Shown in pieces: positions 1 to 64,000 of a stretch of DNA of 64,000 bases. This DNA comes from Paracoccaceae bacterium. Lineage in GTDB: Bacteria; Pseudomonadota; Alphaproteobacteria; Rhodobacterales; Rhodobacteraceae. A model generated the notes under the pieces. It searched no databases. It saw only the letters and a program-made list of their open reading frames with translations, and was not told the DNA's origin. Where the stretch lies: contig JAHRYM010000002.1 in assembly GCA_020622085.1 (NCBI GenBank), forward strand, positions 519,281-583,280, read 5' to 3'. The position numbers and the translations under genes are program-made. How positions within the stretch are numbered: the first letter of the stretch is position 1; each line of letters starts with the position of its first letter.

Positions 1-320
1 TGCGGGTTCCGGTCTTTGTCGGCCATTCGGAATCGATCAATATCGAGACCGAGGATTTCCTGGACTGGGAAGAGGCAAGCGACATCCTGCGCGAGGCGCC
101 GGGCGTGATGGTCGTCGACAAGCGCGAACCGGGCGGATATGTGACGCCGATCGAATGCGTGGGCGAATACGCGACCTATATCAGCCGCATCCGGCAGGAC
201 TCGACCATTGAAAATGGCCTGAACTTCTGGTGCGTGTCCGACAACCTGCGCAAGGGCGCGGCGCTGAACGCGGTCCAGATCGCCGAAACGCTGGGCAAAC
301 GCTGCCTGAAGAAAGGCTGA
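1..320 (+). CDS. asd: Aspartate-semialdehyde dehydrogenase, C-terminal part
   Basis: The gene enters from the left edge; reading from base 3 gives 105 residues to the stop at 318-320. Aspartate-semialdehyde dehydrogenase reduces aspartyl phosphate in the lysine/threonine/methionine and diaminopimelate pathway. The visible part is the end of the dimerisation/catalytic domain: VPVFVGHSESINIE, then EAPGVMVVDKREPGGYVTP, and the closing NLRKGAALNAVQIAE, which is the usual C-terminal signature. The ORF track starts at an internal Met (105) only because the true start lies outside the window. A strong terminator follows about 95 bases downstream. Family identification is from recognised motifs and is confident. 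Confidence 0.93.
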   Translation, partial: RVPVFVGHSESINIETEDFLDWEEASDILREAPGVMVVDKREPGGYVTPIECVGEYATYISRIRQDSTIENGLNFWCVSDNLRKGAALNAVQIAETLGKRCLKKG

Positions 321-414
321 CCGCGCACCGCCCGACGCGGCCCGGATGGCGGGAATGATCGCAGAGCGCTGCCATGTGCAGACTGGTCCGCGATCGACCG
401 GACCAAAGCAGAGA

Positions 415-442
415 GGCCGCCCCTTTCGGGGGCGGCCTTTTT
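415..442 (+). terminator. Rho-independent terminator of asd
   Basis: A perfect 9-bp stem, GGCCGCCCC pairing with GGGGCGGCC around a 5-base loop, is followed by five T residues. It lies between the asd stop and the end of the convergent 470-1639 gene and is oriented to end asd transcription. Confidence 0.9.
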
Positions 443-469
443 CCTGGTGCAGCTTTCATGGCAAGGCGG

Positions 470-1639
470 TCAGGCCGCACGGCCCGGTCCGCGACTTTCC
501 GAGACCAGGGCGCGCAGCACATGGCTGAGGCCACCGCCACCTGGAAACGGCGCGCGAAAGTGCAGGCAGAGCCGTTCAAGCGTCAGCCCGATCGCCTCCA
601 GTTGGAACAGCGGCCGGTCCTCGGGCCAGCTGTGCAGCACAAGGCTGCGGCCGCAGTCGGTCAGACGCAACACCAGGCCCTCGCGGCGCAGGCTTCTTTG
701 CAGGTCAAGCCAACCCGGGGACGACTTGATGATACGCTGCAAGTGCATGTAGGTCGCCATGCCGGGTTCGACCGCCTGTTCCGATCCGGGCGCAAGGCCT
801 GCCTCGGGCGCGACGTCTGGCGTGGCAACGAAATCGGGCGCGTAGGCAAAAGCCGTTTCCGGCAAGCGGAGTTGCAGGAATTCGGCAGTGGGGTTAATCG
901 CATGGTCCGGCACAATATCCCGCGCATGCTCCGGCGCCGCTGCGCCGGCGTGCTGCAGATCGGCGGACATGGCATGATGCGTCGGCTCTCCCCAGCTATC
1001 GCACCAGTCGTCACACCGATCTTCGTGTTCGTCCGCATCTATGGCTGCAGACTCAGTGGCGTTTGTTCCGGCTTCCGGCTGGAAGCAGGTCGTGACCGAC
1101 GCGAAGTCACCTTGGGTGGCCAGGATATCATAGGTCATCGTGCTGAAGGGATGGCCGTCCTCTGCCCGCAGCGGCGATGTGGCGACCATGAATGGCGTTT
1201 CCGGCGACTGAGGCAGATCGACCTGCGCCGATGCTTCCGAACAGACGGCCTTGACCAGAGCCAACACCGGGTCATCGTGCAGAGCCGCGACGGTTGACGG
1301 TTTGACGGTTTCGACAATTTCGGGTTCTGCGGCTGTCCTGCGCAGTGCAGCGAGAACCCGTGCGGTGACGGCCTCCGGCTCTGGCGAAGGCAGGTTTGGC
1401 GATGAGGCCAGCGCCTTGTCGTCATGCAGGGGCGGATTGGACGGTTGCGGGACCGAAGAGAGGGCAGCAAGCGGCGCCCTCGCATCAGGTGACGGGACCG
1501 CAATCGCCTGCCGCAGCAGGGCGCGCATCTGATCCGCAGGTGTCCGGCCCGCCGCCTTGGCGGCGTGGCCGAGGCCAACCAGAAGGTCGGCTGGCAATGA
1601 GAGTGAGATGATGACCGACTGTTCCATGACGCCGATCAT
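470..1639 (-). CDS. Hypothetical protein with possible ribbon-helix-helix N-terminus
   Basis: A 389-residue protein that I do not recognise. Residues 5-45 (EQSVIISLSLPADLLVGLGH, then a helix with TPADQMRALLRQAI) look like a short beta strand and two helices, as in ribbon-helix-helix DNA-binding proteins. Residues about 50-290 are rich in Ala, Pro, Glu and Asp and are probably disordered. The last 90 residues (YMHLQRIIKSSPGWLDLQRS onward) are well-structured and rich in Leu/Arg, and look like a separate folded domain. Start is uncertain: Met5 (1627) is as good as Met1, and neither has a clear Shine-Dalgarno. It is convergent with asd. A DNA-binding role is inference only. Confidence 0.6.
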   Translation of the reverse strand: MIGVMEQSVIISLSLPADLLVGLGHAAKAAGRTPADQMRALLRQAIAVPSPDARAPLAALSSVPQPSNPPLHDDKALASSPNLPSPEPEAVTARVLAALRRTAAEPEIVETVKPSTVAALHDDPVLALVKAVCSEASAQVDLPQSPETPFMVATSPLRAEDGHPFSTMTYDILATQGDFASVTTCFQPEAGTNATESAAIDADEHEDRCDDWCDSWGEPTHHAMSADLQHAGAAAPEHARDIVPDHAINPTAEFLQLRLPETAFAYAPDFVATPDVAPEAGLAPGSEQAVEPGMATYMHLQRIIKSSPGWLDLQRSLRREGLVLRLTDCGRSLVLHSWPEDRPLFQLEAIGLTLERLCLHFRAPFPGGGGLSHVLRALVSESRGPGRAA

Positions 1640-1683
1640 GCGGCAAAGCGGTTAATGGACCGTGCAAACCGCCGCGCGATCCG

Positions 1684-2346
1684 TCAGATAACCACGAAGT
1701 CTCCGGTTTCGGCTTCGATCTGCATCAGCTCGCCCGCGCCGGTATCGGTCCAGAGTCCGTGAAGTGTCAGGTCTCCGGCCTCGACGGAAGCGCGGACGAA
1801 GGGGAAGGTCATCAGGTTCTCGATGCTGACCCGGACCGCCTCGCGTTCCAGTTCGGCCACGCGGGTCGCGCGATCCTCGATCGTCTTCACCCGGTCATAG
1901 CCCGGACGCAGGATGTCCATCCAGCGGCCCACGAAACTGCTTTTCTGTTCAAGTTCCGGGGCATTGCCCGAACACATCTCGTGGCAGCCCAGAACGCCCC
2001 CGCAGGAGGAGTGGCCCAGCACGATCACATGCGCGACCTTCAGACTGTTCACGGCAAATTCCAATGCCGCCGAGGTGCCGTGGTATTCACCATCCGGATT
2101 GTAGGGTGGTACCAGGTTGGCCACGTTGCGGTGAATGAAGAATTCGCCCTGGTCGGCACCGAAGATCGAGGTGACATGCACGCGCGAATCGCAGCAGGAA
2201 ATGACCATCGCCCTCGGATGCTGGCCACCTTCGGCCAGTCGCCGATACCACGCGCGGTTTTCGGCATAGGTGGTTGCATGCCAGCCGTGGAACCGCTGGA
2301 CCAGATAGCTGGGCAATGGGCGGACGTTCAGGGGTTCGGACGGCAT
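1684..2346 (-). CDS. Beta-class carbonic anhydrase
   Basis: A 220-residue zinc enzyme interconverting CO2 and bicarbonate in the cytoplasm. The zinc-site pattern of the beta class is complete: Cys52-Asp53-Ser54-Arg55 (CCDSR), and His112-x2-Cys115 in GHSSCGGV. The length fits the 200-230 residues usual for the family. It has no signal peptide. The start at 2346 is divergent from the next gene, and GGAG occurs just upstream on the minus strand. The likely role is supplying bicarbonate for carboxylations such as fatty-acid synthesis; that is inferred from the family and not from its neighbours. Confidence 0.93.
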   Translation of the reverse strand: MPSEPLNVRPLPSYLVQRFHGWHATTYAENRAWYRRLAEGGQHPRAMVISCCDSRVHVTSIFGADQGEFFIHRNVANLVPPYNPDGEYHGTSAALEFAVNSLKVAHVIVLGHSSCGGVLGCHEMCSGNAPELEQKSSFVGRWMDILRPGYDRVKTIEDRATRVAELEREAVRVSIENLMTFPFVRASVEAGDLTLHGLWTDTGAGELMQIEAETGDFVVI

Positions 2347-2506
2347 CTTGGCTCTCCTCGGACTTGGGGGTGCAGCACCGTTTGCTTACGCGGCAATTAG
2401 ATCAAGTTCGAGCGGTTTTTTGGAAGCGCGTAAAGAGTTTCTTGGCAGCGTCAGGGCAGGGTCAGGAAGCATTTCAATGCCCGCAGGGGTGCGGATAAAA
2501 GGGGTG

Positions 2507-2914
2507 ATGGTGGTGAAACTGGCGGTCTTGCGCCATGAGGAAGGCGTGCGGCTGGAAGCCGAACGCCTGCTGGCGATCTATGCAGAACTGGGAGACATGC
2601 GGGGCGATCATGTGGTCGGTCGCGCAATCGAGGAGATGGCCGTGCAGATCGCTGACATGCAGCGCTATGCCGAAGAACCGCAGGGTGGCGATACCGGTGA
2701 AGAAGCGATGGTGCTGGCCGCCGGTGCGCTGATCCGGGTCGCACGCCGCATCGGGCTGACCACGGTGGCCCGGGTTGCACAGGACGCCATCATCGCGGCG
2801 CGCGCGGGCGACCGCACGGCGCAGGCAGCGATCCTTGCGCGGCTGATGCGGATCGGGGACCGGTCGCTGAATGCGATCTGGGATCTGCAGGATCTGACAC
2901 TGGCGCCGCGCTAG
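2507..2914 (+). CDS. Hypothetical small helical protein
   Basis: The ORF opens at 2348, but the first 50 or so codons are low-quality sequence overlapping the carbonic anhydrase promoter. The start chosen is the ATG at 2507, preceded closely by AAAAGGGG; GTG 2510 and ATG 2477 are alternatives. From there 135 residues follow. They are almost entirely predicted helix, with a middle region reading GEEAMVLAAGALIRVARRIG and an end reading AIWDLQDLTLAPR. No signal peptide or membrane segment is visible. I do not recognise the family. A 7-bp GC hairpin follows the stop. Confidence 0.6.
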   Translation: MVVKLAVLRHEEGVRLEAERLLAIYAELGDMRGDHVVGRAIEEMAVQIADMQRYAEEPQGGDTGEEAMVLAAGALIRVARRIGLTTVARVAQDAIIAARAGDRTAQAAILARLMRIGDRSLNAIWDLQDLTLAPR

Positions 2915-2918
2915 GCAC

Positions 2919-2945
2919 GCCCGGGGCCCACCTGTGTGCCCGGGC
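2919..2945. terminator. GC hairpin between convergent genes
   Basis: GCCCGGG and CCCGGGC form a 7-bp stem with a 13-base loop. It sits between the ends of the 2507-2914 gene and the opposite-strand cytochrome gene. There is no T-tract, so a terminator role is only likely by position. Confidence 0.4.
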
Positions 2946-2962
2946 CGCGCGCGGTGGGGGCG

Positions 2963-3385
2963 TCACTTCTGCAGGCTGCGCAGGTATTCAGCCAATGCGA
3001 CCAGCCGCTCGGGCGTCGGGGTCGAAACCCCCTGCCCGGTGTCGACCATCACGACCGGTCCTTCCTGGAGGAAGGGGCCCATCTCGGGCATCTTCGATCC
3101 CCGGTCTTCGCGGCGGGTATAGCCGTCGATCGTCGACATGACCTTGACCAGCGGAAACTGCCCGCCATTGCGCGCGGAAATCCCGGTCAGGTCGGCGGGC
3201 TTCTTCGCCAAACCCGCGGCGGCAGGGCCATCGCCCTTGCCGCTGTCGCCGTGGCAGGCCGCACAATAATCCTGATAGATTTCCCGGCCCGACACCGTAT
3301 CGGCGGGTCTGGTGCAGGCGGCAACACCGGCCACGCCCGCAGGCACCGCCAGAAGGACCAGGGTCTTCCATAGGTTTGTAGTCAT
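2963..3385 (-). CDS. Small c-type cytochrome, probably a lipoprotein
   Basis: A 140-residue protein with one haem-binding motif, Cys41-Ala-Ala-Cys-His45, and a Met-containing loop (SKMPEMGPF) that probably supplies the second haem ligand. The N-terminus is a hydrophobic signal ending GVAGVAAC, a lipobox-like site at Cys24, so the mature protein is probably lipid-anchored in the periplasm or periplasmic face. The fold is cytochrome c class I (C-terminal helix ALAEYLRSL). Its electron partner cannot be told from its neighbours, which encode a Lol transporter and a hypothetical protein. Confidence 0.85.
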   Translation of the reverse strand: MTTNLWKTLVLLAVPAGVAGVAACTRPADTVSGREIYQDYCAACHGDSGKGDGPAAAGLAKKPADLTGISARNGGQFPLVKVMSTIDGYTRREDRGSKMPEMGPFLQEGPVVMVDTGQGVSTPTPERLVALAEYLRSLQK

Positions 3386-3511
3386 TCTCTGCCCCTTCGC
3401 ACTCGGCGCCTCTTTGGCGCCTCCTTGCCCGTCCGCGCTGCTTTCCCGGCGCCGTTTTGTGCCCGCTCTGCGGATGACATATATTGCCGGGGCAGAGGTC
3501 CCGCCGCAACC

Positions 3512-4186
3512 TCAGACCAGCCGCCCGCCTTCAAGCCGCAGGGTCCGGTCCATGCGCGCTGCAAGATCGCGGTTATGGGTGGCGATGACGGCGGCAAGGC
3601 CGCTTTCGCGGGCCATCCGCATGAGCACGTCAAAGACCTGTGACGAGGTTTCCGGGTCCAGGTTGCCCGTCGGCTCATCCGCCAGAAGCACCTTCGGACC
3701 GTTGGCAAGCGCCCGGCAGAAGGCGACGCGCTGCTGCTGGCCGCCTGACAATTCGGCCGGGCGGTGGCGGCCGCGGTCTGACAAGCCGACGCTGTCCAGA
3801 AGCCCGGCCGCGCGGGTGGCAGCGGCAGAGCGCGAGGCGCCATTGGCAAGCTGCGGCAGGATGATGTTTTCCAGCGCGGTGAATTCCGGCAGCAGATGGT
3901 GGAACTGGTAGACGAAGCCCAGATCCTGACGCCGCGCGGCGGTGCGGTCGCGGTCGGGCAGCCCCGTGACATCGCGGCCCGCGACCGTGATCCGGCCCGC
4001 ATCGGGCGTATCCAGCAGCCCCGCGATATGCAGGAGCGTCGATTTCCCGGCCCCTGATGGTGCGACCAGCGCCACGACCTCTCCGGGCTGAACCGCCATG
4101 TCGAGGCCGCGGAGCACGATCACCTCGCCCGCCGTGTCGCGCATGTAGCCTTTCTCGATCCCTTCCAGCCGCAGCACGTCATTCAT
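3512..4186 (-). CDS. lolD: Lipoprotein-releasing ABC transporter ATPase LolD
   Basis: A 224-residue ABC ATPase. Visible motifs are Walker [10 protein letters not shown] (about residues 42-50), signature LSGGQQQR, and Walker B with [12 protein letters not shown], the DEPTGNLD form typical of the LolD/MacB/FtsE group. It energises extraction of outer-membrane lipoproteins from the inner membrane. The start codon overlaps the end of the upstream permease gene by 8 bases, so the two are co-transcribed and translationally coupled. The partner permease supports the LolD assignment over FtsE. Confidence 0.92.
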
Positions 4187-5465
4187 AGCGCAGCGCCTCC
4201 ACCGGGTTCATGCGGGCGGCCCGGCGCGCCGGAAAGATCGTGACGACGAAGGACAGGATCAGCGACAGCCCCACCGCGCGCCCCACATCCCAGGCCTGAA
4301 GCCTGGCGGGAAGCCGGTAGATGCCGCGGATCGACGGATCCCAGGCGCCGCCGCCCGAGATCCAGTTCACCGCCGACATGATGCTGTCGATGTTCCAGGC
4401 GATCAGGCAGCCCAGGATCACGCCCGCGATGGTGCCGATCACGCCGGTGAACGCCCCGCAGAGGAAAAATACCCGCAGCACCGAACCTTCGGTCAGCCCC
4501 ATCGTCCGCAGGATGCCGATATCGCGGCCCTTATTCTTGACCAGCATCACCAGCCCCGAGGTGATGTTCATGGATGCGATCAGCACGAGGATCGACAGGA
4601 TCACGAACATCACGTCATCCTCGATCGACAGCGCGTTCAGGAAGGCGCCCGCGCTGTCGCGCCAGGTCCAGACCTGGGCATCGGGTCCGGCGGCCTGCGT
4701 GAGCGGGCCGATGAAGCGATCCACCTGTTCGGGGTCTGTCACCGTGACCTGGATCGTATCGACGACGCCTTCGCGGTTGAAATAGCTCTGCGCTTCGGGA
4801 AAGGGCATGTAGACGCGGGTCTGGTCGATGTCATAGCGCCCCGCGCTGAAGACATAGACGACCTCATAGCCATTGACGCGCGGGCTGGTGCCGAAGGCGG
4901 TCTTGGCGCCATCGGGCGAAATCAGCCGCACATGATCGCCGACCGCGATGCCAAGGTCGCGGGCGATCCCGGCGCCGACGGCGATGCCCTGGTCGAAACG
5001 ATTGATATCCCCCACCCCCTGCGCCGGGTCCGACACGCGCGGGATCGCCTTCAGGTCGGCCAGCGTGAGGCCATAGACCTCGGCCACGTTGGAGCGGTCA
5101 TTCAAGGTGATCATCGCCTGGCCCTTGATGACCGGCACCGCCGCCGTCACCCCCGGCACGGCGCGAATGCGGTCGGCCACGGCTTCGTAGTCAGGCATTC
5201 CGTGCTGAACGAAGCCATCGGCATCGACCACCGGAAGCGGGTAGACGGTGACATGGGCATTGGCGCCAAGGATCGTATCGACAAATTCGGCGCGGAAGCC
5301 CGCGCGGACCGCCAGCGTGGCGATCAGCGCCATGACGCCCAGCGCGATGCCGACAAGCGAAATCCAGGTCATCACGCTGACCCCGCCCTCGGCGCGGCGG
5401 GCGCGCAGGTAGCGCCAGGCGATCAGGAATTCAAAGGGCGCGAAGGGGGTCGTGCGTCCGGCCAT
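4179..5465 (-). CDS. Lipoprotein-releasing ABC transporter permease (LolC/LolE family)
   Basis: A 428-residue inner-membrane protein starting [23 protein letters not shown], the characteristic opening of LolC/E permeases. It has one N-terminal membrane segment ([19 protein letters not shown]), a long periplasmic domain, and three C-terminal membrane segments, with [20 protein letters not shown] at the end as in the FtsX/LolC family. The ORF track begins at a TTG (5474); I prefer the ATG at 5465. Only one permease gene is present beside lolD, so a homodimer (LolF-type arrangement) is likely; that is inference. Confidence 0.9.
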
Positions 5466-5606
5466 GCGGGTCAATCAATCCAGTCAAAGGTGGCGCGCAC
5501 CGTGGCGAGGGCGAAGCGAAAGGTCAAGGCGGCCACCGCCTGACGACGTGACTGGACCGCGCTTTTCCGGCTGCATGGTGCCTGACCTCCGTTGCCGAAG
5601 GATCCG

Positions 5607-5800
5607 ATGCCGACCTCTGCCCCCCTTCAACTGACGCCCTCTATCGAAACTGTGCCCGAGCACGAGGCGCACGGTGCGACGCAGGCCATGTATCACCCGA
5701 CGCGCAACCATTGCGGCTATCTGCCCAACATCACGGCCATCTTCGGCCACCCTCACCAAAACCCAGCGGGCCCGGAGCGCGCTGCGGCCCCTGGCCGGCC
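5607..5800 (+). pseudogene. Possible remnant of a carboxymuconolactone decarboxylase-family gene
   Basis: Within the 400-base space between the Lol permease and the outer-membrane protein gene, an ATG at 5607 has AAGGA seven bases upstream and opens a reading frame. It contains HGATQAMY and then CGYLPNITAIFGH, which resembles the pattern near the N-terminus of AhpD/CMD-family proteins (a helix, then G-x-x-PN and an A-H). After about residue 50 the reading becomes low-quality and runs through the terminator of the neighbouring gene. I read this as a 5' remnant. The catalytic CxxC of the family is absent. It could also be chance. Confidence 0.3.
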
Positions 5801-5814
5801 CATCGCGGGATGGC

Positions 5815-5844
5815 AAAAGGCCCCGCCGGCGGGGAGGGGCCTTT
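5815..5844 (-). terminator. Terminator of the outer-membrane protein gene
   Basis: AAAGGCCCC and GGGGCCTTT form a 9-bp stem around an 11-base GC-rich loop. On the minus strand the stem ends in a TTTT run, 26 bases after the stop of the barrel protein. Confidence 0.8.
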
Positions 5845-5869
5845 CGAAGGTTTGGGCAAGACGGCGGGA

Positions 5870-6496
5870 TCAGAACTTGCGGCTGACGCCCACGCGCAGC
5901 GTGGTCACGCTGGCACCCATTTCGGGGTAGGAAATATCGGTCTGGAAATCGGTGCCGTTGTAGTCGGTGTAGAGGATTTCGCCCCGCATGTTCCAGCCGT
6001 TTTGCAGCGGGCGTTCGGCGCCGACGCCGACGGTCCAGCCAAACAGGGTATGGCTGTCAGGATAGACAGTGCCGCCGCTGTTGATGGTCGCCATTTCAAC
6101 CTTCGCGGCGGAATAGCCGAGCGAAGCGAACAGGAAATTGCCGCCTGCAACGGTGCCCACGCGCCCGCGCAGGGTGGCGCTGTTCTTGATCTTGGCCTCG
6201 CAGCTCCAGCTCGGGTTGGAGCAGGGTGATGTGCCGTCGATCTCGCCAAAGGACAAATCACCCTCGACCCCGACAATCAGATTGCCGTAGGCCCGGTTGT
6301 AGCCCGCCACCGCAAATCCGTTGAAGCCGACAGGGTCGGGCATGGCATAGCCGGAAATCGGCTCATCGGCACCGACATCGGATTTCGACCAGGCAAGGCC
6401 GCCACCCATGTAAAAGCCATCGTAATCCTGTGCCTGGGCCATGGCGCCGGCAATAACGAACGACGCCGCAAGAGCGGCGATTTTCAGGGTTTTCAT
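5870..6496 (-). CDS. Outer-membrane beta-barrel protein (Omp25/porin-like)
   Basis: A 208-residue protein with a clear signal peptide: MKTLK, a hydrophobic stretch, and cleavage after AMAQA before QDYDGFYMGGGLAW. The mature part has alternating strands typical of small 8-stranded barrels. It ends VGVSRKF with the C-terminal Phe used for outer-membrane assembly. I chose ATG 6496 over the GTG at 6499, since GAGGTGA is spaced correctly for it. The gene is alone between two terminator-like structures. The family (Omp25/Omp31-like) is clear, but any specific function is not. Confidence 0.85.
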   Translation of the reverse strand: MKTLKIAALAASFVIAGAMAQAQDYDGFYMGGGLAWSKSDVGADEPISGYAMPDPVGFNGFAVAGYNRAYGNLIVGVEGDLSFGEIDGTSPCSNPSWSCEAKIKNSATLRGRVGTVAGGNFLFASLGYSAAKVEMATINSGGTVYPDSHTLFGWTVGVGAERPLQNGWNMRGEILYTDYNGTDFQTDISYPEMGASVTTLRVGVSRKF

Positions 6497-6628
6497 CACT
6501 CACCTCGATAGTCTTGTTTGGTTTTTTCCAAGGATAGCGAGGATGATCGTGGGCGGTCAATCGAAGGACCGCGCATTTGCCCGTTCGGGCGTTTTTCAGA
6601 TTGCGAATTTTCGGAATGGAGTCATTTC

Positions 6629-6663
6629 GGCAACATCTTGCCGGCTGCGGGCAGGATGTTGCC
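6629..6663. repeat. Long inverted repeat downstream of proS
   Basis: GGCAACATCTTGCC pairs with GGCAGGATGTTGCC across a 7-base loop with one mismatch. It lies in the 227-base gap between proS and the barrel gene. There is no T-run on either strand. It may be a transcript end or a protein-binding palindrome. Confidence 0.5.
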
Positions 6664-6723
6664 GGGCGGTTTTTCGCCAGATACCGGTCCTGGTGCGCAC
6701 CGCTGACGCGGAGCGGCGCCGGA

Positions 6724-8061
6724 TCAGACGCCTTCGTAGATCTGCGCGATGCGGTCGACGGCGGTCTCTGCCGTCATTTCCTCGCTGATCCCGGTGCGGC
6801 GGCTGGTCAGTTCGACCTTGCCATTCGCCAGACCGCGCGGGCCGACCGTGACACGCCACGGCAGGCCGATCAGGTCCATCGTCGCAAACTTCGCGCCTGC
6901 GCGTTCGTCGCGGTCGTCATACAGCGGGTCGAGCCCCTTGGCCTTCAGCGCGGCATAGATCGCCTCGCAGGCCGCGTCGGTCGCGGCGTCGCCCTGCTTC
7001 AGGTTGACGATCCCGGCATGGAAAGGGGTGACGCCTTCGGGCCAGATGATGCCCTTGTCGTCGTGGCTGGCTTCGATGATCGCGCCCAGAAGGCGGCTCA
7101 CGCCGATGCCGTGGCTGCCCATTTCCACCGGAACGCGGCTGCCGTCGGCGGTAACGACAGTGGCGCCCATGGATTCGGAATACTTGGTGCCGAAATAGAA
7201 GATCTGCCCGACCTCGATCCCCCGGCCCACCTTGCGGCGTGCTTCGGGAACGGCGTCGAACAGCGCCTCGTCATGGGTTTCATCGGTGCGGGCGTAAAGC
7301 GTGGTGAATTCGTCGCAGATCGCCTTCACCTGCGCGCGGTCATCGTAATCGACCTCGCGGTTGCCCAGCTTCAGGCCGGTCACGGCGTCATCATAGAACA
7401 CCTCGGATTCGCCGGTCGAGGCGAGGACGAGGAATTCATGGGTGTTGTCGCCGCCGATCGGCCCGGACGCGGCGCGCATCGGGATCGCGGTCAGGCCCAT
7501 GCGTTCATAGGTGCGCAGGTAGCTGACCATGTGGCGGTTGTAGGCATGCAGCGCGGCTTCGCGGTCCACGTCGAAGTTGTAGCCGTCCTTCATCAGGAAT
7601 TCGCGGCCCCGCATGACGCCAAAGCGCGGGCGGACCTCGTCGCGGAACTTCCACTGGATGTGGTAAAGCGTCAGCGGCAGTTCCTTGTAGCTGGAAACAT
7701 GGCTGCGGAAGATGTCGGTGATCATCTCCTCGTTCGTGGGGCCGTAAAGCATGTCGCGGTCATGCCGGTCCTTGATGCGCAGCATTTCCTGGCCGTAGTC
7801 GTCATAACGGCCGGATTCGCGCCACAGGTCGGCCGGTTGCAGCGTCGGCATCAGAAGCGGGATGTGGCCGGCGCGGATCTGTTCCTCGTGGACGATCTGT
7901 TCGATCCGCTTCAGCACCTTGAAGCCCAAGGGCAGCCAGGAATAGATCCCCGCGGCCTGTTGCTTGATCATGCCGGCGCGCAGCATGTAGCGGTGCGAGA
8001 CGATCTGCGCCTCGGCGGGGTTTTCCTTCAGGACGGGCAGGAAATAACGGGTCAGACGCAT
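6724..8061 (-). CDS. proS: Prolyl-tRNA synthetase, short alphaproteobacterial form
   Basis: A 445-residue class II synthetase that charges tRNA-Pro. The start is the ATG at 8061 ([18 protein letters not shown]), the standard N-terminus; the ORF track adds 15 spurious residues. Visible motifs are [21 protein letters not shown], motif 2 with [13 protein letters not shown] and [13 protein letters not shown], and the C-terminal anticodon domain. At 445 residues it lacks the large editing insertion found in the 570-residue E. coli enzyme, as is usual in this class. It is transcribed divergently from the AI-2E permease gene. Confidence 0.97.
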
Positions 8062-8204
8062 GGCGGATCCTGTGACACAAGGGTTCTGACCGTCTATGCG
8101 ATCCATACCGGGCAGGCAAGCGTGGCGCCGCCCGCCTTCGTGGCGTTGCGCTTGCGTGGAACGGCGGCTTCGGCGACAAGGGGCGCAGGCAAGAGGGTTT
8201 GGCG

Positions 8205-9299
8205 ATGGGGCTGCCGGTTCGACAGCAGGTTCTTTACTGGGGGATCGCTCTTGCGGTCCTGTTCCTGGCGCTCTGGGGGATGGGCGCGGTCATCCTTCCG
8301 TTCCTCATGGGCGGCGCAATTGCCTATTTTCTCGATCCGATCGCCGACCGGCTGGAACGGGTCGGGCTCTCACGGGTGGTCGCAACGACGCTGATATCGC
8401 TTTTTGCTGTGCTGGTCTTCGTGCTTCTGGCGCTACTGGTCGTGCCGATGCTGTCGCGCCAGCTGATCGCACTGATCAACGACATCCCCAATATCTTCGG
8501 CCGCCTGCAAGGCTTTCTTTCGCAGCGGTTTCCGCAGGTTCTGGAACCCGACAGCGTGGTTCAGCAGACACTGAACAGCATCGGCCAAACCATCCAGTCG
8601 AAGGGCGGTGCACTGGCGTCCAGCGTGCTGAGCTCGGCCCTGTCAGTCATCAACGCGGTGGTGTTCATCGTCGTCGTGCCGGTGGTGGCCTTCTACATGC
8701 TTCTGGACTGGGACAGGATGGTAGAGCGCATCGACAACTGGCTGCCGCGCGACCATCAGCCGACGATCCGACGGCTGGCCCGCGACATCGACACCGCGCT
8801 GGCGGGCTTCGTGCGCGGGCAGGTATCGGTCTGCCTGATCCTGGGCACCTTCTATTCGATCGCGCTGATGCTGGCGGGCCTGGACTTCGGCCTGGTCGTC
8901 GGCGCCATCGCTGGTGTGATCACCTTCATTCCCTATGTCGGCGCCCTGATCGGCGGTGCCCTGGCCATCGGGCTCGCGCTCTACCAGTTCTGGGGGGACT
9001 GGGTCCAGATCGGCGTTGTTGCCGGGATCTTTGCCGTGGGGCAGTTCCTGGAGGGCAATATCATCACCCCGCGCCTGGTGGGAAAATCGGTGGGTCTGCA
9101 TCCCCTCTGGCTGATCTTTGCATTGTCGGCGTTCGGTTCGCTGTTCGGCTTTACCGGAATGCTCATCGCCGTCCCCGTCACGGCAGCGATCGGCGTTCTG
9201 GTGCGCTTTGCACTGGAGCGCTACATGGACAGCCCGCTTTACAAGGGTCTGGCAGGCGGGCCGCATGTCATCCTTCCCAAGGACCAGGGCCGGACCTGA
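8205..9299 (+). CDS. AI-2E family (PerM-like) transporter
   Basis: A 364-residue polytopic inner-membrane protein. The start is ATG 8205, eight bases after AAGAGG; the track's TTG at 8199 is not preferred. Seven or eight hydrophobic segments are visible, including [20 protein letters not shown] near the N-terminus and [20 protein letters not shown] in the middle, plus the family block [19 protein letters not shown]. Members are widespread exporters or channels of largely unproven substrate. The stop codon overlaps the start of hdaA (ATGA), so the two are coupled; this permease-hdaA-ppk order is common in the group as I know it. Confidence 0.88.
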
Positions 9300-9973
9300 T
9301 GCCCCGGCAACTGATCCTCGACCTGCCGGTGCGACCCGCGCTGGCCCGGTCGGATTTCATGGTGTCGCCGGCCAATGCCGAGGCGCTGGCGATGATCGAC
9401 ACGCCGACGCTCTGGCCGCAGGGGAAGCTTTTGCTGATCGGGCCGGAGGGCGCGGGGAAAAGTCATCTGGCGCAGGTCTTCGCCCGCGACCATGATGCCG
9501 AAATGTTTCAGTCCCCGCATCTTGCACCGCCTTCCGGCGAGGCAAAGGCCGTGGTGGTCGAGGATGCCGACACCGTCGCAGGCGACCCGGCAGCCGAGGA
9601 GGCGCTGTTCCACCTGCACAACGATGTCCTGCGGCGCGGCGGGCTTTTCCTGATGACCGCGCGCATGGCACCCGGGCAGTGGGGCATCGCCCTGCCCGAT
9701 CTTCTGTCACGGATGCAGGCCACCGCCAGTGCCCGGCTGCATCCCCCCGACGACGCGTTGCTGGCCGCAGTGCTGGTCAAGCATTTCGCCGACCGGCAGC
9801 TTGTCGTGCCGGCCGGGCTCATTCCCTGGCTTGTGTCACGGATGGAACGCTCGCTGGCCGCCGCCCGCAACCTGGCGGCTGCACTTGATGCCCGCGCGCT
9901 GGCCCAAGCGCGCCCGATCAGCCGCGGCATGGCCGCCGATCTGCTGGACAGCCGGGGCACCGACACGCCATGA
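9299..9973 (+). CDS. hdaA: DnaA regulatory inactivator HdaA
   Basis: A 224-residue DnaA-like AAA+ protein lacking the DnaA DNA-binding domain. The N-terminus [13 protein letters not shown] carries a sliding-clamp-binding motif (QLxLDL), which is how Hda docks on the loaded beta clamp to trigger ATP hydrolysis by DnaA. Walker A is GPEGAGKS at residues 48-55, and VVVEDADTV serves as the Walker B region. The start overlaps the stop of the upstream permease. The protein prevents over-initiation of replication. Length and the clamp motif make HdaA much more likely than DnaA. Confidence 0.9.
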
Positions 9974-10016
9974 TCCCGTCATTTCCCTGTTACCAGGACG
10001 TCAGACACTAACCGCC

Positions 10017-12191
10017 ATGACACAGGCCGATTTCCTCAAGGCGCCATTTCCCGCCCCGCTCGACACCGCCGAAAGCGCCCGGTCGGGTCCGAAGCGGTTC
10101 TTCAACCGCGAACTCAGCTGGCTTGCCTTCAACTGGCGGGTTCTGGACGAAAGCCGCAATCCGCGCGTGCCGCTTCTGGAACGGCTGCGGTTCCTGTCGA
10201 TTTCGGCCACCAACCTTGATGAATTCTACTCGGTTCGCGTCGCCGGCCTGCGCGAGCTGCGTCGGGCGGGGAATGCGGTTCCGGCCGCCGATGGTCTGAC
10301 GCCAAGCGAACAACTGACGCTGATCAACCGCGATGCGCGCCGGCTGATGAAGGTGCAGCAGGCGGTCTGGACACGGCTCAAGCGCGAGATGGAGGTGGCG
10401 GGCATCGTCATCCTGACCCGAGGCAAGATCACCCGCGCGGATGCCGCCTTCCTGAAGGACTACTTCCTCAACCGCGTCTTCCCGGTGCTGTCGCCGCTGG
10501 CCATCGACCCGGCGCATCCCTTCCCGTTCATCCCCAACACCGGCTTCTGCCTGGGGCTGCAACTCGAACGCATCACCGACAAGCGCAAGTTGCAGGCGCT
10601 TTTGCCGATCCCCCAGCAGATCGAGCGGTTCATCGCGCTGCCGTCGAAGGCGGGTGAAGCGCGGTTCCTGCCGCTCGAGGAACTGCTGCTCGTGCATCTC
10701 AATTCGCTGTTCCCGGGCTACCGCGACATCGGGCATTGTTCCTTCCGGGTGCTGCGCGACAGCGATATCGAGGTCGAGGACGAGGCCGAAGACCTTGTGC
10801 GTGAATTTGAAACGGCACTGAAGCGGCGACGCCGCGGCCAGGTGATCCGCATGAAGATCACCGCAGGCGCCCCCGAGGAATTGCGCGCCATCATCACGGA
10901 GGAATTGGCCGTCGCACCCGACGAGGTGGTGGAGGTGCGGGGGCTTGTCGGCATGGCCGATGTCAAGGCGCTGGTGCTGGACAGCCGGCGCGACCTGCAA
11001 TGGCCATCCTTCACACCGCGCATCCCCGAACGGGTGCAGGACCATGAAGGCGACATGTTCGCGGCGATCCGCCAGAAGGACATGCTGCTGCATCATCCTT
11101 ACGAGACGTTCGACATGGTGATCCGCTTCCTGCAACAGGCGGCGACCGATCCGAACGTGCTGGCGATCAAGCAGACGCTTTACCGCACCAGCCAGGACAG
11201 CCCGATCGTCGCCGCGCTGTGCGAAGCGGCCGAGGCGGGAAAATCCGTGACCGCGCTCGTGGAACTGAAGGCCCGCTTCGACGAGGCCGCCAACATCCGC
11301 CAGAGCCGGCGGCTGGAGCGGTCGGGCGCGCATGTCGTCTATGGCTTCATCCACTACAAGACCCACGCGAAACTCTCGACCGTGGTGCGCCGCGAAGGCG
11401 AGAGCCTGGTTACCTATACCCATTACGGCACCGGCAACTACCACCCGATCACGGCGCGGATCTATACCGATCTGTCGCTGTTCACCTGTGATCCGGCATT
11501 GGGGCGAGATGCGACCAAGGTCTTCAACTACCTGTCGGGCTATGTGCAGCCCGAGGGGCTGGAAAACCTGGCGATCAGCCCCATCTCGCTGAAGTCGCGC
11601 CTGCTGGACCTGATCGCGCGTGAGGCAGAATTTGCCCGCAAGGGCCGCCCGGCCGAAATCTGGGCCAAGATGAACTCGGTCATCGACCCGGATGTGATCG
11701 ACGCGCTTTACGCCGCAAGCAGCGCGGGCGTGAAGATCAACATGGTGGTGCGCGGCATCTGCGGCCTGCGCCCCGGCATCAAGGGCCTGTCGGAAAACAT
11801 CCGCGTGAAATCCATCGTCGGGCGCTTCCTTGAACACAGCCGCATCGTCTGTTTCGGCAACGGCCATGGCCTGCCCTCGAAACGCGCGCGGGTCTTCATG
11901 TCGTCGGCCGACTGGATGGAGCGCAACCTCTCGCGCCGGGTCGAAACGCTGGTCGAGATCCAGAACGACACCGTCAAGGCCCAGATCGTCAGCCAGATCA
12001 TGGCCGCGAACCTTGCCGACGAGGCGCAAAGCTGGATACTGCAACCCGATGGCCGCTACTTGCGCGACCTGCCCGATGGCCGCGACGACCTGTTCAGCTG
12101 CCACAAGTTCTTCATGGAAAACCCGTCTCTGTCCGGCCGGGGTTCGGCCGGGGCGCGGGATGTTCCAAAACTGGCCCACACGCCGGATTGA
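10017..12191 (+). CDS. ppk: Polyphosphate kinase 1
   Basis: A 724-residue enzyme that polymerises the gamma-phosphate of ATP into polyphosphate. The start [14 protein letters not shown] at 10017 precedes the conserved [18 protein letters not shown]; the ORF track's earlier start runs through hdaA in the wrong frame. The autophosphorylated histidine region is visible as [20 protein letters not shown], with [20 protein letters not shown] upstream and [14 protein letters not shown] downstream. Length matches the family (690-730). It is followed after 76 bases by the exopolyphosphatase gene, so synthesis and breakdown of polyphosphate are encoded together. Confidence 0.97.
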
Positions 12192-12267
12192 GCCGGACAG
12201 GCCGGAGGGATAAACCGGCGATGCGAAGCGGCGGCCCGCAACCGGCCGGCACAGGAAGGGATCCGAG

Positions 12268-13836
12268 ATGCGCGGCAAGCACGAGAACCACGATGAATGG
12301 GATCTCTTCGGCCGGCCGCTGTTCGAAGACGCCTCGGCCCGCGCGCTGGAACGGGTTGGCGTCGTGGACGTGGGGTCGAACTCGGTCCGGATGGTGGTCT
12401 TCGATGGCGCGGCTCGCAGCCCGGCCTATTTCTACAACGAAAAGGTCATGGCCGGGCTGGGTCAGGGACTGTCGGAAACCGGGCGCCTCAATCCGCGGGG
12501 CCGGGAACGCGCGCTTGTCGCGCTGAGGCGTTTCGCGGCACTGGCCATCGACATGGATGTGTCACCCCTGACCTGTGTGGGCACCGCCGCCGTGCGCGAA
12601 GCCGAGGATGGCCAGGACTTCCAGCGCGAGGTCGAGGCCGCGACGGGGCTGAAGCTGCATGTCATCGACGGCCAGGAAGAGGCGCGGCTTTCGGCGCAAG
12701 GCGTGTTGCTGGGATGGCCCGAAGCCAAGGGCCTGGTCTGCGACATCGGCGGCAACTCGATGGAACTGGCCGAAGTCGCGGGCGGCCAGATAGGGCGCCG
12801 CGTCTCATCGCCCCTGGGTCCGTTCCGGCTGCAGCAGGTCAAGGGCGGGCGCAAGACGCTGATCGCCCATGTCCGCAGCGTTATGAAGGGCCTTCTGGCG
12901 CAGATCGGCAACGGGCATGAACGCATCTACCTTGTCGGCGGATCCTGGCGGGCGATCGCGCGGCTCGACATGGAACGGCGGTCCTATCCGATGACGGTTC
13001 TGCACGAATACCGGATGACTCCGAAGAACGTCTATGAGACCTGCGACTGGATTGCGGCCAATGACGTGACCGCCATGCGCGCCCGCACCGGCACTTCCGA
13101 GGCGCGGCTGGCGCTGGTGCCGCTTGCGGCGGTTGTCCTGCACGAGTTGGTCGAGGCCTTTCAGCCCGGGACGATCGACCTGTCTTCCTACGGAATCCGC
13201 GAAGGGCTGCTTTATGAACAGATGCCCGAACGACTGCGCCGACGCGATCCGCTGCTCGAGGCCTGCCGTCATGCGGAACGCACGATGGCGCGGATGCCGG
13301 GATCGGGAAAGAAGCTGTTCCATTTCCTCCTGCCTCTCTACCAGAGCGCGACACCGACCGAGATGCGCATGGTCAAGGCGGCCTGCCTTCTGCACGACAC
13401 CACCTGGCGGGCGCACCCTGACTATCGGGCCGAAGTCTGCTTCGACAACGCCACCCGCGCCAATCTGGGCGGGCTGTCGCATTCCGAACGGGTGTTTCTG
13501 GGGCTTGCACTCCTGCACCGATACAAGAGCGCGCGGACGGGTTCGCGGCTGGAAAACCTGTTCAGCCTTCTGAACGAAAGCCAGATCGCCAACGCCGAGG
13601 TGCTGGGCCGTGCGATGCGCTTTGGCGCCATGTTCGCCTTCCGCTCGCTGGAGGAGGCCGGCGCCCTCGAGGTCGACCGCGCGGCGGGGAGCCTGAGTTT
13701 GAAACTCAGCCCGCTTGGCGCCGATCTGTTCGGTGAAGTCGCCGAGGCGCGGTTCGGATCGCTTGCATCGGCACTTGGCCTGACGCCGGCCGTGATCCGG
13801 CCGGAAGCTGCAAAGCCGCCGCGCAAGCGCAAGTGA
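12268..13836 (+). CDS. ppx: Exopolyphosphatase / pppGpp phosphohydrolase family
   Basis: A 522-residue member of the Ppx/GppA family of the actin-like ATPase fold. The two phosphate-binding loops are clear: GVVDVGSNSVRMVVFDG near residue 30 and LVCDIGGNSMELAEV near residue 150. The C-terminal half has the HD-like helical domain of long Ppx proteins. It releases terminal phosphate from polyphosphate and sits directly after ppk in the same direction, which favours Ppx over GppA. Its stop abuts, without overlap, the stop of the convergent gene. Confidence 0.93.
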   Translation: MRGKHENHDEWDLFGRPLFEDASARALERVGVVDVGSNSVRMVVFDGAARSPAYFYNEKVMAGLGQGLSETGRLNPRGRERALVALRRFAALAIDMDVSPLTCVGTAAVREAEDGQDFQREVEAATGLKLHVIDGQEEARLSAQGVLLGWPEAKGLVCDIGGNSMELAEVAGGQIGRRVSSPLGPFRLQQVKGGRKTLIAHVRSVMKGLLAQIGNGHERIYLVGGSWRAIARLDMERRSYPMTVLHEYRMTPKNVYETCDWIAANDVTAMRARTGTSEARLALVPLAAVVLHELVEAFQPGTIDLSSYGIREGLLYEQMPERLRRRDPLLEACRHAERTMARMPGSGKKLFHFLLPLYQSATPTEMRMVKAACLLHDTTWRAHPDYRAEVCFDNATRANLGGLSHSERVFLGLALLHRYKSARTGSRLENLFSLLNESQIANAEVLGRAMRFGAMFAFRSLEEAGALEVDRAAGSLSLKLSPLGADLFGEVAEARFGSLASALGLTPAVIRPEAAKPPRKRK

Positions 13837-14223
13837 TCAGAGGTCGATCTCGGGGCCGTCGGGCTGCAGGAGTTCGGCCGGCGTCTTGCGCCGCAGGATG
13901 ATGTCGCCATTGGGCAGCTTTTCGGGGGCGTGGTAGTTGTGCAGATCACCCGCCATGGCCGCCAGATCCCGCAGCACCGGGCCGTAATCCTGCATCAGCT
14001 GCGAAAGCCCCTCCTGCATCTCCTTCATCGCCGGTTCGGCTTCCTTGAAGAACTGGTCCAGCAGGATCTTCGCCCCTTGCTCGATCAGGCTCATTCCCCG
14101 CTCGGCATCAGGAGAAACGGCTTCGGGCGATGTCTCGGCAGTGGTCTGCGCCAATGGGGCAGTGGCAAGGGCGACCACGACGGCAGTGGACAGGAAGGCA
14201 ATGCGGGCAAATGCGTGTTTCAT
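13837..14223 (-). CDS. Secreted hypothetical protein
   Basis: The start chosen is Met8 of the track ORF (MKHAFARIAFLSTAVVV), giving 128 residues with a typical signal peptide cleaved near APLAQ. The mature protein is acidic and helical, with EQGAKILLDQFFKEAEPAMKE and then a short tail with a PNGDIILRR beta segment. It is probably periplasmic. Database versions in this group are, as I recall, named AAA-family ATPase, but no P-loop is visible here, so that name would be wrong. The function is unknown. Confidence 0.7.
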   Translation of the reverse strand: MKHAFARIAFLSTAVVVALATAPLAQTTAETSPEAVSPDAERGMSLIEQGAKILLDQFFKEAEPAMKEMQEGLSQLMQDYGPVLRDLAAMAGDLHNYHAPEKLPNGDIILRRKTPAELLQPDGPEIDL

Positions 14224-14283
14224 GCGCGCAAGATACCTCGGCACCGCAAAAGGTCCATCGCTGACGACACGGAAGCGCGGCGG

Positions 14284-14718
14284 TCAGGCGCGTTTCAGCC
14301 GTATCACCACATCCACCCGTGACAGGCTTGCGCCCTCGGGCAGGTCGGGCAGTCGGGAAATGGCCAGTTGGTCAACAGGGGCGTCCACCAGCATCGCGGT
14401 GTCTTCCCAGTAGAAATGCGGATGGTCGTCCAGCCGGGTGTCAAAATAGCTGCGCGATCCATCGACGGTGATTTCGTGGATCAGCCCGGCGTCACAGAAA
14501 TTCCGCAAGGTATTGTAGACGGTCGCCAGCGACACCGGCTCGCCACTGCGGCTGGCCGCCTCATAAAGACCTTCGGCCGTAACGTGCCTGTCCTGCCCGT
14601 CACCGACAAGAAGCACGGCAAGCAGCATCCGTTGCCGCGTCGGGCGCACACCCGCATTCGCCAGCCACCGCGCCGCGCGCGGCGCCGCATCGCATGTCAT
14701 CTGATCAAAAACAGTCAT
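14284..14718 (-). CDS. irr: Irr-type iron response regulator (Fur superfamily)
   Basis: A 144-residue Fur-family repressor. Start ATG 14718 (MTVFDQMTCDAA) removes 30 spurious upstream codons. The winged-helix part has RPTRQRMLLAVLL, and the recognition-helix region reads PVSLATVYNTLRNFCDAGL. DDHPHFYWEDTAMLVDAP replaces the usual HHHF metal block. The divergent fabA-fabB-fabI operon is the standard neighbour of Irr in Rhodobacterales, which supports Irr over Fur, Zur or PerR. In the family, Irr responds to haem status and controls iron and haem genes. Confidence 0.85.
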   Translation of the reverse strand: MTVFDQMTCDAAPRAARWLANAGVRPTRQRMLLAVLLVGDGQDRHVTAEGLYEAASRSGEPVSLATVYNTLRNFCDAGLIHEITVDGSRSYFDTRLDDHPHFYWEDTAMLVDAPVDQLAISRLPDLPEGASLSRVDVVIRLKRA

Positions 14719-14887
14719 CTGGGCTGCAAATATGAAGCCTTGGCACCACATTTTCAACCGCTTTCCACGTTGTCGGATCGCCAGCCGCGCCCGACCGGGA
14801 GCCGGCACCAGAATGCCGCGGCTATTGCTCTTTTCGCATTGCGGATGGTAATGGGCGGGAAACGGGGATGCAGTGGAAAGGCAGCAG

Positions 14888-15397
14888 ATGGCGGATTATC
14901 CGAACCGGTTCGACAAGGAAGACCTTCTGCGCTGCGCGCGGGGTGAACTGTTCGGGCCGGGCAATGCGCAATTGCCTGAACCGCCGATGCTGATGATGGA
15001 CCGTATCACCGAAATCTCGGAGGATGGCGGCGAACACGGCAAGGGTCATGTGGTGGCCGAATTCGACATCCATCCCGATCTTTGGTTCTTTTCCTGCCAC
15101 TTCCCCGGCAACCCGATCATGCCGGGCTGCCTGGGCCTTGACGGGCTCTGGCAGCTTACGGGCTTCAACCTGGGCTGGCGCGGCTGGCAGGGGCGGGGCT
15201 ATGCCCTGGGCGTGGGCGAGGTGAAGCTGACCGGCATGGTCCGGCCCGACCGCAAGATGATCCGCTACTTCGTCGATTTCACCAAGGCCGTGCAGACCCG
15301 CCGCCTGACGATGGGCGTGGCCGATGGCCGGGTGGAAGCGGATGGCGAAACCATCTATCTTGTCAAGGATATGAAGGTCGCGCTGTCCGCCAGCTGA
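14888..15397 (+). CDS. fabA: 3-hydroxydecanoyl-ACP dehydratase/isomerase FabA
   Basis: A 169-residue enzyme that dehydrates 3-hydroxydecanoyl-ACP and isomerises the product, the branch point to unsaturated fatty acids. ATG 14888 ([14 protein letters not shown]) has AAAGG seven bases upstream and matches the usual N-terminus; the track's ATG at 14873 adds five residues. The active-site His is in [20 protein letters not shown], with the catalytic Asp in the following segment. It is 20 bases ahead of fabB, and fabI follows. Transcription is divergent from irr. Confidence 0.97.
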
Positions 15398-15417
15398 CCC
15401 GAAGAAGGAGCCGCATC

Positions 15418-16647
15418 ATGCGTCGCGTCGTCATCACCGGGATCGGGATCGTTTCCCCGATCGGCAACAACGCCACCGAGGTCGAAGCCAGCCTGCGCGC
15501 CGGCAAGTCCGGCATCGTCTTTGCCCCCGAATATGCCGAAAGGGGGTTCCGCAGCCAGGTCCACGGCATGCCGCAGATCGTGCTGGAAGACCACATCGAC
15601 AAGCGCAATCTGCGCTTCATGGGTCCGGGCGCGGCCTACAACTTCCTCGCCATGGAACAGGCCATCGCCGACAGCGGGCTTGAGGAAAAGGATGTCTCGA
15701 ACGAACGCTCGGGCCTGATCATGGGATCGGGCGGGCCGTCCACGTCGAACTTCTTCGAAGCGCACCGGATCGTCATGGAAAAGGGCTCGCCCAAGCGGAT
15801 GGGACCGTTCATGGTGACGCGCTGCATGTCTTCGACCAATTCAGCCTGCCTTGCGACGCCGTTCAGGATCAAGGGCGTGAACTACTCGATCACTTCGGCC
15901 TGTTCGACCAGCGCGCATTGCATCGGCAACGGCACCGAACTGATCCAGATGGGCAAGCAGGACATCGTCTTTGCCGGCGGCGGCGAGGAACTGGACTGGA
16001 CCCTGTCGTGCCTCTTCGATGCGATGGGCGCCATGTCGTCGAAATACAACGACACCCCCGCCACCGCCTCGCGCCCCTATGACGCGACCCGTGATGGATT
16101 TGTCATCGCGGGCGGCGGCGGTGTCGTCGTGCTTGAGGAGCTGGGCCACGCACTGGCGCGCGGCGCGAAGATCTACGGCGAAGTCACCGGATATGGCGCC
16201 ACCTCGGACGGCTACGACATGGTGGCCCCTTCGGGTGAAGGCGGCGAACGGTCGATGCGGCTGGCGGTCTCGACGCTGCCCAAGGGCCGCAAGATCGACT
16301 ATATCAACAGCCATGGCACCTCCACCTCCGTCGGCGACGTGACCGAAGTGGAAGCGATCCGCCGCGTCTTCGGCAAGGGCACGACCCCGCCCATTGCCTC
16401 GACCAAATCGCTGACCGGGCATTCGCTGGGCGCGACCGGCGCGCATGAGGCGATCTATTCGCTGATCATGCTGAACAAGGGCTTCATCGCCGCTTCGGCC
16501 AATGTCACGACGCTTGATCCGGCGCTGGAGCCTGCGGAAATCGTCACCGAACTGCGCGAGGGCGTCGAACTCGACTCGGTCCTGTCGAACAGCTTCGGCT
16601 TTGGCGGCACCAATGCGACTCTGGTGATGAGCAAACACCTCGGGTAA
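15418..16647 (+). CDS. fabB: 3-oxoacyl-ACP synthase I FabB
   Basis: A 409-residue ketosynthase that elongates unsaturated intermediates made by FabA. The catalytic triad is visible: Cys in [13 protein letters not shown], His in [12 protein letters not shown], and His in [14 protein letters not shown], plus the closing [14 protein letters not shown]. The ATG has GAAGGAG upstream. Directly following fabA and preceding fabI fixes it as FabB rather than FabF. Confidence 0.97.
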
Positions 16648-16686
16648 CGGGCGACAGGGCAGCAGGGCATCAAGCGGCGGGGCAAC

Positions 16687-17475
16687 ATGGCGGAACTGAT
16701 GAAGGGTAAGCGCGGGCTCGTGATGGGTGTCGCGAATGAACGGTCGATTGCCTGGGGCATCGCCAGCGCTCTGGCTGCCGAAGGGGCTGAACTGGCGTTC
16801 TCTTACCAGGGCGAGGCCTTCGGCAAGCGGGTCGAACCGCTGGCGGCCTCGGTCGGGTCGTCCTTCCTTGTCGATGTCGACGTGAACGATGACGCCAGCC
16901 TTGACACTGCCTTCGGGCGACTGAAGGCGGAATGGGGCCGCATGGATTTTCTCGTCCATGCCATAGCCTATTCCGACAAGAACGAACTCACGGGGCGGTT
17001 CATCAATACCAGCCGCGAGAACTTCAAGAACAGCCTGGCAATTTCGTGCTTCAGCTTCATCGACGTGGCGCGGCGGGCCTCCGAACTCATGCCTGAAGGC
17101 GGCAGCCTGATCACGTTGACCTATGGCGGGTCGAACCGGGTCACGCCGAACTACAACGTCATGGGCGTGGCCAAGGCGGCGCTTGAAAGCACGGTGCGCT
17201 ATCTTGCCAATGACCTCGGGCCTCAGCGCGTGCGCGTGAACGCGATTTCGCCGGGTCCGATGAAGACGCTGGCCGGCGCCGCCATAGGCGGGGCGCGGGC
17301 GACCTTCCGCCATACCGAAGCCAATGCGCCCCTGCGCGCCAACGCCACGCTTGAGGCCATAGGCGGCACGGCAGTGTATCTGGCATCGGACTATGGCGCC
17401 TGCACCACGGGCGAGATCGTCCGCGTGGATGGCGGCTATCACGTCCTGGGCATGCCGCAAGCCCAGAATCTCTGA
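16687..17475 (+). CDS. fabI: Enoyl-ACP reductase FabI
   Basis: A 262-residue NADH-dependent short-chain reductase that completes each fatty-acid elongation cycle; it is the triclosan target in the family. The N-terminus has GLVMGVANERSIAWGIA in the cofactor site, and the Tyr-x6-Lys catalytic pair is in YNVMGVAKAALE. RVNAISPGPMKTLA and SDYGACTTGEIVRVDGG follow. It is third in the fabA-fabB-fabI unit, 39 bases after fabB. Confidence 0.97.
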   Translation: MAELMKGKRGLVMGVANERSIAWGIASALAAEGAELAFSYQGEAFGKRVEPLAASVGSSFLVDVDVNDDASLDTAFGRLKAEWGRMDFLVHAIAYSDKNELTGRFINTSRENFKNSLAISCFSFIDVARRASELMPEGGSLITLTYGGSNRVTPNYNVMGVAKAALESTVRYLANDLGPQRVRVNAISPGPMKTLAGAAIGGARATFRHTEANAPLRANATLEAIGGTAVYLASDYGACTTGEIVRVDGGYHVLGMPQAQNL

Positions 17476-17553
17476 CGGATGGCGGGGGCATCCGGTCTTC
17501 ACATGGCCGGCCGGCCCATGCCATAATCGCCCCCGGAACCCAAGGAGGGGTGC

Positions 17554-17967
17554 ATGGACCAGATGATCTTCGTCAACCTGCCGGTCAAGGATCTGGGCCG
17601 GTCCCGGGCATTCTACGAGGCACTCGGTTTCCGCATCAACGAACAGTTCTCGGACGACAGCGGTGCCTGTGTGGTGATTTCCGCGACCATCTATGTGATG
17701 CTGCTGACCCATGCCAAGTATGCGCAGTTCACCCCCCTGCCAATCACGGACGAGCGGAAAAGTTCGTCGCATCTGCTGGCGCTGTCGCAACCGGATCGTG
17801 ACGCGGTCGATGCGCTGGTTGCCTCGGCGCTGAAGGCAGGAGGGTCAGAGCCCCGCCCGGCGCAGGATCTCGGCTTCATGTATTCCCGCTCGATCGCCGA
17901 CCCCGACGACCATGTGTGGGAGCCGTTCTGGATGGATCCCGCCACCGTCCGGGGCGATGCAGGCTGA
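17554..17967 (+). CDS. VOC-superfamily (glyoxalase-like) protein
   Basis: A 137-residue single-module VOC protein starting MDQMIFVNLPVKDLGRSRAFYEALGF, the usual first beta-alpha unit, and ending in FMYSRSIADPDDHVWEPFW, the metal-side strand motif. AAGGAGGGG precedes the ATG. The enzymatic activity cannot be assigned. It is probably co-transcribed with the following alpha/beta hydrolase, whose start lies 34 bases after the stop. Confidence 0.85.
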   Translation: MDQMIFVNLPVKDLGRSRAFYEALGFRINEQFSDDSGACVVISATIYVMLLTHAKYAQFTPLPITDERKSSSHLLALSQPDRDAVDALVASALKAGGSEPRPAQDLGFMYSRSIADPDDHVWEPFWMDPATVRGDAG

Positions 17968-18001
17968 TCCGATGATCCCGTCGACGGCCGAAGGTTTCCA
18001 C

Positions 18002-18826
18002 ATGCACTGTTTCACGGCATCCGACGGCACCAGGCTGGCCTACCGCGACCAGGGCGAGGGGCTTGCGGTCCTGTGCCTTGCCGGGCTGACGCGCGACGGC
18101 CGCGATTTCGACTTTCTTGCCCCCCATCTTCCCGATGTCCGCCTGATCCGCCCCGATTATCGCGGGCGCGGGGCATCGGCATGGAGCGGCGCCGAAACCT
18201 ATACCGTTCCGCGCGAGGCAGAGGATGCGCTGGAGCTGCTTGACCACCTTGGGGTGGACAAGGCTGCCGTCATCGGGGCCTCGCGCGGGGGCATGATCGG
18301 CATGTTCCTTGCGGCGCGGGCAAAGGACCGGTTGCTGGGGCTGTGCCTCAACGATGTCGGCCCGGTGCTGGACCGGGCCGGGCTCGGGCGGATCTTCGAT
18401 TACGTCGGGCGCCACCCCGCTTCGCGAACGCTTGCGGCGCTGGCCGATCGCATGCCCGCCACCAACCCGGGTTTCCACGGCGTTTCGCGCGAACGCTGGG
18501 CCGATATGGTCAGCCGGCTTTATACCGAAGGGCCAGAGGGCCTGCGCATCACCTATGACCCGGCCCTGCGCGAGGCGTTCCTTGCGGCCTTCGAAGGGCC
18601 CGCGCCCGACCTCTGGCCGCTTTTTGATGCCTGTGCAGGCCTGCCGCTGGCACTGATCCGGGGGGCGAACTCGGACCTTCTGTCGGCCGCCACCGCCGAC
18701 GAGATGCAGCGCCGTCGCCCCGACATGATCCGCACCGATGTGCCCGACCGCGCCCATATCCCGTTTCTGGACGAACGCGAGGCGCTGTCCGCCCTGCGGG
18801 ACTGGATCGCGCTGATCGCCCCCTAG
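18002..18826 (+). CDS. Alpha/beta-fold hydrolase
   Basis: A 274-residue hydrolase. Of several in-frame starts I choose ATG 18002 (MHCFTASDGTRLAYRDQGEG), because GAAGG lies seven bases upstream and the family opening begins there; the track's start overlaps the VOC gene. The nucleophile elbow is GASRGGMIG, the acid lies in RGANSDLLSAATADEM, and the His is in PDRAHIPFLDE. The substrate is unknown. A second alpha/beta hydrolase (pcaD-like) follows in the same direction. Confidence 0.85.
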   Translation: MHCFTASDGTRLAYRDQGEGLAVLCLAGLTRDGRDFDFLAPHLPDVRLIRPDYRGRGASAWSGAETYTVPREAEDALELLDHLGVDKAAVIGASRGGMIGMFLAARAKDRLLGLCLNDVGPVLDRAGLGRIFDYVGRHPASRTLAALADRMPATNPGFHGVSRERWADMVSRLYTEGPEGLRITYDPALREAFLAAFEGPAPDLWPLFDACAGLPLALIRGANSDLLSAATADEMQRRRPDMIRTDVPDRAHIPFLDEREALSALRDWIALIAP

Positions 18827-18926
18827 ACAAAGACCGACCCATGCAAACAGCGCCCGGTCAGGGCGCGCACGATTGCGGGGGGATGTTATGGCACCGGGTC
18901 GCCCCCGCAGCGAAAGGAAGATTGTG

Positions 18927-19793
18927 ATGCCCTTCACCGATCTTGGCGACGTGACGATTCACTGGCACGAGGACGGCGATCCCGCAGGAGCGCCGGTCAT
19001 GTTTCTTCATGCCCTGGGGCTTGATCTGCGGATCTGGGACAGCGTGATCCCGCTTCTGCCGCAGGGATTGCGCCTGATCCGCAATGACCTGCGCGGGCAT
19101 GGGCAATCCTCGGCTCCTCGGGGGCCATATTCTATGGGCGCGCTGGTGCGCGATACCGAACGGCTGATGGACCACCTGGGCCTGAAGGATGCGGTCCTCG
19201 TCGGCCTGTCGGTTGGCGGGATGGTTGCGCAGGCACTGGCGGTCAAGCGGCTGGATCAGGTGCGCGGGCTGGTGCTGTCGAACACCGCCGTCAAGATCGG
19301 CACCGCGCAGACCTGGACCGACCGGATGGGAGCCGTGCGCAAGGGCGGCATTGCCGCAATCGCCACGCCCACGATCGAGCGGTGGTTTTCCCGCAAGGAG
19401 CGCGCGACCCCCGCCGCCGAGCAGGTCCGTCAGCGGTTGCTTGCAACTTCGCCCGAGGGCTATCTGGGTTGCGCAGCAGCAATTTCGGGAACAGACCTGA
19501 TCACCCCCAGTTCGGGCCTGACGCTGCCGACACTGGTGCTTGCGGGCAGCGAAGACGGATCGACTCCGCCGGATCTGGTGCGCGAACTGGCCGATCTGAT
19601 CAAGGGCGCGCGGTTCCACATGATCCGGGGGGCGGGGCATCTTCCCCCGGTGGACCGGCCAGCGGAATTTGCGGCCGAAGTCACGCGCTTCCTCTCTGCG
19701 ATCGCGCATGACGGGGCAGCAATGCCCTGCGGGTCCGGATGCGGCAGCGGTCATTCGCAGGGTCATCTGCACGGACACGCGCACCGGCACTGA
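18927..19793 (+). CDS. pcaD: 3-oxoadipate enol-lactonase-like hydrolase with His-rich tail
   Basis: A 288-residue alpha/beta hydrolase. Start ATG 18927 has AAGGA well placed. The body follows PcaD closely: VTIHWHEDGDPAGAPVMFLH, then RNDLRGHGQSS, the nucleophile GLSVGGMVAQ, and His in RGAGHLPPVDRPAEF. PcaD hydrolyses beta-ketoadipate enol-lactone in aromatic catabolism, but no other pca gene is in the window, so the substrate is not secure. The last 20 residues are unusual: a Gly/His tail with about five His, GSGCGSG then HGHAHRH, of a kind used for binding metals. Confidence 0.75.
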   Translation: MPFTDLGDVTIHWHEDGDPAGAPVMFLHALGLDLRIWDSVIPLLPQGLRLIRNDLRGHGQSSAPRGPYSMGALVRDTERLMDHLGLKDAVLVGLSVGGMVAQALAVKRLDQVRGLVLSNTAVKIGTAQTWTDRMGAVRKGGIAAIATPTIERWFSRKERATPAAEQVRQRLLATSPEGYLGCAAAISGTDLITPSSGLTLPTLVLAGSEDGSTPPDLVRELADLIKGARFHMIRGAGHLPPVDRPAEFAAEVTRFLSAIAHDGAAMPCGSGCGSGHSQGHLHGHAHRH

Positions 19794-19828
19794 CGTCCGC
19801 CCACCCCCTTCCCTTGCCCGGAACCAAC

Positions 19829-20352
19829 GTGCCAACGTCTGCTGCGGCACCGGCAACCGGTGCCTGCCCCAGCCCCGGAAAGGTTGCAATCGAGGCGCTC
19901 CACAGTCGACTGGCACTGTCCTTCATCCTGCTCACGGTCGCGCTGGACGCCATCGGCATCGGGCTGATCTGTCCGGTCATGCCGGACCTGATGCGGCAGG
20001 TCACACATTCGGATCTTTCGGGGGCGGCGATTTGGGGCGGGGTGCTGACGGCCGCCTTCGCGGTGATGCAGTTCCTGTTCGGACCGATTGTCGGCAACCT
20101 GTCGGACCGGTTCGGGCGGCGGCCGGTGCTGTTCGTCTCGCTTGCTGTCATGGTGCTCGACTATGTGGTGATGGCGCTGGCGCAGTCGGTCTGGTCATTG
20201 CTGGCCGCCCGGATCATCGCCGGGATCACGGCGGCAACGCATTCGACTGCCAATGCCTATGTCGCCGATATTTCCCCGCCCGCAGAATGGGCCGGAACTT
20301 CGGTCTGGTCGGCGCGGCATTCGGGCTCGGGTTCGTTGCCGGGCCCCACGCG
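19829..20352 (+). pseudogene. Truncated, frameshifted MFS efflux gene (TetA-like)
   Basis: A GTG at 19829 opens an MFS transporter of the drug:H+ antiporter type: LSFILLTVALDAIGIGLICPVMPD, the A-motif GNLSDRFGRRPVLFVSL, then HSTANAYVADISPP. Near 20290 the frame breaks; the expected next residues RNFGLVGAAFGLGFVAGP are read one frame over. Homology stops altogether near 20350, after about 175 of some 400 residues. The opposite-strand flavoprotein ends 30 bases later. The remnant cannot encode a working transporter. It marks a deletion junction. Confidence 0.85.
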
Positions 20353-20381
20353 GCCACTGACCTTGCGAACACCCCGCGCGC

Positions 20382-21554
20382 TCAGGCCACCTGCCCTGCC
20401 GCCCAGGCCGAGGACCAGGCCCACTGGAAGTTGTAGCCGCCAAGCCAGCCGGTGACGTCGACGACCTCGCCCACGAAGTAAAGCCCCGGCACATTGCGGG
20501 CCTGCAACGTGCGGGCATCCAGATCATCGGTATCGACGCCGCCCAGCGTCACCTCGGCGGTGCGGTAGCCTTCGGTGCCCACGGGGCGCAACTGCCAGCG
20601 ATGCGCGGCGTCGGCGATGCGGGCCAGGCTGGCCTTCGACTGGTCGCCCAGCGTGCCGGAAACGCTGGCCCCTTCGGCCACCAGCGCCGCCACCCTTTCG
20701 GGCAGAAGTCGCGCCAGCGCGTTGCGGATTGCGAGCTTCCCCGCGCCGGTCAGGCTGCGCAGTTCGGCCGCGATGTCGCGCCCCCGCGCCAGATCGACGG
20801 TGATCATGTCGCCTTCGCGCCAATAGCTGCTGATCTGCAGGATCGATGGCCCCGACAGGCCGCGATGCGTGAACAGCATCCCTTCGTCGAACCCGATCTT
20901 GCCGCAGGTCACCCGCGCCTCGACGGCGACGCCGGCCAGGGGCGCCGTCCGCGCCAGATCCTGCGGGCCAAAGGTCAGCGCTACCAGCGCCGGTCGCGTG
21001 GGTGTCAGCCGCAGGCCGAACTGCTGCGCGATCTGGTAGCCAAGGCCCGTTGCGCCCATCTTCGGGATCGACTTGCCGCCCGTGGCGACGATCAGCGACG
21101 TGGCCTCGATCACGCCACCCGAGGTTTCGATGCGGAACGGCCCCGGTCCGCTGATCCGGCCGACGGTTGTGGAAAGCCACAACTCGCACCCCGTGGCGCG
21201 CATGTCTTCGGTCAGCATGGCGACGATCTGTTTGGCAGACCCGTCGCAGAACAGCTGTCCCAGCGTCTTTTCGTGCCAGGCAATCCCCGCCCGACCGACA
21301 CGCTCGACGAAATCCTGCGGCGTGAAGCGTCTGAGCGCCGAAAGCGCAAAGCGCGTGTTCTGCGACAGGAAGCGGTCCGCCGGCGCCTCGCGGTTGGTGA
21401 AGTTGCACCGCCCCCCGCCCGAGATGCGGATCTTTTCGCCCGGCCGTGCCGCGTGATCAACCACGATGACCCGCCGCCCGCGCCGCCCCGCCTCGACCGC
21501 CGCGAACATGCCGGCCGCGCCAGCGCCAATGATTGCCACGTCATATCGGGTCAT
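20382..21554 (-). CDS. BaiN/HI0933-family FAD-dependent oxidoreductase
   Basis: A 390-residue flavoprotein; start ATG 21554 gives MTRYDVAIIGAGAAGMFAAV, the dinucleotide-binding fold. GEKIRISGGGRCNFTNREA is the signature of the HI0933/BaiN family, and the C-terminal GLYFVGEVVDVTGWLGGYNF carries the second FAD-contact block. The family includes BaiN-like reductases and many uncharacterised members; the role here is unknown. The 3' end meets the truncated MFS gene. The ORF track adds 41 upstream residues with no support. Confidence 0.85.
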   Translation of the reverse strand: MTRYDVAIIGAGAAGMFAAVEAGRRGRRVIVVDHAARPGEKIRISGGGRCNFTNREAPADRFLSQNTRFALSALRRFTPQDFVERVGRAGIAWHEKTLGQLFCDGSAKQIVAMLTEDMRATGCELWLSTTVGRISGPGPFRIETSGGVIEATSLIVATGGKSIPKMGATGLGYQIAQQFGLRLTPTRPALVALTFGPQDLARTAPLAGVAVEARVTCGKIGFDEGMLFTHRGLSGPSILQISSYWREGDMITVDLARGRDIAAELRSLTGAGKLAIRNALARLLPERVAALVAEGASVSGTLGDQSKASLARIADAAHRWQLRPVGTEGYRTAEVTLGGVDTDDLDARTLQARNVPGLYFVGEVVDVTGWLGGYNFQWAWSSAWAAGQVA

Positions 21555-21663
21555 GCCGCCCCGCATAAGCGGGCGCGCATCCCGGGGCAACGCCCGGCCG
21601 GCGAAACTCTTCGCATTTTTGTCTTGCGGCTCCCCCTCGGCTTGGCTATGAACCGCCGCGTGT

Positions 21664-21738
<75 letters not shown>

Positions 21739-21911
21739 GCCTTCCCGGTCGATCAGAGACATGACGCCTGCTCCGGCAGTTCTGCCGCGATTGCGGGCGG
21801 TTGCGGAGAGAACGACCAACCCCGAGACACGGAACAGAAGCGCGAATCCGGCGCAAATTCCCGCCCATCTCTGTTTGCGCTTTCGAGGATTGTTGATTGG
21901 AACGCGGCGCC

Positions 21912-23576
21912 TCAGAGCCGGGCGATCAGCGCCCGTTGCGCCGCCCAGTCGATGGGCAGGTCGCTGTTGATCAGCGCTTCGGTGGTCAAGCCCAGCGGCT
22001 GACGGCCTTCGGCAATCTGCTGCACGATCTCGGGGGCGAGGAAGGCCAGCGGCAGCAGTTGCTGGATGCGTTGCTTCCAGATCCCTTCGCGGTCAGCAAT
22101 TTCGGCATAGCTTTCGCCACGGCTCAGCGCCGCGAACCAGTCGCGGGCCTTCATCAGGTTGCGGATCAGCACCTTGTCGACCTCGGCCGGGCGGTCACCA
22201 AGCACGACCTTCGTCTCCACCCCGCGGCGGCGGATCCGGAATGGCGCCTCGATCTGAAGCTGCGGCGGGTTCAGCCGTTCCGGCGCCATGTCGAGCCGGT
22301 CGGCCAGCGGATCTGCCGCCACGGTGATGACCATGCGGCCGGGAGAAATGCGGACCTCGGCGACCAGCGCCCGCAGCAGCGCGGCGGCATGCGGACCGTC
22401 GAGCTCGGCGATCAGACTGTCGATCTTGCCGCCAATTGCCTGCATTTCCCCGGTCCGCGGCGTCACCAGCAGATGGCTGGCCTGCCCGGGGGCGCTGAGC
22501 CAGGCCCGCAGCCGGCCGGTGATGCCGGTCTCCAGTTCCGGTGCCGGCAGGCGCCAGGCCTCGGGATGGCTGCCGCTCTTGTCGTTCAGCAGCCGATTGG
22601 AGAGGTAGTAGCGCAGCCGATGGCCGTTCTTGCGGCTGTGGCTCGGCGTCAGCCGGTCACCAGTCTCGTCAAAGAGCTTGCCAGCCAGCGGCGAGGTGAA
22701 GACCGCCGGCGCCCGGCCCCGAGGCCGGCTGGCGCCGGCCTTCAGCAGCTCCTGCACCGCCTGCCAGTCGCCAGGCGCGATGATCGCCGGATGCTGACCG
22801 TCATGGATCACGCTGCGGTGGCGGATGCGCCCGGCATAGACCGGGTTCGTGAGGATGTGGTGCAGATGCGCCCGGCCGAAGGGCCCGCCGCCGCTGACCT
22901 TTCCGTCGGGCGCGGTGCGGGTCCGGGTCCGGAGCCCGAGGTCGGCGGCGCGTTCGCGCAGCGCGATCAGCGAGCCTTCAGCCTGGTAGAGATCGTAGAG
23001 CTGGCGGACGACCTTCGCCTCGGCGGCGTTGATCTTCAGCGTCCGGCCATCGGCATCATAACCGAAGGGGACATTGCCGCCCATCCAGAGGCCCTTGCGT
23101 TTGGACGCCGCGATCTTGTCGCGGATCCGTTCGGCGTTCGGGCGATGGCCCTCACCCTCGCGTTCGAACTGCGCGAAGGACAAGAGCATGTTCAGCGTCA
23201 GCCGGCCCATGCTGGTGGCGGTGTTGAAGGACTGCGTCACCGAAACGAAGGAGGCACCGGCGGCATCGAGCCGGTCGACGATCCGCGCGAAGTCGGCCAG
23301 CGAGCGCGTCAGCCGGTCGATCTTGTAGACGATGATCTGGTCGATCCGCCCGGCATCGACGTCCGTGAGCAGCCGCTGCATCGCCGGCCGCTCCAAGGTG
23401 CCGCCGGAGAGACCGCCATCGTCATAATGATCCGGCAGCAGCAGCCAGCCCTCGGCCTTCTGGCTCTGGACGTAAGCCGCGCAGGCCTCCGGCTGGGCAT
23501 GGAGCGAGTTGAACGCCTGCTCCAGCCCCTTTTCGGAGCTTTTGCGGGTATAGATGGCGCAGCGGACCAGAGCCAT
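21912..23576 (-). CDS. Large serine recombinase (resolvase/invertase family)
   Basis: A 554-residue site-specific recombinase. The N-terminal resolvase domain opens MALVRCAIYTRKSSEKGLEQ with the candidate catalytic Ser at 13 or 14, and includes YKIDRLTRSLADFARIVDRL and SMGRLTLNMLLSFAQFERE. The recombinase domain covers about residues 165-290 (GYDADGRTLKINAAEA and HHILTNPVYAGRIRHRSV), and a long C-terminal region follows. Start ATG 23576 overlaps the stop of the DUF2924 gene (ATGA), so the two are coupled. It is oriented toward tRNA-Gln. It probably mobilised an element now decayed. Confidence 0.92.
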   Translation of the reverse strand: MALVRCAIYTRKSSEKGLEQAFNSLHAQPEACAAYVQSQKAEGWLLLPDHYDDGGLSGGTLERPAMQRLLTDVDAGRIDQIIVYKIDRLTRSLADFARIVDRLDAAGASFVSVTQSFNTATSMGRLTLNMLLSFAQFEREGEGHRPNAERIRDKIAASKRKGLWMGGNVPFGYDADGRTLKINAAEAKVVRQLYDLYQAEGSLIALRERAADLGLRTRTRTAPDGKVSGGGPFGRAHLHHILTNPVYAGRIRHRSVIHDGQHPAIIAPGDWQAVQELLKAGASRPRGRAPAVFTSPLAGKLFDETGDRLTPSHSRKNGHRLRYYLSNRLLNDKSGSHPEAWRLPAPELETGITGRLRAWLSAPGQASHLLVTPRTGEMQAIGGKIDSLIAELDGPHAAALLRALVAEVRISPGRMVITVAADPLADRLDMAPERLNPPQLQIEAPFRIRRRGVETKVVLGDRPAEVDKVLIRNLMKARDWFAALSRGESYAEIADREGIWKQRIQQLLPLAFLAPEIVQQIAEGRQPLGLTTEALINSDLPIDWAAQRALIARL

Positions 23577-24037
23577 CAGCCGATCCCGAAGAAGCGCGGC
23601 CCCGACCACTGCGCCCCGGTGATGTGCCGGGCGATCGCCGAGAGCGAGCGGTAAGTGCGGCCATCGAGCCGGAAGCCGTCGGCCACGACCTCGACCCGGT
23701 AGGTGCGGCCGTTCCATTCCCGCATCAGGCAGACCCCGGGCCGCAGCGCCGCCGCCGAGCCGGCCGGCGGCGCCTTGCCCTCGGCGATGGTCCGCAGCGC
23801 CTTCAGCACCCGCGGGGGCACGTCGCCGTGCTGGAAGAGCTGCAAGGTGTGGCCGAGGGCGCGGATCAGAAACCCTGCCGAGACGTTGCGCGGCGGCTCG
23901 GTCCCGAAGAGCTGCCGCCAGAGCTTCAGCAGGTCGGGACGCTCCATCTGCGGCAGGTCGGCGGCCGCAGGCAGCAGCCGGGGTCGTGGGTTCGGAGAAA
24001 TCCCCCGCTCGACCTTCAATGCCGCTTGAACCGCCAT
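23576..24037 (-). CDS. DUF2924 domain protein
   Basis: A 153-residue protein starting MAVQAALKVERG with AAGGAGG upstream. It has the DUF2924 signature: LLKLWRQLFGTEPPRNVSAGFLIRALGHTLQ, then LRPGVCLMREWNGRTYRVEV and GFRLDGRTYRSLSAIARHITG. DUF2924 genes commonly sit just upstream of, and overlap, large serine recombinases in alphaproteobacterial mobile regions, as here. The second half resembles a small DNA- or partner-binding domain of the kind seen beside recombinases. Its promoter region was probably displaced by the IS256 element that begins 37 bases upstream. Confidence 0.85.
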   Translation of the reverse strand: MAVQAALKVERGISPNPRPRLLPAAADLPQMERPDLLKLWRQLFGTEPPRNVSAGFLIRALGHTLQLFQHGDVPPRVLKALRTIAEGKAPPAGSAAALRPGVCLMREWNGRTYRVEVVADGFRLDGRTYRSLSAIARHITGAQWSGPRFFGIG

Positions 24038-24155
24038 TTGATGCCTCCTTCAATCCAGTTTTTTGTCGCCGAAGATGCTGTCCCTGAGGGTGGTGTAGGT
24101 TCTGGCTGAGGTGGTCACCGGCGCTGTTCCGGTAGGGTCTGGTTGCTGACATCGA

Positions 24156-24188
24156 GCCGGTGAACGCCACCGGTTCGAGAGAACCGGC
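24156..24188 (+). repeat. Covarying hairpin element, copy 1
   Basis: A 6-bp stem GCCGGT/ACCGGC encloses a 21-base loop starting GAACGCCACCGG and ending CGAGAGA. It lies 26 bases before the transposase start codon, inside the IS256 left end. A second copy with the same loop but different paired stem bases is at 24547-24579. Confidence 0.7.
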
Positions 24189-24266
24189 GAGGCCTGGACC
24201 GGAGATTCCACCGATGTCCACCGACATGATGAACCTGCGCGACCTCGTGGAGATGGAGGAGGATCA

Positions 24267-24291
24267 GGGATTGATCCAGTGGATCAATCCC
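24267..24291 (+). repeat. Perfect palindrome inserted near the start of the transposase
   Basis: GGGATTGATCC and GGATCAATCCC form a perfect 11-bp stem with a 3-base AGT loop. It lies in a stretch of extra sequence between LVE and DADLL of the transposase and introduces an in-frame stop soon after (TGA at 24304). Confidence 0.8.
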
Positions 24292-24546
24292 CCGACGACG
24301 CCCTGACGCGGACCTTCTGCACGAGATGATTGGCTTTGCCGCCGAGCGGCTGATGGAACTGGAGGTCGGCGCTGCAACGGGTGCGGCCTATGGCGAGAAG
24401 GACCCGGCACGGCTCGCGCAGCGCAACGGCTATCGCGATCGGGATCGGGAGACACGCGCCGGGACGGTCGAGCTGCGCATTCCGAAGCTGCGGAAGGGCA
24501 GCTACTTCCCGGGCTTTCTCGAACCGCGTCGGATGGCGGAGAGTGA

Positions 24547-24579
24547 GCCCGCGAACGCCACCGGTCCGAGAGAGCGGGC
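24547..24579 (+). repeat. Covarying hairpin element, copy 2
   Basis: Stem GCCCGC/GCGGGC encloses a 21-base loop differing from copy 1 at only one base. Two stem positions differ from copy 1 and both are compensated on the other arm. It interrupts the transposase between RRMAE and LTAVIQEA. Confidence 0.75.
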
Positions 24580-25580
24580 GAACGCTGACGGCAGTGATCC
24601 AGGAGGCCTATGTTCAGGGATCTCGACGCGATCCGTCGATGACCTGGTCAAGGCCATGGGCATGTCGGGCATCTCCAAGAGCCAGGTCTCGCGGCTCTGC
24701 GAAGAGATCGACGGCAAGGTGAAGGCCTTCCGCAACCGCCCCCTTGAGGGCGACTGGCCCTACCTGTGGATCGACGCCACCTACCTCAAGGTCCGGTGCG
24801 GTGGGCGGATCGTCTCGGTCGCCGTGATCATCGCCATCGGGGTCAACACGGACGGGCGGCGCGAGGTTTTGGGCCTGGAGATCGGCACCTCCGAGGCCGA
24901 GCCGATCTGGACGGAGTTCTTGCGCAAGCTGACGCGGCGTGGCCTTCGGGGCGTGAAGCTGGTCATCAGCGACGCGCACGAGGGCATCAAGGCCGCCGTC
25001 TCCAAGGTTCTCAGTGCCACTTGGCAGCGGTGCCGTGTTCACTGCCAGCGCAACGCACTTGCCCATGCCGGCAAGAGCGGGCGCAGGGTGGTCTCGGCCT
25101 TCATCGCCACCGCCTTCGCCCAGGACACTGCCGAGGCCGGCCAGCACCCAATGGCGCGCCGTCGCCGATCAGATCAGGCCAAAGGTGCCAAAGCTGGCGT
25201 CCATCATGGACGAGGCCGAACACGATGTGCTGGCCTACATGTCTTTCCCCAAAGAGCATCGGGCCAAGTTGCATTCCACAAACCCCATCGAGCGCCTGAA
25301 CGGTGAGATCAAGCGCCGAACCGCGGTCGTCGGCATCTTCCCCAATGATGGAGCCATCGTTCGCTTGGTCGGTGCCCTGCTGCTGGAGCAGAACGATGAA
25401 TGGGCAGTTCAACGCGCCAGATACATGACGCTGGAAACCATCGCGCCGATGGGCGAGGATGCCGTCATCAGCTTGCCCGCAGCGGCACCCTGATCAAGCA
25501 GGCCCGCGCCGAACATCACGCTGACGATCAGCGCCAGCTACACCACTCCATGGGACAGCATCGAGTGGAGTGCCTGTCCC

Positions 25581-26861
25581 ATGCCAACCGAAGTCGCGGT
25601 GAGCGAACTCAAGCCCTGGGCGAGGAATGCCCGCAAGCATTCGCGCAAACAGCTGCGACAGATCGCGGCAAGCATCGAGGCCTTCGGCTTTCTGAATCCG
25701 GTCCTGATTGATGCGGAAAAATCGATCCTTGCCGGGCATGGTCGGGTGAAGGCGGCAAAACTCCTGGGGTGGACGACGGTGCCCTGCCTCCATGTCGAAC
25801 ATCTGAGTGCCGCCGAGAAGCGCGCCTATGTGCTCGCCGACAACAAGATTGCGCTCAATGCCGGCTGGGACGAGGACATTCTTGCCGACGAGTTGCGGTC
25901 GCTCTCGGATCCCGACCTCGGCATCTCCGTCGATCTGACCGGCTTCTCGATCGCCGAGATCGATGCGCAGATCGACATCGATGCCCCGGAGGAGGATCGC
26001 AACCCGCGCGACGACCGCTTGCCGGTGGCGGTGCCGGCCCGGGTGCGGCGGGGCGATCTCTGGGCGCTCGGCCCCCACAGGCTGATCTGCGGCGACAGCT
26101 CCGACCCGACGACGGTGGAGCGGCTGATGGCGGGATCGACGGCGCGCATGATCTTCACCGACCCGCCTTACAATCTGCCTGTCGATGGCCATGTCGGCGG
26201 CGCCGGCCGGTTGCGCCACCGCGAGTTCGCGATGGCCTCGGGCGAGATGAGTCCGGAGACTTTCGCCGCCTTCCTGCGCCGGATTTTCGGTCATCTTGCC
26301 CGGTATTCGCTCGACGGGTCGATCCATTTCATCTGCATGGACTGGCGGCATGTGACCAAGATTCAGGCGGCTGCCAAGGGGATCTACAGCGCGCTGAAGA
26401 ACCTGATCGTCTGGGTGAAGGCGGCGGGCGGCATGGGCAGTTTCTACCGCTCCCGCCACGAGTTGATCTTCGTCTTCAAGAAGGTGACGGCGCCGCATCT
26501 GAACAGCTTCGAACTTGGCCAGCACGGGCGGTATCGGACCAATGTCTGGGAATATCCTGGCGCGAGCCAATCGGATCTGGTCCTGCACCCGACGGTGAAG
26601 CCAGTCAGGATGATCGCCGATGCGATCCGCGATGTCTCCGGCCGGGGCGAGATCGTGCTCGATCTGTTCGGCGGCTCGGGTTCGACGCTCATCGCCGCCG
26701 AAAAGACCGGACGGCGCGCCCGCCTGGCCGAGATCGACCCGGCCTATGCCGACCTGATCCTCGCCCGCTGGGAAGAGTTTGCCCGAGACGAGGCGGTGCT
26801 CCTGGAGCGTTGGGAGGAAAGCGCACCAGAGATCGGCGCCGAGGAGACAACCCGTGGCTGA
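25581..26861 (+). CDS. DNA methyltransferase with N-terminal ParB-like domain
   Basis: A 426-residue protein. Residues 1-110 are a ParB/Srx-like domain (LKPWARNARKHSRKQLRQIA, ILAGHGRVKAAKLLG). The rest is an N4/N6-type amino-methyltransferase: motif IV DPPYNLPVDGH near residue 195, and the AdoMet-binding FGGSGSTLIAAE near residue 365 (beta-class order). It probably modifies DNA as an orphan methylase; no restriction partner is visible. The stop overlaps the start of the DUF5681 gene by 8 bases. This pair is typical of phage-like or integrative regions. Confidence 0.9.
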   Translation: MPTEVAVSELKPWARNARKHSRKQLRQIAASIEAFGFLNPVLIDAEKSILAGHGRVKAAKLLGWTTVPCLHVEHLSAAEKRAYVLADNKIALNAGWDEDILADELRSLSDPDLGISVDLTGFSIAEIDAQIDIDAPEEDRNPRDDRLPVAVPARVRRGDLWALGPHRLICGDSSDPTTVERLMAGSTARMIFTDPPYNLPVDGHVGGAGRLRHREFAMASGEMSPETFAAFLRRIFGHLARYSLDGSIHFICMDWRHVTKIQAAAKGIYSALKNLIVWVKAAGGMGSFYRSRHELIFVFKKVTAPHLNSFELGQHGRYRTNVWEYPGASQSDLVLHPTVKPVRMIADAIRDVSGRGEIVLDLFGGSGSTLIAAEKTGRRARLAEIDPAYADLILARWEEFARDEAVLLERWEESAPEIGAEETTRG

Positions 26862-27849
26862 CGAGCGTGAACCGGGCGCTTCCGGGGCGGCCGAGAGGGT
26901 CGGCTATGGCCGGCCACCGGTTTCCGGGCGGTTCACCAAGGGATGTTCGGGCAATCCCAAGGGGCGCCCGAAGGGACCGGGCAAGGCCCGGGATCAGACC
27001 GCCCGGCCCGGGTCTCTCGACGAGACGGTGCTGACCGAGGCCGCGCGCGAGATCGCCCTGACCGACCACGAGGGAAAGGTTCGGTCGGTCCCGATCTGCG
27101 AAGTGGTCGTGAAGAAACTTGCCGTGAACGCGGCAAAGGGGAGCAATCCCGCCATCCGGACATTTGTGCAACTGTTTGCGGCGGCTGAACGCAACTCCTC
27201 CAGCCATCGGACGACGCAGATCACATCGATCGAGGCCGGACTGCAGCTCATGCTGGCGGCCCCATTGCTCGAACGCATGTTGGGACCGGCCTTTCCGGCC
27301 TCGCTGCCACGGGCAAATGAGGTGGAGATCGACTTCGGCACCGGCATCGTGACCCTGCGCCGACCGATGGGCAACGCCGAACAGGCCCTTTGGGAGGGCT
27401 GCTGGAGGATGAAAGCGCGCCTTGGGGCTGAGCGCGACCTGCTCGCCCGCCATCTCGCCGATCCGGCGTTCGCGGGCTTCAGAGTCGCCTTGGCCGAACG
27501 CTCGGCCATCATCGATCAGACAGCGCAGAGCATCGACCGTCTGCTCGGCGCAACCTGGCATCTCACGCCCGCCGAACTGGCGGCGCCGCCGCGACATGCC
27601 CGCCCGGACATGAGCCGGGAGTTTCTGCGCGAGGCGCTGTTGCCAGCGGCACGGCGGCTTCTCGACGGGGCCGATGCCGTCCTTCTTGGGCAACAACTCC
27701 TGCGCCGCAGCTACGAGGTGGTTGCCGGGTATGCCGGTGCTCTCGAGAGTCCGACGCCGCAGGCCCTCAGGGCCCGGCTGCTCGCGCATCCCGGTCTCAG
27801 AGCCGATGCCCGCATCGGACGGCAGGTGGAGTGCGATGGCAGCAGATAA
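26854..27849 (+). CDS. DUF5681 domain protein
   Basis: A 331-residue protein from a GTG at 26854, with GAGGAG seven bases upstream. The N-terminus after a short charged leader has VGYGRPPVSGRFTKG and GNPKGRPKGP, the DUF5681 signature. The rest is helical with no recognised active site. Such proteins are often encoded with ParB-methyltransferases and near phage terminase genes; here no terminase follows and the next identifiable sequence is an IS110 scrap. The function is unknown. Confidence 0.8.
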   Translation: MADEREPGASGAAERVGYGRPPVSGRFTKGCSGNPKGRPKGPGKARDQTARPGSLDETVLTEAAREIALTDHEGKVRSVPICEVVVKKLAVNAAKGSNPAIRTFVQLFAAAERNSSSHRTTQITSIEAGLQLMLAAPLLERMLGPAFPASLPRANEVEIDFGTGIVTLRRPMGNAEQALWEGCWRMKARLGAERDLLARHLADPAFAGFRVALAERSAIIDQTAQSIDRLLGATWHLTPAELAAPPRHARPDMSREFLREALLPAARRLLDGADAVLLGQQLLRRSYEVVAGYAGALESPTPQALRARLLAHPGLRADARIGRQVECDGSR

Positions 27850-27927
27850 CATTGTCTACACCCCGACGGCATCGCGATGTGCCATGCTGGTGCTGTCGAG
27901 AACCAACTGAGGGAAAGATCCGCCCAC

Positions 27928-28089
27928 ATGAAGATTACAGCACTCGGGATCAATCTCGCCAAGTCCATATTGGACCTGCGCGGCGTTGGTGCCAGCGGCG
28001 TGGTTGTTTTTCAGAAGCGGCTTCGACGGGGCGCGGTGCTCGACTTCCTGCGGGACCTGCCGCCCTGTCTGATCGGGATGGAAGCCTGA
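27928..28089 (+). pseudogene. IS110-family transposase, N-terminal fragment
   Basis: From ATG 27928 the 53 residues MKITALGINLAKSILDLRGV to LPPCLIGMEA match the start of the IS110-family DEDD domain, where GIDLAK supplies the first catalytic Asp; here it is Asn (GINLAK). A stop follows where CASAHHWAR would be expected, and no further transposase homology is seen before cas3. This is a dead remnant at the left edge of the CRISPR locus. Confidence 0.75.
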
Positions 28090-28282
28090 CCGCCGCTTGC
28101 GCAAGAGGAATCTTCAGAGCTTCTTTTGGCGCGTCATCGGCTGCTGACATGTGTCCGGCCTCTGTTGCTGCGACCATCGTCATGCCGAGGGCCCGTATGG
28201 TGTTCAAGTCGCGGCACCTCACCCTGTGGCGCTGAGATAGAATTCACTGGAAAGTAGATCATGCGAATTTGGGCGACACATT

Positions 28283-28310
28283 TTGACACCCAACCCATGC
28301 TAGCCATTAT
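28283..28310 (+). promoter_or_regulatory. Candidate cas3 promoter
   Basis: TTGACA (28283-28288), a 16-base spacer and CATTAT (28305-28310) lie 30 bases before the cas3 start, in an AT-richer stretch after the IS110 fragment. The -35 box is perfect; the -10 box matches at four of six positions. Confidence 0.5.
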
Positions 28311-28339
28311 CGACTCATCAGTTTTCATCGGAATCGTCG

Positions 28340-30637
28340 ATGTCCATCGCTTACGCTCATTCCGGAACGCAGTCCGATCGCAGTGACTGGCAAACCTTGT
28401 CCAGCCACCTTGCGCAGACCGCTTCTCTCGCCGCCGAACGCGCCTCTCCTTTCGCATTGACCGAGGCGAGCCGGCTGGCTGCCGCTTTCCATGACTTCGG
28501 CAAGAACGATCCGGCATTTGATCGGGTATTGCAGGGGAAAGGAGATCGCGTTGATCATTCGACGGCAGGTGGCAGGCTGTTGATCGACCGCGCCGACAGC
28601 AAGACCCGTTTTGCCGCTCAACTCCTTGCGCATACCATCCTCGGCCATCACGCCGGACTGCCCGACAGTACGGGAAGCGAGGCCTCGCAGTCTCGGCGGC
28701 TGGACGGGTTCAACGATCCGATCTCGGTCGAAGTGACGCGGGCTGCGGTCGTGGACCTCTTGCCTGCGGCTAGGGAGTTGGCCGCCAAATGCCGGAAGGA
28801 ACATCTTGGCTTTGACCTCTCGCTTGCGGGGCGGATGGTGTTTTCTGCTCTGGTCGATGCCGACTTTCGGGATACCGAGGCGTTCTATGGCCAGATGGAG
28901 TCCGGGGAACATGTCTGGCCTGGCCTGCAGGATATTCTACCCGGCCTACGTTCCGGCTTCGACCGAAAGATGGCAGGGTTTGCGAGCGGCGAGTTGAACC
29001 AGCTCCGCTCGGAAATCCTGCGGCACATCCGCGTCGGCGCCGACCTGCGCCCCGGCCTGTTCACACTTACCGTCCCGACCGGCGGCGGCAAGACCCTGGC
29101 CTCGATGGGCTTTGCGCTGGACCACGCGGCAAGGTATGGCCATCGCAGGATCATCTATGCAATCCCCTACACCTCAATCATCGACCAGACGGCCGAAACG
29201 TTCCGGAACCTGTTCCAGAACCTGGGCGATGTCGTGCTGGAGCATCATTCCGCCATCGACACTGAAGCCAGCACCGGGCCGAAGATCGTCAGAGAAGGCA
29301 GCACCCGTCTGTCCGAGCAGAAGGCGAAGCTGCGACTCGCCATGGAGGATTGGGCCGCCCCCATCGTTGTCACGACCAATGTTCAGCTTTTCGAAAGTCT
29401 GTTCGGCTCCCGGCCCTCGCGCTGCCGCAAACTGCACAACATCGCCGGTAGCGTGATCATACTGGATGAAGCGCAATGCCTTCCGCGTTCGCTTCTGGCA
29501 CCGACCCTGCGGATGATCGACGCGCTGGCCGCGCATTATGGCTGCACGGTGGTACTGTGTACGGCCACCCAGCCGGCCTTCAACAGCGCCCAATTGGATC
29601 GGAGCCGCAGGGGGAACGATGGCAAGCCACGGAAGATCGGTCTCGATCTGACCGGACGCGAACTGGCACCGGGCCCCGATGCGTTGGCTGAACGGCTTCG
29701 CCGGGCCAGGATCGTCGACGGCGGCACCATGGACGACGCGGCGCTGACTGTAGCCCTGCAGGAGACCCCGCAAGCCATGGTCATCGTCAACAGTCGCAAG
29801 CATGCACTTGCCCTGTATCGCGCTGTGGAGGACCAGCCGGGCGCGCTGCATCTGACCACCCGGCAGTACCCTGCCCATCGGCGCCAGATCATCGCGGACA
29901 TCAAGCGGCGCCTTGCGGAAGATGCTCCTTGTCGGTTGATCGCCACCAGCCTGATCGAGGCCGGGGTCGACCTATCCTTCCCGAAGGGCTGGCGTGCCGA
30001 GGCGGGTCTCGACAGCATCGTCCAGGCGGCAGGTCGGGTGAATCGGGAAGGCCGGTGGGATATTCAGACCAGCACGCTTACTGTCTTCACGCCCACCGAT
30101 CATGCGCCACCAGCCGAAATCCAGACCCTGGCGAAGACGATGCGCAGCACGCTTGCGCGGTTCGGGCCGGATGCGCTCCTCTCTCCCGCAGCCATCCGGC
30201 ACTGGTTTGAAGAAGTCTACTGGCGCGCCGGGGAAAGCCTTCTTGACCGGCATGCCATCGTCGAGGCTTTCCGCTTCGCACCGTTGACCGGCGACTTTGA
30301 CTTCGCCTATCGCTCGGTCGCCGAGAGTTATCGCATGGTCGAAAGCCCGCTCTTGCCGGTGATCATTCCGACCGAGGCCTCGACCGAGGCCATCCGCCAA
30401 CTGGGGGTAGAGCAGATCTCCTCGAGCAGGATCGCCCGGGCATTGCAGCCCTATGTCGTGCAGGTTCCGGCCCGTTCCCGGGAAATGCTGCGCATCAACG
30501 GCAAGGGCAGCTTCGTGTCAGCAGAAATACGGGGCGACCAGTTCTTTGTGCTCTCGGACCCAGGACTTTACCGGCAGAACATCGGCCTGTTCTGGGAAGG
30601 CGCGGATGAGTTGAGCGAGACCCAGGCCATGATCTGA
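28340..30637 (+). CDS. cas3: CRISPR-associated helicase-nuclease Cas3 (type I-C)
   Basis: A 765-residue effector that unwinds and shreds DNA marked by Cascade. The N-terminal HD nuclease has His51-Asp52 in FHDFGKNDPAF and the second metal cluster in LAHTILGHHAGLPD. The SF2 helicase follows: Walker A VPTGGGKTLASMG (about residue 250), DEAQ box VIILDEAQCLP, TATQPAF, and motif VI IVQAAGRVNREG. All key residues are present. A 273-base gap separates it from cas5, unlike the overlapping genes downstream. Confidence 0.97.
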   Translation: MSIAYAHSGTQSDRSDWQTLSSHLAQTASLAAERASPFALTEASRLAAAFHDFGKNDPAFDRVLQGKGDRVDHSTAGGRLLIDRADSKTRFAAQLLAHTILGHHAGLPDSTGSEASQSRRLDGFNDPISVEVTRAAVVDLLPAARELAAKCRKEHLGFDLSLAGRMVFSALVDADFRDTEAFYGQMESGEHVWPGLQDILPGLRSGFDRKMAGFASGELNQLRSEILRHIRVGADLRPGLFTLTVPTGGGKTLASMGFALDHAARYGHRRIIYAIPYTSIIDQTAETFRNLFQNLGDVVLEHHSAIDTEASTGPKIVREGSTRLSEQKAKLRLAMEDWAAPIVVTTNVQLFESLFGSRPSRCRKLHNIAGSVIILDEAQCLPRSLLAPTLRMIDALAAHYGCTVVLCTATQPAFNSAQLDRSRRGNDGKPRKIGLDLTGRELAPGPDALAERLRRARIVDGGTMDDAALTVALQETPQAMVIVNSRKHALALYRAVEDQPGALHLTTRQYPAHRRQIIADIKRRLAEDAPCRLIATSLIEAGVDLSFPKGWRAEAGLDSIVQAAGRVNREGRWDIQTSTLTVFTPTDHAPPAEIQTLAKTMRSTLARFGPDALLSPAAIRHWFEEVYWRAGESLLDRHAIVEAFRFAPLTGDFDFAYRSVAESYRMVESPLLPVIIPTEASTEAIRQLGVEQISSSRIARALQPYVVQVPARSREMLRINGKGSFVSAEIRGDQFFVLSDPGLYRQNIGLFWEGADELSETQAMI

Positions 30638-30910
30638 CGGCGCCCGACCGCAAAGGGGCCGGGCGCCTCCGGCTCGGAAACTTCTTAGCCAATGTTTCTA
30701 TCCGCATAGCCCGAGGCCACGACCCGCGCTGATTTTAATGCTTTTGCCACAGCTGCCACAGCGCCCAAGAAGAATAACCGCGCGGTTACTTCGATACAAA
30801 AATTTAACTTCTTAACCAATGAAAAAGTGATTGCCAGGGCTTGCAACCCTGTGCAACACTTTCCGGGCCAGACTCACCCTCCGGTGGTCTGGCGCTGCTT
30901 CGAGGAAATC
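30638..30910 (+). promoter_or_regulatory. Structured intergenic region between cas3 and cas5
   Basis: No gene is seen. One base after the cas3 stop is a perfect 8-bp hairpin (GGCGCCCG/CGGGCGCC, 30639-30667) followed by TCCGGCTCGGAAAC. A 16-base direct repeat AACTTCTTARCCAATG occurs at 30679-30694 and 30806-30821. The middle is AT-rich (30790-30830). A second hairpin, GCCAGAC..GTCTGGC with CACC/GGTG inside (30867-30893), lies just before the GAGGA ribosome site of cas5. It probably holds a separate promoter and 5' leader for the cas5-cas2 genes. Confidence 0.55.
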
Positions 30911-31609
30911 ATGTCCTACGGTATCCGATTGCATGCCCGGGGCCGCCACGCCCTTTTCACCCGACCGGAATTGAAAGTTGAGCGCGTCTCCTACGACGTG
31001 ATGCCTCCCTCGGCGGCGCGGGGTATCCTGGAGGCGATCCACTGGAAGCCTGCTATCCGCTGGGTGATCGACCGCATCCATGTGCTGGAGCCGATCCGTT
31101 TCCAGTCGATCCGCCGGAACGAGGTCGGGCACAAGGCGCCGGCCGGCAAGATCAGGCAGGCGATGAACCGGGGCGATCTGGCCGACCTTCAGATCCTGGT
31201 GGACGAGGACCGCCAGCAGCGCGCATCGACCGTCCTTGTGAACCCCGCCTATGTGATCGAGGCGCATTTCGTGCTGACCTCCCGCGCGGATGCCTCCGAC
31301 AGCGAAGGCAAGCATCTCGACATCTTCAATCGTCGCGCGGCCCGCGGCCAGTGCTTTCACCAGCCCTGCCTTGGCACCCGGGAATTCGCCGCCGACTTTG
31401 GCCTGATCGAACCCGGCACCCCGCTGCCCGACCGCGCCCCCGCGGCCGAAACCGCCGATCTGGGCTTCGGCACTCCGCGCGACCTGGGCTTCATGCTCTG
31501 GGACATAGACCACGGCAAGGCGTCCCGCCCCTCGCTTCTGTTCCGCGCGACCTTGCGCGACGGCGTGATGGAGGTGCCGCAACCCGGCAGCCCGGAGATC
31601 CGGCAATGA
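30911..31609 (+). CDS. cas5c: Cas5c/Cas5d, crRNA-processing subunit (type I-C)
   Basis: A 232-residue protein from ATG 30911 with GAGGA upstream. The start MSYGIRLHARGRHALFTRPE and SYDVMPPSAARGILEAIHWK are the type I-C Cas5 signature. In this subtype, which lacks Cas6, Cas5 cuts the repeat RNA and stays on the 5' handle in Cascade. FGTPRDLGFMLWDIDHG is near the C-terminus. Its stop overlaps the cas8c start (ATGA). The ORF track's start at 30827 lies in the leader region. Confidence 0.96.
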   Translation: MSYGIRLHARGRHALFTRPELKVERVSYDVMPPSAARGILEAIHWKPAIRWVIDRIHVLEPIRFQSIRRNEVGHKAPAGKIRQAMNRGDLADLQILVDEDRQQRASTVLVNPAYVIEAHFVLTSRADASDSEGKHLDIFNRRAARGQCFHQPCLGTREFAADFGLIEPGTPLPDRAPAAETADLGFGTPRDLGFMLWDIDHGKASRPSLLFRATLRDGVMEVPQPGSPEIRQ

Positions 31610-33390
31610 GCCTTCTTTCCGCCCTGGTCGCCGCCTACGACCGCCTGCCGGACGCCCCGCCTTTCGGGTATTCGACCGAAAAGATCGGCTTCTGCGTGAT
31701 CCTGAATGCGGATGGGTCCGTGGCCGAAATCATCGATTTGCGATCAGCCGACAATCAACGCAGCCCCCGGATGATGCAGGTTCCTGCGTCACCCAAACGG
31801 TCGGGAAGTACGCCTCGCCCCAATTTCGTTTGGGACAACCTGAACTACGCGTTGGGTGCGGGAAAATCGCGAAACTCCGACGATCTGAGGTTCGACGCTT
31901 TCAAGGCGAAGCATCTGGAGTTCCTGCGGGATCTGAAATCCGAAGATGCGCAGGCCTTTTGCCGTTTCCTTGAAACTTGGAATCCCGAGTCCGTCGCAAG
32001 CCATTTCGATTTGGAGAAGCTTCCGACAGAGGGAATTATTTTCGCGTCCGCAAGCAATGCCGGCAAGACTTTTCTGCATGAAGTACCCGAAATCCGGGCG
32101 TTTTGGGCCAGTGAAGGAGACCGCTGGAAAGCCATCGAGGGCAAGAGTTCCTCTAACGCCACCTGCCTTCTGACCGGCAACCGATCGCCAATCGCCCGGA
32201 CTCATCCGCCGATCAAGGGAGTATGGGGCGCCCAAGTTGCCGGGGCGGCTCTGGTCTCCTTCAATGCAGACGCTTACGAGTCCTACGGCCACGAGCAGGG
32301 CAACAATGCTCCGATCTCCGAAGCCGCGACCTTCGCCTATACGACCGCGCTCAACCGCTTTCTGGCGGACAAGGCGCACCGGGTGCAGATCGGCGACACA
32401 TCTGCCATCTTCTGGGCAGATGCGAGCAGCGTGCAGGCACTTGCGGCCGAAAGCCTCTTCGCCGGGTTTTTCGACGAACGCCCTTCGAAAGAGGACATCA
32501 TCAATGCCGAAGTCCCCGCAACCCGCAAGATCGCCGGGGCGCTGGAAGCGATCCGCGCTGGCGTGCCTATCGCCCGGATCCTGCCCGACCTCGGCCCGGT
32601 CCGGTTCCATGTCCTTGGCTTGGCACCCAATGCCGCCCGCCTTTCGGTGCGGTTCTATTGGGAAAGCAGCTTCGGCCAGCTGGTGCAGAACTATCAGCGC
32701 TATCTGGACGACATGCGGCTTGAGCCGCCGCCGCGCGATGGCTGGCCACCGCTCTGGCGTTATCTGGTCGAGCTGGCCGTGCAGGGCAAGCGCGAGAATG
32801 TGCCCCCCCTTGTTGCCGGAGAATGGATGCGCGCCATCCTGACCGGCGCGCGCTATCCGATGACGTTTTTCTCGACGACCCTGATGCGCATCCGCTCGGA
32901 CGGCGAGGTCAACGCCTACCGCGCTGCCATGCTCAAATCCGTCCTGACCCGCAACTTTTCCATGGAGGCCCCTGTGGCGCTCGATCCCGCCAACCTGAAC
33001 AAAGGCTACATCCTCGGTCGGCTCTTTGCCGTCTACGAAGAGGTTCAGCGCTCCGCCCTTGGTGGCAATGTGAACGCGACGATCAAGGACAAGTTCTATG
33101 GCTCGGCCTCGGCTACGCCGCAGAAGGTGTTCCGAACTCTGGATGCGGGGTCGCAGAACCACTTTTCCAAGCTGCGCAAGTTCAGCCCCGGGCGGGCTGT
33201 AAATCTGGAAAAGCTGCTGACCTCGATCACCGATCTGATGGAGCCCGGCAACGATCCGATCCCGGCCTCGCTGTCGGCTGCGGAACAGGCCTTGTTCGGC
33301 ATAGGCTATTACCACCAGCGCAGCGATTTCTTCCGCAAGCGCGACGAAGCCAACCCGGCCGAGGCTCCGCTGACCGAAGCCATCGAATGA
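31606..33390 (+). CDS. cas8c: Cascade large subunit Cas8c (Csd1)
   Basis: A 594-residue Csd1-family protein opening MSLLSALVAAYDRLPDAPPFGYSTEKIGF, the family's standard start. WDNLNYALGAG and CLLTGNRSPIARTHPPIKGV are further conserved blocks. It recognises the PAM and recruits Cas3; in type I-C a small subunit is also made from an internal start within this gene in studied systems, and an internal start here has not been tested. It overlaps cas5 by 4 bases; cas7 follows after 43 bases. Confidence 0.95.
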   Translation: MSLLSALVAAYDRLPDAPPFGYSTEKIGFCVILNADGSVAEIIDLRSADNQRSPRMMQVPASPKRSGSTPRPNFVWDNLNYALGAGKSRNSDDLRFDAFKAKHLEFLRDLKSEDAQAFCRFLETWNPESVASHFDLEKLPTEGIIFASASNAGKTFLHEVPEIRAFWASEGDRWKAIEGKSSSNATCLLTGNRSPIARTHPPIKGVWGAQVAGAALVSFNADAYESYGHEQGNNAPISEAATFAYTTALNRFLADKAHRVQIGDTSAIFWADASSVQALAAESLFAGFFDERPSKEDIINAEVPATRKIAGALEAIRAGVPIARILPDLGPVRFHVLGLAPNAARLSVRFYWESSFGQLVQNYQRYLDDMRLEPPPRDGWPPLWRYLVELAVQGKRENVPPLVAGEWMRAILTGARYPMTFFSTTLMRIRSDGEVNAYRAAMLKSVLTRNFSMEAPVALDPANLNKGYILGRLFAVYEEVQRSALGGNVNATIKDKFYGSASATPQKVFRTLDAGSQNHFSKLRKFSPGRAVNLEKLLTSITDLMEPGNDPIPASLSAAEQALFGIGYYHQRSDFFRKRDEANPAEAPLTEAIE

Positions 33391-33433
33391 CCGGCGCTTT
33401 CTTCCGACCCATCGCTTCCCGAGGACAAACCCG

Positions 33434-34387
33434 ATGACCCCTATTTCCCCTCGCCACGATTTCGCGCTGATCTTCGACGTGACCAACGGCAATCCCAATG
33501 GCGATCCCGATGCGGGCAACCTGCCGCGGCTGGATCCCGAGACCAATCACGGGCTGGTTTCCGATGTCAGCCTGAAGCGCAAGATCCGCAACTATGTCGA
33601 ACTCGCCCGGACCGGAGAGGCGGGGCATCACATCTATGTCCAGGAAGGCGCCATCCTGAACGAGAAGCACCGGCAAGCCTATGTCGCGCTGCGCCCCGAT
33701 GATGCGAAGGCCGGCAAGGATGCCAAGCTGAACCCCAAGGATGACGCCGAAGCGGCAAAGCTTCGCGATTGGATGTGCGCGAATTTCTTCGATGTCCGCG
33801 CTTTCGGCGCCGTCATGTCGACGGGCATCAACTGCGGTCAGGTCAAGGGCCCGGTGCAGATGACCTTCGCCAGCTCGGTCGAACCGATCCTGCCGGTCGA
33901 GATCACTGTCACCCGCATGGCCGCCACCAACGAGGCCGAGAAGAAGAAAGCCGCCGAAGGCTCGGACGGCGACCAGCGTTCCGACAACCGCACCATGGGC
34001 CGCAAGCATATCGTGCCCTACGGCCTTTACGTCGCGCATGGCTTCATCTCGGCCAAGTTCGCCGAAAGGTCCGGCTTTTCCGAGGATGACCTTGCGCTGC
34101 TGTTCGAAGCCCTGACATCCATGTTCGAACACGACCGTTCCGCTGCGCGAGGCGAGATGACGACCCGGCGACTGATCGTCTTCCGGCATGAGAACGCCCT
34201 GGGCAACGCCCCCGCCCACAAGCTGTTCGACCGGATCCGGATCGGGCGGAACGTCGATGGCGAGTTCCGTCCGCTGGACGACAAGGGGCTTGGCAACATG
34301 GCCCCGGCGCGGCGGTTCGCCGATTATCGGATCGAGGTCGACCGGGACGACCTGCCGCAGGGCGTCGAAATCCTGGACCTCGTCTGA
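33434..34387 (+). CDS. cas7c: Cascade backbone subunit Cas7 (Csd2, type I-C)
   Basis: A 317-residue Cas7 protein that polymerises along the crRNA spacer. It begins with the RRM-like strand HDFALIFDVTNGNPNGDPDAG, and contains FDVRAFGAVMSTGINCGQVKGPVQ, the typical Cas7 loop and glycine-rich block. RKHIVPYGLYVAHGF follows. The length is normal. An ATG with GAGGACAAAC upstream starts it. It is 3 bases before cas4. Confidence 0.96.
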   Translation: MTPISPRHDFALIFDVTNGNPNGDPDAGNLPRLDPETNHGLVSDVSLKRKIRNYVELARTGEAGHHIYVQEGAILNEKHRQAYVALRPDDAKAGKDAKLNPKDDAEAAKLRDWMCANFFDVRAFGAVMSTGINCGQVKGPVQMTFASSVEPILPVEITVTRMAATNEAEKKKAAEGSDGDQRSDNRTMGRKHIVPYGLYVAHGFISAKFAERSGFSEDDLALLFEALTSMFEHDRSAARGEMTTRRLIVFRHENALGNAPAHKLFDRIRIGRNVDGEFRPLDDKGLGNMAPARRFADYRIEVDRDDLPQGVEILDLV

Positions 34388-34390
34388 GCG

Positions 34391-35014
34391 ATGCCCGCCG
34401 AGATGGAGCCCATCCCCCTCTCGGCGGTGCAGCATGCGGTCTACTGCCTGCGCCAGGCGGCGCTGATCCACCTCGAACGGCTCTGGGCGGAAAACCGTTT
34501 CACGGCGGAAGGCACGGTCCTGCATGCCGTGGCCGACAAGGGCGGCTCACGCAAGGCGCGCGGGGTGCGGCGGGTTCTTTCGCTGCACCTCGGCTCGCAG
34601 CGGCTGAACCTGGTGGGCGTGGCCGACCTGGTGGAGTTCGCCCCGGACGGCCGCGCCTTTCCGGTGGAATACAAGCGCGGCAAGCCCAAGCTCCACCGCG
34701 CCGACGAGGCACAGCTTTGCGCCCAGGCTCTGTGCCTTGAGGAAATGACCGGGCGACCGGTTCCCGAAGGCGCGCTGTATTATGCCCAGACGAAGCGCCG
34801 GGTGACCGTTCCCTTCGATGAGGGTCTCCGTGCCCTGACCGAGGCCGCCGTGGTCGAGCTCGCCCGGGTGTTCTCCAGCCAGGAAACACCGTCGCCTACC
34901 GCCCAGAAATCACGCTGCCGGGCCTGTTCCCTGGTCGATCTTTGCCGCCCGGATGCCTGTGCCCGCCCCGCCCGCGCTTGGTGCGACCGAATGATCGTGA
35001 AGGCCCTGGAATGA
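34391..35014 (+). CDS. cas4: Cas4 nuclease for spacer processing
   Basis: A 207-residue RecB-type nuclease with an iron-sulphur cluster. The first Cys is in AVQHAVYCLRQAALIHLE and the other three in KSRCRACSLVDLC. The active-site strand is FPVEYKRGKPKLHRADEAQL. Cas4 trims prespacers to select PAM and orientation for Cas1-Cas2. The start is 3 bases after cas7. The stop overlaps the cas1 start (ATGA). Confidence 0.95.
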   Translation: MPAEMEPIPLSAVQHAVYCLRQAALIHLERLWAENRFTAEGTVLHAVADKGGSRKARGVRRVLSLHLGSQRLNLVGVADLVEFAPDGRAFPVEYKRGKPKLHRADEAQLCAQALCLEEMTGRPVPEGALYYAQTKRRVTVPFDEGLRALTEAAVVELARVFSSQETPSPTAQKSRCRACSLVDLCRPDACARPARAWCDRMIVKALE

Positions 35015-36042
35015 AGAAACTTCTCAATACCGTCTATGTGACCACCGAGGGCGCGGCATTACGAAAGGATGGCGAAAACCTCGTCGCCGAGGTCGAAGGG
35101 GTCGAAAAGGCCCGGGTGCCCCTCCACATGCTTGGCGCCGTCGTGGTCTTCGGGCCGATCCTGCTCACCCCATCCCTGATTGGCACCTGCGCCGAACGGC
35201 GCATCACGATTTCGCTTCTTGACCGCGCCGGGCGGTTCCAGGCCCGCGTCGAAGGTCCGGCGCAGGGCAACGTCCTGCTGCGCCGGGCGCAGTACGCCCA
35301 GGCCGAGGCGGGAACCGACATCGTGCGGTCCTTCGTCCTGGCCAAGATCGCGAACCAGCGCGCCGTCCTGCGCCGGGCGATCCGGGACCATGGCGAGGCA
35401 GATCCTGCCGCTGACGAGGCGCTGGAGCGAGCTTCGGACCGGATGGCCGCGATCCTGCGACGTGTCCAGATGGCCGATGAAACGACCGACCAGTTGCGCG
35501 GATCCGAAGGCGAGGCCGCCAACCTCTATTTCGCCGTCTTCGATCATCTGGTCCGCACCCCGGAACCCGAACTCCGCTGGACATCGCGTTCCCGGCGCCC
35601 GCCGCTCGATCCAATGAATGCGCTGTTGTCATTCCTTTATACTCTTCTGACCCATGACTGCCGCTCCGCCTGCGAATCCGTGGGGCTCGACCCGGCCGTC
35701 GGCTTTCTTCACCGCGACCGGCCCGGGCGCCCATCCCTGGCGCTCGACCTGATGGAGGAATTTCGCGCCCCGCTGGCCGACCGGCTTGCCCTGTCACTGG
35801 TCAATCGCAGGCAGCTTCGGGCGCACGATTTCCAGCGCATGGACAGCGGCGCGGTGCTTCTGACTGACGAAGGCCGCAAGACCGTCCTTACCGCCTGGCA
35901 AGAGCGCAAGCGCGAGGAGCGCCAGCATGGCTTCCTTGACGAGAAGGCGCCGCTTGGCCTCGTGCCCCATCTTCAGGCACAGCTCCTCGCCCGCCATCTG
36001 CGTGGCGACCTCGACGCCTACCCGCCGTGGTTCTGGAGCTAG
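35011..36042 (+). CDS. cas1: Cas1 integrase (type I-C)
   Basis: A 343-residue Cas1 from ATG 35011: MKKLLNTVYVTTEGAALRKD, the I-C form. The C-terminal helical catalytic domain contains DPMNALLSFLYTLLTHD and GFLHRDRPGRPSLALDLMEEFR, which carry the metal-binding His and acidic residues. It inserts new spacers at the leader end with Cas2. It overlaps cas4 by 4 bases; cas2 starts 6 bases later. Confidence 0.97.
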   Translation: MKKLLNTVYVTTEGAALRKDGENLVAEVEGVEKARVPLHMLGAVVVFGPILLTPSLIGTCAERRITISLLDRAGRFQARVEGPAQGNVLLRRAQYAQAEAGTDIVRSFVLAKIANQRAVLRRAIRDHGEADPAADEALERASDRMAAILRRVQMADETTDQLRGSEGEAANLYFAVFDHLVRTPEPELRWTSRSRRPPLDPMNALLSFLYTLLTHDCRSACESVGLDPAVGFLHRDRPGRPSLALDLMEEFRAPLADRLALSLVNRRQLRAHDFQRMDSGAVLLTDEGRKTVLTAWQERKREERQHGFLDEKAPLGLVPHLQAQLLARHLRGDLDAYPPWFWS

Positions 36043-36048
36043 ACGGAA

Positions 36049-36339
36049 ATGCTGGTTCTGGTGACCTATGACGTGAATACGCTGGAGGCCGGTGGCAAGA
36101 AACGCTTGCGCAGGGTTGCCAAAGCCTGTGAAGATTTCGGTCAACGGGTGCAGTTCTCGGTCTTCGAGATCGAGGTCGATCCGGCCCAGTGGGCAAAGCT
36201 GAAAGCGCGCTTGGAAGGCACAATTGATCCAGCCCATGACAGTCTGCGCTATTATTACCTTGGTTCGAACTGGGAACGCCGGATCGAACATGTGGGCGCC
36301 AAACCAGCCACCGACCTGAATGGCCCCCTGATCATTTGA
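36049..36339 (+). CDS. cas2: Cas2 (type I-C)
   Basis: A 96-residue ferredoxin-like protein starting [23 protein letters not shown] with the conserved Asp after the first strand. [15 protein letters not shown] is the second conserved segment. It forms the scaffold of the Cas1-Cas2 adaptation complex. It is the last cas gene, 187 bases before the first repeat. Confidence 0.97.
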
Positions 36340-36526
36340 TTGCCGCCGTGCGAACCCCTAGCGTGCCTGAGAGCCCCGGCAGGTTCGCAGTCGATCCAGC
36401 TCTTTGAAACCGTTCAACAAATTGTCAGCTTTCCGCACTCAATGTGAGGAATGGACGACCAATCTCGCCATCTTCGCTATTTAAGACGGATTTTCCGTTT
36501 CCACACAAACGGCTAGACTACCCTAG
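36340..36526 (+). promoter_or_regulatory. CRISPR leader with inverted repeat
   Basis: A non-coding stretch between cas2 and the first repeat. An inverted repeat TGCGAACC/GGTTCGCA (36349-36389) with an inner TGCC/GGCA pair comes first, then AT-richer sequence with CTCTTTGAAACCGTTCAAC and a TATTTAAGACGG near 36478. It should contain the array promoter and the integration anchor for Cas1-Cas2. I cannot place the promoter exactly. Confidence 0.7.
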
Positions 36527-39500
36527 GTCGCCCCCACCCGGGGGCGCGGATCGAAACCTGACACGTCGGCGTAGCGGAACATCCGGTCGCCGGTCGCCCC
36601 CACCCGGGGGCGCGGATCGAAACGCGCGGACGGCCCGGCAGGGTCACATCCAGCCATTGTCGCCCCCACCCGGGGGCGCGGATCGAAACCTGCCGTATTC
36701 GGCGTTCGCCAGATTTCAGGGCATGTCGCCCCCACCCGGGGGCGCGGATCGAAACCATATCCAGCCCGGTGTCGAAGTCGCGTGCAAGCAGTCGCCCCCA
36801 CCCGGGGGCGCGGATCGAAACGGAGCAAGGTCGCGGTGCTGTCGGTGCCCGAATGTCGCCCCCACCCGGGGGCGCGGATCGAAACTTTGGCTGATCCGTG
36901 AGTGGGCTGACCGCTATGGTCGCCCCCACCCGGGGGCGCGGATCGAAACGCTTGATCTGGCGCGGTCGCTGGCGGGCGATGCGGTCGCCCCCACCCGGGG
37001 GCGCGGATCGAAACTGTCACTCCTTGCACCAAGGGATAAATTTACGCGTCGCCCCCACCCGGGGGCGCGGATCGAAACTGCTATTTCCAGCGGGCCGGGT
37101 ATGAAGGCTTTGGTCGCCCCCACCCGGGGGCGCGGATCGAAACACGCCATATCCTGCGATTGTGGCTTGACAGTCCCGGTCGCCCCCACCCGGGGGCGCG
37201 GATCGAAACGCGAAGCTGCGTGAGCAATATAAAGGCTGGTCGGTCGCCCCCACCCGGGGGCGCGGATCGAAACCGGCGGCTGACCCACATGATGCGGCTC
37301 AATCAAGAGTCGCCCCCACCCGGGGGCGCGGATCGAAACAAGCAGGGCGTCACAAAGGCGCGCGCCGGGCAATGTCGCCCCCACCCGGGGGCGCGGATCG
37401 AAACTGGGATTTGACTCGGCGGCAATGGGACGTGATTGGGTCGCCCCCACCCGGGGGCGCGGATCGAAACCGGTTCTGGCTGGTTTGGCTGCGGCCATCG
37501 CGGGTCGCCCCCACCCGGGGGCGCGGATCGAAACTGGGCCGCTGGCATGCGCTGCGCGCCGCCGGGGGGTCGCCCCCACCCGGGGGCGCGGATCGAAACC
37601 TGGCTGTAGTCGCGCAGGAACACCCGCCCCGGTCGCCCCCACCCGGGGGCGCGGATCGAAACGTGACCAACATTCGCACCCGCTTGGGGCGATCTGGTCG
37701 CCCCCACCCGGGGGCGCGGATCGAAACATTGTAACTACGAATAGTGACAGGCATGGTGCGGTCGCCCCCACCCGGGGGCGCGGATCGAAACGTCCGGTCG
37801 ATGGTCATGTTACCGAACTCGCCTGGTCGCCCCCACCCGGGGGCGCGGATCGAAACGACAGCGATGCCCGCATGGCGACCGCTGGCCAGGTCGCCCCCAC
37901 CCGGGGGCGCGGATCGAAACATGCGGTGGGCGGTGTGACGCGGGCACTTTCGTCGTCGCCCCCACCCGGGGGCGCGGATCGAAACGACTGGATCAGCCCC
38001 TTGTCGCCATGCACCTGGCGGTCGCCCCCACCCGGGGGCGCGGATCGAAACAGTTATTTCCAGCGGGCCGGGTATGAAGGCTTTGGTCGCCCCCACCCGG
38101 GGGCGCGGATCGAAACTGGCGCGGGAGAGCACTGTGTTTGGCTATTCAGAGGTCGCCCCCACCCGGGGGCGCGGATCGAAACTGCGACTGGCCGGGTGGT
38201 CCCTATCCGCAAGGGCGGTCGCCCCCACCCGGGGGCGCGGATCGAAACTGTCGGTTGACCGAAGTCGGCTGCACCCTGTCCTGTCGCCCCCACCCGGGGG
38301 CGCGGATCGAAACAGGTGGCCGATGGGTCGGCGGAAATCAATTGTGGGGATAGTCGCCCCCACCCGGGGGCGCGGATCGAAACAGGTGTTTCTGCGGACG
38401 TTTCTTCGGGATTTGGAAGTCGCCCCCACCCGGGGGCGCGGATCGAAACGGCGTAAAGCCCGGTCCAAGGCGCTCGCGCAACGGTCGCCCCCACCCGGGG
38501 GCGCGGATCGAAACCTGACCAGTGATCTGAAACTTTACCGCTGGACCGGTCGCCCCCACCCGGGGGCGCGGATCGAAACAGCCTGAAGGCCCAATAATGA
38601 TCGTTTTCTATGACGTCGCCCCCACCCGGGGGCGCGGATCGAAACATCTTCGCGGCCCGGATGCTTAAGGACATGGCGCCGTCGCCCCCACCCGGGGGCG
38701 CGGATCGAAACTGGGATTTGACGCGGCGGCAATGGGACGTGATTGGGTCGCCCCCACCCGGGGGCGCGGATCGAAACTCCCTAGACGGGTTCGGTGCGCT
38801 GGCGCGCATAACGTCGCCCCCACCCGGGGGCGCGGATCGAAACATATTTTTCATCGGCCAACCTCAGATAGATGTGGGGTCGCCCCCACCCGGGGGCGCG
38901 GATCGAAACGCGCTCCATGCGCGCCCTCATGCGCGGACGCCCGGTCGCCCCCACCCGGGGGCGCGGATCGAAACGGGTGCTAGGCAACCGCCAATGAGGG
39001 CGGGGGGAAGTCGCCCCCACCCGGGGGCGCGGATCGAAACGCGTATCTTATGAAATACGCTCTCAAAGAGGCGTGTCGCCCCCACCCGGGGGCGCGGATC
39101 GAAACCGATAACCCGCCGACGGCAGGTCGAACGCCCGAAGGTCGCCCCCACCCGGGGGCGCGGATCGAAACCGGTCGATGGTTTTCGGGATGGTGAAACG
39201 CAAGAGTCGCCCCCACCCGGGGGCGCGGATCGAAACGGCAAGAAAAAGGCCAAGGCACCTGGCGTTGATTGTCGCCCCCACCCGGGGGCGCGGATCGAAA
39301 CTCGGCTCCCGGCTACCTTTAAGGCGGCGGCGGATAGTCGCCCCCACCCGGGGGCGCGGATCGAAACCACGGCAACCGGGCCGATTATTGGCTGGGGAAA
39401 AGTCGCCCCCACCCGGGGGCGCGGATCGAAACCGCAGCACGGAACGTATTGGAAGGCGCTGACGAAGGTCGCCCCCACCCGGGGGCGCGGATCGAAACTG

Positions 39501-39866
39501 ACCCGCCTTTCCATCGGGCACGACATACGATTTCACCGGGTCGCCCCCACCCGGGGGCGCGGATCGAAACTGACCCTTCGCGCCTCGACCCGCGACATGC
39601 AGCGGTCGCCCCCACCCGGGGGCGCGGATCGAAACCAGCAGGCCGGTGTCATTGGTGATGCCGGGCCGGGTCGCCCCCACCCGGGGGCGCGGATCGAAAC
39701 TGGACGACCTCAACCTTGTCCGGATCAAGAAAATCGTCGCCCCCACCCGGGGGCGCGGATCGAAACACAAGCGCCTTGACCACGAGCGTGGCGAAGTAGT
39801 CGTCGCCCCCACCCGGGGGCGCGGATCGAAACGGCGCCTACCATGTTGTTGACTATGGGGCGCGTG
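36527..39866 (+). CRISPR. Type I-C CRISPR array, 51 intact repeats plus a degenerate end
   Basis: I count 51 copies of a 31-base repeat beginning GTCGCCCCCACCC and ending GCGGATCGAAAC, the first at 36527 and the last at 39802-39832. The repeat has the I-C hairpin (CGCCCCCacCCGGGGGCG-type) and the GAAAC end. Spacers are mostly 32-36 bases; two are longer (39 bases at 38314-38352, 41 at 39499-39539). A 51st spacer (39833-39866) is followed by a broken repeat, GTCGCTCCCACCCGTGCC. The GAAAC 3' end and leader position fix transcription as rightward. The repeats look identical throughout the intact part, which fits an actively maintained array. Confidence 0.98.
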
Positions 39867-40344
39867 GTCGCTCCCACCCGTGCCCGGGGGACTGGAGGTG
39901 GAGTTCTGGGGGCGGCCGATGCGGGTCTTCCCCAAGCACGGACAGATCCGGCCGCTGACCCTGATCGGGCGGGCGCTGGCACGGGAACGCATCGGTCTGT
40001 GGCTGATGGCACGGGCGATCGCCCGCGGAGGCCTGCGCATCGTTGGCGCACTGGGCGGACGCTGGCCGACCTGGCTGGGGTTCCGGCTTTGGCTCCTCTT
40101 GCGGCGGCTGGCACGGTCGATCTTCGACTACCCGGAAGACCCGCGCGAAGGCCCACACGGGCGGCTGATGTCAGGCTGCACGGCGATCCTGCGCTTTGAC
40201 TACAACGGCACCGAACGGGTTTTCCGCCTTGACCAGGTGCGCCGCCATCCCAACGACAACATCCATCTTCTCGGGCGCCTGCTGCCCGATCGACCTGCGC
40301 TTCCCCGGGCAGTGGTTCCAGACGGAAACCGGCTTGCACCATAA
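39867..40344 (+). pseudogene. Unrecognised ORF fragment at the distal CRISPR end
   Basis: From the degenerate repeat onward one frame (ORF 39880-40344) reads LEVEFWGRPMRVFPKHGQIR, then a Leu/Arg-rich, possibly membrane-associated stretch (WLGFRLWLLLRRLA), then SGCTAILRFDYNGTERVFRL. I do not recognise it. It has codon use like a gene, but no start separate from the array, and the frame changes near 40285, where Rhs homology begins. It looks like the remaining part of a gene cut by the array's expansion or by deletion. Confidence 0.4.
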
Positions 40345-40593
40345 CTGGATGCGGGACTACGATCCGACAACCGGGCGGTATCTGGAGGCCGACCCGCTGG
40401 GGCTGGTGGATGGGGCGAGCGTCTGTGGCTACGCAAGGCAGAACCCGGGGCGGTGGACGGATCCGAGGGGATTGGCAGATACGATGCTGCCCAAAAGAGC
40501 ACCTCGGCCGCCTGCCGAACATCTATATTGCGCCAGTAGTGAAGATGACTGCCACGATACCTGGGAAGCTGACAAAGCGGCATGCTACACTAG
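40285..40593 (+). pseudogene. C-terminal remnant of an Rhs/YD-repeat protein
   Basis: The frame of ORF 40196-40603 carries the Rhs core end: DLRFPGQWFQTETGLHHNWM, RDYDPTTGRYLEADPLGL, and ARQNPGRWTDPRGL, after which a variable tip (HLYCASSEDDCHDTWEADKAAC) begins. Only the last 100 or so residues of a protein that is normally over 1000 remain. The tip is interrupted by the IS5-family element at 40594. Polymorphic Rhs proteins deliver toxins between cells, but this one cannot be made. Confidence 0.8.
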
Positions 40594-41442
40594 GCCGTGT
40601 TGACAAAAGGGATTCACAAGGCGGGCTGAGCGTGATTCAAGCTGGTATCTGCGATGGCGACCAGCTTGGCACGAGACCTGATGTCGGACGAGGAGTGGGC
40701 ATTCCACGAGCGCTTTATCTTAGCCGTCCGCGCCCCGAACGGGCGCAAGCCACTGAACCATCGGCTTGTTCTGGATGGCATTTTCTGGATCGCGCGGACA
40801 GGTTCGCCTTGGCGGGACCTGCCTGAAGAGTCCGGCAAGTGGTCCAGCGTATACTGCCAGTTCCGGCACTGGACGCTGGCAGGATTGTGGGAGCAGATTA
40901 TGGACGCGCTTGACGAGAGCGGTTTGGTTCCCGACGCCCTGCAGATGGTCGACAGCACCGTGGTCCGCGCCATCATCAGGCAGCGGGCGCTAAAGGGGGA
41001 CTCCACGACAGGGTTTCGGCCGTTCGCGAGGTGGCTTCACGACCAAGATCCACCTCCGCGTCGACGGTGCCGGTCTCCCCATGAGGTCGAACATCACGCC
41101 GGGCCAGACATCGGACCATCCGGGCTTCGATCTGGTCATGGACGACAACCTGCCCGAGCCCTGCGTCCTGCTGGCAGACCGTGGCTATGACTCTGACAAT
41201 GTTCGCAAAACCATGGAGACGCGCAACGTCGTGCCGGTGATCCCGATGCGCAAGTCCCGCAAGCTTCGCATGGCCGTGGATCGCACCTTCTACCGGCTGC
41301 GCAACCTGGTCGAGCGCTGCTTCAACAGGCTGAAGAACGCCCGCCGCGTCGCCACCCGTTACGACAAGACCGCCGAAAGCTTCCTGGGCTTCATCAACGT
41401 CACCTGCATCCGCCTATGGCTCCGCTATTTGTCAACATGACC
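40594..41442 (+). mobile_element. IS5-family (IS427-like) insertion sequence
   Basis: Terminal inverted repeats GGCCGTGTTGACAAA (left) and the reverse complement of TTTGTCAACATGACC (right) bound an 849-bp element. A TAG (41443-41445 and 40591-40593) flanks both ends as a target duplication, as expected for this group. It lies between the Rhs remnant and mgtC, whose stop codon it abuts. Confidence 0.85.
40654..41440 (+). pseudogene. IS5-family transposase, two frames with an extra deletion
   Basis: The first frame gives MATSLARDLMSDEEWAFHER to MVDSTVVRA; the second gives MRSNITPGQTSDHPGFDLVM and LLADRGYDSD, then RLRNLVERCFNRLKNARRVA with the DDE residues. In related elements a programmed -1 shift at an AAAGGGG run joins two frames. 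Here the segment HHQAAGAKGG, expected between them, lies in a third frame, implying a one-base deletion near 40970 besides the programmed shift. The element is probably inactive. Confidence 0.85.
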
Positions 41443-42170
41443 TAGCGTCGTTCGTTCTTCAGAACGGTGACCGAGAGTTGCTGGACCGCTGGTTCCTGCT
41501 GCAATGCATCCGCAAGGCCTTCGCAGTCGAAGCGTCCATCATGGGAGGAAGCCAGCAGCATGTAACGCCTGAGCCCGCTGCCTCGGTCCTGGACCAGCGA
41601 AAGAGATCCCGGCGTGAATCCCTTTCTGGCGAGAATGCCCGAAAGCCGGTCCCGGTCGAAACCCTTGTCGGCGCTGACCGCGATTTCAAGCCGGATCACC
41701 GGCTTTGGCGGGGTAAGTCCCTGCACCATCCGGAACAGCACCAGAACCACCAGCGCGATCACCGTTCCGATGGTCGCCAGTTCCAGCAGGCCCGTCCCGA
41801 AGACCACCCCCAGCGCCGCCATGAGCCAGAGCGAGGCGGCCGTCGTCAGCCCCTTGACCGAAGCGCCTTCGCGGAAGATCACCCCCGCACCCAGAAACCC
41901 GATCCCGGTGATGACCGCATGCGGCATCCGCGACATGTCCGAAACGATCTGCGTGCCATAGGGCAGGACGGCCTTCCATTCGGCCATCCTCAGCGCGATC
42001 AGCGTCATCAGCGCCGAGGAAAAGCAGACCAGCGTATGCGTGCGCAGGCCGGCCGGCTTGCCGTGCAGTTCTCGCTCCGCTCCGATAAGGATGCCGGCCG
42101 CAAGGCTTCCCACAAGCGGAAGCATCAGGTCGGCATTGCGCAGCGTGGCGAGCAGGCTTTCAAATGTCAT
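41442..42170 (-). CDS. MgtC/SapB family inner-membrane protein
   Basis: A 242-residue protein with four or five membrane segments: VGSLAAGILIGAERELHGKPAGLRTHTLV is the MgtC signature, followed by ITGIGFLGAGVIFREGASVKGLTTAASLW. A soluble ACT-like C-terminal domain (VIRLEIAVSADKGF onward) completes it, as in long MgtC homologs. Family members help growth at low Mg2+ and in some pathogens restrain the F-ATPase. Its stop codon TAG lies in the target site of the adjoining IS5 element. Confidence 0.9.
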   Translation of the reverse strand: MTFESLLATLRNADLMLPLVGSLAAGILIGAERELHGKPAGLRTHTLVCFSSALMTLIALRMAEWKAVLPYGTQIVSDMSRMPHAVITGIGFLGAGVIFREGASVKGLTTAASLWLMAALGVVFGTGLLELATIGTVIALVVLVLFRMVQGLTPPKPVIRLEIAVSADKGFDRDRLSGILARKGFTPGSLSLVQDRGSGLRRYMLLASSHDGRFDCEGLADALQQEPAVQQLSVTVLKNERR

Positions 42171-42335
42171 CCATCAATCCCGAAGCTGGAGTCCGGCAAC
42201 CGGGGCATCCCCCCGGGGCGCGCGGCCTGTTACCGCAATCGCCCTGTTTGTGACATGGGTTTGCGAAAACGCCAACTCCCTTCCCGGTGCCACGCTCGCC
42301 GGCGTGTCATGGCTGCGCTTTCGTCGCCGCAGGCC

Positions 42336-43406
42336 TTACCGCCCCGGACGGCGGGGTGGCCGACCCTTGCCGCCATATGGAACGGCCGGATCGGGCATGT
42401 TGGCGCGGTTTTCCGTGGTCAGCTTGCGCCATCGTTCCAGCCGGGCCGGGTCAAGTGCGCCTGCCGCAACAGCCGCAAGCACGGCGCAGCCCGGTTCATG
42501 CGTGTGGGTGCAATTGCGGAACCTGCACCCTGGCGCCAGTTCGGTGATCTCGGCGAACAGGATGTCGATGCCCGCCGCACTGTCGCTGACATGCAGCGTG
42601 CGCATCCCCGGGGTGTCGATCACCCAGCCGCCGCCCCGGATGGGATGGAGCGAGCGCGAGGTCGTGGTATGGCGGCCTTTTGCGTCGTCCTCGCGGATGC
42701 CGCCCGTCGCCTGCGCGGTGTCCTCATCATGTCCGGCCAGCGTGTTCAGCAGCGTCGACTTGCCCACGCCCGAAGATCCGAGCAAGGCCACCGTCCGCCC
42801 CTGCCCGCACCATGGCGCCAGCATCGCCACCGCCTCGGGCGACTTGCCGTTCAGTGTGACAACCGGCAGGTCACGTTGCAGGGCCGCGGCCTGCGCCCGG
42901 AAGGGTTCGGCATCGGCCACCTGATCGGCCTTGCTGAGCACGATGACCGGGTCGATGCCGGCCTCGTTCGCCAGGGCAAGGTATCGCTCCAGCCGGGCCG
43001 GATTGAAATCGGCGTTGCAGGAGGTGACGATGAAAAGTGTGTCGATATTCGCGGCGATCAGTTGCGGGGGCCGGGTGCCCTCGGGGCGGCGCTGCACCAC
43101 CGATCTGCGATCGAGCAGCCGGCGCAGCATGCGGGTTTCAGGGTCAACCAGGATCCAGTCGCCCACCGCAAGATCGCCGGCACCGATCTGCGGGGGCAGT
43201 TGCAACTGGACGCGACCTTCAACGCCGACCGCACCAACCCGCGCGCGGTGAACCCTTGCCACACGCAGCGCGACAAGACCATCGTCCTCGGGCTCCAGTT
43301 GTCGGGCAAAGAAATCGGACCAGCCAAGGGCCGACAGGGAAGGGAATGCTGGGCGGTCACTGTCTGTCACGACCGGATCTGTGGCGCTGGCCGGCACAAG
43401 ACGCAA
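42336..43406 (-). CDS. rsgA: Ribosome small-subunit GTPase RsgA
   Basis: A 356-residue circularly permuted GTPase that assists late 30S assembly. An N-terminal OB-fold (residues about 45-110) precedes the G domain: NKxD-equivalent LSKAD near 158, then Walker A GSSGVGKSTLLNTLAG at 210-225, then DTPGMRTLHV. The C-terminal zinc cluster is CRFRNCTHTHEPGC. Order and length match RsgA. It is in the same direction as mgtC, with a 165-base gap. Confidence 0.95.
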   Translation of the reverse strand: MRLVPASATDPVVTDSDRPAFPSLSALGWSDFFARQLEPEDDGLVALRVARVHRARVGAVGVEGRVQLQLPPQIGAGDLAVGDWILVDPETRMLRRLLDRRSVVQRRPEGTRPPQLIAANIDTLFIVTSCNADFNPARLERYLALANEAGIDPVIVLSKADQVADAEPFRAQAAALQRDLPVVTLNGKSPEAVAMLAPWCGQGRTVALLGSSGVGKSTLLNTLAGHDEDTAQATGGIREDDAKGRHTTTSRSLHPIRGGGWVIDTPGMRTLHVSDSAAGIDILFAEITELAPGCRFRNCTHTHEPGCAVLAAVAAGALDPARLERWRKLTTENRANMPDPAVPYGGKGRPPRRPGR

Positions 43407-43460
43407 GCCTTTCGTTTCAGCACCCGTCCGAAGAACGGTCGACCAGCCCGGGCGCGGCCG

Positions 43461-43982
43461 TCAGCGAACCAGCGCCTGCACGTCATCGGCGTTCCGGCCA
43501 AGGCTGATGTAATGCCGGCGGGTCGCCTCGATCTTGGTGAAGACATCGTCATAGCCCTCGGCATGTCCATGGGCATCGACATAGACATAGACATAACCGC
43601 CGGTGACATGGAACAGCGCCAGCATTTCCTCGACATCATCCGCAAGCACAAGCGTATGCGTCTGTCCGGGTGGGTCGAAGGCGTAGCTGCCCGGAATCGC
43701 TTCCCAATCATGTTCCAGATAACGCCAGCGGCCGCGCAGGGTGAAAGTGTGAACCGCCCCGGCATGGCGGTGACGGGGCATCGTCCCGCCTTCGCTCACG
43801 CGCAGCAGGTTGACGTAGAAGCCCTGGCTTGCACAAAGCAGCAGTGGGCGGAACCAAACGCCGGGTGCCTGCGGAACCCAAAGCCCGGCATCCCGTTCCG
43901 GATTCAATGCCTCGGGCAGGAACAGCCCCGGATGGACGGGTGCGCCTTGCGGCGTGGTGATTGGCGGATCAAGCGTTGTCAT
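43461..43982 (-). CDS. Cupin protein, 2,4'-dihydroxyacetophenone dioxygenase-like
   Basis: A 173-residue single-domain cupin. The metal-binding motif is visible as PRHRHAGAVHTFTLRGRWRY and the second motif as GSYAFDPPGQTHTLVLAD. The closest family I recognise is the 2,4'-dihydroxyacetophenone dioxygenase-type cupins, found in many bacteria without that pathway. The substrate is unknown. It precedes rsgA by 55 bases on the minus strand and may be co-transcribed with it. Confidence 0.8.
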   Translation of the reverse strand: MTTLDPPITTPQGAPVHPGLFLPEALNPERDAGLWVPQAPGVWFRPLLLCASQGFYVNLLRVSEGGTMPRHRHAGAVHTFTLRGRWRYLEHDWEAIPGSYAFDPPGQTHTLVLADDVEEMLALFHVTGGYVYVYVDAHGHAEGYDDVFTKIEATRRHYISLGRNADDVQALVR

Positions 43983-44193
43983 CGGCCCCCCTCCTGCATT
44001 TTCCGGTCGTCAGCAAATGGATCCTGCGCGATGCCAGCGACGCGGCCATGCCGCAAGGCTCGCCCTGCGGGCACGCAGAGATGTCGCCCGGTGATCACTC
44101 CCCTTCACACTGGCCATAACGCCACATCCGAACGGCAGTTCCATCTGTTGCTGCGGACTTTCTCTGCCGGCGCTCTTGGGCTATCCCAAGGAC

Positions 44194-45252
44194 ATGGCCA
44201 TCACCCTCACTTCCCTGACCGAGCTTGCGACCCTGGGGTTCGACGACATCATCGACGCCCGGGCGCCGTCCGAATACCTTGACGACCATATCCCCGGCGC
44301 GATCAGCCTGCCGGTGCTGGATGATGACGAACGCGCCCGTGTCGGCACGATCTACAAGCAGGTTTCGCCCTTCACCGCACGCAAGGTCGGCGCCGCGCTG
44401 GTGGCGCGGAACGTGGCGGCGCATCTGGAAGGGCCGCTGGCCGACAGGACCGGCGGCTGGCGGCCGCTCGTCTATTGCTGGCGCGGGGGGCAGCGGTCGG
44501 GGTCTTTCGCCACGATCCTGTCGCAGGTCGGCTGGCGGGTCGAAACGCTGGCCGGCGGCTACAAGGCCTGGCGCGGGCTGGTGGTGAAGGCGGTCTATGA
44601 CGATCCCTTCCCCGCGCCGGTGATCGTGCTCGATGGCAATACCGGGTCGGCCAAGACCGAGGTTCTGAACCTTCTGCCCGCGCGCGGGGTGCAGGTGATC
44701 GACCTTGAGGGGATGGCAAACCATCGCGGTTCGGTCTTCGGATCCTTGGGCGCCCAGCCCAGCCAGCGCAGTTTCGAGGCGCGGCTGGCCATGGCGATGG
44801 CGGGGCTGGATCCGGCCCGCCCGGTGGTGGTCGAGGCCGAAAGCGCCAAGGTCGGCCAGTGTCGCTTGCCGCCGAAGCTTTGGCGCGCGATGTGCGACGC
44901 GCCCCGGATCAGCATCGATGCCCCGCGCGAGGAGCGCGCCGCCTACCTGGTCCGGGCCTACGCCGACCTGACCTCGAGCCCCGGGCGGCTGGCCCGGACC
45001 ATCGACGGGTTGCGCCCCTTCCATGCGGCCGAACTGATCGCCAACTGGCAGGCGATGGCGGCAGCCGGGGATTACCTGTCGCTGGCCGATGGGCTGATGC
45101 AGGCGCATTACGACCCGCGCTACAACCGCCACCGCAGCCGCATGGCGGCCCCCGTCACCGGAATTGCGGCGCCAAGCCTTGCGCATGATGCGCTGCCCGC
45201 ACTGGCCGACCATCTGGCCGACCATCTGGCCGAGGCGGTGCGTTTGCGCTAG
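44194..45252 (+). CDS. mnmH: tRNA 2-selenouridine synthase
   Basis: A 352-residue enzyme that converts 2-thiouridine at position 34 of certain tRNAs to 2-selenouridine using selenophosphate. The start MAITLTSLTELATL at 44194 is preferred over the track's 44176. A rhodanese domain (DARAPSEYLDDHIPGA; catalytic Cys95 in YCWRGGQRSGS) is followed by a P-loop at 148-155 (GNTGSAKT). selD, which makes its substrate, starts 40 bases after the stop. Confidence 0.95.
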   Translation: MAITLTSLTELATLGFDDIIDARAPSEYLDDHIPGAISLPVLDDDERARVGTIYKQVSPFTARKVGAALVARNVAAHLEGPLADRTGGWRPLVYCWRGGQRSGSFATILSQVGWRVETLAGGYKAWRGLVVKAVYDDPFPAPVIVLDGNTGSAKTEVLNLLPARGVQVIDLEGMANHRGSVFGSLGAQPSQRSFEARLAMAMAGLDPARPVVVEAESAKVGQCRLPPKLWRAMCDAPRISIDAPREERAAYLVRAYADLTSSPGRLARTIDGLRPFHAAELIANWQAMAAAGDYLSLADGLMQAHYDPRYNRHRSRMAAPVTGIAAPSLAHDALPALADHLADHLAEAVRLR

Positions 45253-45291
45253 ACCGGCGCCGACCAGGGGAAGCCCCGCCTGACCGGAGAA

Positions 45292-46368
45292 ATGCGCATG
45301 ACCGTGATCCCGCCCCTGCCCGCCGATGAACCGCGCCTGACCTCGCTGTCGCATGGCGGCGGCTGCGGCTGCAAGATCGCGCCCGGCGTGCTGTCGGGCA
45401 TCCTGCGCGGCACCTCGGCCCTGCCGGTCCCCGAGGCGCTGCTGGTGGGGATCGAAACGTCGGACGATGCGGCGGTCTACCGGCTGAACGACCATCAGGC
45501 GCTTGTGGCGACGACCGATTTCTTCATGCCCATCGTCGACGACCCGCTGGATTTCGGCAAGATCGCCGCCACCAATGCGCTGTCGGATGTCTATGCGATG
45601 GGCGGCACCCCGATCATGGCGCTGGCGCTGGTCGGGATGCCGATCAACACGCTGTCGATCGGGACGATCGGCCGGATCCTGGAAGGCGGGGCCGAGGCCT
45701 GCCGCGCCGCGGGCATTCCCATCGCGGGTGGCCATACCATCGATTCGGTCGAGCCGATCTATGGCCTTGTGGCGCTGGGGCTGGTCGATCCGGCCAACCT
45801 GAAGCGCAACGCCGATGCCCGGCCGGGCGACGTGCTGGTGCTGGGCAAGCCCATTGGCGTCGGCGTCTTTTCCGCCGCGCTGAAGAAGAACGCGCTAGGG
45901 CCGGAGGGTTACGCCCGCATGATCGCGGCAACGACGCGACTGAACACTCCGGGCCCCGATCTGGCACGGCTGGCGGGCGTTCACGCGATGACCGATGTGA
46001 CGGGCTTTGGCCTTGCCGGCCATGCGCTGGAAATGGCGCGGGGGTCGGGGTGTGACCTGCATCTGGACTGGGGTGCGGTGCCGCTTCTGCCCGGCGCGCG
46101 CGCGCTGGCGGGACAGGGGTTCATCACCGGCGCCTCGGGGCGGAACTGGGCCAGCTATGGCGCCGAGGTCAGCCTGTCCGAGGGTTTCGCGCCCGAGGAT
46201 CGCGCATTGCTGTCCGATCCGCAGACCAGCGGCGGGCTTCTGGTGTCTTGCGCGGCGGATGCGGTCGATGCGGTCATGTCGGCGTTCCACCGCCGCGGGT
46301 TCACGGATGCCGCGATCATCGGTCGCGTGACCGCGCCGGCAGAAACGCCGCGCCTCATCCTCGGCTGA
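45292..46368 (+). CDS. selD: Selenophosphate synthase (selenide, water dikinase)
   Basis: A 358-residue AIR-synthase-like enzyme that makes selenophosphate from selenide and ATP. The catalytic Cys and Lys lie in HGGGCGCKIAPGVL, and ATTDFFMPIVDDPLDFGKIA, AIPIAGGHTIDS-type and GVGVFSAALKK blocks follow. The active residue is Cys, not Sec. ATG 45292 or 45298 are both possible. No selA, selB or selC is visible here, so the local purpose is tRNA selenation rather than selenoprotein synthesis, unless those genes are elsewhere. Confidence 0.97.
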   Translation: MRMTVIPPLPADEPRLTSLSHGGGCGCKIAPGVLSGILRGTSALPVPEALLVGIETSDDAAVYRLNDHQALVATTDFFMPIVDDPLDFGKIAATNALSDVYAMGGTPIMALALVGMPINTLSIGTIGRILEGGAEACRAAGIPIAGGHTIDSVEPIYGLVALGLVDPANLKRNADARPGDVLVLGKPIGVGVFSAALKKNALGPEGYARMIAATTRLNTPGPDLARLAGVHAMTDVTGFGLAGHALEMARGSGCDLHLDWGAVPLLPGARALAGQGFITGASGRNWASYGAEVSLSEGFAPEDRALLSDPQTSGGLLVSCAADAVDAVMSAFHRRGFTDAAIIGRVTAPAETPRLILG

Positions 46369-46372
46369 CCGC

Positions 46373-46400
46373 GCGTCAGAGCGTCAGAGCGTCAGAGCGT
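46373..46400. repeat. Tandem 8-base repeat after selD
   Basis: GCGTCAGA is repeated three times in tandem at 46373-46396, followed by a partial fourth GCGT. It lies in the short convergent gap between selD and the SIS-domain gene. Confidence 0.85.
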
Positions 46401-46405
46401 CCCGA

Positions 46406-47488
46406 TCAGAGTGTTTCGGTTACCTTGCGCAAGTGTGGCGGCAGGTCGGGGTCAAACCCCCGGCGGCGGGCCAGCCCTTCGATGAAGCCATAGAAGCCCG
46501 CGATCAGCACCAATGGCGCCACCAGCGGATGCAGCCCCGGCACGCTGGGCAGCGTCGTCGCACCGCCAACCTCGGCCCCGGTCAGGAAGACATCGGCCCC
46601 CTGCGCCACCAGCCGCTCGACCGTGGCGACAAGCTGCGGCAGCGCCGCATCCTGAACCCCCAGCGCCAGCACCGGGAAACCGGCCTGAACGATGGCCGAT
46701 GGTCCATGCAGCACCTCGGCGGCGCTGTAGGCTTCGGCATGAACGCCCGAGGTTTCCTTGAACTTCAGCGCGGCCTCGCTGGCAATGGCAAAGCCCGGCC
46801 CGCGGCCAAGGACAAAGGCCGAATGCGCCCGCGCCAGACGGTCCGACAGCGGGCCCCAGTCCAGCGCGACCGCCTGCGCCAGCGCATCCGGCAGGCCGGC
46901 CACGGCATCGCGCAGGGCATCGTCCTCTTGCCATTCGGCCAGCAGCGCAAGCCCCGCCAGAACCGAGATCACAAAGGTCTTGGTGGCGGCAACGCTGTGT
47001 TCGGCGCCCGCGCGCAGCGGCAGTCCATGGGCCGAGGCTGCGGCCATCGGCCCGTCTTCATGGTTGGTGATGGCGATGGTCAGCGCGCCGCCTTCGGCCG
47101 CCATGCGCATCAGTTCGACAATGTCGGGGCTGCGGCCCGATTGCGACACGCCGATGCAGACGGCCTGCGCCAGTTTCAGCTTGCGCTTGTAGATCGAGGC
47201 GACCGAGGGGCCGACCGAGGCCACCGGCACGCCCGCCTCAAGCTCGATCGCATATTTCAGATAGGTGCAGGCATGGTCGGACGACCCGCGCGCAACGGTG
47301 GCGATCAGCGCCGGATCCTTGGCCCTGAGCGCCGTCGCCGCCGCCAGAACCTTGCCCCGCGAAAGCTCGAGGAAGCGTGCGGCTGCAACCGGGATTTCCG
47401 CGACCTCGCGCGCCATGTGGCTTCTGCCGGCGCCCGGAGGGGCCTTGTCGCCCACCTTCTTGTCGCCCGCCTTGTGGTCAGGTGCCAT
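46406..47488 (-). CDS. SIS-domain protein (GlmS isomerase-like / sugar phosphate deaminase)
   Basis: A 360-residue protein with two SIS domains. Start ATG 47488 (MAPDHKAGDKK) has AAAGGA upstream; the track adds 37 codons. The first SIS has VARGSSDHACTYLKYAIE and CIGVSQSGRSPDIVEL; the second has FVLGRGPGFAIASEAALKFK and AEVLHGPSAIVQAG. It lacks the GlmS glutaminase domain. Proteins like this are amino-sugar-6-phosphate isomerases/deaminases (AgaS/NagB-II). It is divergent from a carbohydrate ABC operon, which suggests that its substrate is the imported sugar. Confidence 0.85.
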   Translation of the reverse strand: MAPDHKAGDKKVGDKAPPGAGRSHMAREVAEIPVAAARFLELSRGKVLAAATALRAKDPALIATVARGSSDHACTYLKYAIELEAGVPVASVGPSVASIYKRKLKLAQAVCIGVSQSGRSPDIVELMRMAAEGGALTIAITNHEDGPMAAASAHGLPLRAGAEHSVAATKTFVISVLAGLALLAEWQEDDALRDAVAGLPDALAQAVALDWGPLSDRLARAHSAFVLGRGPGFAIASEAALKFKETSGVHAEAYSAAEVLHGPSAIVQAGFPVLALGVQDAALPQLVATVERLVAQGADVFLTGAEVGGATTLPSVPGLHPLVAPLVLIAGFYGFIEGLARRRGFDPDLPPHLRKVTETL

Positions 47489-47741
47489 CTGCGCAGTCCT
47501 TTCGCCCCGGGCATCAGCCCCCATGATGCCCGAACCGCACCGGATGGGAAGCGTGAAAAACCCGCGCCCTGCACCGCCCTCTCCGCGCTGCCACGACACC
47601 GCTTTACACCTTGGCTGATCTTGGCACTATGTCAGCAGCAGCGCCGGCGGACGGGCCGGTATCCGTTTGGACCTGCACCATGCAAATTGATGAAGTGATT
47701 TTCAACAAGGGCCCGAAGTGGCCCGCCAATGGGAGACAGAC

Positions 47742-48992
47742 ATGACCCGCACGCTCCGCATCACGCTTCTGGCCAGCACCCTGCTGTCCGGCGCCGCCCA
47801 GGCCCAGGACGTGACGCTGACCATCGAAAGCTGGCGCAACGATGACCTGACCATCTGGCAGGACAAGATCATCCCCGCCTTCGAGGCGGCAAACCCCGGG
47901 ATCAAGGTGGTCTTTGCCCCCTCGGCGCCGGCCGAATACAACGCGGCCCTGAATTCCAAGCTTGATGCCGGGTCTGCGGGTGACCTGATCACCTGCCGCC
48001 CATTCGACGCCTCGCTCGAACTTTACAAGAAGGGCCAGCTGGCCGACCTGACAGGGCTCGGGTCGATGGCGAACTTTACCGATGTCGCCAAATCCGCCTG
48101 GCAGACGGATGACGGCGCGGCGACCTTCTGCGTGCCGATGGCCTCGGTGATCCACGGTTTCATCTACAATGCCGACGCCTTCGACACGCTGGGAATTTCC
48201 GTGCCGAAGACCGAGGCCGAATTCTTTGCCACGCTCGACAAGATCAAGGCGGACGGCACCTTCATTCCGATGGCGATGGGCACCAACGACCAGTGGGAAG
48301 CCGCAACCATGGGCTACCAGAACATCGGGCCGAACTACTGGAAGGGCGAGGAGGGCCGCAAGGCGCTGATCGCGGGCACGCAGAAGCTGACCGACGAGCC
48401 CTGGGTAGCCCCCTATCGCCAACTGGCGAAATGGAAGGACTATCTGGGCGACGGCTTCGAGGCGCAGACCTATCCCGACAGCCAGAACCTGTTCACGCTG
48501 GGCCGCGCCGCGATCTATCCGGCCGGGTCGTGGGAGATCTCGGGCTTCAACACCCAGGCGCAGTTCAGGATGGGTGCCTTCCCGCCGCCCGTTCAGGCCG
48601 AGGGTGATACCTGCTACATTTCCGACCACACCGACATCGCCCTGGGCCTGAACGCAAAAAGCGCGCACCCCGACGAGGCGAAGATGTTCCTTGAATGGGT
48701 TGGCTCGGCCGAATTCGCCAAGCTTTACGCCAATGCCCTGCCGGGGTTCTTCTCGCTTAACTCGACGGCGGTCGAGATGGATGATCCGCTGGCCAGGGAA
48801 TTCGTGAGCTGGCGTGAAAAATGCCAACCCACGATCCGGTCTACCTACCAGATCCTGTCGCGCGGCACGCCGAACCTGGAAAACGAGACCTGGAACGCCA
48901 GTGCCAATGTGATCAAGGGCACCGAGACGCCCGAGGCGGCGGCCAAGCGCCTGCAGGAGGGCCTGGAGAGCTGGTACAAACCCGCTGAGTGA
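47742..48992 (+). CDS. Carbohydrate ABC transporter substrate-binding protein
   Basis: A 416-residue periplasmic binding protein. Start ATG 47742 gives a signal peptide MTRTLRITLLASTLLSGAAQAQ. The mature part is of the family 1 (MalE-like) type: VTLTIESWRNDDLTIWQDKI, then VFAPSAPAEYNAALNSKLDAG and GRAAIYPAGSWEISGFN. It is the first gene of a transcription unit containing two permeases, an oxidoreductase and an ATPase. The sugar is unknown. A REP-like hairpin follows. Confidence 0.92.
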   Translation: MTRTLRITLLASTLLSGAAQAQDVTLTIESWRNDDLTIWQDKIIPAFEAANPGIKVVFAPSAPAEYNAALNSKLDAGSAGDLITCRPFDASLELYKKGQLADLTGLGSMANFTDVAKSAWQTDDGAATFCVPMASVIHGFIYNADAFDTLGISVPKTEAEFFATLDKIKADGTFIPMAMGTNDQWEAATMGYQNIGPNYWKGEEGRKALIAGTQKLTDEPWVAPYRQLAKWKDYLGDGFEAQTYPDSQNLFTLGRAAIYPAGSWEISGFNTQAQFRMGAFPPPVQAEGDTCYISDHTDIALGLNAKSAHPDEAKMFLEWVGSAEFAKLYANALPGFFSLNSTAVEMDDPLAREFVSWREKCQPTIRSTYQILSRGTPNLENETWNASANVIKGTETPEAAAKRLQEGLESWYKPAE

Positions 48993-49012
48993 CCCGCTGC
49001 GGAAAGGCCGGA

Positions 49013-49060
49013 CCGGGGGAGTCATTCCCCCGGACCCCCTCGGGATATTTTCACCAAGGC
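49013..49060 (+). repeat. REP-like hairpin between binding protein and permease genes
   Basis: CCGGGGG and CCCCCGG form a 7-bp stem with a 7-base loop, followed by ACCCCCTCGGGATATTTTCACCAAGG-type sequence often seen between genes in Rhodobacterales as I know them. Its position, just after the high-demand binding protein gene, matches the malE-malF REP of E. coli, which stabilises the upstream mRNA and lowers downstream expression. Confidence 0.65.
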
Positions 49061-49088
49061 GAAAGGCCGTCAGTAAAGGAGCGTAAAG

Positions 49089-49997
49089 GTGCGCCTGAGG
49101 CCCCATGTCATCGTTTTTCTGGCACCGGCGGTGGTGGTCTATACCGCGCTGATGATCCTGCCACTGATCGGGACGCTGAACCTTGCGCTGTTCAGCCGCG
49201 CGCCGGATGGCGGAGCGGTGTTTTCGGGCCTGCGGAATTTTGCCACGCTGTTTGGCGATCCGCGCTGGTCGGGCGCCTTCTGGAATGCGCTGGCGAACAA
49301 CGCCTGGTTCTTCCTGATCCACATGCTGGTGCAGAATCCGGTGGGTATCATGCTGGCGGCGCTGTTATCGTCGCCGCGCCTGCGGATGGCGGCCTTCTAC
49401 CGCACGGCGATCTTCGTGCCGACGATCCTGAGCTTCGTGATCGTGGGATTCGTCTGGAAGCTGATCCTGTCGCCGATCTGGGGGATCGCGCCGGGGATGC
49501 TCGATGCCGTCGGGCTGAAGGCGCTGTTCGCGCCCTGGCTTGGGAAAGAGGAATATGCGCTGACGGCGCTGGCGCTGATTTCGGTCTGGCAGTTCGTCGG
49601 CATCCCGATGATGCTGATCTATGCGGCGCTGCTCTCGATCCCGGATACGGTGATCGAGGCGGCGGAAATGGACGGGGTCACGGGCTGGTCGCAGTTCTGG
49701 AAGATCAAGCTGCCGCTGATCCTGCCATCTATAGGGATCGTGTCGATCCTGACGTTCGTGGGCAACTTCAACGCCTTCGACCTGATCTATGTGGCACAGG
49801 GCGCGCTGGCGGGGCCGGATTTTTCCACCGATATCCTCGGCACCTTCCTTTACCGGACCTTCTTCGGCTTCCAATTGCAGATCGGCGATCCGCACATGGG
49901 CGCTGCCATCGCAACCGCCATGTTCGCCATCATCCTCCTGGGGGTCTGCATCTATCTGTTCGCCGTCCAGTCAAGGATGCGCCGCTATGAATTCTGA
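49089..49997 (+). CDS. Carbohydrate ABC permease 1 (MalF type)
   Basis: A 302-residue inner-membrane permease from a GTG with AAGGAG further upstream. It has six hydrophobic segments, beginning VIVFLAPAVVVYTALMILPL, and the ATPase-contact loop EAAEMDGVTGWSQFWKIKLPLI (EAA motif). The stop overlaps the next gene by 11 bases. Confidence 0.92.
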   Translation: MRLRPHVIVFLAPAVVVYTALMILPLIGTLNLALFSRAPDGGAVFSGLRNFATLFGDPRWSGAFWNALANNAWFFLIHMLVQNPVGIMLAALLSSPRLRMAAFYRTAIFVPTILSFVIVGFVWKLILSPIWGIAPGMLDAVGLKALFAPWLGKEEYALTALALISVWQFVGIPMMLIYAALLSIPDTVIEAAEMDGVTGWSQFWKIKLPLILPSIGIVSILTFVGNFNAFDLIYVAQGALAGPDFSTDILGTFLYRTFFGFQLQIGDPHMGAAIATAMFAIILLGVCIYLFAVQSRMRRYEF

Positions 49998-50847
49998 GCG
50001 ACCGGCCCTGCTTCTTGCCCGGCATTCCGTCTTTCGCGGCCTTGCCGCCCATGCGGTGCTGATCACCTATACGATCATCGCGCTGTTTCCGGTCTTCGTC
50101 ATCGTGATCAACAGCCTGAAGTCGCGCCGTGCGATCTTTGCCGATCCGCTGGCCTTGCCGGGGCCGGCGAATTTCGACCTGGTGGGATATGTGACAGTGC
50201 TCGAGCAGGGGAATTTCTTCCGGTATTTCCTGAACTCGCTCACGGTGACCGGGGCAAGCCTGTTCTTCGTGCTTCTGTTCGGCGCAATGGCGGCATTCGC
50301 GCTGAGCGAATACCGCTTCCGGGGCAATACGCTGATGGGGCTTTATCTTGCGCTGGGGATCATGGTTCCGATCCGGCTGGGGACGGTGGCGATCCTGCAG
50401 ATGATGGTGGCCTCGGGGCTGGTGAACACGCTTCTCGCGCTGATCCTCGTCTATACCGCGCAGGGGTTGCCGCTGGCGATATTCATCCTGGCGGAGTTCA
50501 TGCGCGGGGTGTCGAGCGACCTGAAGAACGCCGGGCGGATCGACGGGCTGTCGGAATACACGATCTTTTTCCGCCTGGTGCTGCCCCTGGTCCGGCCGGC
50601 GCTGGCAACGGTGGCGGTATTCACCCTGATCCCGATCTGGAACGACCTGTGGTTCCCGTTGATCCTCGCGCCGTCCGAGGCGACCAAGACCGTGACGCTG
50701 GGCGCGCAGGTCTTCATCGGGCAGTTCGTCACCAACTGGAACGCGGTTCTGGCGGCGCTGAGCCTTGCCATCGTTCCGGTGCTGGTGCTTTACCTGATCT
50801 TCTCGCGCCAGCTGATCCGTGGCATCACCGCAGGAGCCGTGAAATGA
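49987..50847 (+). CDS. Carbohydrate ABC permease 2 (MalG type)
   Basis: A 286-residue permease from ATG 49987 (MNSERPALLLARHSV); the track ORF starts in the upstream gene. The MalG-type start (ITYTIIALFPVFVIVINSLKS) and the EAA loop DLKNAGRIDGLSEYTIFFRLVLPL are seen. It overlaps the previous gene by 11 bases and the next by 4, so the unit is tightly coupled. Confidence 0.92.
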   Translation: MNSERPALLLARHSVFRGLAAHAVLITYTIIALFPVFVIVINSLKSRRAIFADPLALPGPANFDLVGYVTVLEQGNFFRYFLNSLTVTGASLFFVLLFGAMAAFALSEYRFRGNTLMGLYLALGIMVPIRLGTVAILQMMVASGLVNTLLALILVYTAQGLPLAIFILAEFMRGVSSDLKNAGRIDGLSEYTIFFRLVLPLVRPALATVAVFTLIPIWNDLWFPLILAPSEATKTVTLGAQVFIGQFVTNWNAVLAALSLAIVPVLVLYLIFSRQLIRGITAGAVK

Positions 50848-51872
50848 ACCCGATCCGTGTGCTTGTCGCGGGGCTTGGCAACATGGGGACGAGCCATGCG
50901 CTGGCCTGTCACGCCAATCCGGCGTTCCAGATCGTCGGGCTGGTAAACCGGTCGCCGGTCGATCTGCCCGAGGCCCTGCGGCGCTATCCGCTGAGCGGCG
51001 ATTTCACCGAGGCGCTGCATCGCTGGACGCCCGATCTGGTCTGCATTGCCACATATTCCGACAGCCATGCCGATTATGCGGTGGCGGCGATGGAGGCGGG
51101 GGCCGATGTCTTTGTCGAAAAGCCGCTTGCCACAACCGTTGCCGATGCCGAGCGCGTGGTGGATACCGCGCGGCGGCTGGGGCGCAAGGTGGTGGTGGGC
51201 TATATCCTGCGCCACCATCCCGGCTGGCAGCGCCTGATCGCCGAGGCCCGCGCGATGGGCGGGCCTTTCGTGTTCCGGCTGAACCTGAACCAGCAATCCT
51301 CGGGACCGACCTGGGAGGTGCACAAGGCGCTGATGCAGACCACGCCGCCGATTGTCGATTGCGGGGTGCATTATGTCGATGTGATGTGTCAGATCACCGA
51401 TGCCGCGCCCGTCGAGGTGCGGGGCATGGGCCTGCGCCTGACGGATGAAATCGCGCCCGACATGTATAACTACGGCCATTTCCAGGTGCTGTTCGCCGAT
51501 GGCAGTGTCGGCTGGTATGAGGCGGGCTGGGGTCCGATGATGTCGGATACGGCGTTCTTCGTGAAGGATGTCGTCTCGCCCAGAGGCGCCGTGTCGATCC
51601 GCATGCCCGACAGCGCACGGTCCGATGACATCGACACCCATACGCGCACATCGCGGCTGCGCATCCATCGCGCGGGGCTTGGCGACACCGATCTGGACAT
51701 GGCGGACGAGCCCGGCCATCAGGAATTGTGCAATCGCGAACAGGCTTTTGTGGCCCGTGCGATCCGCGAGGATCTGGACCTGACGCGCCACATGCGCGAT
51801 GCCGTGCGGTCGTTGGCCGTCTGCCTTGCGGCGGACGAAAGCGTTCGCAGCGGCCAGGCCGTGAAACTGTAA
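50844..51872 (+). CDS. Gfo/Idh/MocA-family oxidoreductase
   Basis: A 342-residue NAD(P)-dependent dehydrogenase. The N-terminal Rossmann fold begins [19 protein letters not shown], and [13 protein letters not shown] carries the conserved EKP Lys of the family. The C-terminal half has the substrate domain with [12 protein letters not shown] containing the likely catalytic His. It lies inside the ABC operon, so it probably oxidises the imported sugar or polyol. ATG overlaps the permease stop. Confidence 0.9.
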
Positions 51873-51882
51873 GGAGACCCAT

Positions 51883-52881
51883 GTGGGAGCCCTGAGCCTC
51901 GGCAATGTCACCAAGTCATTCGGGAAGAACCGCGTCATCCAGGGCGTGGACCTTCAGGTGCAGGACGGCGAGTTCTGCGTCTTTGTCGGGCCTTCAGGCT
52001 GTGGCAAGTCAACGCTGCTGCGGATGATCGCGGGGCTCGAGGATGTGACCTCGGGCGATGTGGTGCTGGACGGGGTGCGGATCAATGATCTGGCGCCGGC
52101 GCGGCGGGGGCTGGCCATGGTGTTCCAGACCTATGCGCTTTATCCCCATCTGACGGTGCGTGACAACATGGGGCTGGCGCTGAAACAGGCGGGAGTGTCG
52201 CGGGATGAAATCCGGCGCGCGACCGACCGTGCCGCCTCGATGCTGGCACTGGAGCCCTGCATGGACCGGCAGCCGGCGGAACTGTCGGGCGGGCAGCGCC
52301 AGCGTGTCGCCATCGGTCGGGCCATCGTGCGGCGGCCGAAGCTGTTCCTGTTCGACGAGCCGCTGTCGAACCTTGATGCGGCGCTGCGGGTGCAGACCCG
52401 GATCGAGATCGCGCGCCTGCACCGGGACTTGGGCGCGACGATGATCTATGTCACCCATGACCAGGTCGAGGCAATGACGCTGGCCGACCGGATCGTGGTG
52501 CTGCGGGCGGGGCGTATCGAACAGGTGGGCCCCCCGATGGAGCTTTACCGCAACCCGGCCAATACCTTCGTTGCAGGTTTCATCGGATCGCCGCAGATGA
52601 ATTTCCTGCGGGCGGGGCCGCTGGGGCTTGCGTCCCACACGCTGGGGGTGCGGCCGGAACATCTGGCGCTGTCGCGCGAAAGCGGCCGGATCACGGGCAG
52701 GATCAGCCATGTCGAGATGCTGGGCAGCGAAACGCTGGTCTATGTGCGGAGCGACGATCACGGGCTGCTGACGGTGCGGCTGTTCGGCCAGCATGACTAT
52801 CATGTGGATGAACCGGTCTTTGTGACCCCGGATGATGCCCATACCTTCCATTTCGATTCCGAAGGTCTGCGGCTGCGTTAA
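51883..52881 (+). CDS. Carbohydrate ABC transporter ATPase (UgpC/MalK type)
   Basis: A 332-residue ATPase with C-terminal TOBE domain. The start is GTG 51883, six bases after AAGGAG; an out-of-frame ATG at 51881 gives only four codons. Motifs are Walker [12 protein letters not shown], signature [14 protein letters not shown], and Walker [17 protein letters not shown], with switch His in [12 protein letters not shown]. It closes the operon, and the convergent dnaE2 ends 15 bases later. Confidence 0.95.
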
Positions 52882-52895
52882 GGTGCAGACCCCGG

Positions 52896-55800
52896 TCAGT
52901 GGAAATCCCGGCTGGGAAACAGTGCCTTGGCCTGCTGGCGCGGGTGGCAGGCGCGGGGCGCGGCGGCGGGTCGCGGGATGCGCGCTTCATCGGGCCGACC
53001 GCTGGCCAGGTCGCCAGGTGGCAGGCCAAGGCGGGAGAGTTCGGAGGAGATATCCTCGATCCGGGTGGCGATCACATGGATCACCTGGCCCTCGCGCTGA
53101 AGCCGCCCCGTGACCCGCAACAGCCGCCCGCCCAGCACCGCGCGGCGGAAGCGTTCGTAGACCCTGGGCCAGACGATGATGTTCGACACGCCGGTTTCAT
53201 CCTCCAGCGTCATGAAGATCACGCCCGAGGCGGTGCCCGGCCTTTGCCGGGTGATGACCAGCCCCGCCACCGTTACCCCGGTGCGGGAGAAGGTCGTGAG
53301 GTCGGCGTGGGGGATCACCCCCGGCAGCCGGGGCCTCAGAAGCGCCACCGGATGGGCGCGGAGCGACAGGCGGAGCGACAGGTAATCCTCGATCACCGCT
53401 TCGCCCGGCGACATGGCGGGCAGGGTGACGGCGGGCTCAGTCAGGCCCTCGCCATCCATCGTGCCGGAAAACAGCGGCAGGGGCCGGGGCGCACGGATCG
53501 CGCGCGCCTGCCAGAGGGCGGCGCGGCGGGTGAGGCCGATGCAGGCGAAGGCGTCGGCCTCGGCCAGACGGTCGAGCATGTCGGGGCGGATGCCCGCCCG
53601 GCGCCAGAGGCTTTCGACATCGGGGTAGCCATTGCCGCGCGCCGCCGCGATCCAGGCGCTGTCTTCCTCGCGCAGGCCCTTGATCTGGCGGAACCCGAGC
53701 CGCAGGGCCAGCGCACCATCATGGCGCGGCTCAAGCGTGTTGTCCCAGAAGCTGTGATTGACGGAGACGGGCCGCACCTCGACCCCATGATCGCGCAGAT
53801 CGCGGACGATCTGGGCGGGGGCGTAAAAGCCCATTGGCTGTGAATTCAGCAGCGCACAGGCAAAGACCGCCGGATGATGCCGTTTCAGCCAGGCCGAGGC
53901 ATAGACCAGAAGCGCGAAGCTTGCCGCGTGGCTTTCGGGGAAGCCGTATTCGCCGAAGCCCTCGATCTGCGCGAAGCAGCGATCGGCGAAATCGGCGCCA
54001 TAGCCGCGTTCGAGCATCCCGCCCACGAAGCGGTCGCGGAAGGTGGAGATGGTGCCCATGCGCCGGAATGTGGCCAGCGAACGGCGCAGGCGGTCGGCCT
54101 CTTCCGGGGTGAAACCCGCCGCGACCACCGCGATCTGCAGCGCCTGTTCCTGGAAAAGCGGCACGCCACAGGTGCGCCCCAGCACCGCGCGCAGGTCTTC
54201 GGATGGCAGTTCCACCGGCTCCTTCCCCTGGCGGCGGCTGATGTAGGGATGGACCATGCCGCCCTGGATGGGCCCCGGGCGGACGATCGCCACCTCGATC
54301 ACCAGGTCGTAGAAGCAGCGCGGCAGCATCCGGGGCAGGAAGTTCATCTGCGCCCGGCTTTCCACCTGGAACACGCCGACCGCATCGGCCTTGCACAGCA
54401 TGTCGTAAACAGCCCCGTCCCCGGGCGGGAGCGTGGCAAGCGAGACTTTCGTGCCGTGGTGATGCGCCAGCAGGTCGAAGCTTTTGCGGATGCAGGTCAG
54501 CATCCCCAGCCCCAGGATATCGACCTTCAGGATCTGCAGGGCGTCGATGTCGTTCTTGTCCCATTCGATGGTGGTGCGCCCCGCCATCGTCGCCGGGCCG
54601 ATGGGGCAAAGTTCATCCAGCCGGTCGCGGGTGATGACGAAACCGCCGACATGCTGCGAGAGGTGGCGCGGGAAGCCGATGATTTCCGCGATCAGCCGCA
54701 GCGCCAGCGCCAGCCGCCGGTCGGTCGGATCAAGCCCGATTTCCCGCAGCCGCACCGGGTCGGGCGGCGTGGTGGACCAGCCCCAGCTTTGGCCGGCGAT
54801 GGCGGCCACGACATCCTCGCTCAGCCCCATGACCTTGCCCACCTCGCGCACGGCGGCGCGGGAACGGAAATGGATCACGGTGGCGGTCAGCCCGGCGCGG
54901 TGGCGGCCGTAGGTGTCGTAGATGTGCTGGATCACCTCTTCGCGGCGTTCGTGTTCGAAATCCACGTCGATGTCGGGCGGCTCGCCCCGGGCTTCGGACA
55001 TGAAGCGTTCAAAGACCATCGAGATCACGTCGGGCGCCACCTCGGTGATGCCAAGGGCGTAGCAGATCACCGAATTGGCCGCCGATCCGCGCCCCTGGCA
55101 GAGGATGCCGCGGGCGCGGGCGAAATCGACGATGTCCTTCACGGTCAGGAAATAGGCGGCGAAGCCCAGCGCCTTGATGATCCGCAGTTCCTTTTCGACC
55201 TTGGCGCTGGTGTCCGGCGAAATGCCGTCGGGGAAGCGTCGCGCCAACCCTTCGGAGGTCAGGCGGGCCAGCCGGTCTTGGGCGGGTTCGCCATTCTGGA
55301 TCTCGTCGGGGTAGTCGTAGGACAACTCGTCCAGCGAAAAGCGGCAGCCTTGGGCGATCTGCTGCGTGCGGGCCAGCGCCTCGGGATGGCGGCGGAACAG
55401 GCGGGCCATTTCCTCCGCGGATTTCAGCCGGCGTTCGGCATTGGGAAGTGCGAGGCGGCCGATCCGGTCGATGGTCAGGCCGTGGCGCAGGCAGGTCAGC
55501 ACGTCGGCCAGCGGGCGGCGCGACCCGTGGTGCATCAGCGCGTCGCCCATCGCCACCATCGGCACCCCGGCGCGATCCGCCAGCGCCGCCAGCGCATCGA
55601 AGCGCGGCTGGTCGCGCCCGTCATAGCGCGGCGCGGCGCCCAGGTGGACGAAGCCGGGCCAGAGCCGGGCCATCTTCCGCAGGTCGTCCTGCAAGGCTGA
55701 CAACCGCCGCCCCGGCTGCGGCAGGGCGATCAGCACCATTCCCTGCCCCCATTCGATCAGATCGGCGCGGGTCAGGTGGCAATCACCCTTGGGTGCGCGG

Positions 55801-56174
55801 CCCTTGCCCAGCGAGATCAGCCGCGACAGCCGCGCATAGGCGGCGCGGTCGGTGGGCAGCGCCACCCAGTCGAGCACACCGTCCGTCAGCACCAGCCGCG
55901 CGCCGATGATCAGGCGCGGAAGGTCGCCCCCCGGCCCCGGCGCGGTCCGATCATCGTCCCGCTGGCGCTTCAACTCGCAGAGCGCGCTATGGGCGCGGAC
56001 CACGCCCGCAAGGCTGTTGCGATCGGTGATGGCGATGGCGGAAAGGCCGAGGGCGGCGGCGCGAACCACATATTCCTCGGGGTGGGAGGCCCCGGTCAGG
56101 AAGGTGAAATTCGTCGTCACGCACAATTCGGCATAGGCCGGGATGGGCGGGATGGAATCAGGCGAAGGTGCCAT
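52896..56174 (-). CDS. dnaE2: Error-prone DNA polymerase DnaE2
   Basis: A 1092-residue family C polymerase. Start [20 protein letters not shown] at 56174 overlaps the imuB stop; the track's longer start runs into imuB. The PHP domain opens [20 protein letters not shown], and the catalytic acidic residues are in [21 protein letters not shown]. It ends with the OB fold and [20 protein letters not shown]. It performs SOS-induced mutagenic synthesis with ImuA and ImuB, encoded just upstream. Confidence 0.97.
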   Translation of the reverse strand: [1092 protein letters not shown]

Positions 56175-57663
56175 GGGCATACCAATCGGGGTTCTGTGGC
56201 GTGTGGAACAGCCAGAGCCGCCAGCCTTCGCGGGTTTCCACTTTCCAGTAGTCGCGCAAGCCGTTTCGCCAGGCGGGATCATCGAACCACCATTCGGGCG
56301 CGATCCGTTCCGGTCCGCGGGTCCTAGCGCGCGTCAGTTCCATCCGGCGCCAGCGGAAGCGGGCGGGCGGTTCGGCGGCGCAGGGTGCAAGCGGGACCAG
56401 CGGTTCGGGGCGGAACAGCAAGATCGGGCGTTCGGGCGCGTCTGCGGCGGGGGGCCAGGGCGCCGCTTCAGCATGGGCGGCAGGCAGCGTCAGGAAGCTG
56501 CGTTCGGGGATATGGCTTTCGGCGGGGGCGAAGCGCTGGATCGCCTCGAATCCCAGCCGGTTGCCCAGACGGCTGACCAGATCGCTCAGCCGGTCGCCCG
56601 CGACCTCGCCCCCGGCGGAGACCTGACGTGCCGCCAGCGGCTCGGCCTGCGTCACCGTCAGGCGCATCATGTCGATCCCGAAGCCTGCGTCGATGTCTTC
56701 GACGGCAGGGCGGAAGAGGGCCGCGATGCGGCGCGCATCCCGCATGGGGCGGGCAAGCCCGATTTCGGCCAGCACGGTGCTGCGGTCCACCCGCCCCAGT
56801 TCCAGCCGCAGGCGTCGCGCCCCCTGCCCGGCGGCGGCAAGCCGGTCAGAAAGGCGATCAAGGAGCCGGTCCAGCCCCGCCATCACGTCGCTGACCAGAC
56901 CGATGGGTTCGGGCAGCGTCATGCGGACGCCGAAATGCGGCAGCCCGGTTTCAGACGAGAGGGGTTCGGGCTGGATGCCCAGCGCCTGATCCAGCCGCAA
57001 CAGAAGTCCGGCGCCGAAGCGGCGGCTCAGGGGGGCGCGCGGCAGGTCGGCCAGATCGGCGATGCGGCGCAGGCCCAGACGGTTCAGCCCCGCCACGGTT
57101 TCGCTGTCGATCCGCAGGGCAGACAGCGGCAAGCGGCCCAGCGCGGCGCGGGTGGCGCCGGGGGCGGCGATCCCGCCGCCGTGGCGGGCCAGCGCATGGG
57201 CCGCGCCCCGGGTATCGGCGATGGCGGCGCGCACCGTCAGGCCCGCCCGCCCAAGCCGCGCGGCAAGGTCCGCGACCAGCGCCGCTTCGCCGCCGAACAG
57301 ATGCGCGGCGCCGGTGATATCCGCCACCACGCCATCCGATCCGTCCCTCGCCGTCCAGGGGCTGTAGCGCCCCGCCCAGCGCGCCAGCATCCTGAGGAAG
57401 GCCATTTCCCGCGGCAGGTCAGCCGGACGCGTGACCAGCGCCGGGCACATGGCGCGGGCGTCCGGCAAGCTCATGCCCCGGTGCAGCCCGCGGGCTTCGG
57501 CCTCGGGCGAAAGGCAATGCAGATGGTCGGCATTGGCGGCGCGATGAACCAGCGCGAAAGGCCCATCACAGGGCCAAAGGCGCAAGGCCCGTTCGCTCGC
57601 CAGGCGGGGAAACCACAAGCAAAGAACGCGCCTTGGCATCCCAATTGACGATCCATGTTCCAT
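56158..57663 (-). CDS. imuB: ImuB, Y-family-like mutasome protein
   Basis: A 501-residue DinB-like protein. The ATG at 57663 has AAGGGAG nearby; the conserved core MPRRVLCLWFPRLASERALR begins eight codons later. Unlike true Y-family polymerases it lacks the usual acidic catalytic triad: the place of the second acidic pair reads VADITGAAHLFGG. In the family ImuB is a scaffold that binds the clamp and DnaE2. It overlaps imuA by 98 bases and dnaE2 by 17. Confidence 0.95.
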   Translation of the reverse strand: MEHGSSIGMPRRVLCLWFPRLASERALRLWPCDGPFALVHRAANADHLHCLSPEAEARGLHRGMSLPDARAMCPALVTRPADLPREMAFLRMLARWAGRYSPWTARDGSDGVVADITGAAHLFGGEAALVADLAARLGRAGLTVRAAIADTRGAAHALARHGGGIAAPGATRAALGRLPLSALRIDSETVAGLNRLGLRRIADLADLPRAPLSRRFGAGLLLRLDQALGIQPEPLSSETGLPHFGVRMTLPEPIGLVSDVMAGLDRLLDRLSDRLAAAGQGARRLRLELGRVDRSTVLAEIGLARPMRDARRIAALFRPAVEDIDAGFGIDMMRLTVTQAEPLAARQVSAGGEVAGDRLSDLVSRLGNRLGFEAIQRFAPAESHIPERSFLTLPAAHAEAAPWPPAADAPERPILLFRPEPLVPLAPCAAEPPARFRWRRMELTRARTRGPERIAPEWWFDDPAWRNGLRDYWKVETREGWRLWLFHTPQNPDWYAHGTFA

Positions 57664-58177
57664 TTGCTCCCTTTTTGTTCTTGAGAAGGGTCCATTCCTG
57701 CCAGCCCTGGTCCGTCACCCCATCCGCGTGAAGCACCGGTGCGGCCTGCCAGCGGGTTTCGGTTGCATTGCTGCCCGCGCCCGCCCGCACCAGCAAAAGC
57801 CCCGTCGTGCGCCCCGCCTCGGCCGCGAGTTGCAGCCGCCGCCCCGCAGTCAGCGACAGGGGCTTGTCGGGGCTGGCCACAACCAGCCCCAGCGGGCCGG
57901 CGCGCAGACCCTCTTCCGTGGCCCAGAGCAGATCGGTTTCCGACCGCGTCCCGACCGCGATCAGGCGCGAGGGGTCAAGGACCGGCACCAGCCCCGGCGG
58001 GAACAGCCGTTCGGACGCATGGCCCGCGCCGATCCAGAGAACCGGCCCCTTGTGCAGCGCCGCCTGGATCGCAACAAAGCCATGCGCGCCGGGGCCGCAA
58101 ACCTCATGGACGCGGTGAGGCAGAAGCGGTGGCGGGGGAATCGCGGCAGGGATGGCAGCAAGCATGAATCGGAACAT
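57566..58177 (-). CDS. imuA: ImuA, RecA-like mutasome accessory protein
   Basis: A 203-residue protein from Met at 58177 (MFRFMLAAIPAAIP) or Met at 58165. The core has RVHEVCGPGAHGFVAIQAAL, GPVLWIGAGHASERLFPPG and SPDKPLSLTAGRRLQLAAEAG, the SulA/RecA-like ImuA pattern. It heads the imuA-imuB-dnaE2 operon. The SOS box overlaps the 58177 start codon, which argues that the real start may be 58165. The ORF track extends far upstream into the LysR gene and is not real there. Confidence 0.9.
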   Translation of the reverse strand: MFRFMLAAIPAAIPPPPLLPHRVHEVCGPGAHGFVAIQAALHKGPVLWIGAGHASERLFPPGLVPVLDPSRLIAVGTRSETDLLWATEEGLRAGPLGLVVASPDKPLSLTAGRRLQLAAEAGRTTGLLLVRAGAGSNATETRWQAAPVLHADGVTDQGWQEWTLLKNKKGANGTWIVNWDAKARSLLVVSPPGERTGLAPLAL

Positions 58178-58186
58178 AAAGTGAAC
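58172..58186 (-). promoter_or_regulatory. LexA (SOS) box of the imuA operon
   Basis: GAAC, seven bases (ATAAAGT), GAAC: on the minus strand GTTC-N7-GTTC, the direct-repeat form bound by LexA in alphaproteobacteria. It overlaps the 58177 start codon of imuA and would repress the mutasome until DNA damage. Confidence 0.85.
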
Positions 58187-58307
58187 ATTGGCAAGTGGCG
58201 AGTCCTTCTCTGCATATCCGGGCGCGGATCCCGCGCGGGTCGCTTGCCCCCGGTGTGCTTCGCGGACAACATCGGAGGGCGCCGCCACCCTTGCGAAAGA
58301 GCCATTC

Positions 58308-59213
58308 GTGGACCGTCTCACCTGTGACCGCATGTTTGCCGCCGTCGTCGAGTCCGGCAGCTTTGCCGGTGGCGCCGCCCGTCTGGGCACCAGCCCCGGG
58401 CAGGCGTCGAAGCTGGTATCGCGGCTGGAACAGGATCTGGGCGTGCGGCTGATGAACCGCACCACGCGGGCGCTGTCGCTGACCGAAGCCGGCAGCGCCT
58501 ATCACGACCGCCTGCGCGAGATCCTGGCGGATTTCGACGCGCTGGACACGGCGGTGCGCAACACCGCGCAGGCGCCGCGGGGGCGGGTCAGGATCAGCGC
58601 GCCGCTGACCTTCGGCATCATCCGGCTGGCCCCCTTGCTGAATGATTTCGCGGCCACCTACCCGGATATCGCGCTGGATGTGCAGTTCAGCGACCGGCTG
58701 ATCAGCCTGGTGGACGAAGGCTTCGACCTTGCGGTGCGGGTGGGCGTGCCGCTTGATACATCATTGATCGCGCGGAAGCTTTGCGACGTGGGGATGCTGG
58801 TCATCGCCGCGCCGGCCTACCTGGCCGCGCATCCCGCCCCCCTCACCCCGCCCGAACTTCAGGGCCATGAATGCATCATCGACACCAATTTCCGCGATCC
58901 GGGCCACTGGACCTTTGCCCAGGGGCAAAAGATCGCGGTGCGCGGGCGGTTGGCGTTTTCCAATGCCGCGGTCTGCGTGGGCGCGGCCGAGGCGGGGTTG
59001 GGCATCGCCTTTTCGCCGGACTTCGTGGCCGGAGAAAGCCTGCGGGCGGGGCGGGTGCAAAGCCTGCTGGCCGCCTTCGATCCCGGGCCCCTTGGGGTTT
59101 ACGCGATGTATCCTTCGGGGCGGCATCTGGCGGCGAAGGTGCGGGTGCTGGTCGATTTCCTGGCGCGGCGGCTAGCCGAGAACCCAATACATTCCGAAAT
59201 GGAAGGAAAGTAA
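58308..59213 (+). CDS. LysR-family transcriptional regulator
   Basis: A 301-residue regulator from a GTG at 58308, seven bases after AAAGAG; MDRLTCDRMFAAVVESGSFA is the normal LysR opening. The helix-turn-helix is AARLGTSPGQASKLVSRLEQ, and the effector domain starts near GRVRISAPLTFGIIRL. It is followed in the same direction by DoxX, VOC and glutathionyl-reductase genes, which it is likely to regulate. It is divergent from imuA. Confidence 0.92.
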   Translation: MDRLTCDRMFAAVVESGSFAGGAARLGTSPGQASKLVSRLEQDLGVRLMNRTTRALSLTEAGSAYHDRLREILADFDALDTAVRNTAQAPRGRVRISAPLTFGIIRLAPLLNDFAATYPDIALDVQFSDRLISLVDEGFDLAVRVGVPLDTSLIARKLCDVGMLVIAAPAYLAAHPAPLTPPELQGHECIIDTNFRDPGHWTFAQGQKIAVRGRLAFSNAAVCVGAAEAGLGIAFSPDFVAGESLRAGRVQSLLAAFDPGPLGVYAMYPSGRHLAAKVRVLVDFLARRLAENPIHSEMEGK

Positions 59214-59303
59214 TTCATTCATACCGGATTATCACCCGAACGGAAAAAACCCATTGTTCCAGGCATGCAAACGCCGCAAGGCACCGAACAGGGGATGATC
59301 CAG

Positions 59304-59738
59304 ATGACCACCATATCCACCCATACCGCCGCCGCTTCTGTCACCACGAACGCCGATCTGGCAGCAACGATCCTGCGCGTCGCTTCGGGCGGGCTGTTCC
59401 TGGCCCATGCGGGGCTGAAGCTTTTCGTCTTTACGCCCGCAGGCACCGCCGCCTTCTTCGGCAGCCTTGGCCTGCCCGGTGCGCTTGCCTATCTTGTGAT
59501 TGCCGTCGAAGTGCTGGGCGGCCTCGCGCTGATCCTTGGGATCAAGACCCGCATCGCGTCTCTGATCCTTGCGGCGGTGCTCTTTGGCTCCATCGTCACC
59601 GTCCACTTCGCGGCCGGCTTCTTCTTTTCGAACCCGAATGGCGGCTGGGAATACCCGGCATTCTGGATCGTCACGCTGATCGTGCAGGCGCTTTTGGGCG
59701 ATGGCGCCTATGCGCTGGGACAAAAGTCGGGCCGCTGA
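59304..59738 (+). CDS. DoxX-family membrane protein
   Basis: A 144-residue protein from ATG 59304 (MTTISTHTAAASV). It has four hydrophobic segments with the DoxX signature LRVASGGLFLAHAGLKLF and LPGALAYLVIAVEVLGGLALILG. Family members are linked to thiosulphate or quinone redox and oxidative stress. The LysR gene is upstream and a VOC gene is 31 bases downstream. Confidence 0.88.
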   Translation: MTTISTHTAAASVTTNADLAATILRVASGGLFLAHAGLKLFVFTPAGTAAFFGSLGLPGALAYLVIAVEVLGGLALILGIKTRIASLILAAVLFGSIVTVHFAAGFFFSNPNGGWEYPAFWIVTLIVQALLGDGAYALGQKSGR

Positions 59739-59769
59739 GGCCCGACCCTTCATTCGCAGGAGAATTGAG

Positions 59770-60585
59770 ATGTCTTCCGCCTCTGCCCCCATCGAGATCG
59801 GCCGCGTCGCGCTGACGGTCAATGACCTCGACAAGGTCGGCCGCTTCTATGAAACCGCGCTTGGCCTTCAGCCCTTGTCCCGCGACGGCGACACTGCCCG
59901 CTACGGCGCAGGCGACCGGGTGCTTCTGGAACTGCGCGGTGACAAGGCCGCCCGCCGCGCGAGCCACCGCGATGCGGGGCTGTTCCACACCGCCTTCCTG
60001 ATGCCCGACCGGCCTGCGCTGGCGCGCTGGCTGATCCATGCCGCCGAAACCCGCGTGCCGCTGCAAGGCGCGTCCGACCATCTGGTGAGCGAGGCGATCT
60101 ACCTGGCCGACCCGGAAGGCAACGGGATCGAGGTCTATGTCGACCGCCCGCGCAGCGCCTGGGCCCATGACGGCAAGTCGATCCGCATGACGACCGATGC
60201 GCTGGACCTGAACGACCTGGCCCGCAGCACCGATGGCCCCTGGACGGGCGCGCCCGAAGACATGGTGGCGGGCCATGTCCACCTGCAGGTGGGAACCCTG
60301 CCCGAGGCCGAGGCTTTCTATAACGGCACGCTCGGCTTCGACATCACGACCCATTACCCGGGCGCGACCTTCTATGGATCGGGTGGCTATCACCACCACC
60401 TGGCCACGAACATCTGGAACAGTCGCGGCGCGGGGAAGCGGGCCCAGCCCCCGACCGGGCTTGCGGATGTGGAACTGCTGGCAGACGCTGACAGCTTTCA
60501 GGCACTGACAGTACGCAATGGCGGCAAGACGGCGCTGTCCGACCCGTGGGGCACGTCCGTCACCCTGACACGAAAGGACCGATGA
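59770..60585 (+). CDS. VOC-family dioxygenase-like protein (two modules)
   Basis: A 271-residue protein from ATG 59770 with AGGAG upstream. Two VOC units are visible: IGRVALTVNDLDKVGRFYETALGL with EAIYLADPEGNGIEVYVDRP, then GHVHLQVGTLPEAEAFYNGTLGF. The first ends in a Glu metal-ligand region typical of extradiol-type catechol dioxygenases or ring-cleaving VOC enzymes. With a glutathionyl-hydroquinone reductase gene starting 2 bases after the stop, a role in handling quinones or phenols is likely. Confidence 0.85.
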   Translation: MSSASAPIEIGRVALTVNDLDKVGRFYETALGLQPLSRDGDTARYGAGDRVLLELRGDKAARRASHRDAGLFHTAFLMPDRPALARWLIHAAETRVPLQGASDHLVSEAIYLADPEGNGIEVYVDRPRSAWAHDGKSIRMTTDALDLNDLARSTDGPWTGAPEDMVAGHVHLQVGTLPEAEAFYNGTLGFDITTHYPGATFYGSGGYHHHLATNIWNSRGAGKRAQPPTGLADVELLADADSFQALTVRNGGKTALSDPWGTSVTLTRKDR

Positions 60586-60586
60586 G

Positions 60587-61543
60587 ATGCTCGTCGATGG
60601 AAAATGGACCGAGGATTGGCAACCCGTCCAGGCAAAGGATGACAAGGGCGGTTTCGTGCGCCAGATCTCCAGCTTCCGCAACTGGGTGACGCCGGACGGT
60701 GCCCCCGGCCCCACCGGCGAGGGTGGCTTTCGGGCCGAGGCGGGGCGCTATCACCTTTACGTCGCCTATATCTGTCCCTGGGCCTCGCGCACCCTGATCG
60801 CGCGGAGCCTGAAGGGGCTGTCGGACAAGATCAGCCTTTCGGTGGTCGAACCCGCGCTGTCATTGCAAGGATGGCGCTTTGGCGATTATCCCGGATCGGA
60901 CCATGACACGCTGAATGGCGCCACCTACCTGCACGAGATCTACACCCGCGCCGAGCCGCATTTCACCGGCCGCGCCACGGTGCCGGTCTTGTGGGACAAG
61001 AAAACCGGAACCATCGTATCGAACGAATCCGCCGATATCGTGCGGATGCTGAACGATGGCTTCGGCGACCTCGCCTCGGGCCCCGACCTTTACCCCGCCG
61101 ACCTGCGGGCCGAGATCGACACCCTGAACGACCGGATCTATCCGGCGCTGAACAACGGCGTCTACCGCGCGGGTTTCGCCACCACGCAAGTCGCCTACGA
61201 GGAAGCCTTCCATCAGGTTTTCGCCATGCTTGACGAGCTTGAAGCAAGGCTGTCGGATGGCCGCGATCACCTCTCCGGCCCGCGTTTCACCGAAGCCGAC
61301 ATCCGGCTGTTCGTGACCTTGGTGCGCTTCGACGCCGCCTATCACGGTGCCTTCAAGTGCAACCTGCGCACGCTGGCCTCTTACCCCCATCTTTCGGCCT
61401 ATGTCGCGCGGATCTACCGGATGCCCGGCATTGCCAGGACGGTGAACATCGACCACATCAAGGCGGGCTACTATTCGATCAGGTCGCTCAACCCGAACGG
61501 CATCGTTCCGCTGGGTCCGAAGCTGGATTTCCTGACGGATTGA
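60587..61543 (+). CDS. Glutathionyl-hydroquinone reductase (xi-class GST)
   Basis: A 318-residue protein of the YqjG/PcpF/Ecm4 family. The catalytic Cys is in YICPWASRTLIARSLKGL (CPWA motif). RATVPVLWDKKTGTIVSNESADI is the glutathione-binding part and RLFVTLVRFDAAYHGAFKCN the C-terminal signature. It reduces glutathionyl-hydroquinones. It is the last gene of the LysR-linked group. Confidence 0.95.
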   Translation: MLVDGKWTEDWQPVQAKDDKGGFVRQISSFRNWVTPDGAPGPTGEGGFRAEAGRYHLYVAYICPWASRTLIARSLKGLSDKISLSVVEPALSLQGWRFGDYPGSDHDTLNGATYLHEIYTRAEPHFTGRATVPVLWDKKTGTIVSNESADIVRMLNDGFGDLASGPDLYPADLRAEIDTLNDRIYPALNNGVYRAGFATTQVAYEEAFHQVFAMLDELEARLSDGRDHLSGPRFTEADIRLFVTLVRFDAAYHGAFKCNLRTLASYPHLSAYVARIYRMPGIARTVNIDHIKAGYYSIRSLNPNGIVPLGPKLDFLTD

Positions 61544-61569
61544 TCCGCCAACGCTGGATCGAGACAGGT

Positions 61570-62985
61570 TCAGTCGCGGACCCAGGGGCCATGCTGGCCG
61601 GTAGTTCCGTCGACCCGCTCGAACCCGTGCGCGCCGAAGAAATCGCGCTGGCCCTGGATCATGTTGGCTGTGGACCTGGCGGTGCGCATCTGGTCGAACC
61701 AGGCAAGACCGGCCGACAAGGCCGGAACCGGCAACCCGTTCAGCGCCGCAAGCGCCACCACCTGCCGCAGGCAGGGGACCGCGCGCATCAGGTGATCGGC
61801 GAAATGGGGCGCCAACATCAGGTTGCGCGCCGGATCTTCGGCCAGCGCCGTAGCCATGTCGTTCAGCATCGCCGAGCGGATGATGCATCCTGCCCGCCAG
61901 ACCCGCGCGATATCGGGCAGCGGCAGCGGCCATGAAAATTGCTGCCGTGCCCGGGCCAGCATGTCGAAGCCTTGCGCATAGCACAGGATCTTGCCGGCGA
62001 TCAGCGCCTGTTCCAGCACATCGGGCGTGGGCGCACCGGCGCCCAGGAGCTGCGGCGCGGGGCCATAAAGTGCCTCGCCCGCCTGCCGGTCCGCCAGTGC
62101 GGCCGAGAGGTTGCGGGCGGCCACCGCCGCCTCGATCGCCGGGACGGCAACGCCAAGGTGCTGCGCCTCGATCGCGGTCCAACGGCCGGTGCCCTTCTGC
62201 CCGGCGGTGTCGCGGATCACGTCAAGCAGGGGCAGGCCCGTCTCTGGATCGATGGTCGCCGCAACCTCGGCCGTGATCTCGATCAGGTAGGAATGCAGCG
62301 CACCCTCGTTCCAGTGCCGGAACAGGGGGGCGATCTGCGCCGCACCCTGCCCCATGCCGTCGCGCAGCACGCCGTAGATTTCGGCGATCATCTGCATGTC
62401 GGCATATTCGATGCCATTGTGGACGGCCTTGACGAAATGCCCCGCGCCACCCGGTCCCATGTGCACGGCGCAAGGCGTCCCGTCATACCGGGCAGCGACT
62501 GCCGTCAGCACCGGGGCGACCCGCGCCCAGTCGCCATCGGTTCCGCCTGCCATGATCGAGGGGCCATGCCGCGCGCCCTCCTCGCCGCCCGAGACGCCGA
62601 TGCCCATGAAGTGCGGCCCCTGCGCCGCCGCCTCGACCGTCCGGCGGTCGGTGTCGTGAAAATCGGCGTTGCCCGCGTCGATGATCAGGTCATCCGCCGC
62701 CATCAGCGGGCGCAGAAGGGCGATCTGCTGATCCACGATCGGCCCCGCCGGCACCAGCAGGATCACCGCACGCGGCGGCTTGATCGCCGCGACCAGACCG
62801 GCAAGCGTCTCAGTCGGCACGATGCGCCCCGCCAGCGGGCCGGCATTGGCGACAAAATCCCGCGTCACCTCGGGGCTGCGGTTCCAGACCGCGATGCGGA
62901 AGCCCTTTTCGGCGATGTTCGCCGAAAGCGCGGCCCCCATGGTCCCAAGACCGATCAGACCTATGTCAGCCGTTCCCGTGGTCAT
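61570..62985 (-). CDS. gnd: 6-phosphogluconate dehydrogenase, decarboxylating
   Basis: A 471-residue NADP-dependent enzyme of the oxidative pentose phosphate pathway. Start ATG 62985 (MTTGTADIGLIGLGTMGAAL) has AGGGAGG upstream; the track's extended ORF is wrong. The Rossmann fold and WNRSPEVTRDFVAN follow, then HFMGIGVSGGEEGARHGPS, GHFVKAVHNGIEYADMQMIA (catalytic Lys and His region), and the helical C-terminal domain. Its normal partner gntK lies divergently upstream but is broken. Confidence 0.96.
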   Translation of the reverse strand: MTTGTADIGLIGLGTMGAALSANIAEKGFRIAVWNRSPEVTRDFVANAGPLAGRIVPTETLAGLVAAIKPPRAVILLVPAGPIVDQQIALLRPLMAADDLIIDAGNADFHDTDRRTVEAAAQGPHFMGIGVSGGEEGARHGPSIMAGGTDGDWARVAPVLTAVAARYDGTPCAVHMGPGGAGHFVKAVHNGIEYADMQMIAEIYGVLRDGMGQGAAQIAPLFRHWNEGALHSYLIEITAEVAATIDPETGLPLLDVIRDTAGQKGTGRWTAIEAQHLGVAVPAIEAAVAARNLSAALADRQAGEALYGPAPQLLGAGAPTPDVLEQALIAGKILCYAQGFDMLARARQQFSWPLPLPDIARVWRAGCIIRSAMLNDMATALAEDPARNLMLAPHFADHLMRAVPCLRQVVALAALNGLPVPALSAGLAWFDQMRTARSTANMIQGQRDFFGAHGFERVDGTTGQHGPWVRD

Positions 62986-63080
62986 GGCCAAACCCTCCCT
63001 GATAGCGGTATCTTCGCCTTGATCCCGGCATTTCGCCACCCCAATCACCCCGCCACCCCCTGATCCGGAGACAACCCTAC

Positions 63081-63700
63081 GTGAAACTCGCGCCCCGGCA
63101 GCAAGTTCCGGACTCCTCCGCGGCCAGACATGGTGCCGGCGACCGGATCGTGCTGATGGGCGTGTCGGGCAGCGGCAAGGCCACCGTCGGGCTTGTGCTT
63201 TCGGAGCAGTTGGAGGTGGCGTGGGTTCAGCCACGCCGAGGATAACATCGCCACGCTTTCGCTTCACCGCGCTGGCATCATCGAATATGATGGGCCAGCA
63301 CAGCAAGCCATCGACGCTGCGGAGTTGAGCCTTGACGAATTCAGCGCAGAAGCAGGCCGAGTCATTGATCAATGGGTTCGACGGGCCGGACTTCCTGTCG
63401 CCACGGGCAGAGGTGGAGGCGCGACTGGCCGTGATGCGGCGCGCCCGGCCAACGCCAAGGATAGCGCTGGAGATCAAGCGACTGGAACAGATCCTGTCAA
63501 TGACGGGGCCGGAGGGCGGGTTCGATCCCGGCCCGACGACGTAACCGACGATTTCGACGGCGCGCTGCTTGACAGCCAGTTCGCGGCGCTGGAGCCACCC
63601 GGAGCGGACGAAGACACGCCTGAGCTTGACGTCTCCGCCCACCCCCCCCCCCGACGCGTTGGTGGACGCCATCCTGCGCTGGCGTGACAGGGCGGGATGA
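63081..63700 (+). pseudogene. gntK: Gluconokinase gene with replaced middle and frameshift
   Basis: The N-terminal part reads GDRIVLMGVSGSGKATVGLVL, a gluconate kinase P-loop (normally GSGKST; here GKA), then leaves the family after LSEQL and stops at 63245. The C-terminal part is recognisable downstream: LLDSQFAALEPPGADEDTPELDV, followed after an 11-C run by DALVDAILRWRDRAG in a shifted frame, stopping at 63700. The centre (63225-63545), about the length of the missing part of the gene, is unrelated. The gene cannot make an active enzyme. Confidence 0.8.
63332..63544 (+). CDS. Small ORF inside the gntK remnant
   Basis: From a TTG at 63332 a 70-residue frame reads LTNSAQKQAESLINGFDGPD, then FLSPRAEVEARLAVMRRARP and ALEIKRLEQIL, ending at 63544. 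It looks like a charged helical protein but is not recognised, and no clear ribosome site precedes it. Before it, another frame reads IATLSLHRAGIIEYDGPAQQ. Both may be pieces of a mobile element that replaced part of gntK. Confidence 0.3.
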   Translation: MTNSAQKQAESLINGFDGPDFLSPRAEVEARLAVMRRARPTPRIALEIKRLEQILSMTGPEGGFDPGPTT

Positions 63701-63751
63701 TAGCGGTAGCATCACTTTCGCCCCCGCCGATCGGGGCGCAAGGAGACGCGC

Positions 63752-64000
63752 TTGACCCGACTGCCGTTCCGTTTTCTGCTGCGCATCCTGCGGCCCTGTG
63801 GCCTGTTGCTGGCGACAGTGCTGGCGGTCGCCAGCGGCCAACCCGCGCGGGCCAGCGCCGATCCGCAGGTGGTGCTGACGACATGGTATCGGCTGGTGCT
63901 GGAACTGGTGCGCCATACGCCCACCTATTCGCCCCCCGTCGCCGCCCGCGCCTTTGCTTACCTGGGCATCACGGCCTATGAGGCCACGGCCTCGGGCAAC
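63752..64000 (+). CDS. Vanadium haloperoxidase/PAP2-like protein, N-terminal part
   Basis: A TTG at 63752 with AAGGAG six bases upstream opens a protein that runs off the window: 83 residues with a signal peptide (TRLPFRFLLRILRPCGLL to ASGQPARASA), then WYRLVLELVRHTPTYSPP, ARAFAYLGITAYEA, the N-terminal block of the vanadium-dependent haloperoxidase / acid phosphatase family. The catalytic part lies beyond the window, so the activity is inferred from the N-terminal block only. Confidence 0.6.
   Translation, partial: MTRLPFRFLLRILRPCGLLLATVLAVASGQPARASADPQVVLTTWYRLVLELVRHTPTYSPPVAARAFAYLGITAYEATASGN

What the first reader, a model, noticed from the sequence alone, without database searches (positions are those of the whole stretch)
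37405..38746. Spacer pair 14 and 34 differing by one synonymous base
Spacers at 37405-37439 and 38712-38746 match at 34 of 35 bases; the change (ACT to ACG) is silent in a frame reading WDLTRRQWDVI. Two independent pairs in one array point to a recurrent target, possibly a conserved phage gene sampled again, and to preferred acquisition sites or primed adaptation.
Basis: partly seen in the sequence, partly recalled or inferred. Interest (0 to 1): 0.65.

Follow-up and report, generated by a model that had tools for sequence, protein, structure and literature searches.

The report
Same target site captured twice, CRISPR
A bacterial CRISPR immune memory holds two slightly different copies of each of two invader fragments, most likely because related but diverged versions of the same unknown invader were sampled at the same sites on separate occasions; this is real but ordinary, and other large arrays of this type show it too.

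Summary
Spacers 14 (37405-37439) and 34 (38712-38746) match at 34/35 bases, and spacers 9 and 24 match at 32/34. The array has 51 identical repeats and a complete type I-C cas operon. Neighbouring spacers are unrelated, so neither pair looks like a remnant of a block duplication. No target was found in the host genome, 297 family genomes, INPHARED, PLSDB or IMG/VR, so gene and phage remain unidentified.

The silent-change argument fails: 82% of random single changes in this spacer would be silent in some open frame, and the 9/24 change is silent in none. Two pairs do not show hotspots either. In 21 other I-C arrays from relatives (about 630 spacers) I found 8 comparable pairs sharing the 5' edge within one base; several differ in length, which copying inside the array would not produce. 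At that rate 0.5 pairs are expected here (P of two or more about 0.09).

Best explanation: repeat acquisition at the same site from diverged relatives of one target, already reported for type I-C in Legionella (PMC5071653). Primed adaptation is plausible for 24 to 9 (seed mismatches) but not shown. New member of a known kind; low interest.

The parts
37405..37439 (+). Spacer 14, newer copy of site A (position 12 = T)
38712..38746 (+). Spacer 34, older copy of site A (position 12 = G)
37079..37112 (+). Spacer 9, newer copy of site B (TGC at positions 1-3)
38052..38085 (+). Spacer 24, older copy of site B (AGT at positions 1-3)
36527..39832 (+). CRISPR array: 51 identical 31-bp repeats, 50 spacers
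39833..39890 (+). Spacer 51 (39833-39866) and a broken terminal repeat; marks the old (trailer) end
   Evidence: read from the sequence
36340..36526 (+). Probable leader, between cas2 and the first repeat
   Evidence: position only
28340..30637 (+). cas3 (HD, DEAD, Cas3 C-terminal domains)
   Evidence: Pfam
30827..31609 (+). cas5 (Cas_Cas5d)
   Evidence: Pfam
31624..33390 (+). cas8c / csd1, subtype I-C signature gene (start approximate)
   Evidence: Pfam
33434..34387 (+). cas7
   Evidence: Pfam
34391..35014 (+). cas4
   Evidence: Pfam
35011..36042 (+). cas1 (start inferred from domain position; ORF opens at 34942)
   Evidence: Pfam
36049..36339 (+). cas2
   Evidence: Pfam

Best explanation
[quoted passage not shown] Its adaptation proteins cut spacers at a fixed edge next to a PAM. 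The host met diverged relatives of the same invader, probably a phage, at different times, and the same two PAM sites were captured again: 34 then 14 (site A), and 24 then 9 (site B). The one to two base differences were already present in the invaders. From old to new the order is 34, 24, 14, 9, that is A, B, A, B, which fits two separate exposures. Shown: the pairs, the system, the lack of block duplication, and the same pattern in sister arrays. Inferred: the invader, its divergence, the number of exposures, the PAM (TTC, from other I-C systems).
For: Both pairs are far above chance. Neighbours of the paired spacers are unrelated (scores 4-8 against a null maximum of about 12). Three substitutions fall in 69 bp of paired spacer and none in 1550 bp of repeat. 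In 21 other I-C arrays, 8 pairs agree at the 5' edge within one base and differ by substitutions or in length at the far end (e.g. L159 19/27 and L162 44/48 identical but 35 vs 36 and 35 vs 34 bases), and two arrays have shifted overlapping spacers (L162 27/43, L196 66/67); none of this arises from copying a spacer. A true block duplication (L162 104-106 = 107-109) is identical. Precedent in Legionella type I-C (PMC5071653).
Against: No target was found, so neither variant is shown to exist in an invader. Across many arrays, repeated spacers are mostly classed as array duplications (695 of 805) and rarely as reacquisitions (8) (PMC11472070). In the window pairs themselves length and edges are the same, so the ragged-edge evidence comes only from sister arrays. 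Repeats may stay uniform by copying and selection, which weakens the substitution argument.
Confidence: 0.8

Rival explanations
1. Duplication inside the array: repeat-spacer units were copied by replication slippage or recombination, the copied neighbours were later deleted, and the copies then picked up point mutations.
For: General base rate: most repeated spacers in CRISPRCasdb are classed as duplications (PMC11472070). Exact block and single duplicates exist in relatives (L162 104-109; L196 15/38 and 62/72). Copies here keep the same length and edges.
Against: Single spacers 15 and 20 units apart with no shared neighbours; all three substitutions in the paired spacers and none in 51 repeats; both pairs mutated, whereas the real block duplicate in L162 is identical.
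Confidence: 0.15
2. Escape and primed re-acquisition (a more specific form of the best explanation): the invader changed at the seed of site B, spacer 24 failed but primed adaptation, and spacer 9 was captured from the escaped invader at the same PAM.
For: The 9/24 differences are at positions 1 and 3, inside the seed (positions 1-5, 7, 8; PMC5904413). Direct precedent in Legionella type I-C, where the older spacer of each of two pairs has a seed or PAM mismatch and the newer is perfect (PMC5071653).
Against: Site A differs at position 12, a base flipped out of pairing in type I-E Cascade (PMC5965380), so no escape is expected there. The target is unknown, so clustering of other spacers cannot be tested. 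Seed-changing differences may simply be natural variation.
Confidence: 0.3
3. Acquisition hotspots: sites A and B are taken up far more often than other PAM sites in the invader.
For: Two sites were each sampled twice among 50 spacers. If only half the spacers came from one 40-kb phage group, P(2 or more pairs) would be 0.02.
Against: The rate of such pairs in 21 other arrays predicts 0.5 here, P(2 or more) 0.09; if all spacers came from one 40-kb group 0.96 pairs are expected. No control set of captured sites is available.
Confidence: 0.12

Closest known systems
Legionella pneumophila Toronto-2005 (ST222) type I-C array and element LME-1 (PMC5071653)
   Same: Type I-C; two pairs of spacers in one array aimed at the same or overlapping sites, captured at different times; one pair here also differs in the seed.
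   Different: There the target is known, spacers overlap rather than coincide, and interference and priming were tested; here the target is unknown and nothing was tested.
Duplicated and reacquired spacers catalogued by SpacerPlacer (PMC11472070)
   Same: Near-identical spacers recurring within one array.
   Different: Most there are classed as array duplications; here the anatomy and the comparison with sister arrays favour reacquisition.
Type I-C arrays of other Alphaproteobacteria (L157, L159, L162, L172, L196)
   Same: Pairs of near-identical spacers sharing the 5' edge, not part of a block duplication.
   Different: Several differ in length at the far end, one pair is adjacent (L157 2/3), one is more diverged (L172 3/5); no spacers are shared with the window array.

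Membership tests
Type I-C CRISPR-Cas | cas3, cas5, cas8c (csd1), cas7, cas4, cas1, cas2 and no cas6 | tested here: met
   All seven found by Pfam in that order on one strand; csd1 at 1e-169. Absence of cas6 inferred from the gap-free operon, not searched genome-wide.
Type I-C CRISPR-Cas | 31-32 bp palindromic repeat ending in GAAAC | tested here: met
   31-bp repeat GTCGCCCCCACCCGGGGGCGCGGATCGAAAC, 51 copies; the same repeat sits beside csd1 in relatives
Type I-C CRISPR-Cas | TTC PAM beside protospacers | tested here: inconclusive
   No target found. The one perfect match (spacer 2 in the host's own pheS) lacks TTC.
Reacquired spacer pair (same protospacer, diverged target) | Same PAM-side edge, with substitutions or different far-end length | tested here: met
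   Same edge and substitutions in both pairs; lengths equal here, ragged in sister arrays
Reacquired spacer pair (same protospacer, diverged target) | Both variants present in invaders, each next to a PAM | tested here: inconclusive
   Searched in phage, plasmid, viral and genome collections; nothing found
Array duplication | Identical copies, usually as a contiguous block | tested here: not met
   Copies differ and neighbours are unrelated; a real block duplication in L162 is identical
Primed adaptation | Further spacers from the same invader, with strand or distance bias around the priming site | not testable with these tools
   Needs the target genome, which was not found

The most novel reading that the evidence does not exclude
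The A, B, A, B order records two epochs of attack by one diverging phage lineage, and spacer 9 was acquired by priming from a seed-escape mutant at the very same PAM, so the array keeps both sides of an escape and re-arming event. It would also mean that re-acquisition at the same PAM is a regular outcome in type I-C systems.
Probability: 0.25. Interest if true: 0.45.

Novelty: new member of a known kind. Interest (0 to 1): 0.22.

Why it matters
The pairs are a small natural record of a bacterium meeting diverged versions of one invader. The more useful by-product is the comparison across arrays: near-identical spacers sharing the PAM-side edge recur in 4 of the 5 other I-C arrays with at least 40 spacers. 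Such pairs should be expected in large arrays and should not be read as hotspots; they could be used to estimate the effective number of target sites (here roughly 2,400) and the divergence of unseen phages.

Tried and rejected
IS5-type transposase start as the target (a resemblance recalled from memory): the codon-degenerate peptide pattern with up to 3 mismatches found nothing in 397 family genomes except the array. GH108 lysozyme as the target of 9/24 (Synechococcus phages, E about 1): only the first half agrees, 8-9 mismatches over the whole spacer. Pbunavirus and several other blastn hits to concatenated spacers: they straddle artificial junctions. IMG/VR hits to RRQWDVIG: 16-17 mismatches to the spacer over its 35 bases, chance. 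Shared spacers in arrays with the same repeat in Defluviimonas, Fuscovulum and a MAG named RHODO1, and in 18 further I-C arrays: none. Sister strains: only one other genome of the genus is held, and it has neither the repeat nor csd1. The first plasmid search used a query that included the repeat and is uninformative; it was redone. Laying the whole genome in the Python box was not possible.

Full report
WHAT IS THERE. Between 36527 and 39832 lies a CRISPR array of 51 identical 31-bp repeats and 50 spacers of 32-41 bp. It follows cas3, cas5, cas8c (csd1), cas7, cas4, cas1 and cas2 on the same strand, so it is a complete type I-C locus. It sits on the smaller contig (1.14 Mb) of a 3.62-Mb two-contig genome. 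The far end has one more spacer and a broken repeat, so the leader, and the newest spacers, are taken to be on the cas2 side. Spacers 14 and 34 match at 34 of 35 bases (position 12), and spacers 9 and 24 at 32 of 34 (positions 1 and 3). All other spacer pairs score at the level of shuffled sequences.

IS THE SILENT CHANGE INFORMATIVE? No. Of all 105 single-base changes possible in spacer 14, 86 (82%) are silent in at least one open frame of the six, and the average over the 50 spacers is the same. The observed change is silent in two frames. In the 9/24 pair the changes are non-silent in all four frames without stops (Cys/Ser, Ala/Val, Ser/Asn, Ala/Thr). There is therefore no evidence of purifying selection on a gene, and the peptide WDLTRRQWDVI is only one possible reading.

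WHAT IS THE TARGET? Unknown. I searched the host genome and 297 others of the family with up to 3 mismatches, 397 family genomes with the codon-degenerate peptide and 3 mismatches, GTDB species genomes exactly at peptide level, INPHARED and PLSDB with blastn, and IMG/VR with seven patterns for the two sites. Only chance matches came back. Spacer 37 matches a tail gene of a gene-transfer-agent-like cluster in the host at 29/34, over the gene's stop codon. Spacer 16 weakly matches a gene of the same kind of cluster, with 7-9 mismatches in many orthologues. So part of the array may aim at phages related to that tail module, and such phages of this family are poorly sampled (inference).

DUPLICATION OR RE-ACQUISITION? 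Spacers flanking the paired ones are unrelated (scores 4-8), and the spacers between 9 and 14 and between 24 and 34 share nothing, so a block duplication would need extensive complementary loss. Three substitutions lie in 69 bp of paired spacer and none in 1550 bp of repeat, although repeats may be kept uniform by copying and selection. The strongest evidence is comparative. I collected 21 other I-C arrays with about 630 spacers from Alphaproteobacteria, found by csd1 or by the shared repeat. Eight pairs agree at the 5' edge (the PAM side) within one base and differ by substitutions or in length at the far end: L157 2/3; L159 19/27; L162 44/48 and 82/95; L172 3/5; L196 35/61, 87/92 and 99/100. 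The last two are low-complexity and less certain. Two arrays also have spacers overlapping by 19 bases with shifted edges (L162 27/43, L196 66/67). Copying an existing spacer would keep its length and edge; fresh capture at the same PAM gives exactly this pattern. The one clear block duplication (L162 104-106 = 107-109) is identical over all 105 bases.

IS IT A HOTSPOT? The rate in the other arrays, 8 per 19,268 spacer pairs, predicts 0.5 pairs in this array; P(2 or more) is 0.09. A second estimate uses about 32 TTC sites per kb measured in the window. If all 50 spacers came from one 40-kb phage group, 0.96 pairs would be expected; if only half did, P(2 or more) falls to 0.02. A hotspot is allowed but not required.

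MECHANISM. Reading from old to new the order is 34 (A), 24 (B), 14 (A), 9 (B), which fits two exposures to related invaders, though an alternating order is one of three possible and so not rare by chance. In type I systems the seed is positions 1-5, 7 and 8 (PMC5904413), and positions 6, 12, 18, 24 and 30 are flipped out in type I-E Cascade (PMC5965380). Applied to this I-C system by analogy, spacer 34 should still recognise the variant captured as 14, whereas spacer 24 should recognise the variant captured as 9 poorly. The 24-to-9 step could thus be an escape followed by primed re-acquisition, as proposed for Legionella type I-C and LME-1 (PMC5071653, Fig. 7B). The same paper reports two laboratory-acquired spacers on one protospacer and no enrichment near the priming site.

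VERDICT. The claims of a conserved gene, preferred sites and priming are unsupported or untestable here. The phenomenon is known, and it is common in large I-C arrays.

Noticed in passing
36624-36658 (spacer 2); target in L006 at about 1506-1540 (G000:C2:479530-479564): Spacer 2, the second newest, is a perfect 35/35 match to the host's own essential gene pheS (phenylalanyl-tRNA synthetase alpha). The match lacks a TTC PAM on either side (CGG / CCG), which probably makes it tolerable. The source may be self DNA or DNA of a relative, for example delivered by a gene transfer agent (speculation).
   Followed up: partly
38910-38943 (spacer 37) and 37535-37568 (spacer 16); L007 and L039-L118: Spacer 37 matches the end of a baseplate hub gene (Phage_phiJL001_Gp84_N) of a gene-transfer-agent-like cluster on the host's own main contig at 29/34; spacer 16 weakly matches another gene of such clusters. 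The array may target phages with related tail modules.
   Followed up: partly
36527-39832: All 51 repeats are identical, whereas sister arrays of similar or larger size have 1-5 variant repeats.
   Followed up: no
39867-41440: The old end of the array is broken within its last repeat and runs into what looks like a fragment of an RHS-type repeat gene (from reading, not tested) and then an IS4/5-family transposase split over two frames (40654-41190, DUF4096 by Pfam, and 41081-41440).
   Followed up: no
L162 (G364) and L196 (G507): Very large I-C arrays (124 and 108 spacers) with block duplications, exact single duplicates and spacers overlapping by 19 bases with shifted edges; good material for separating duplication from re-acquisition.
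   Followed up: partly
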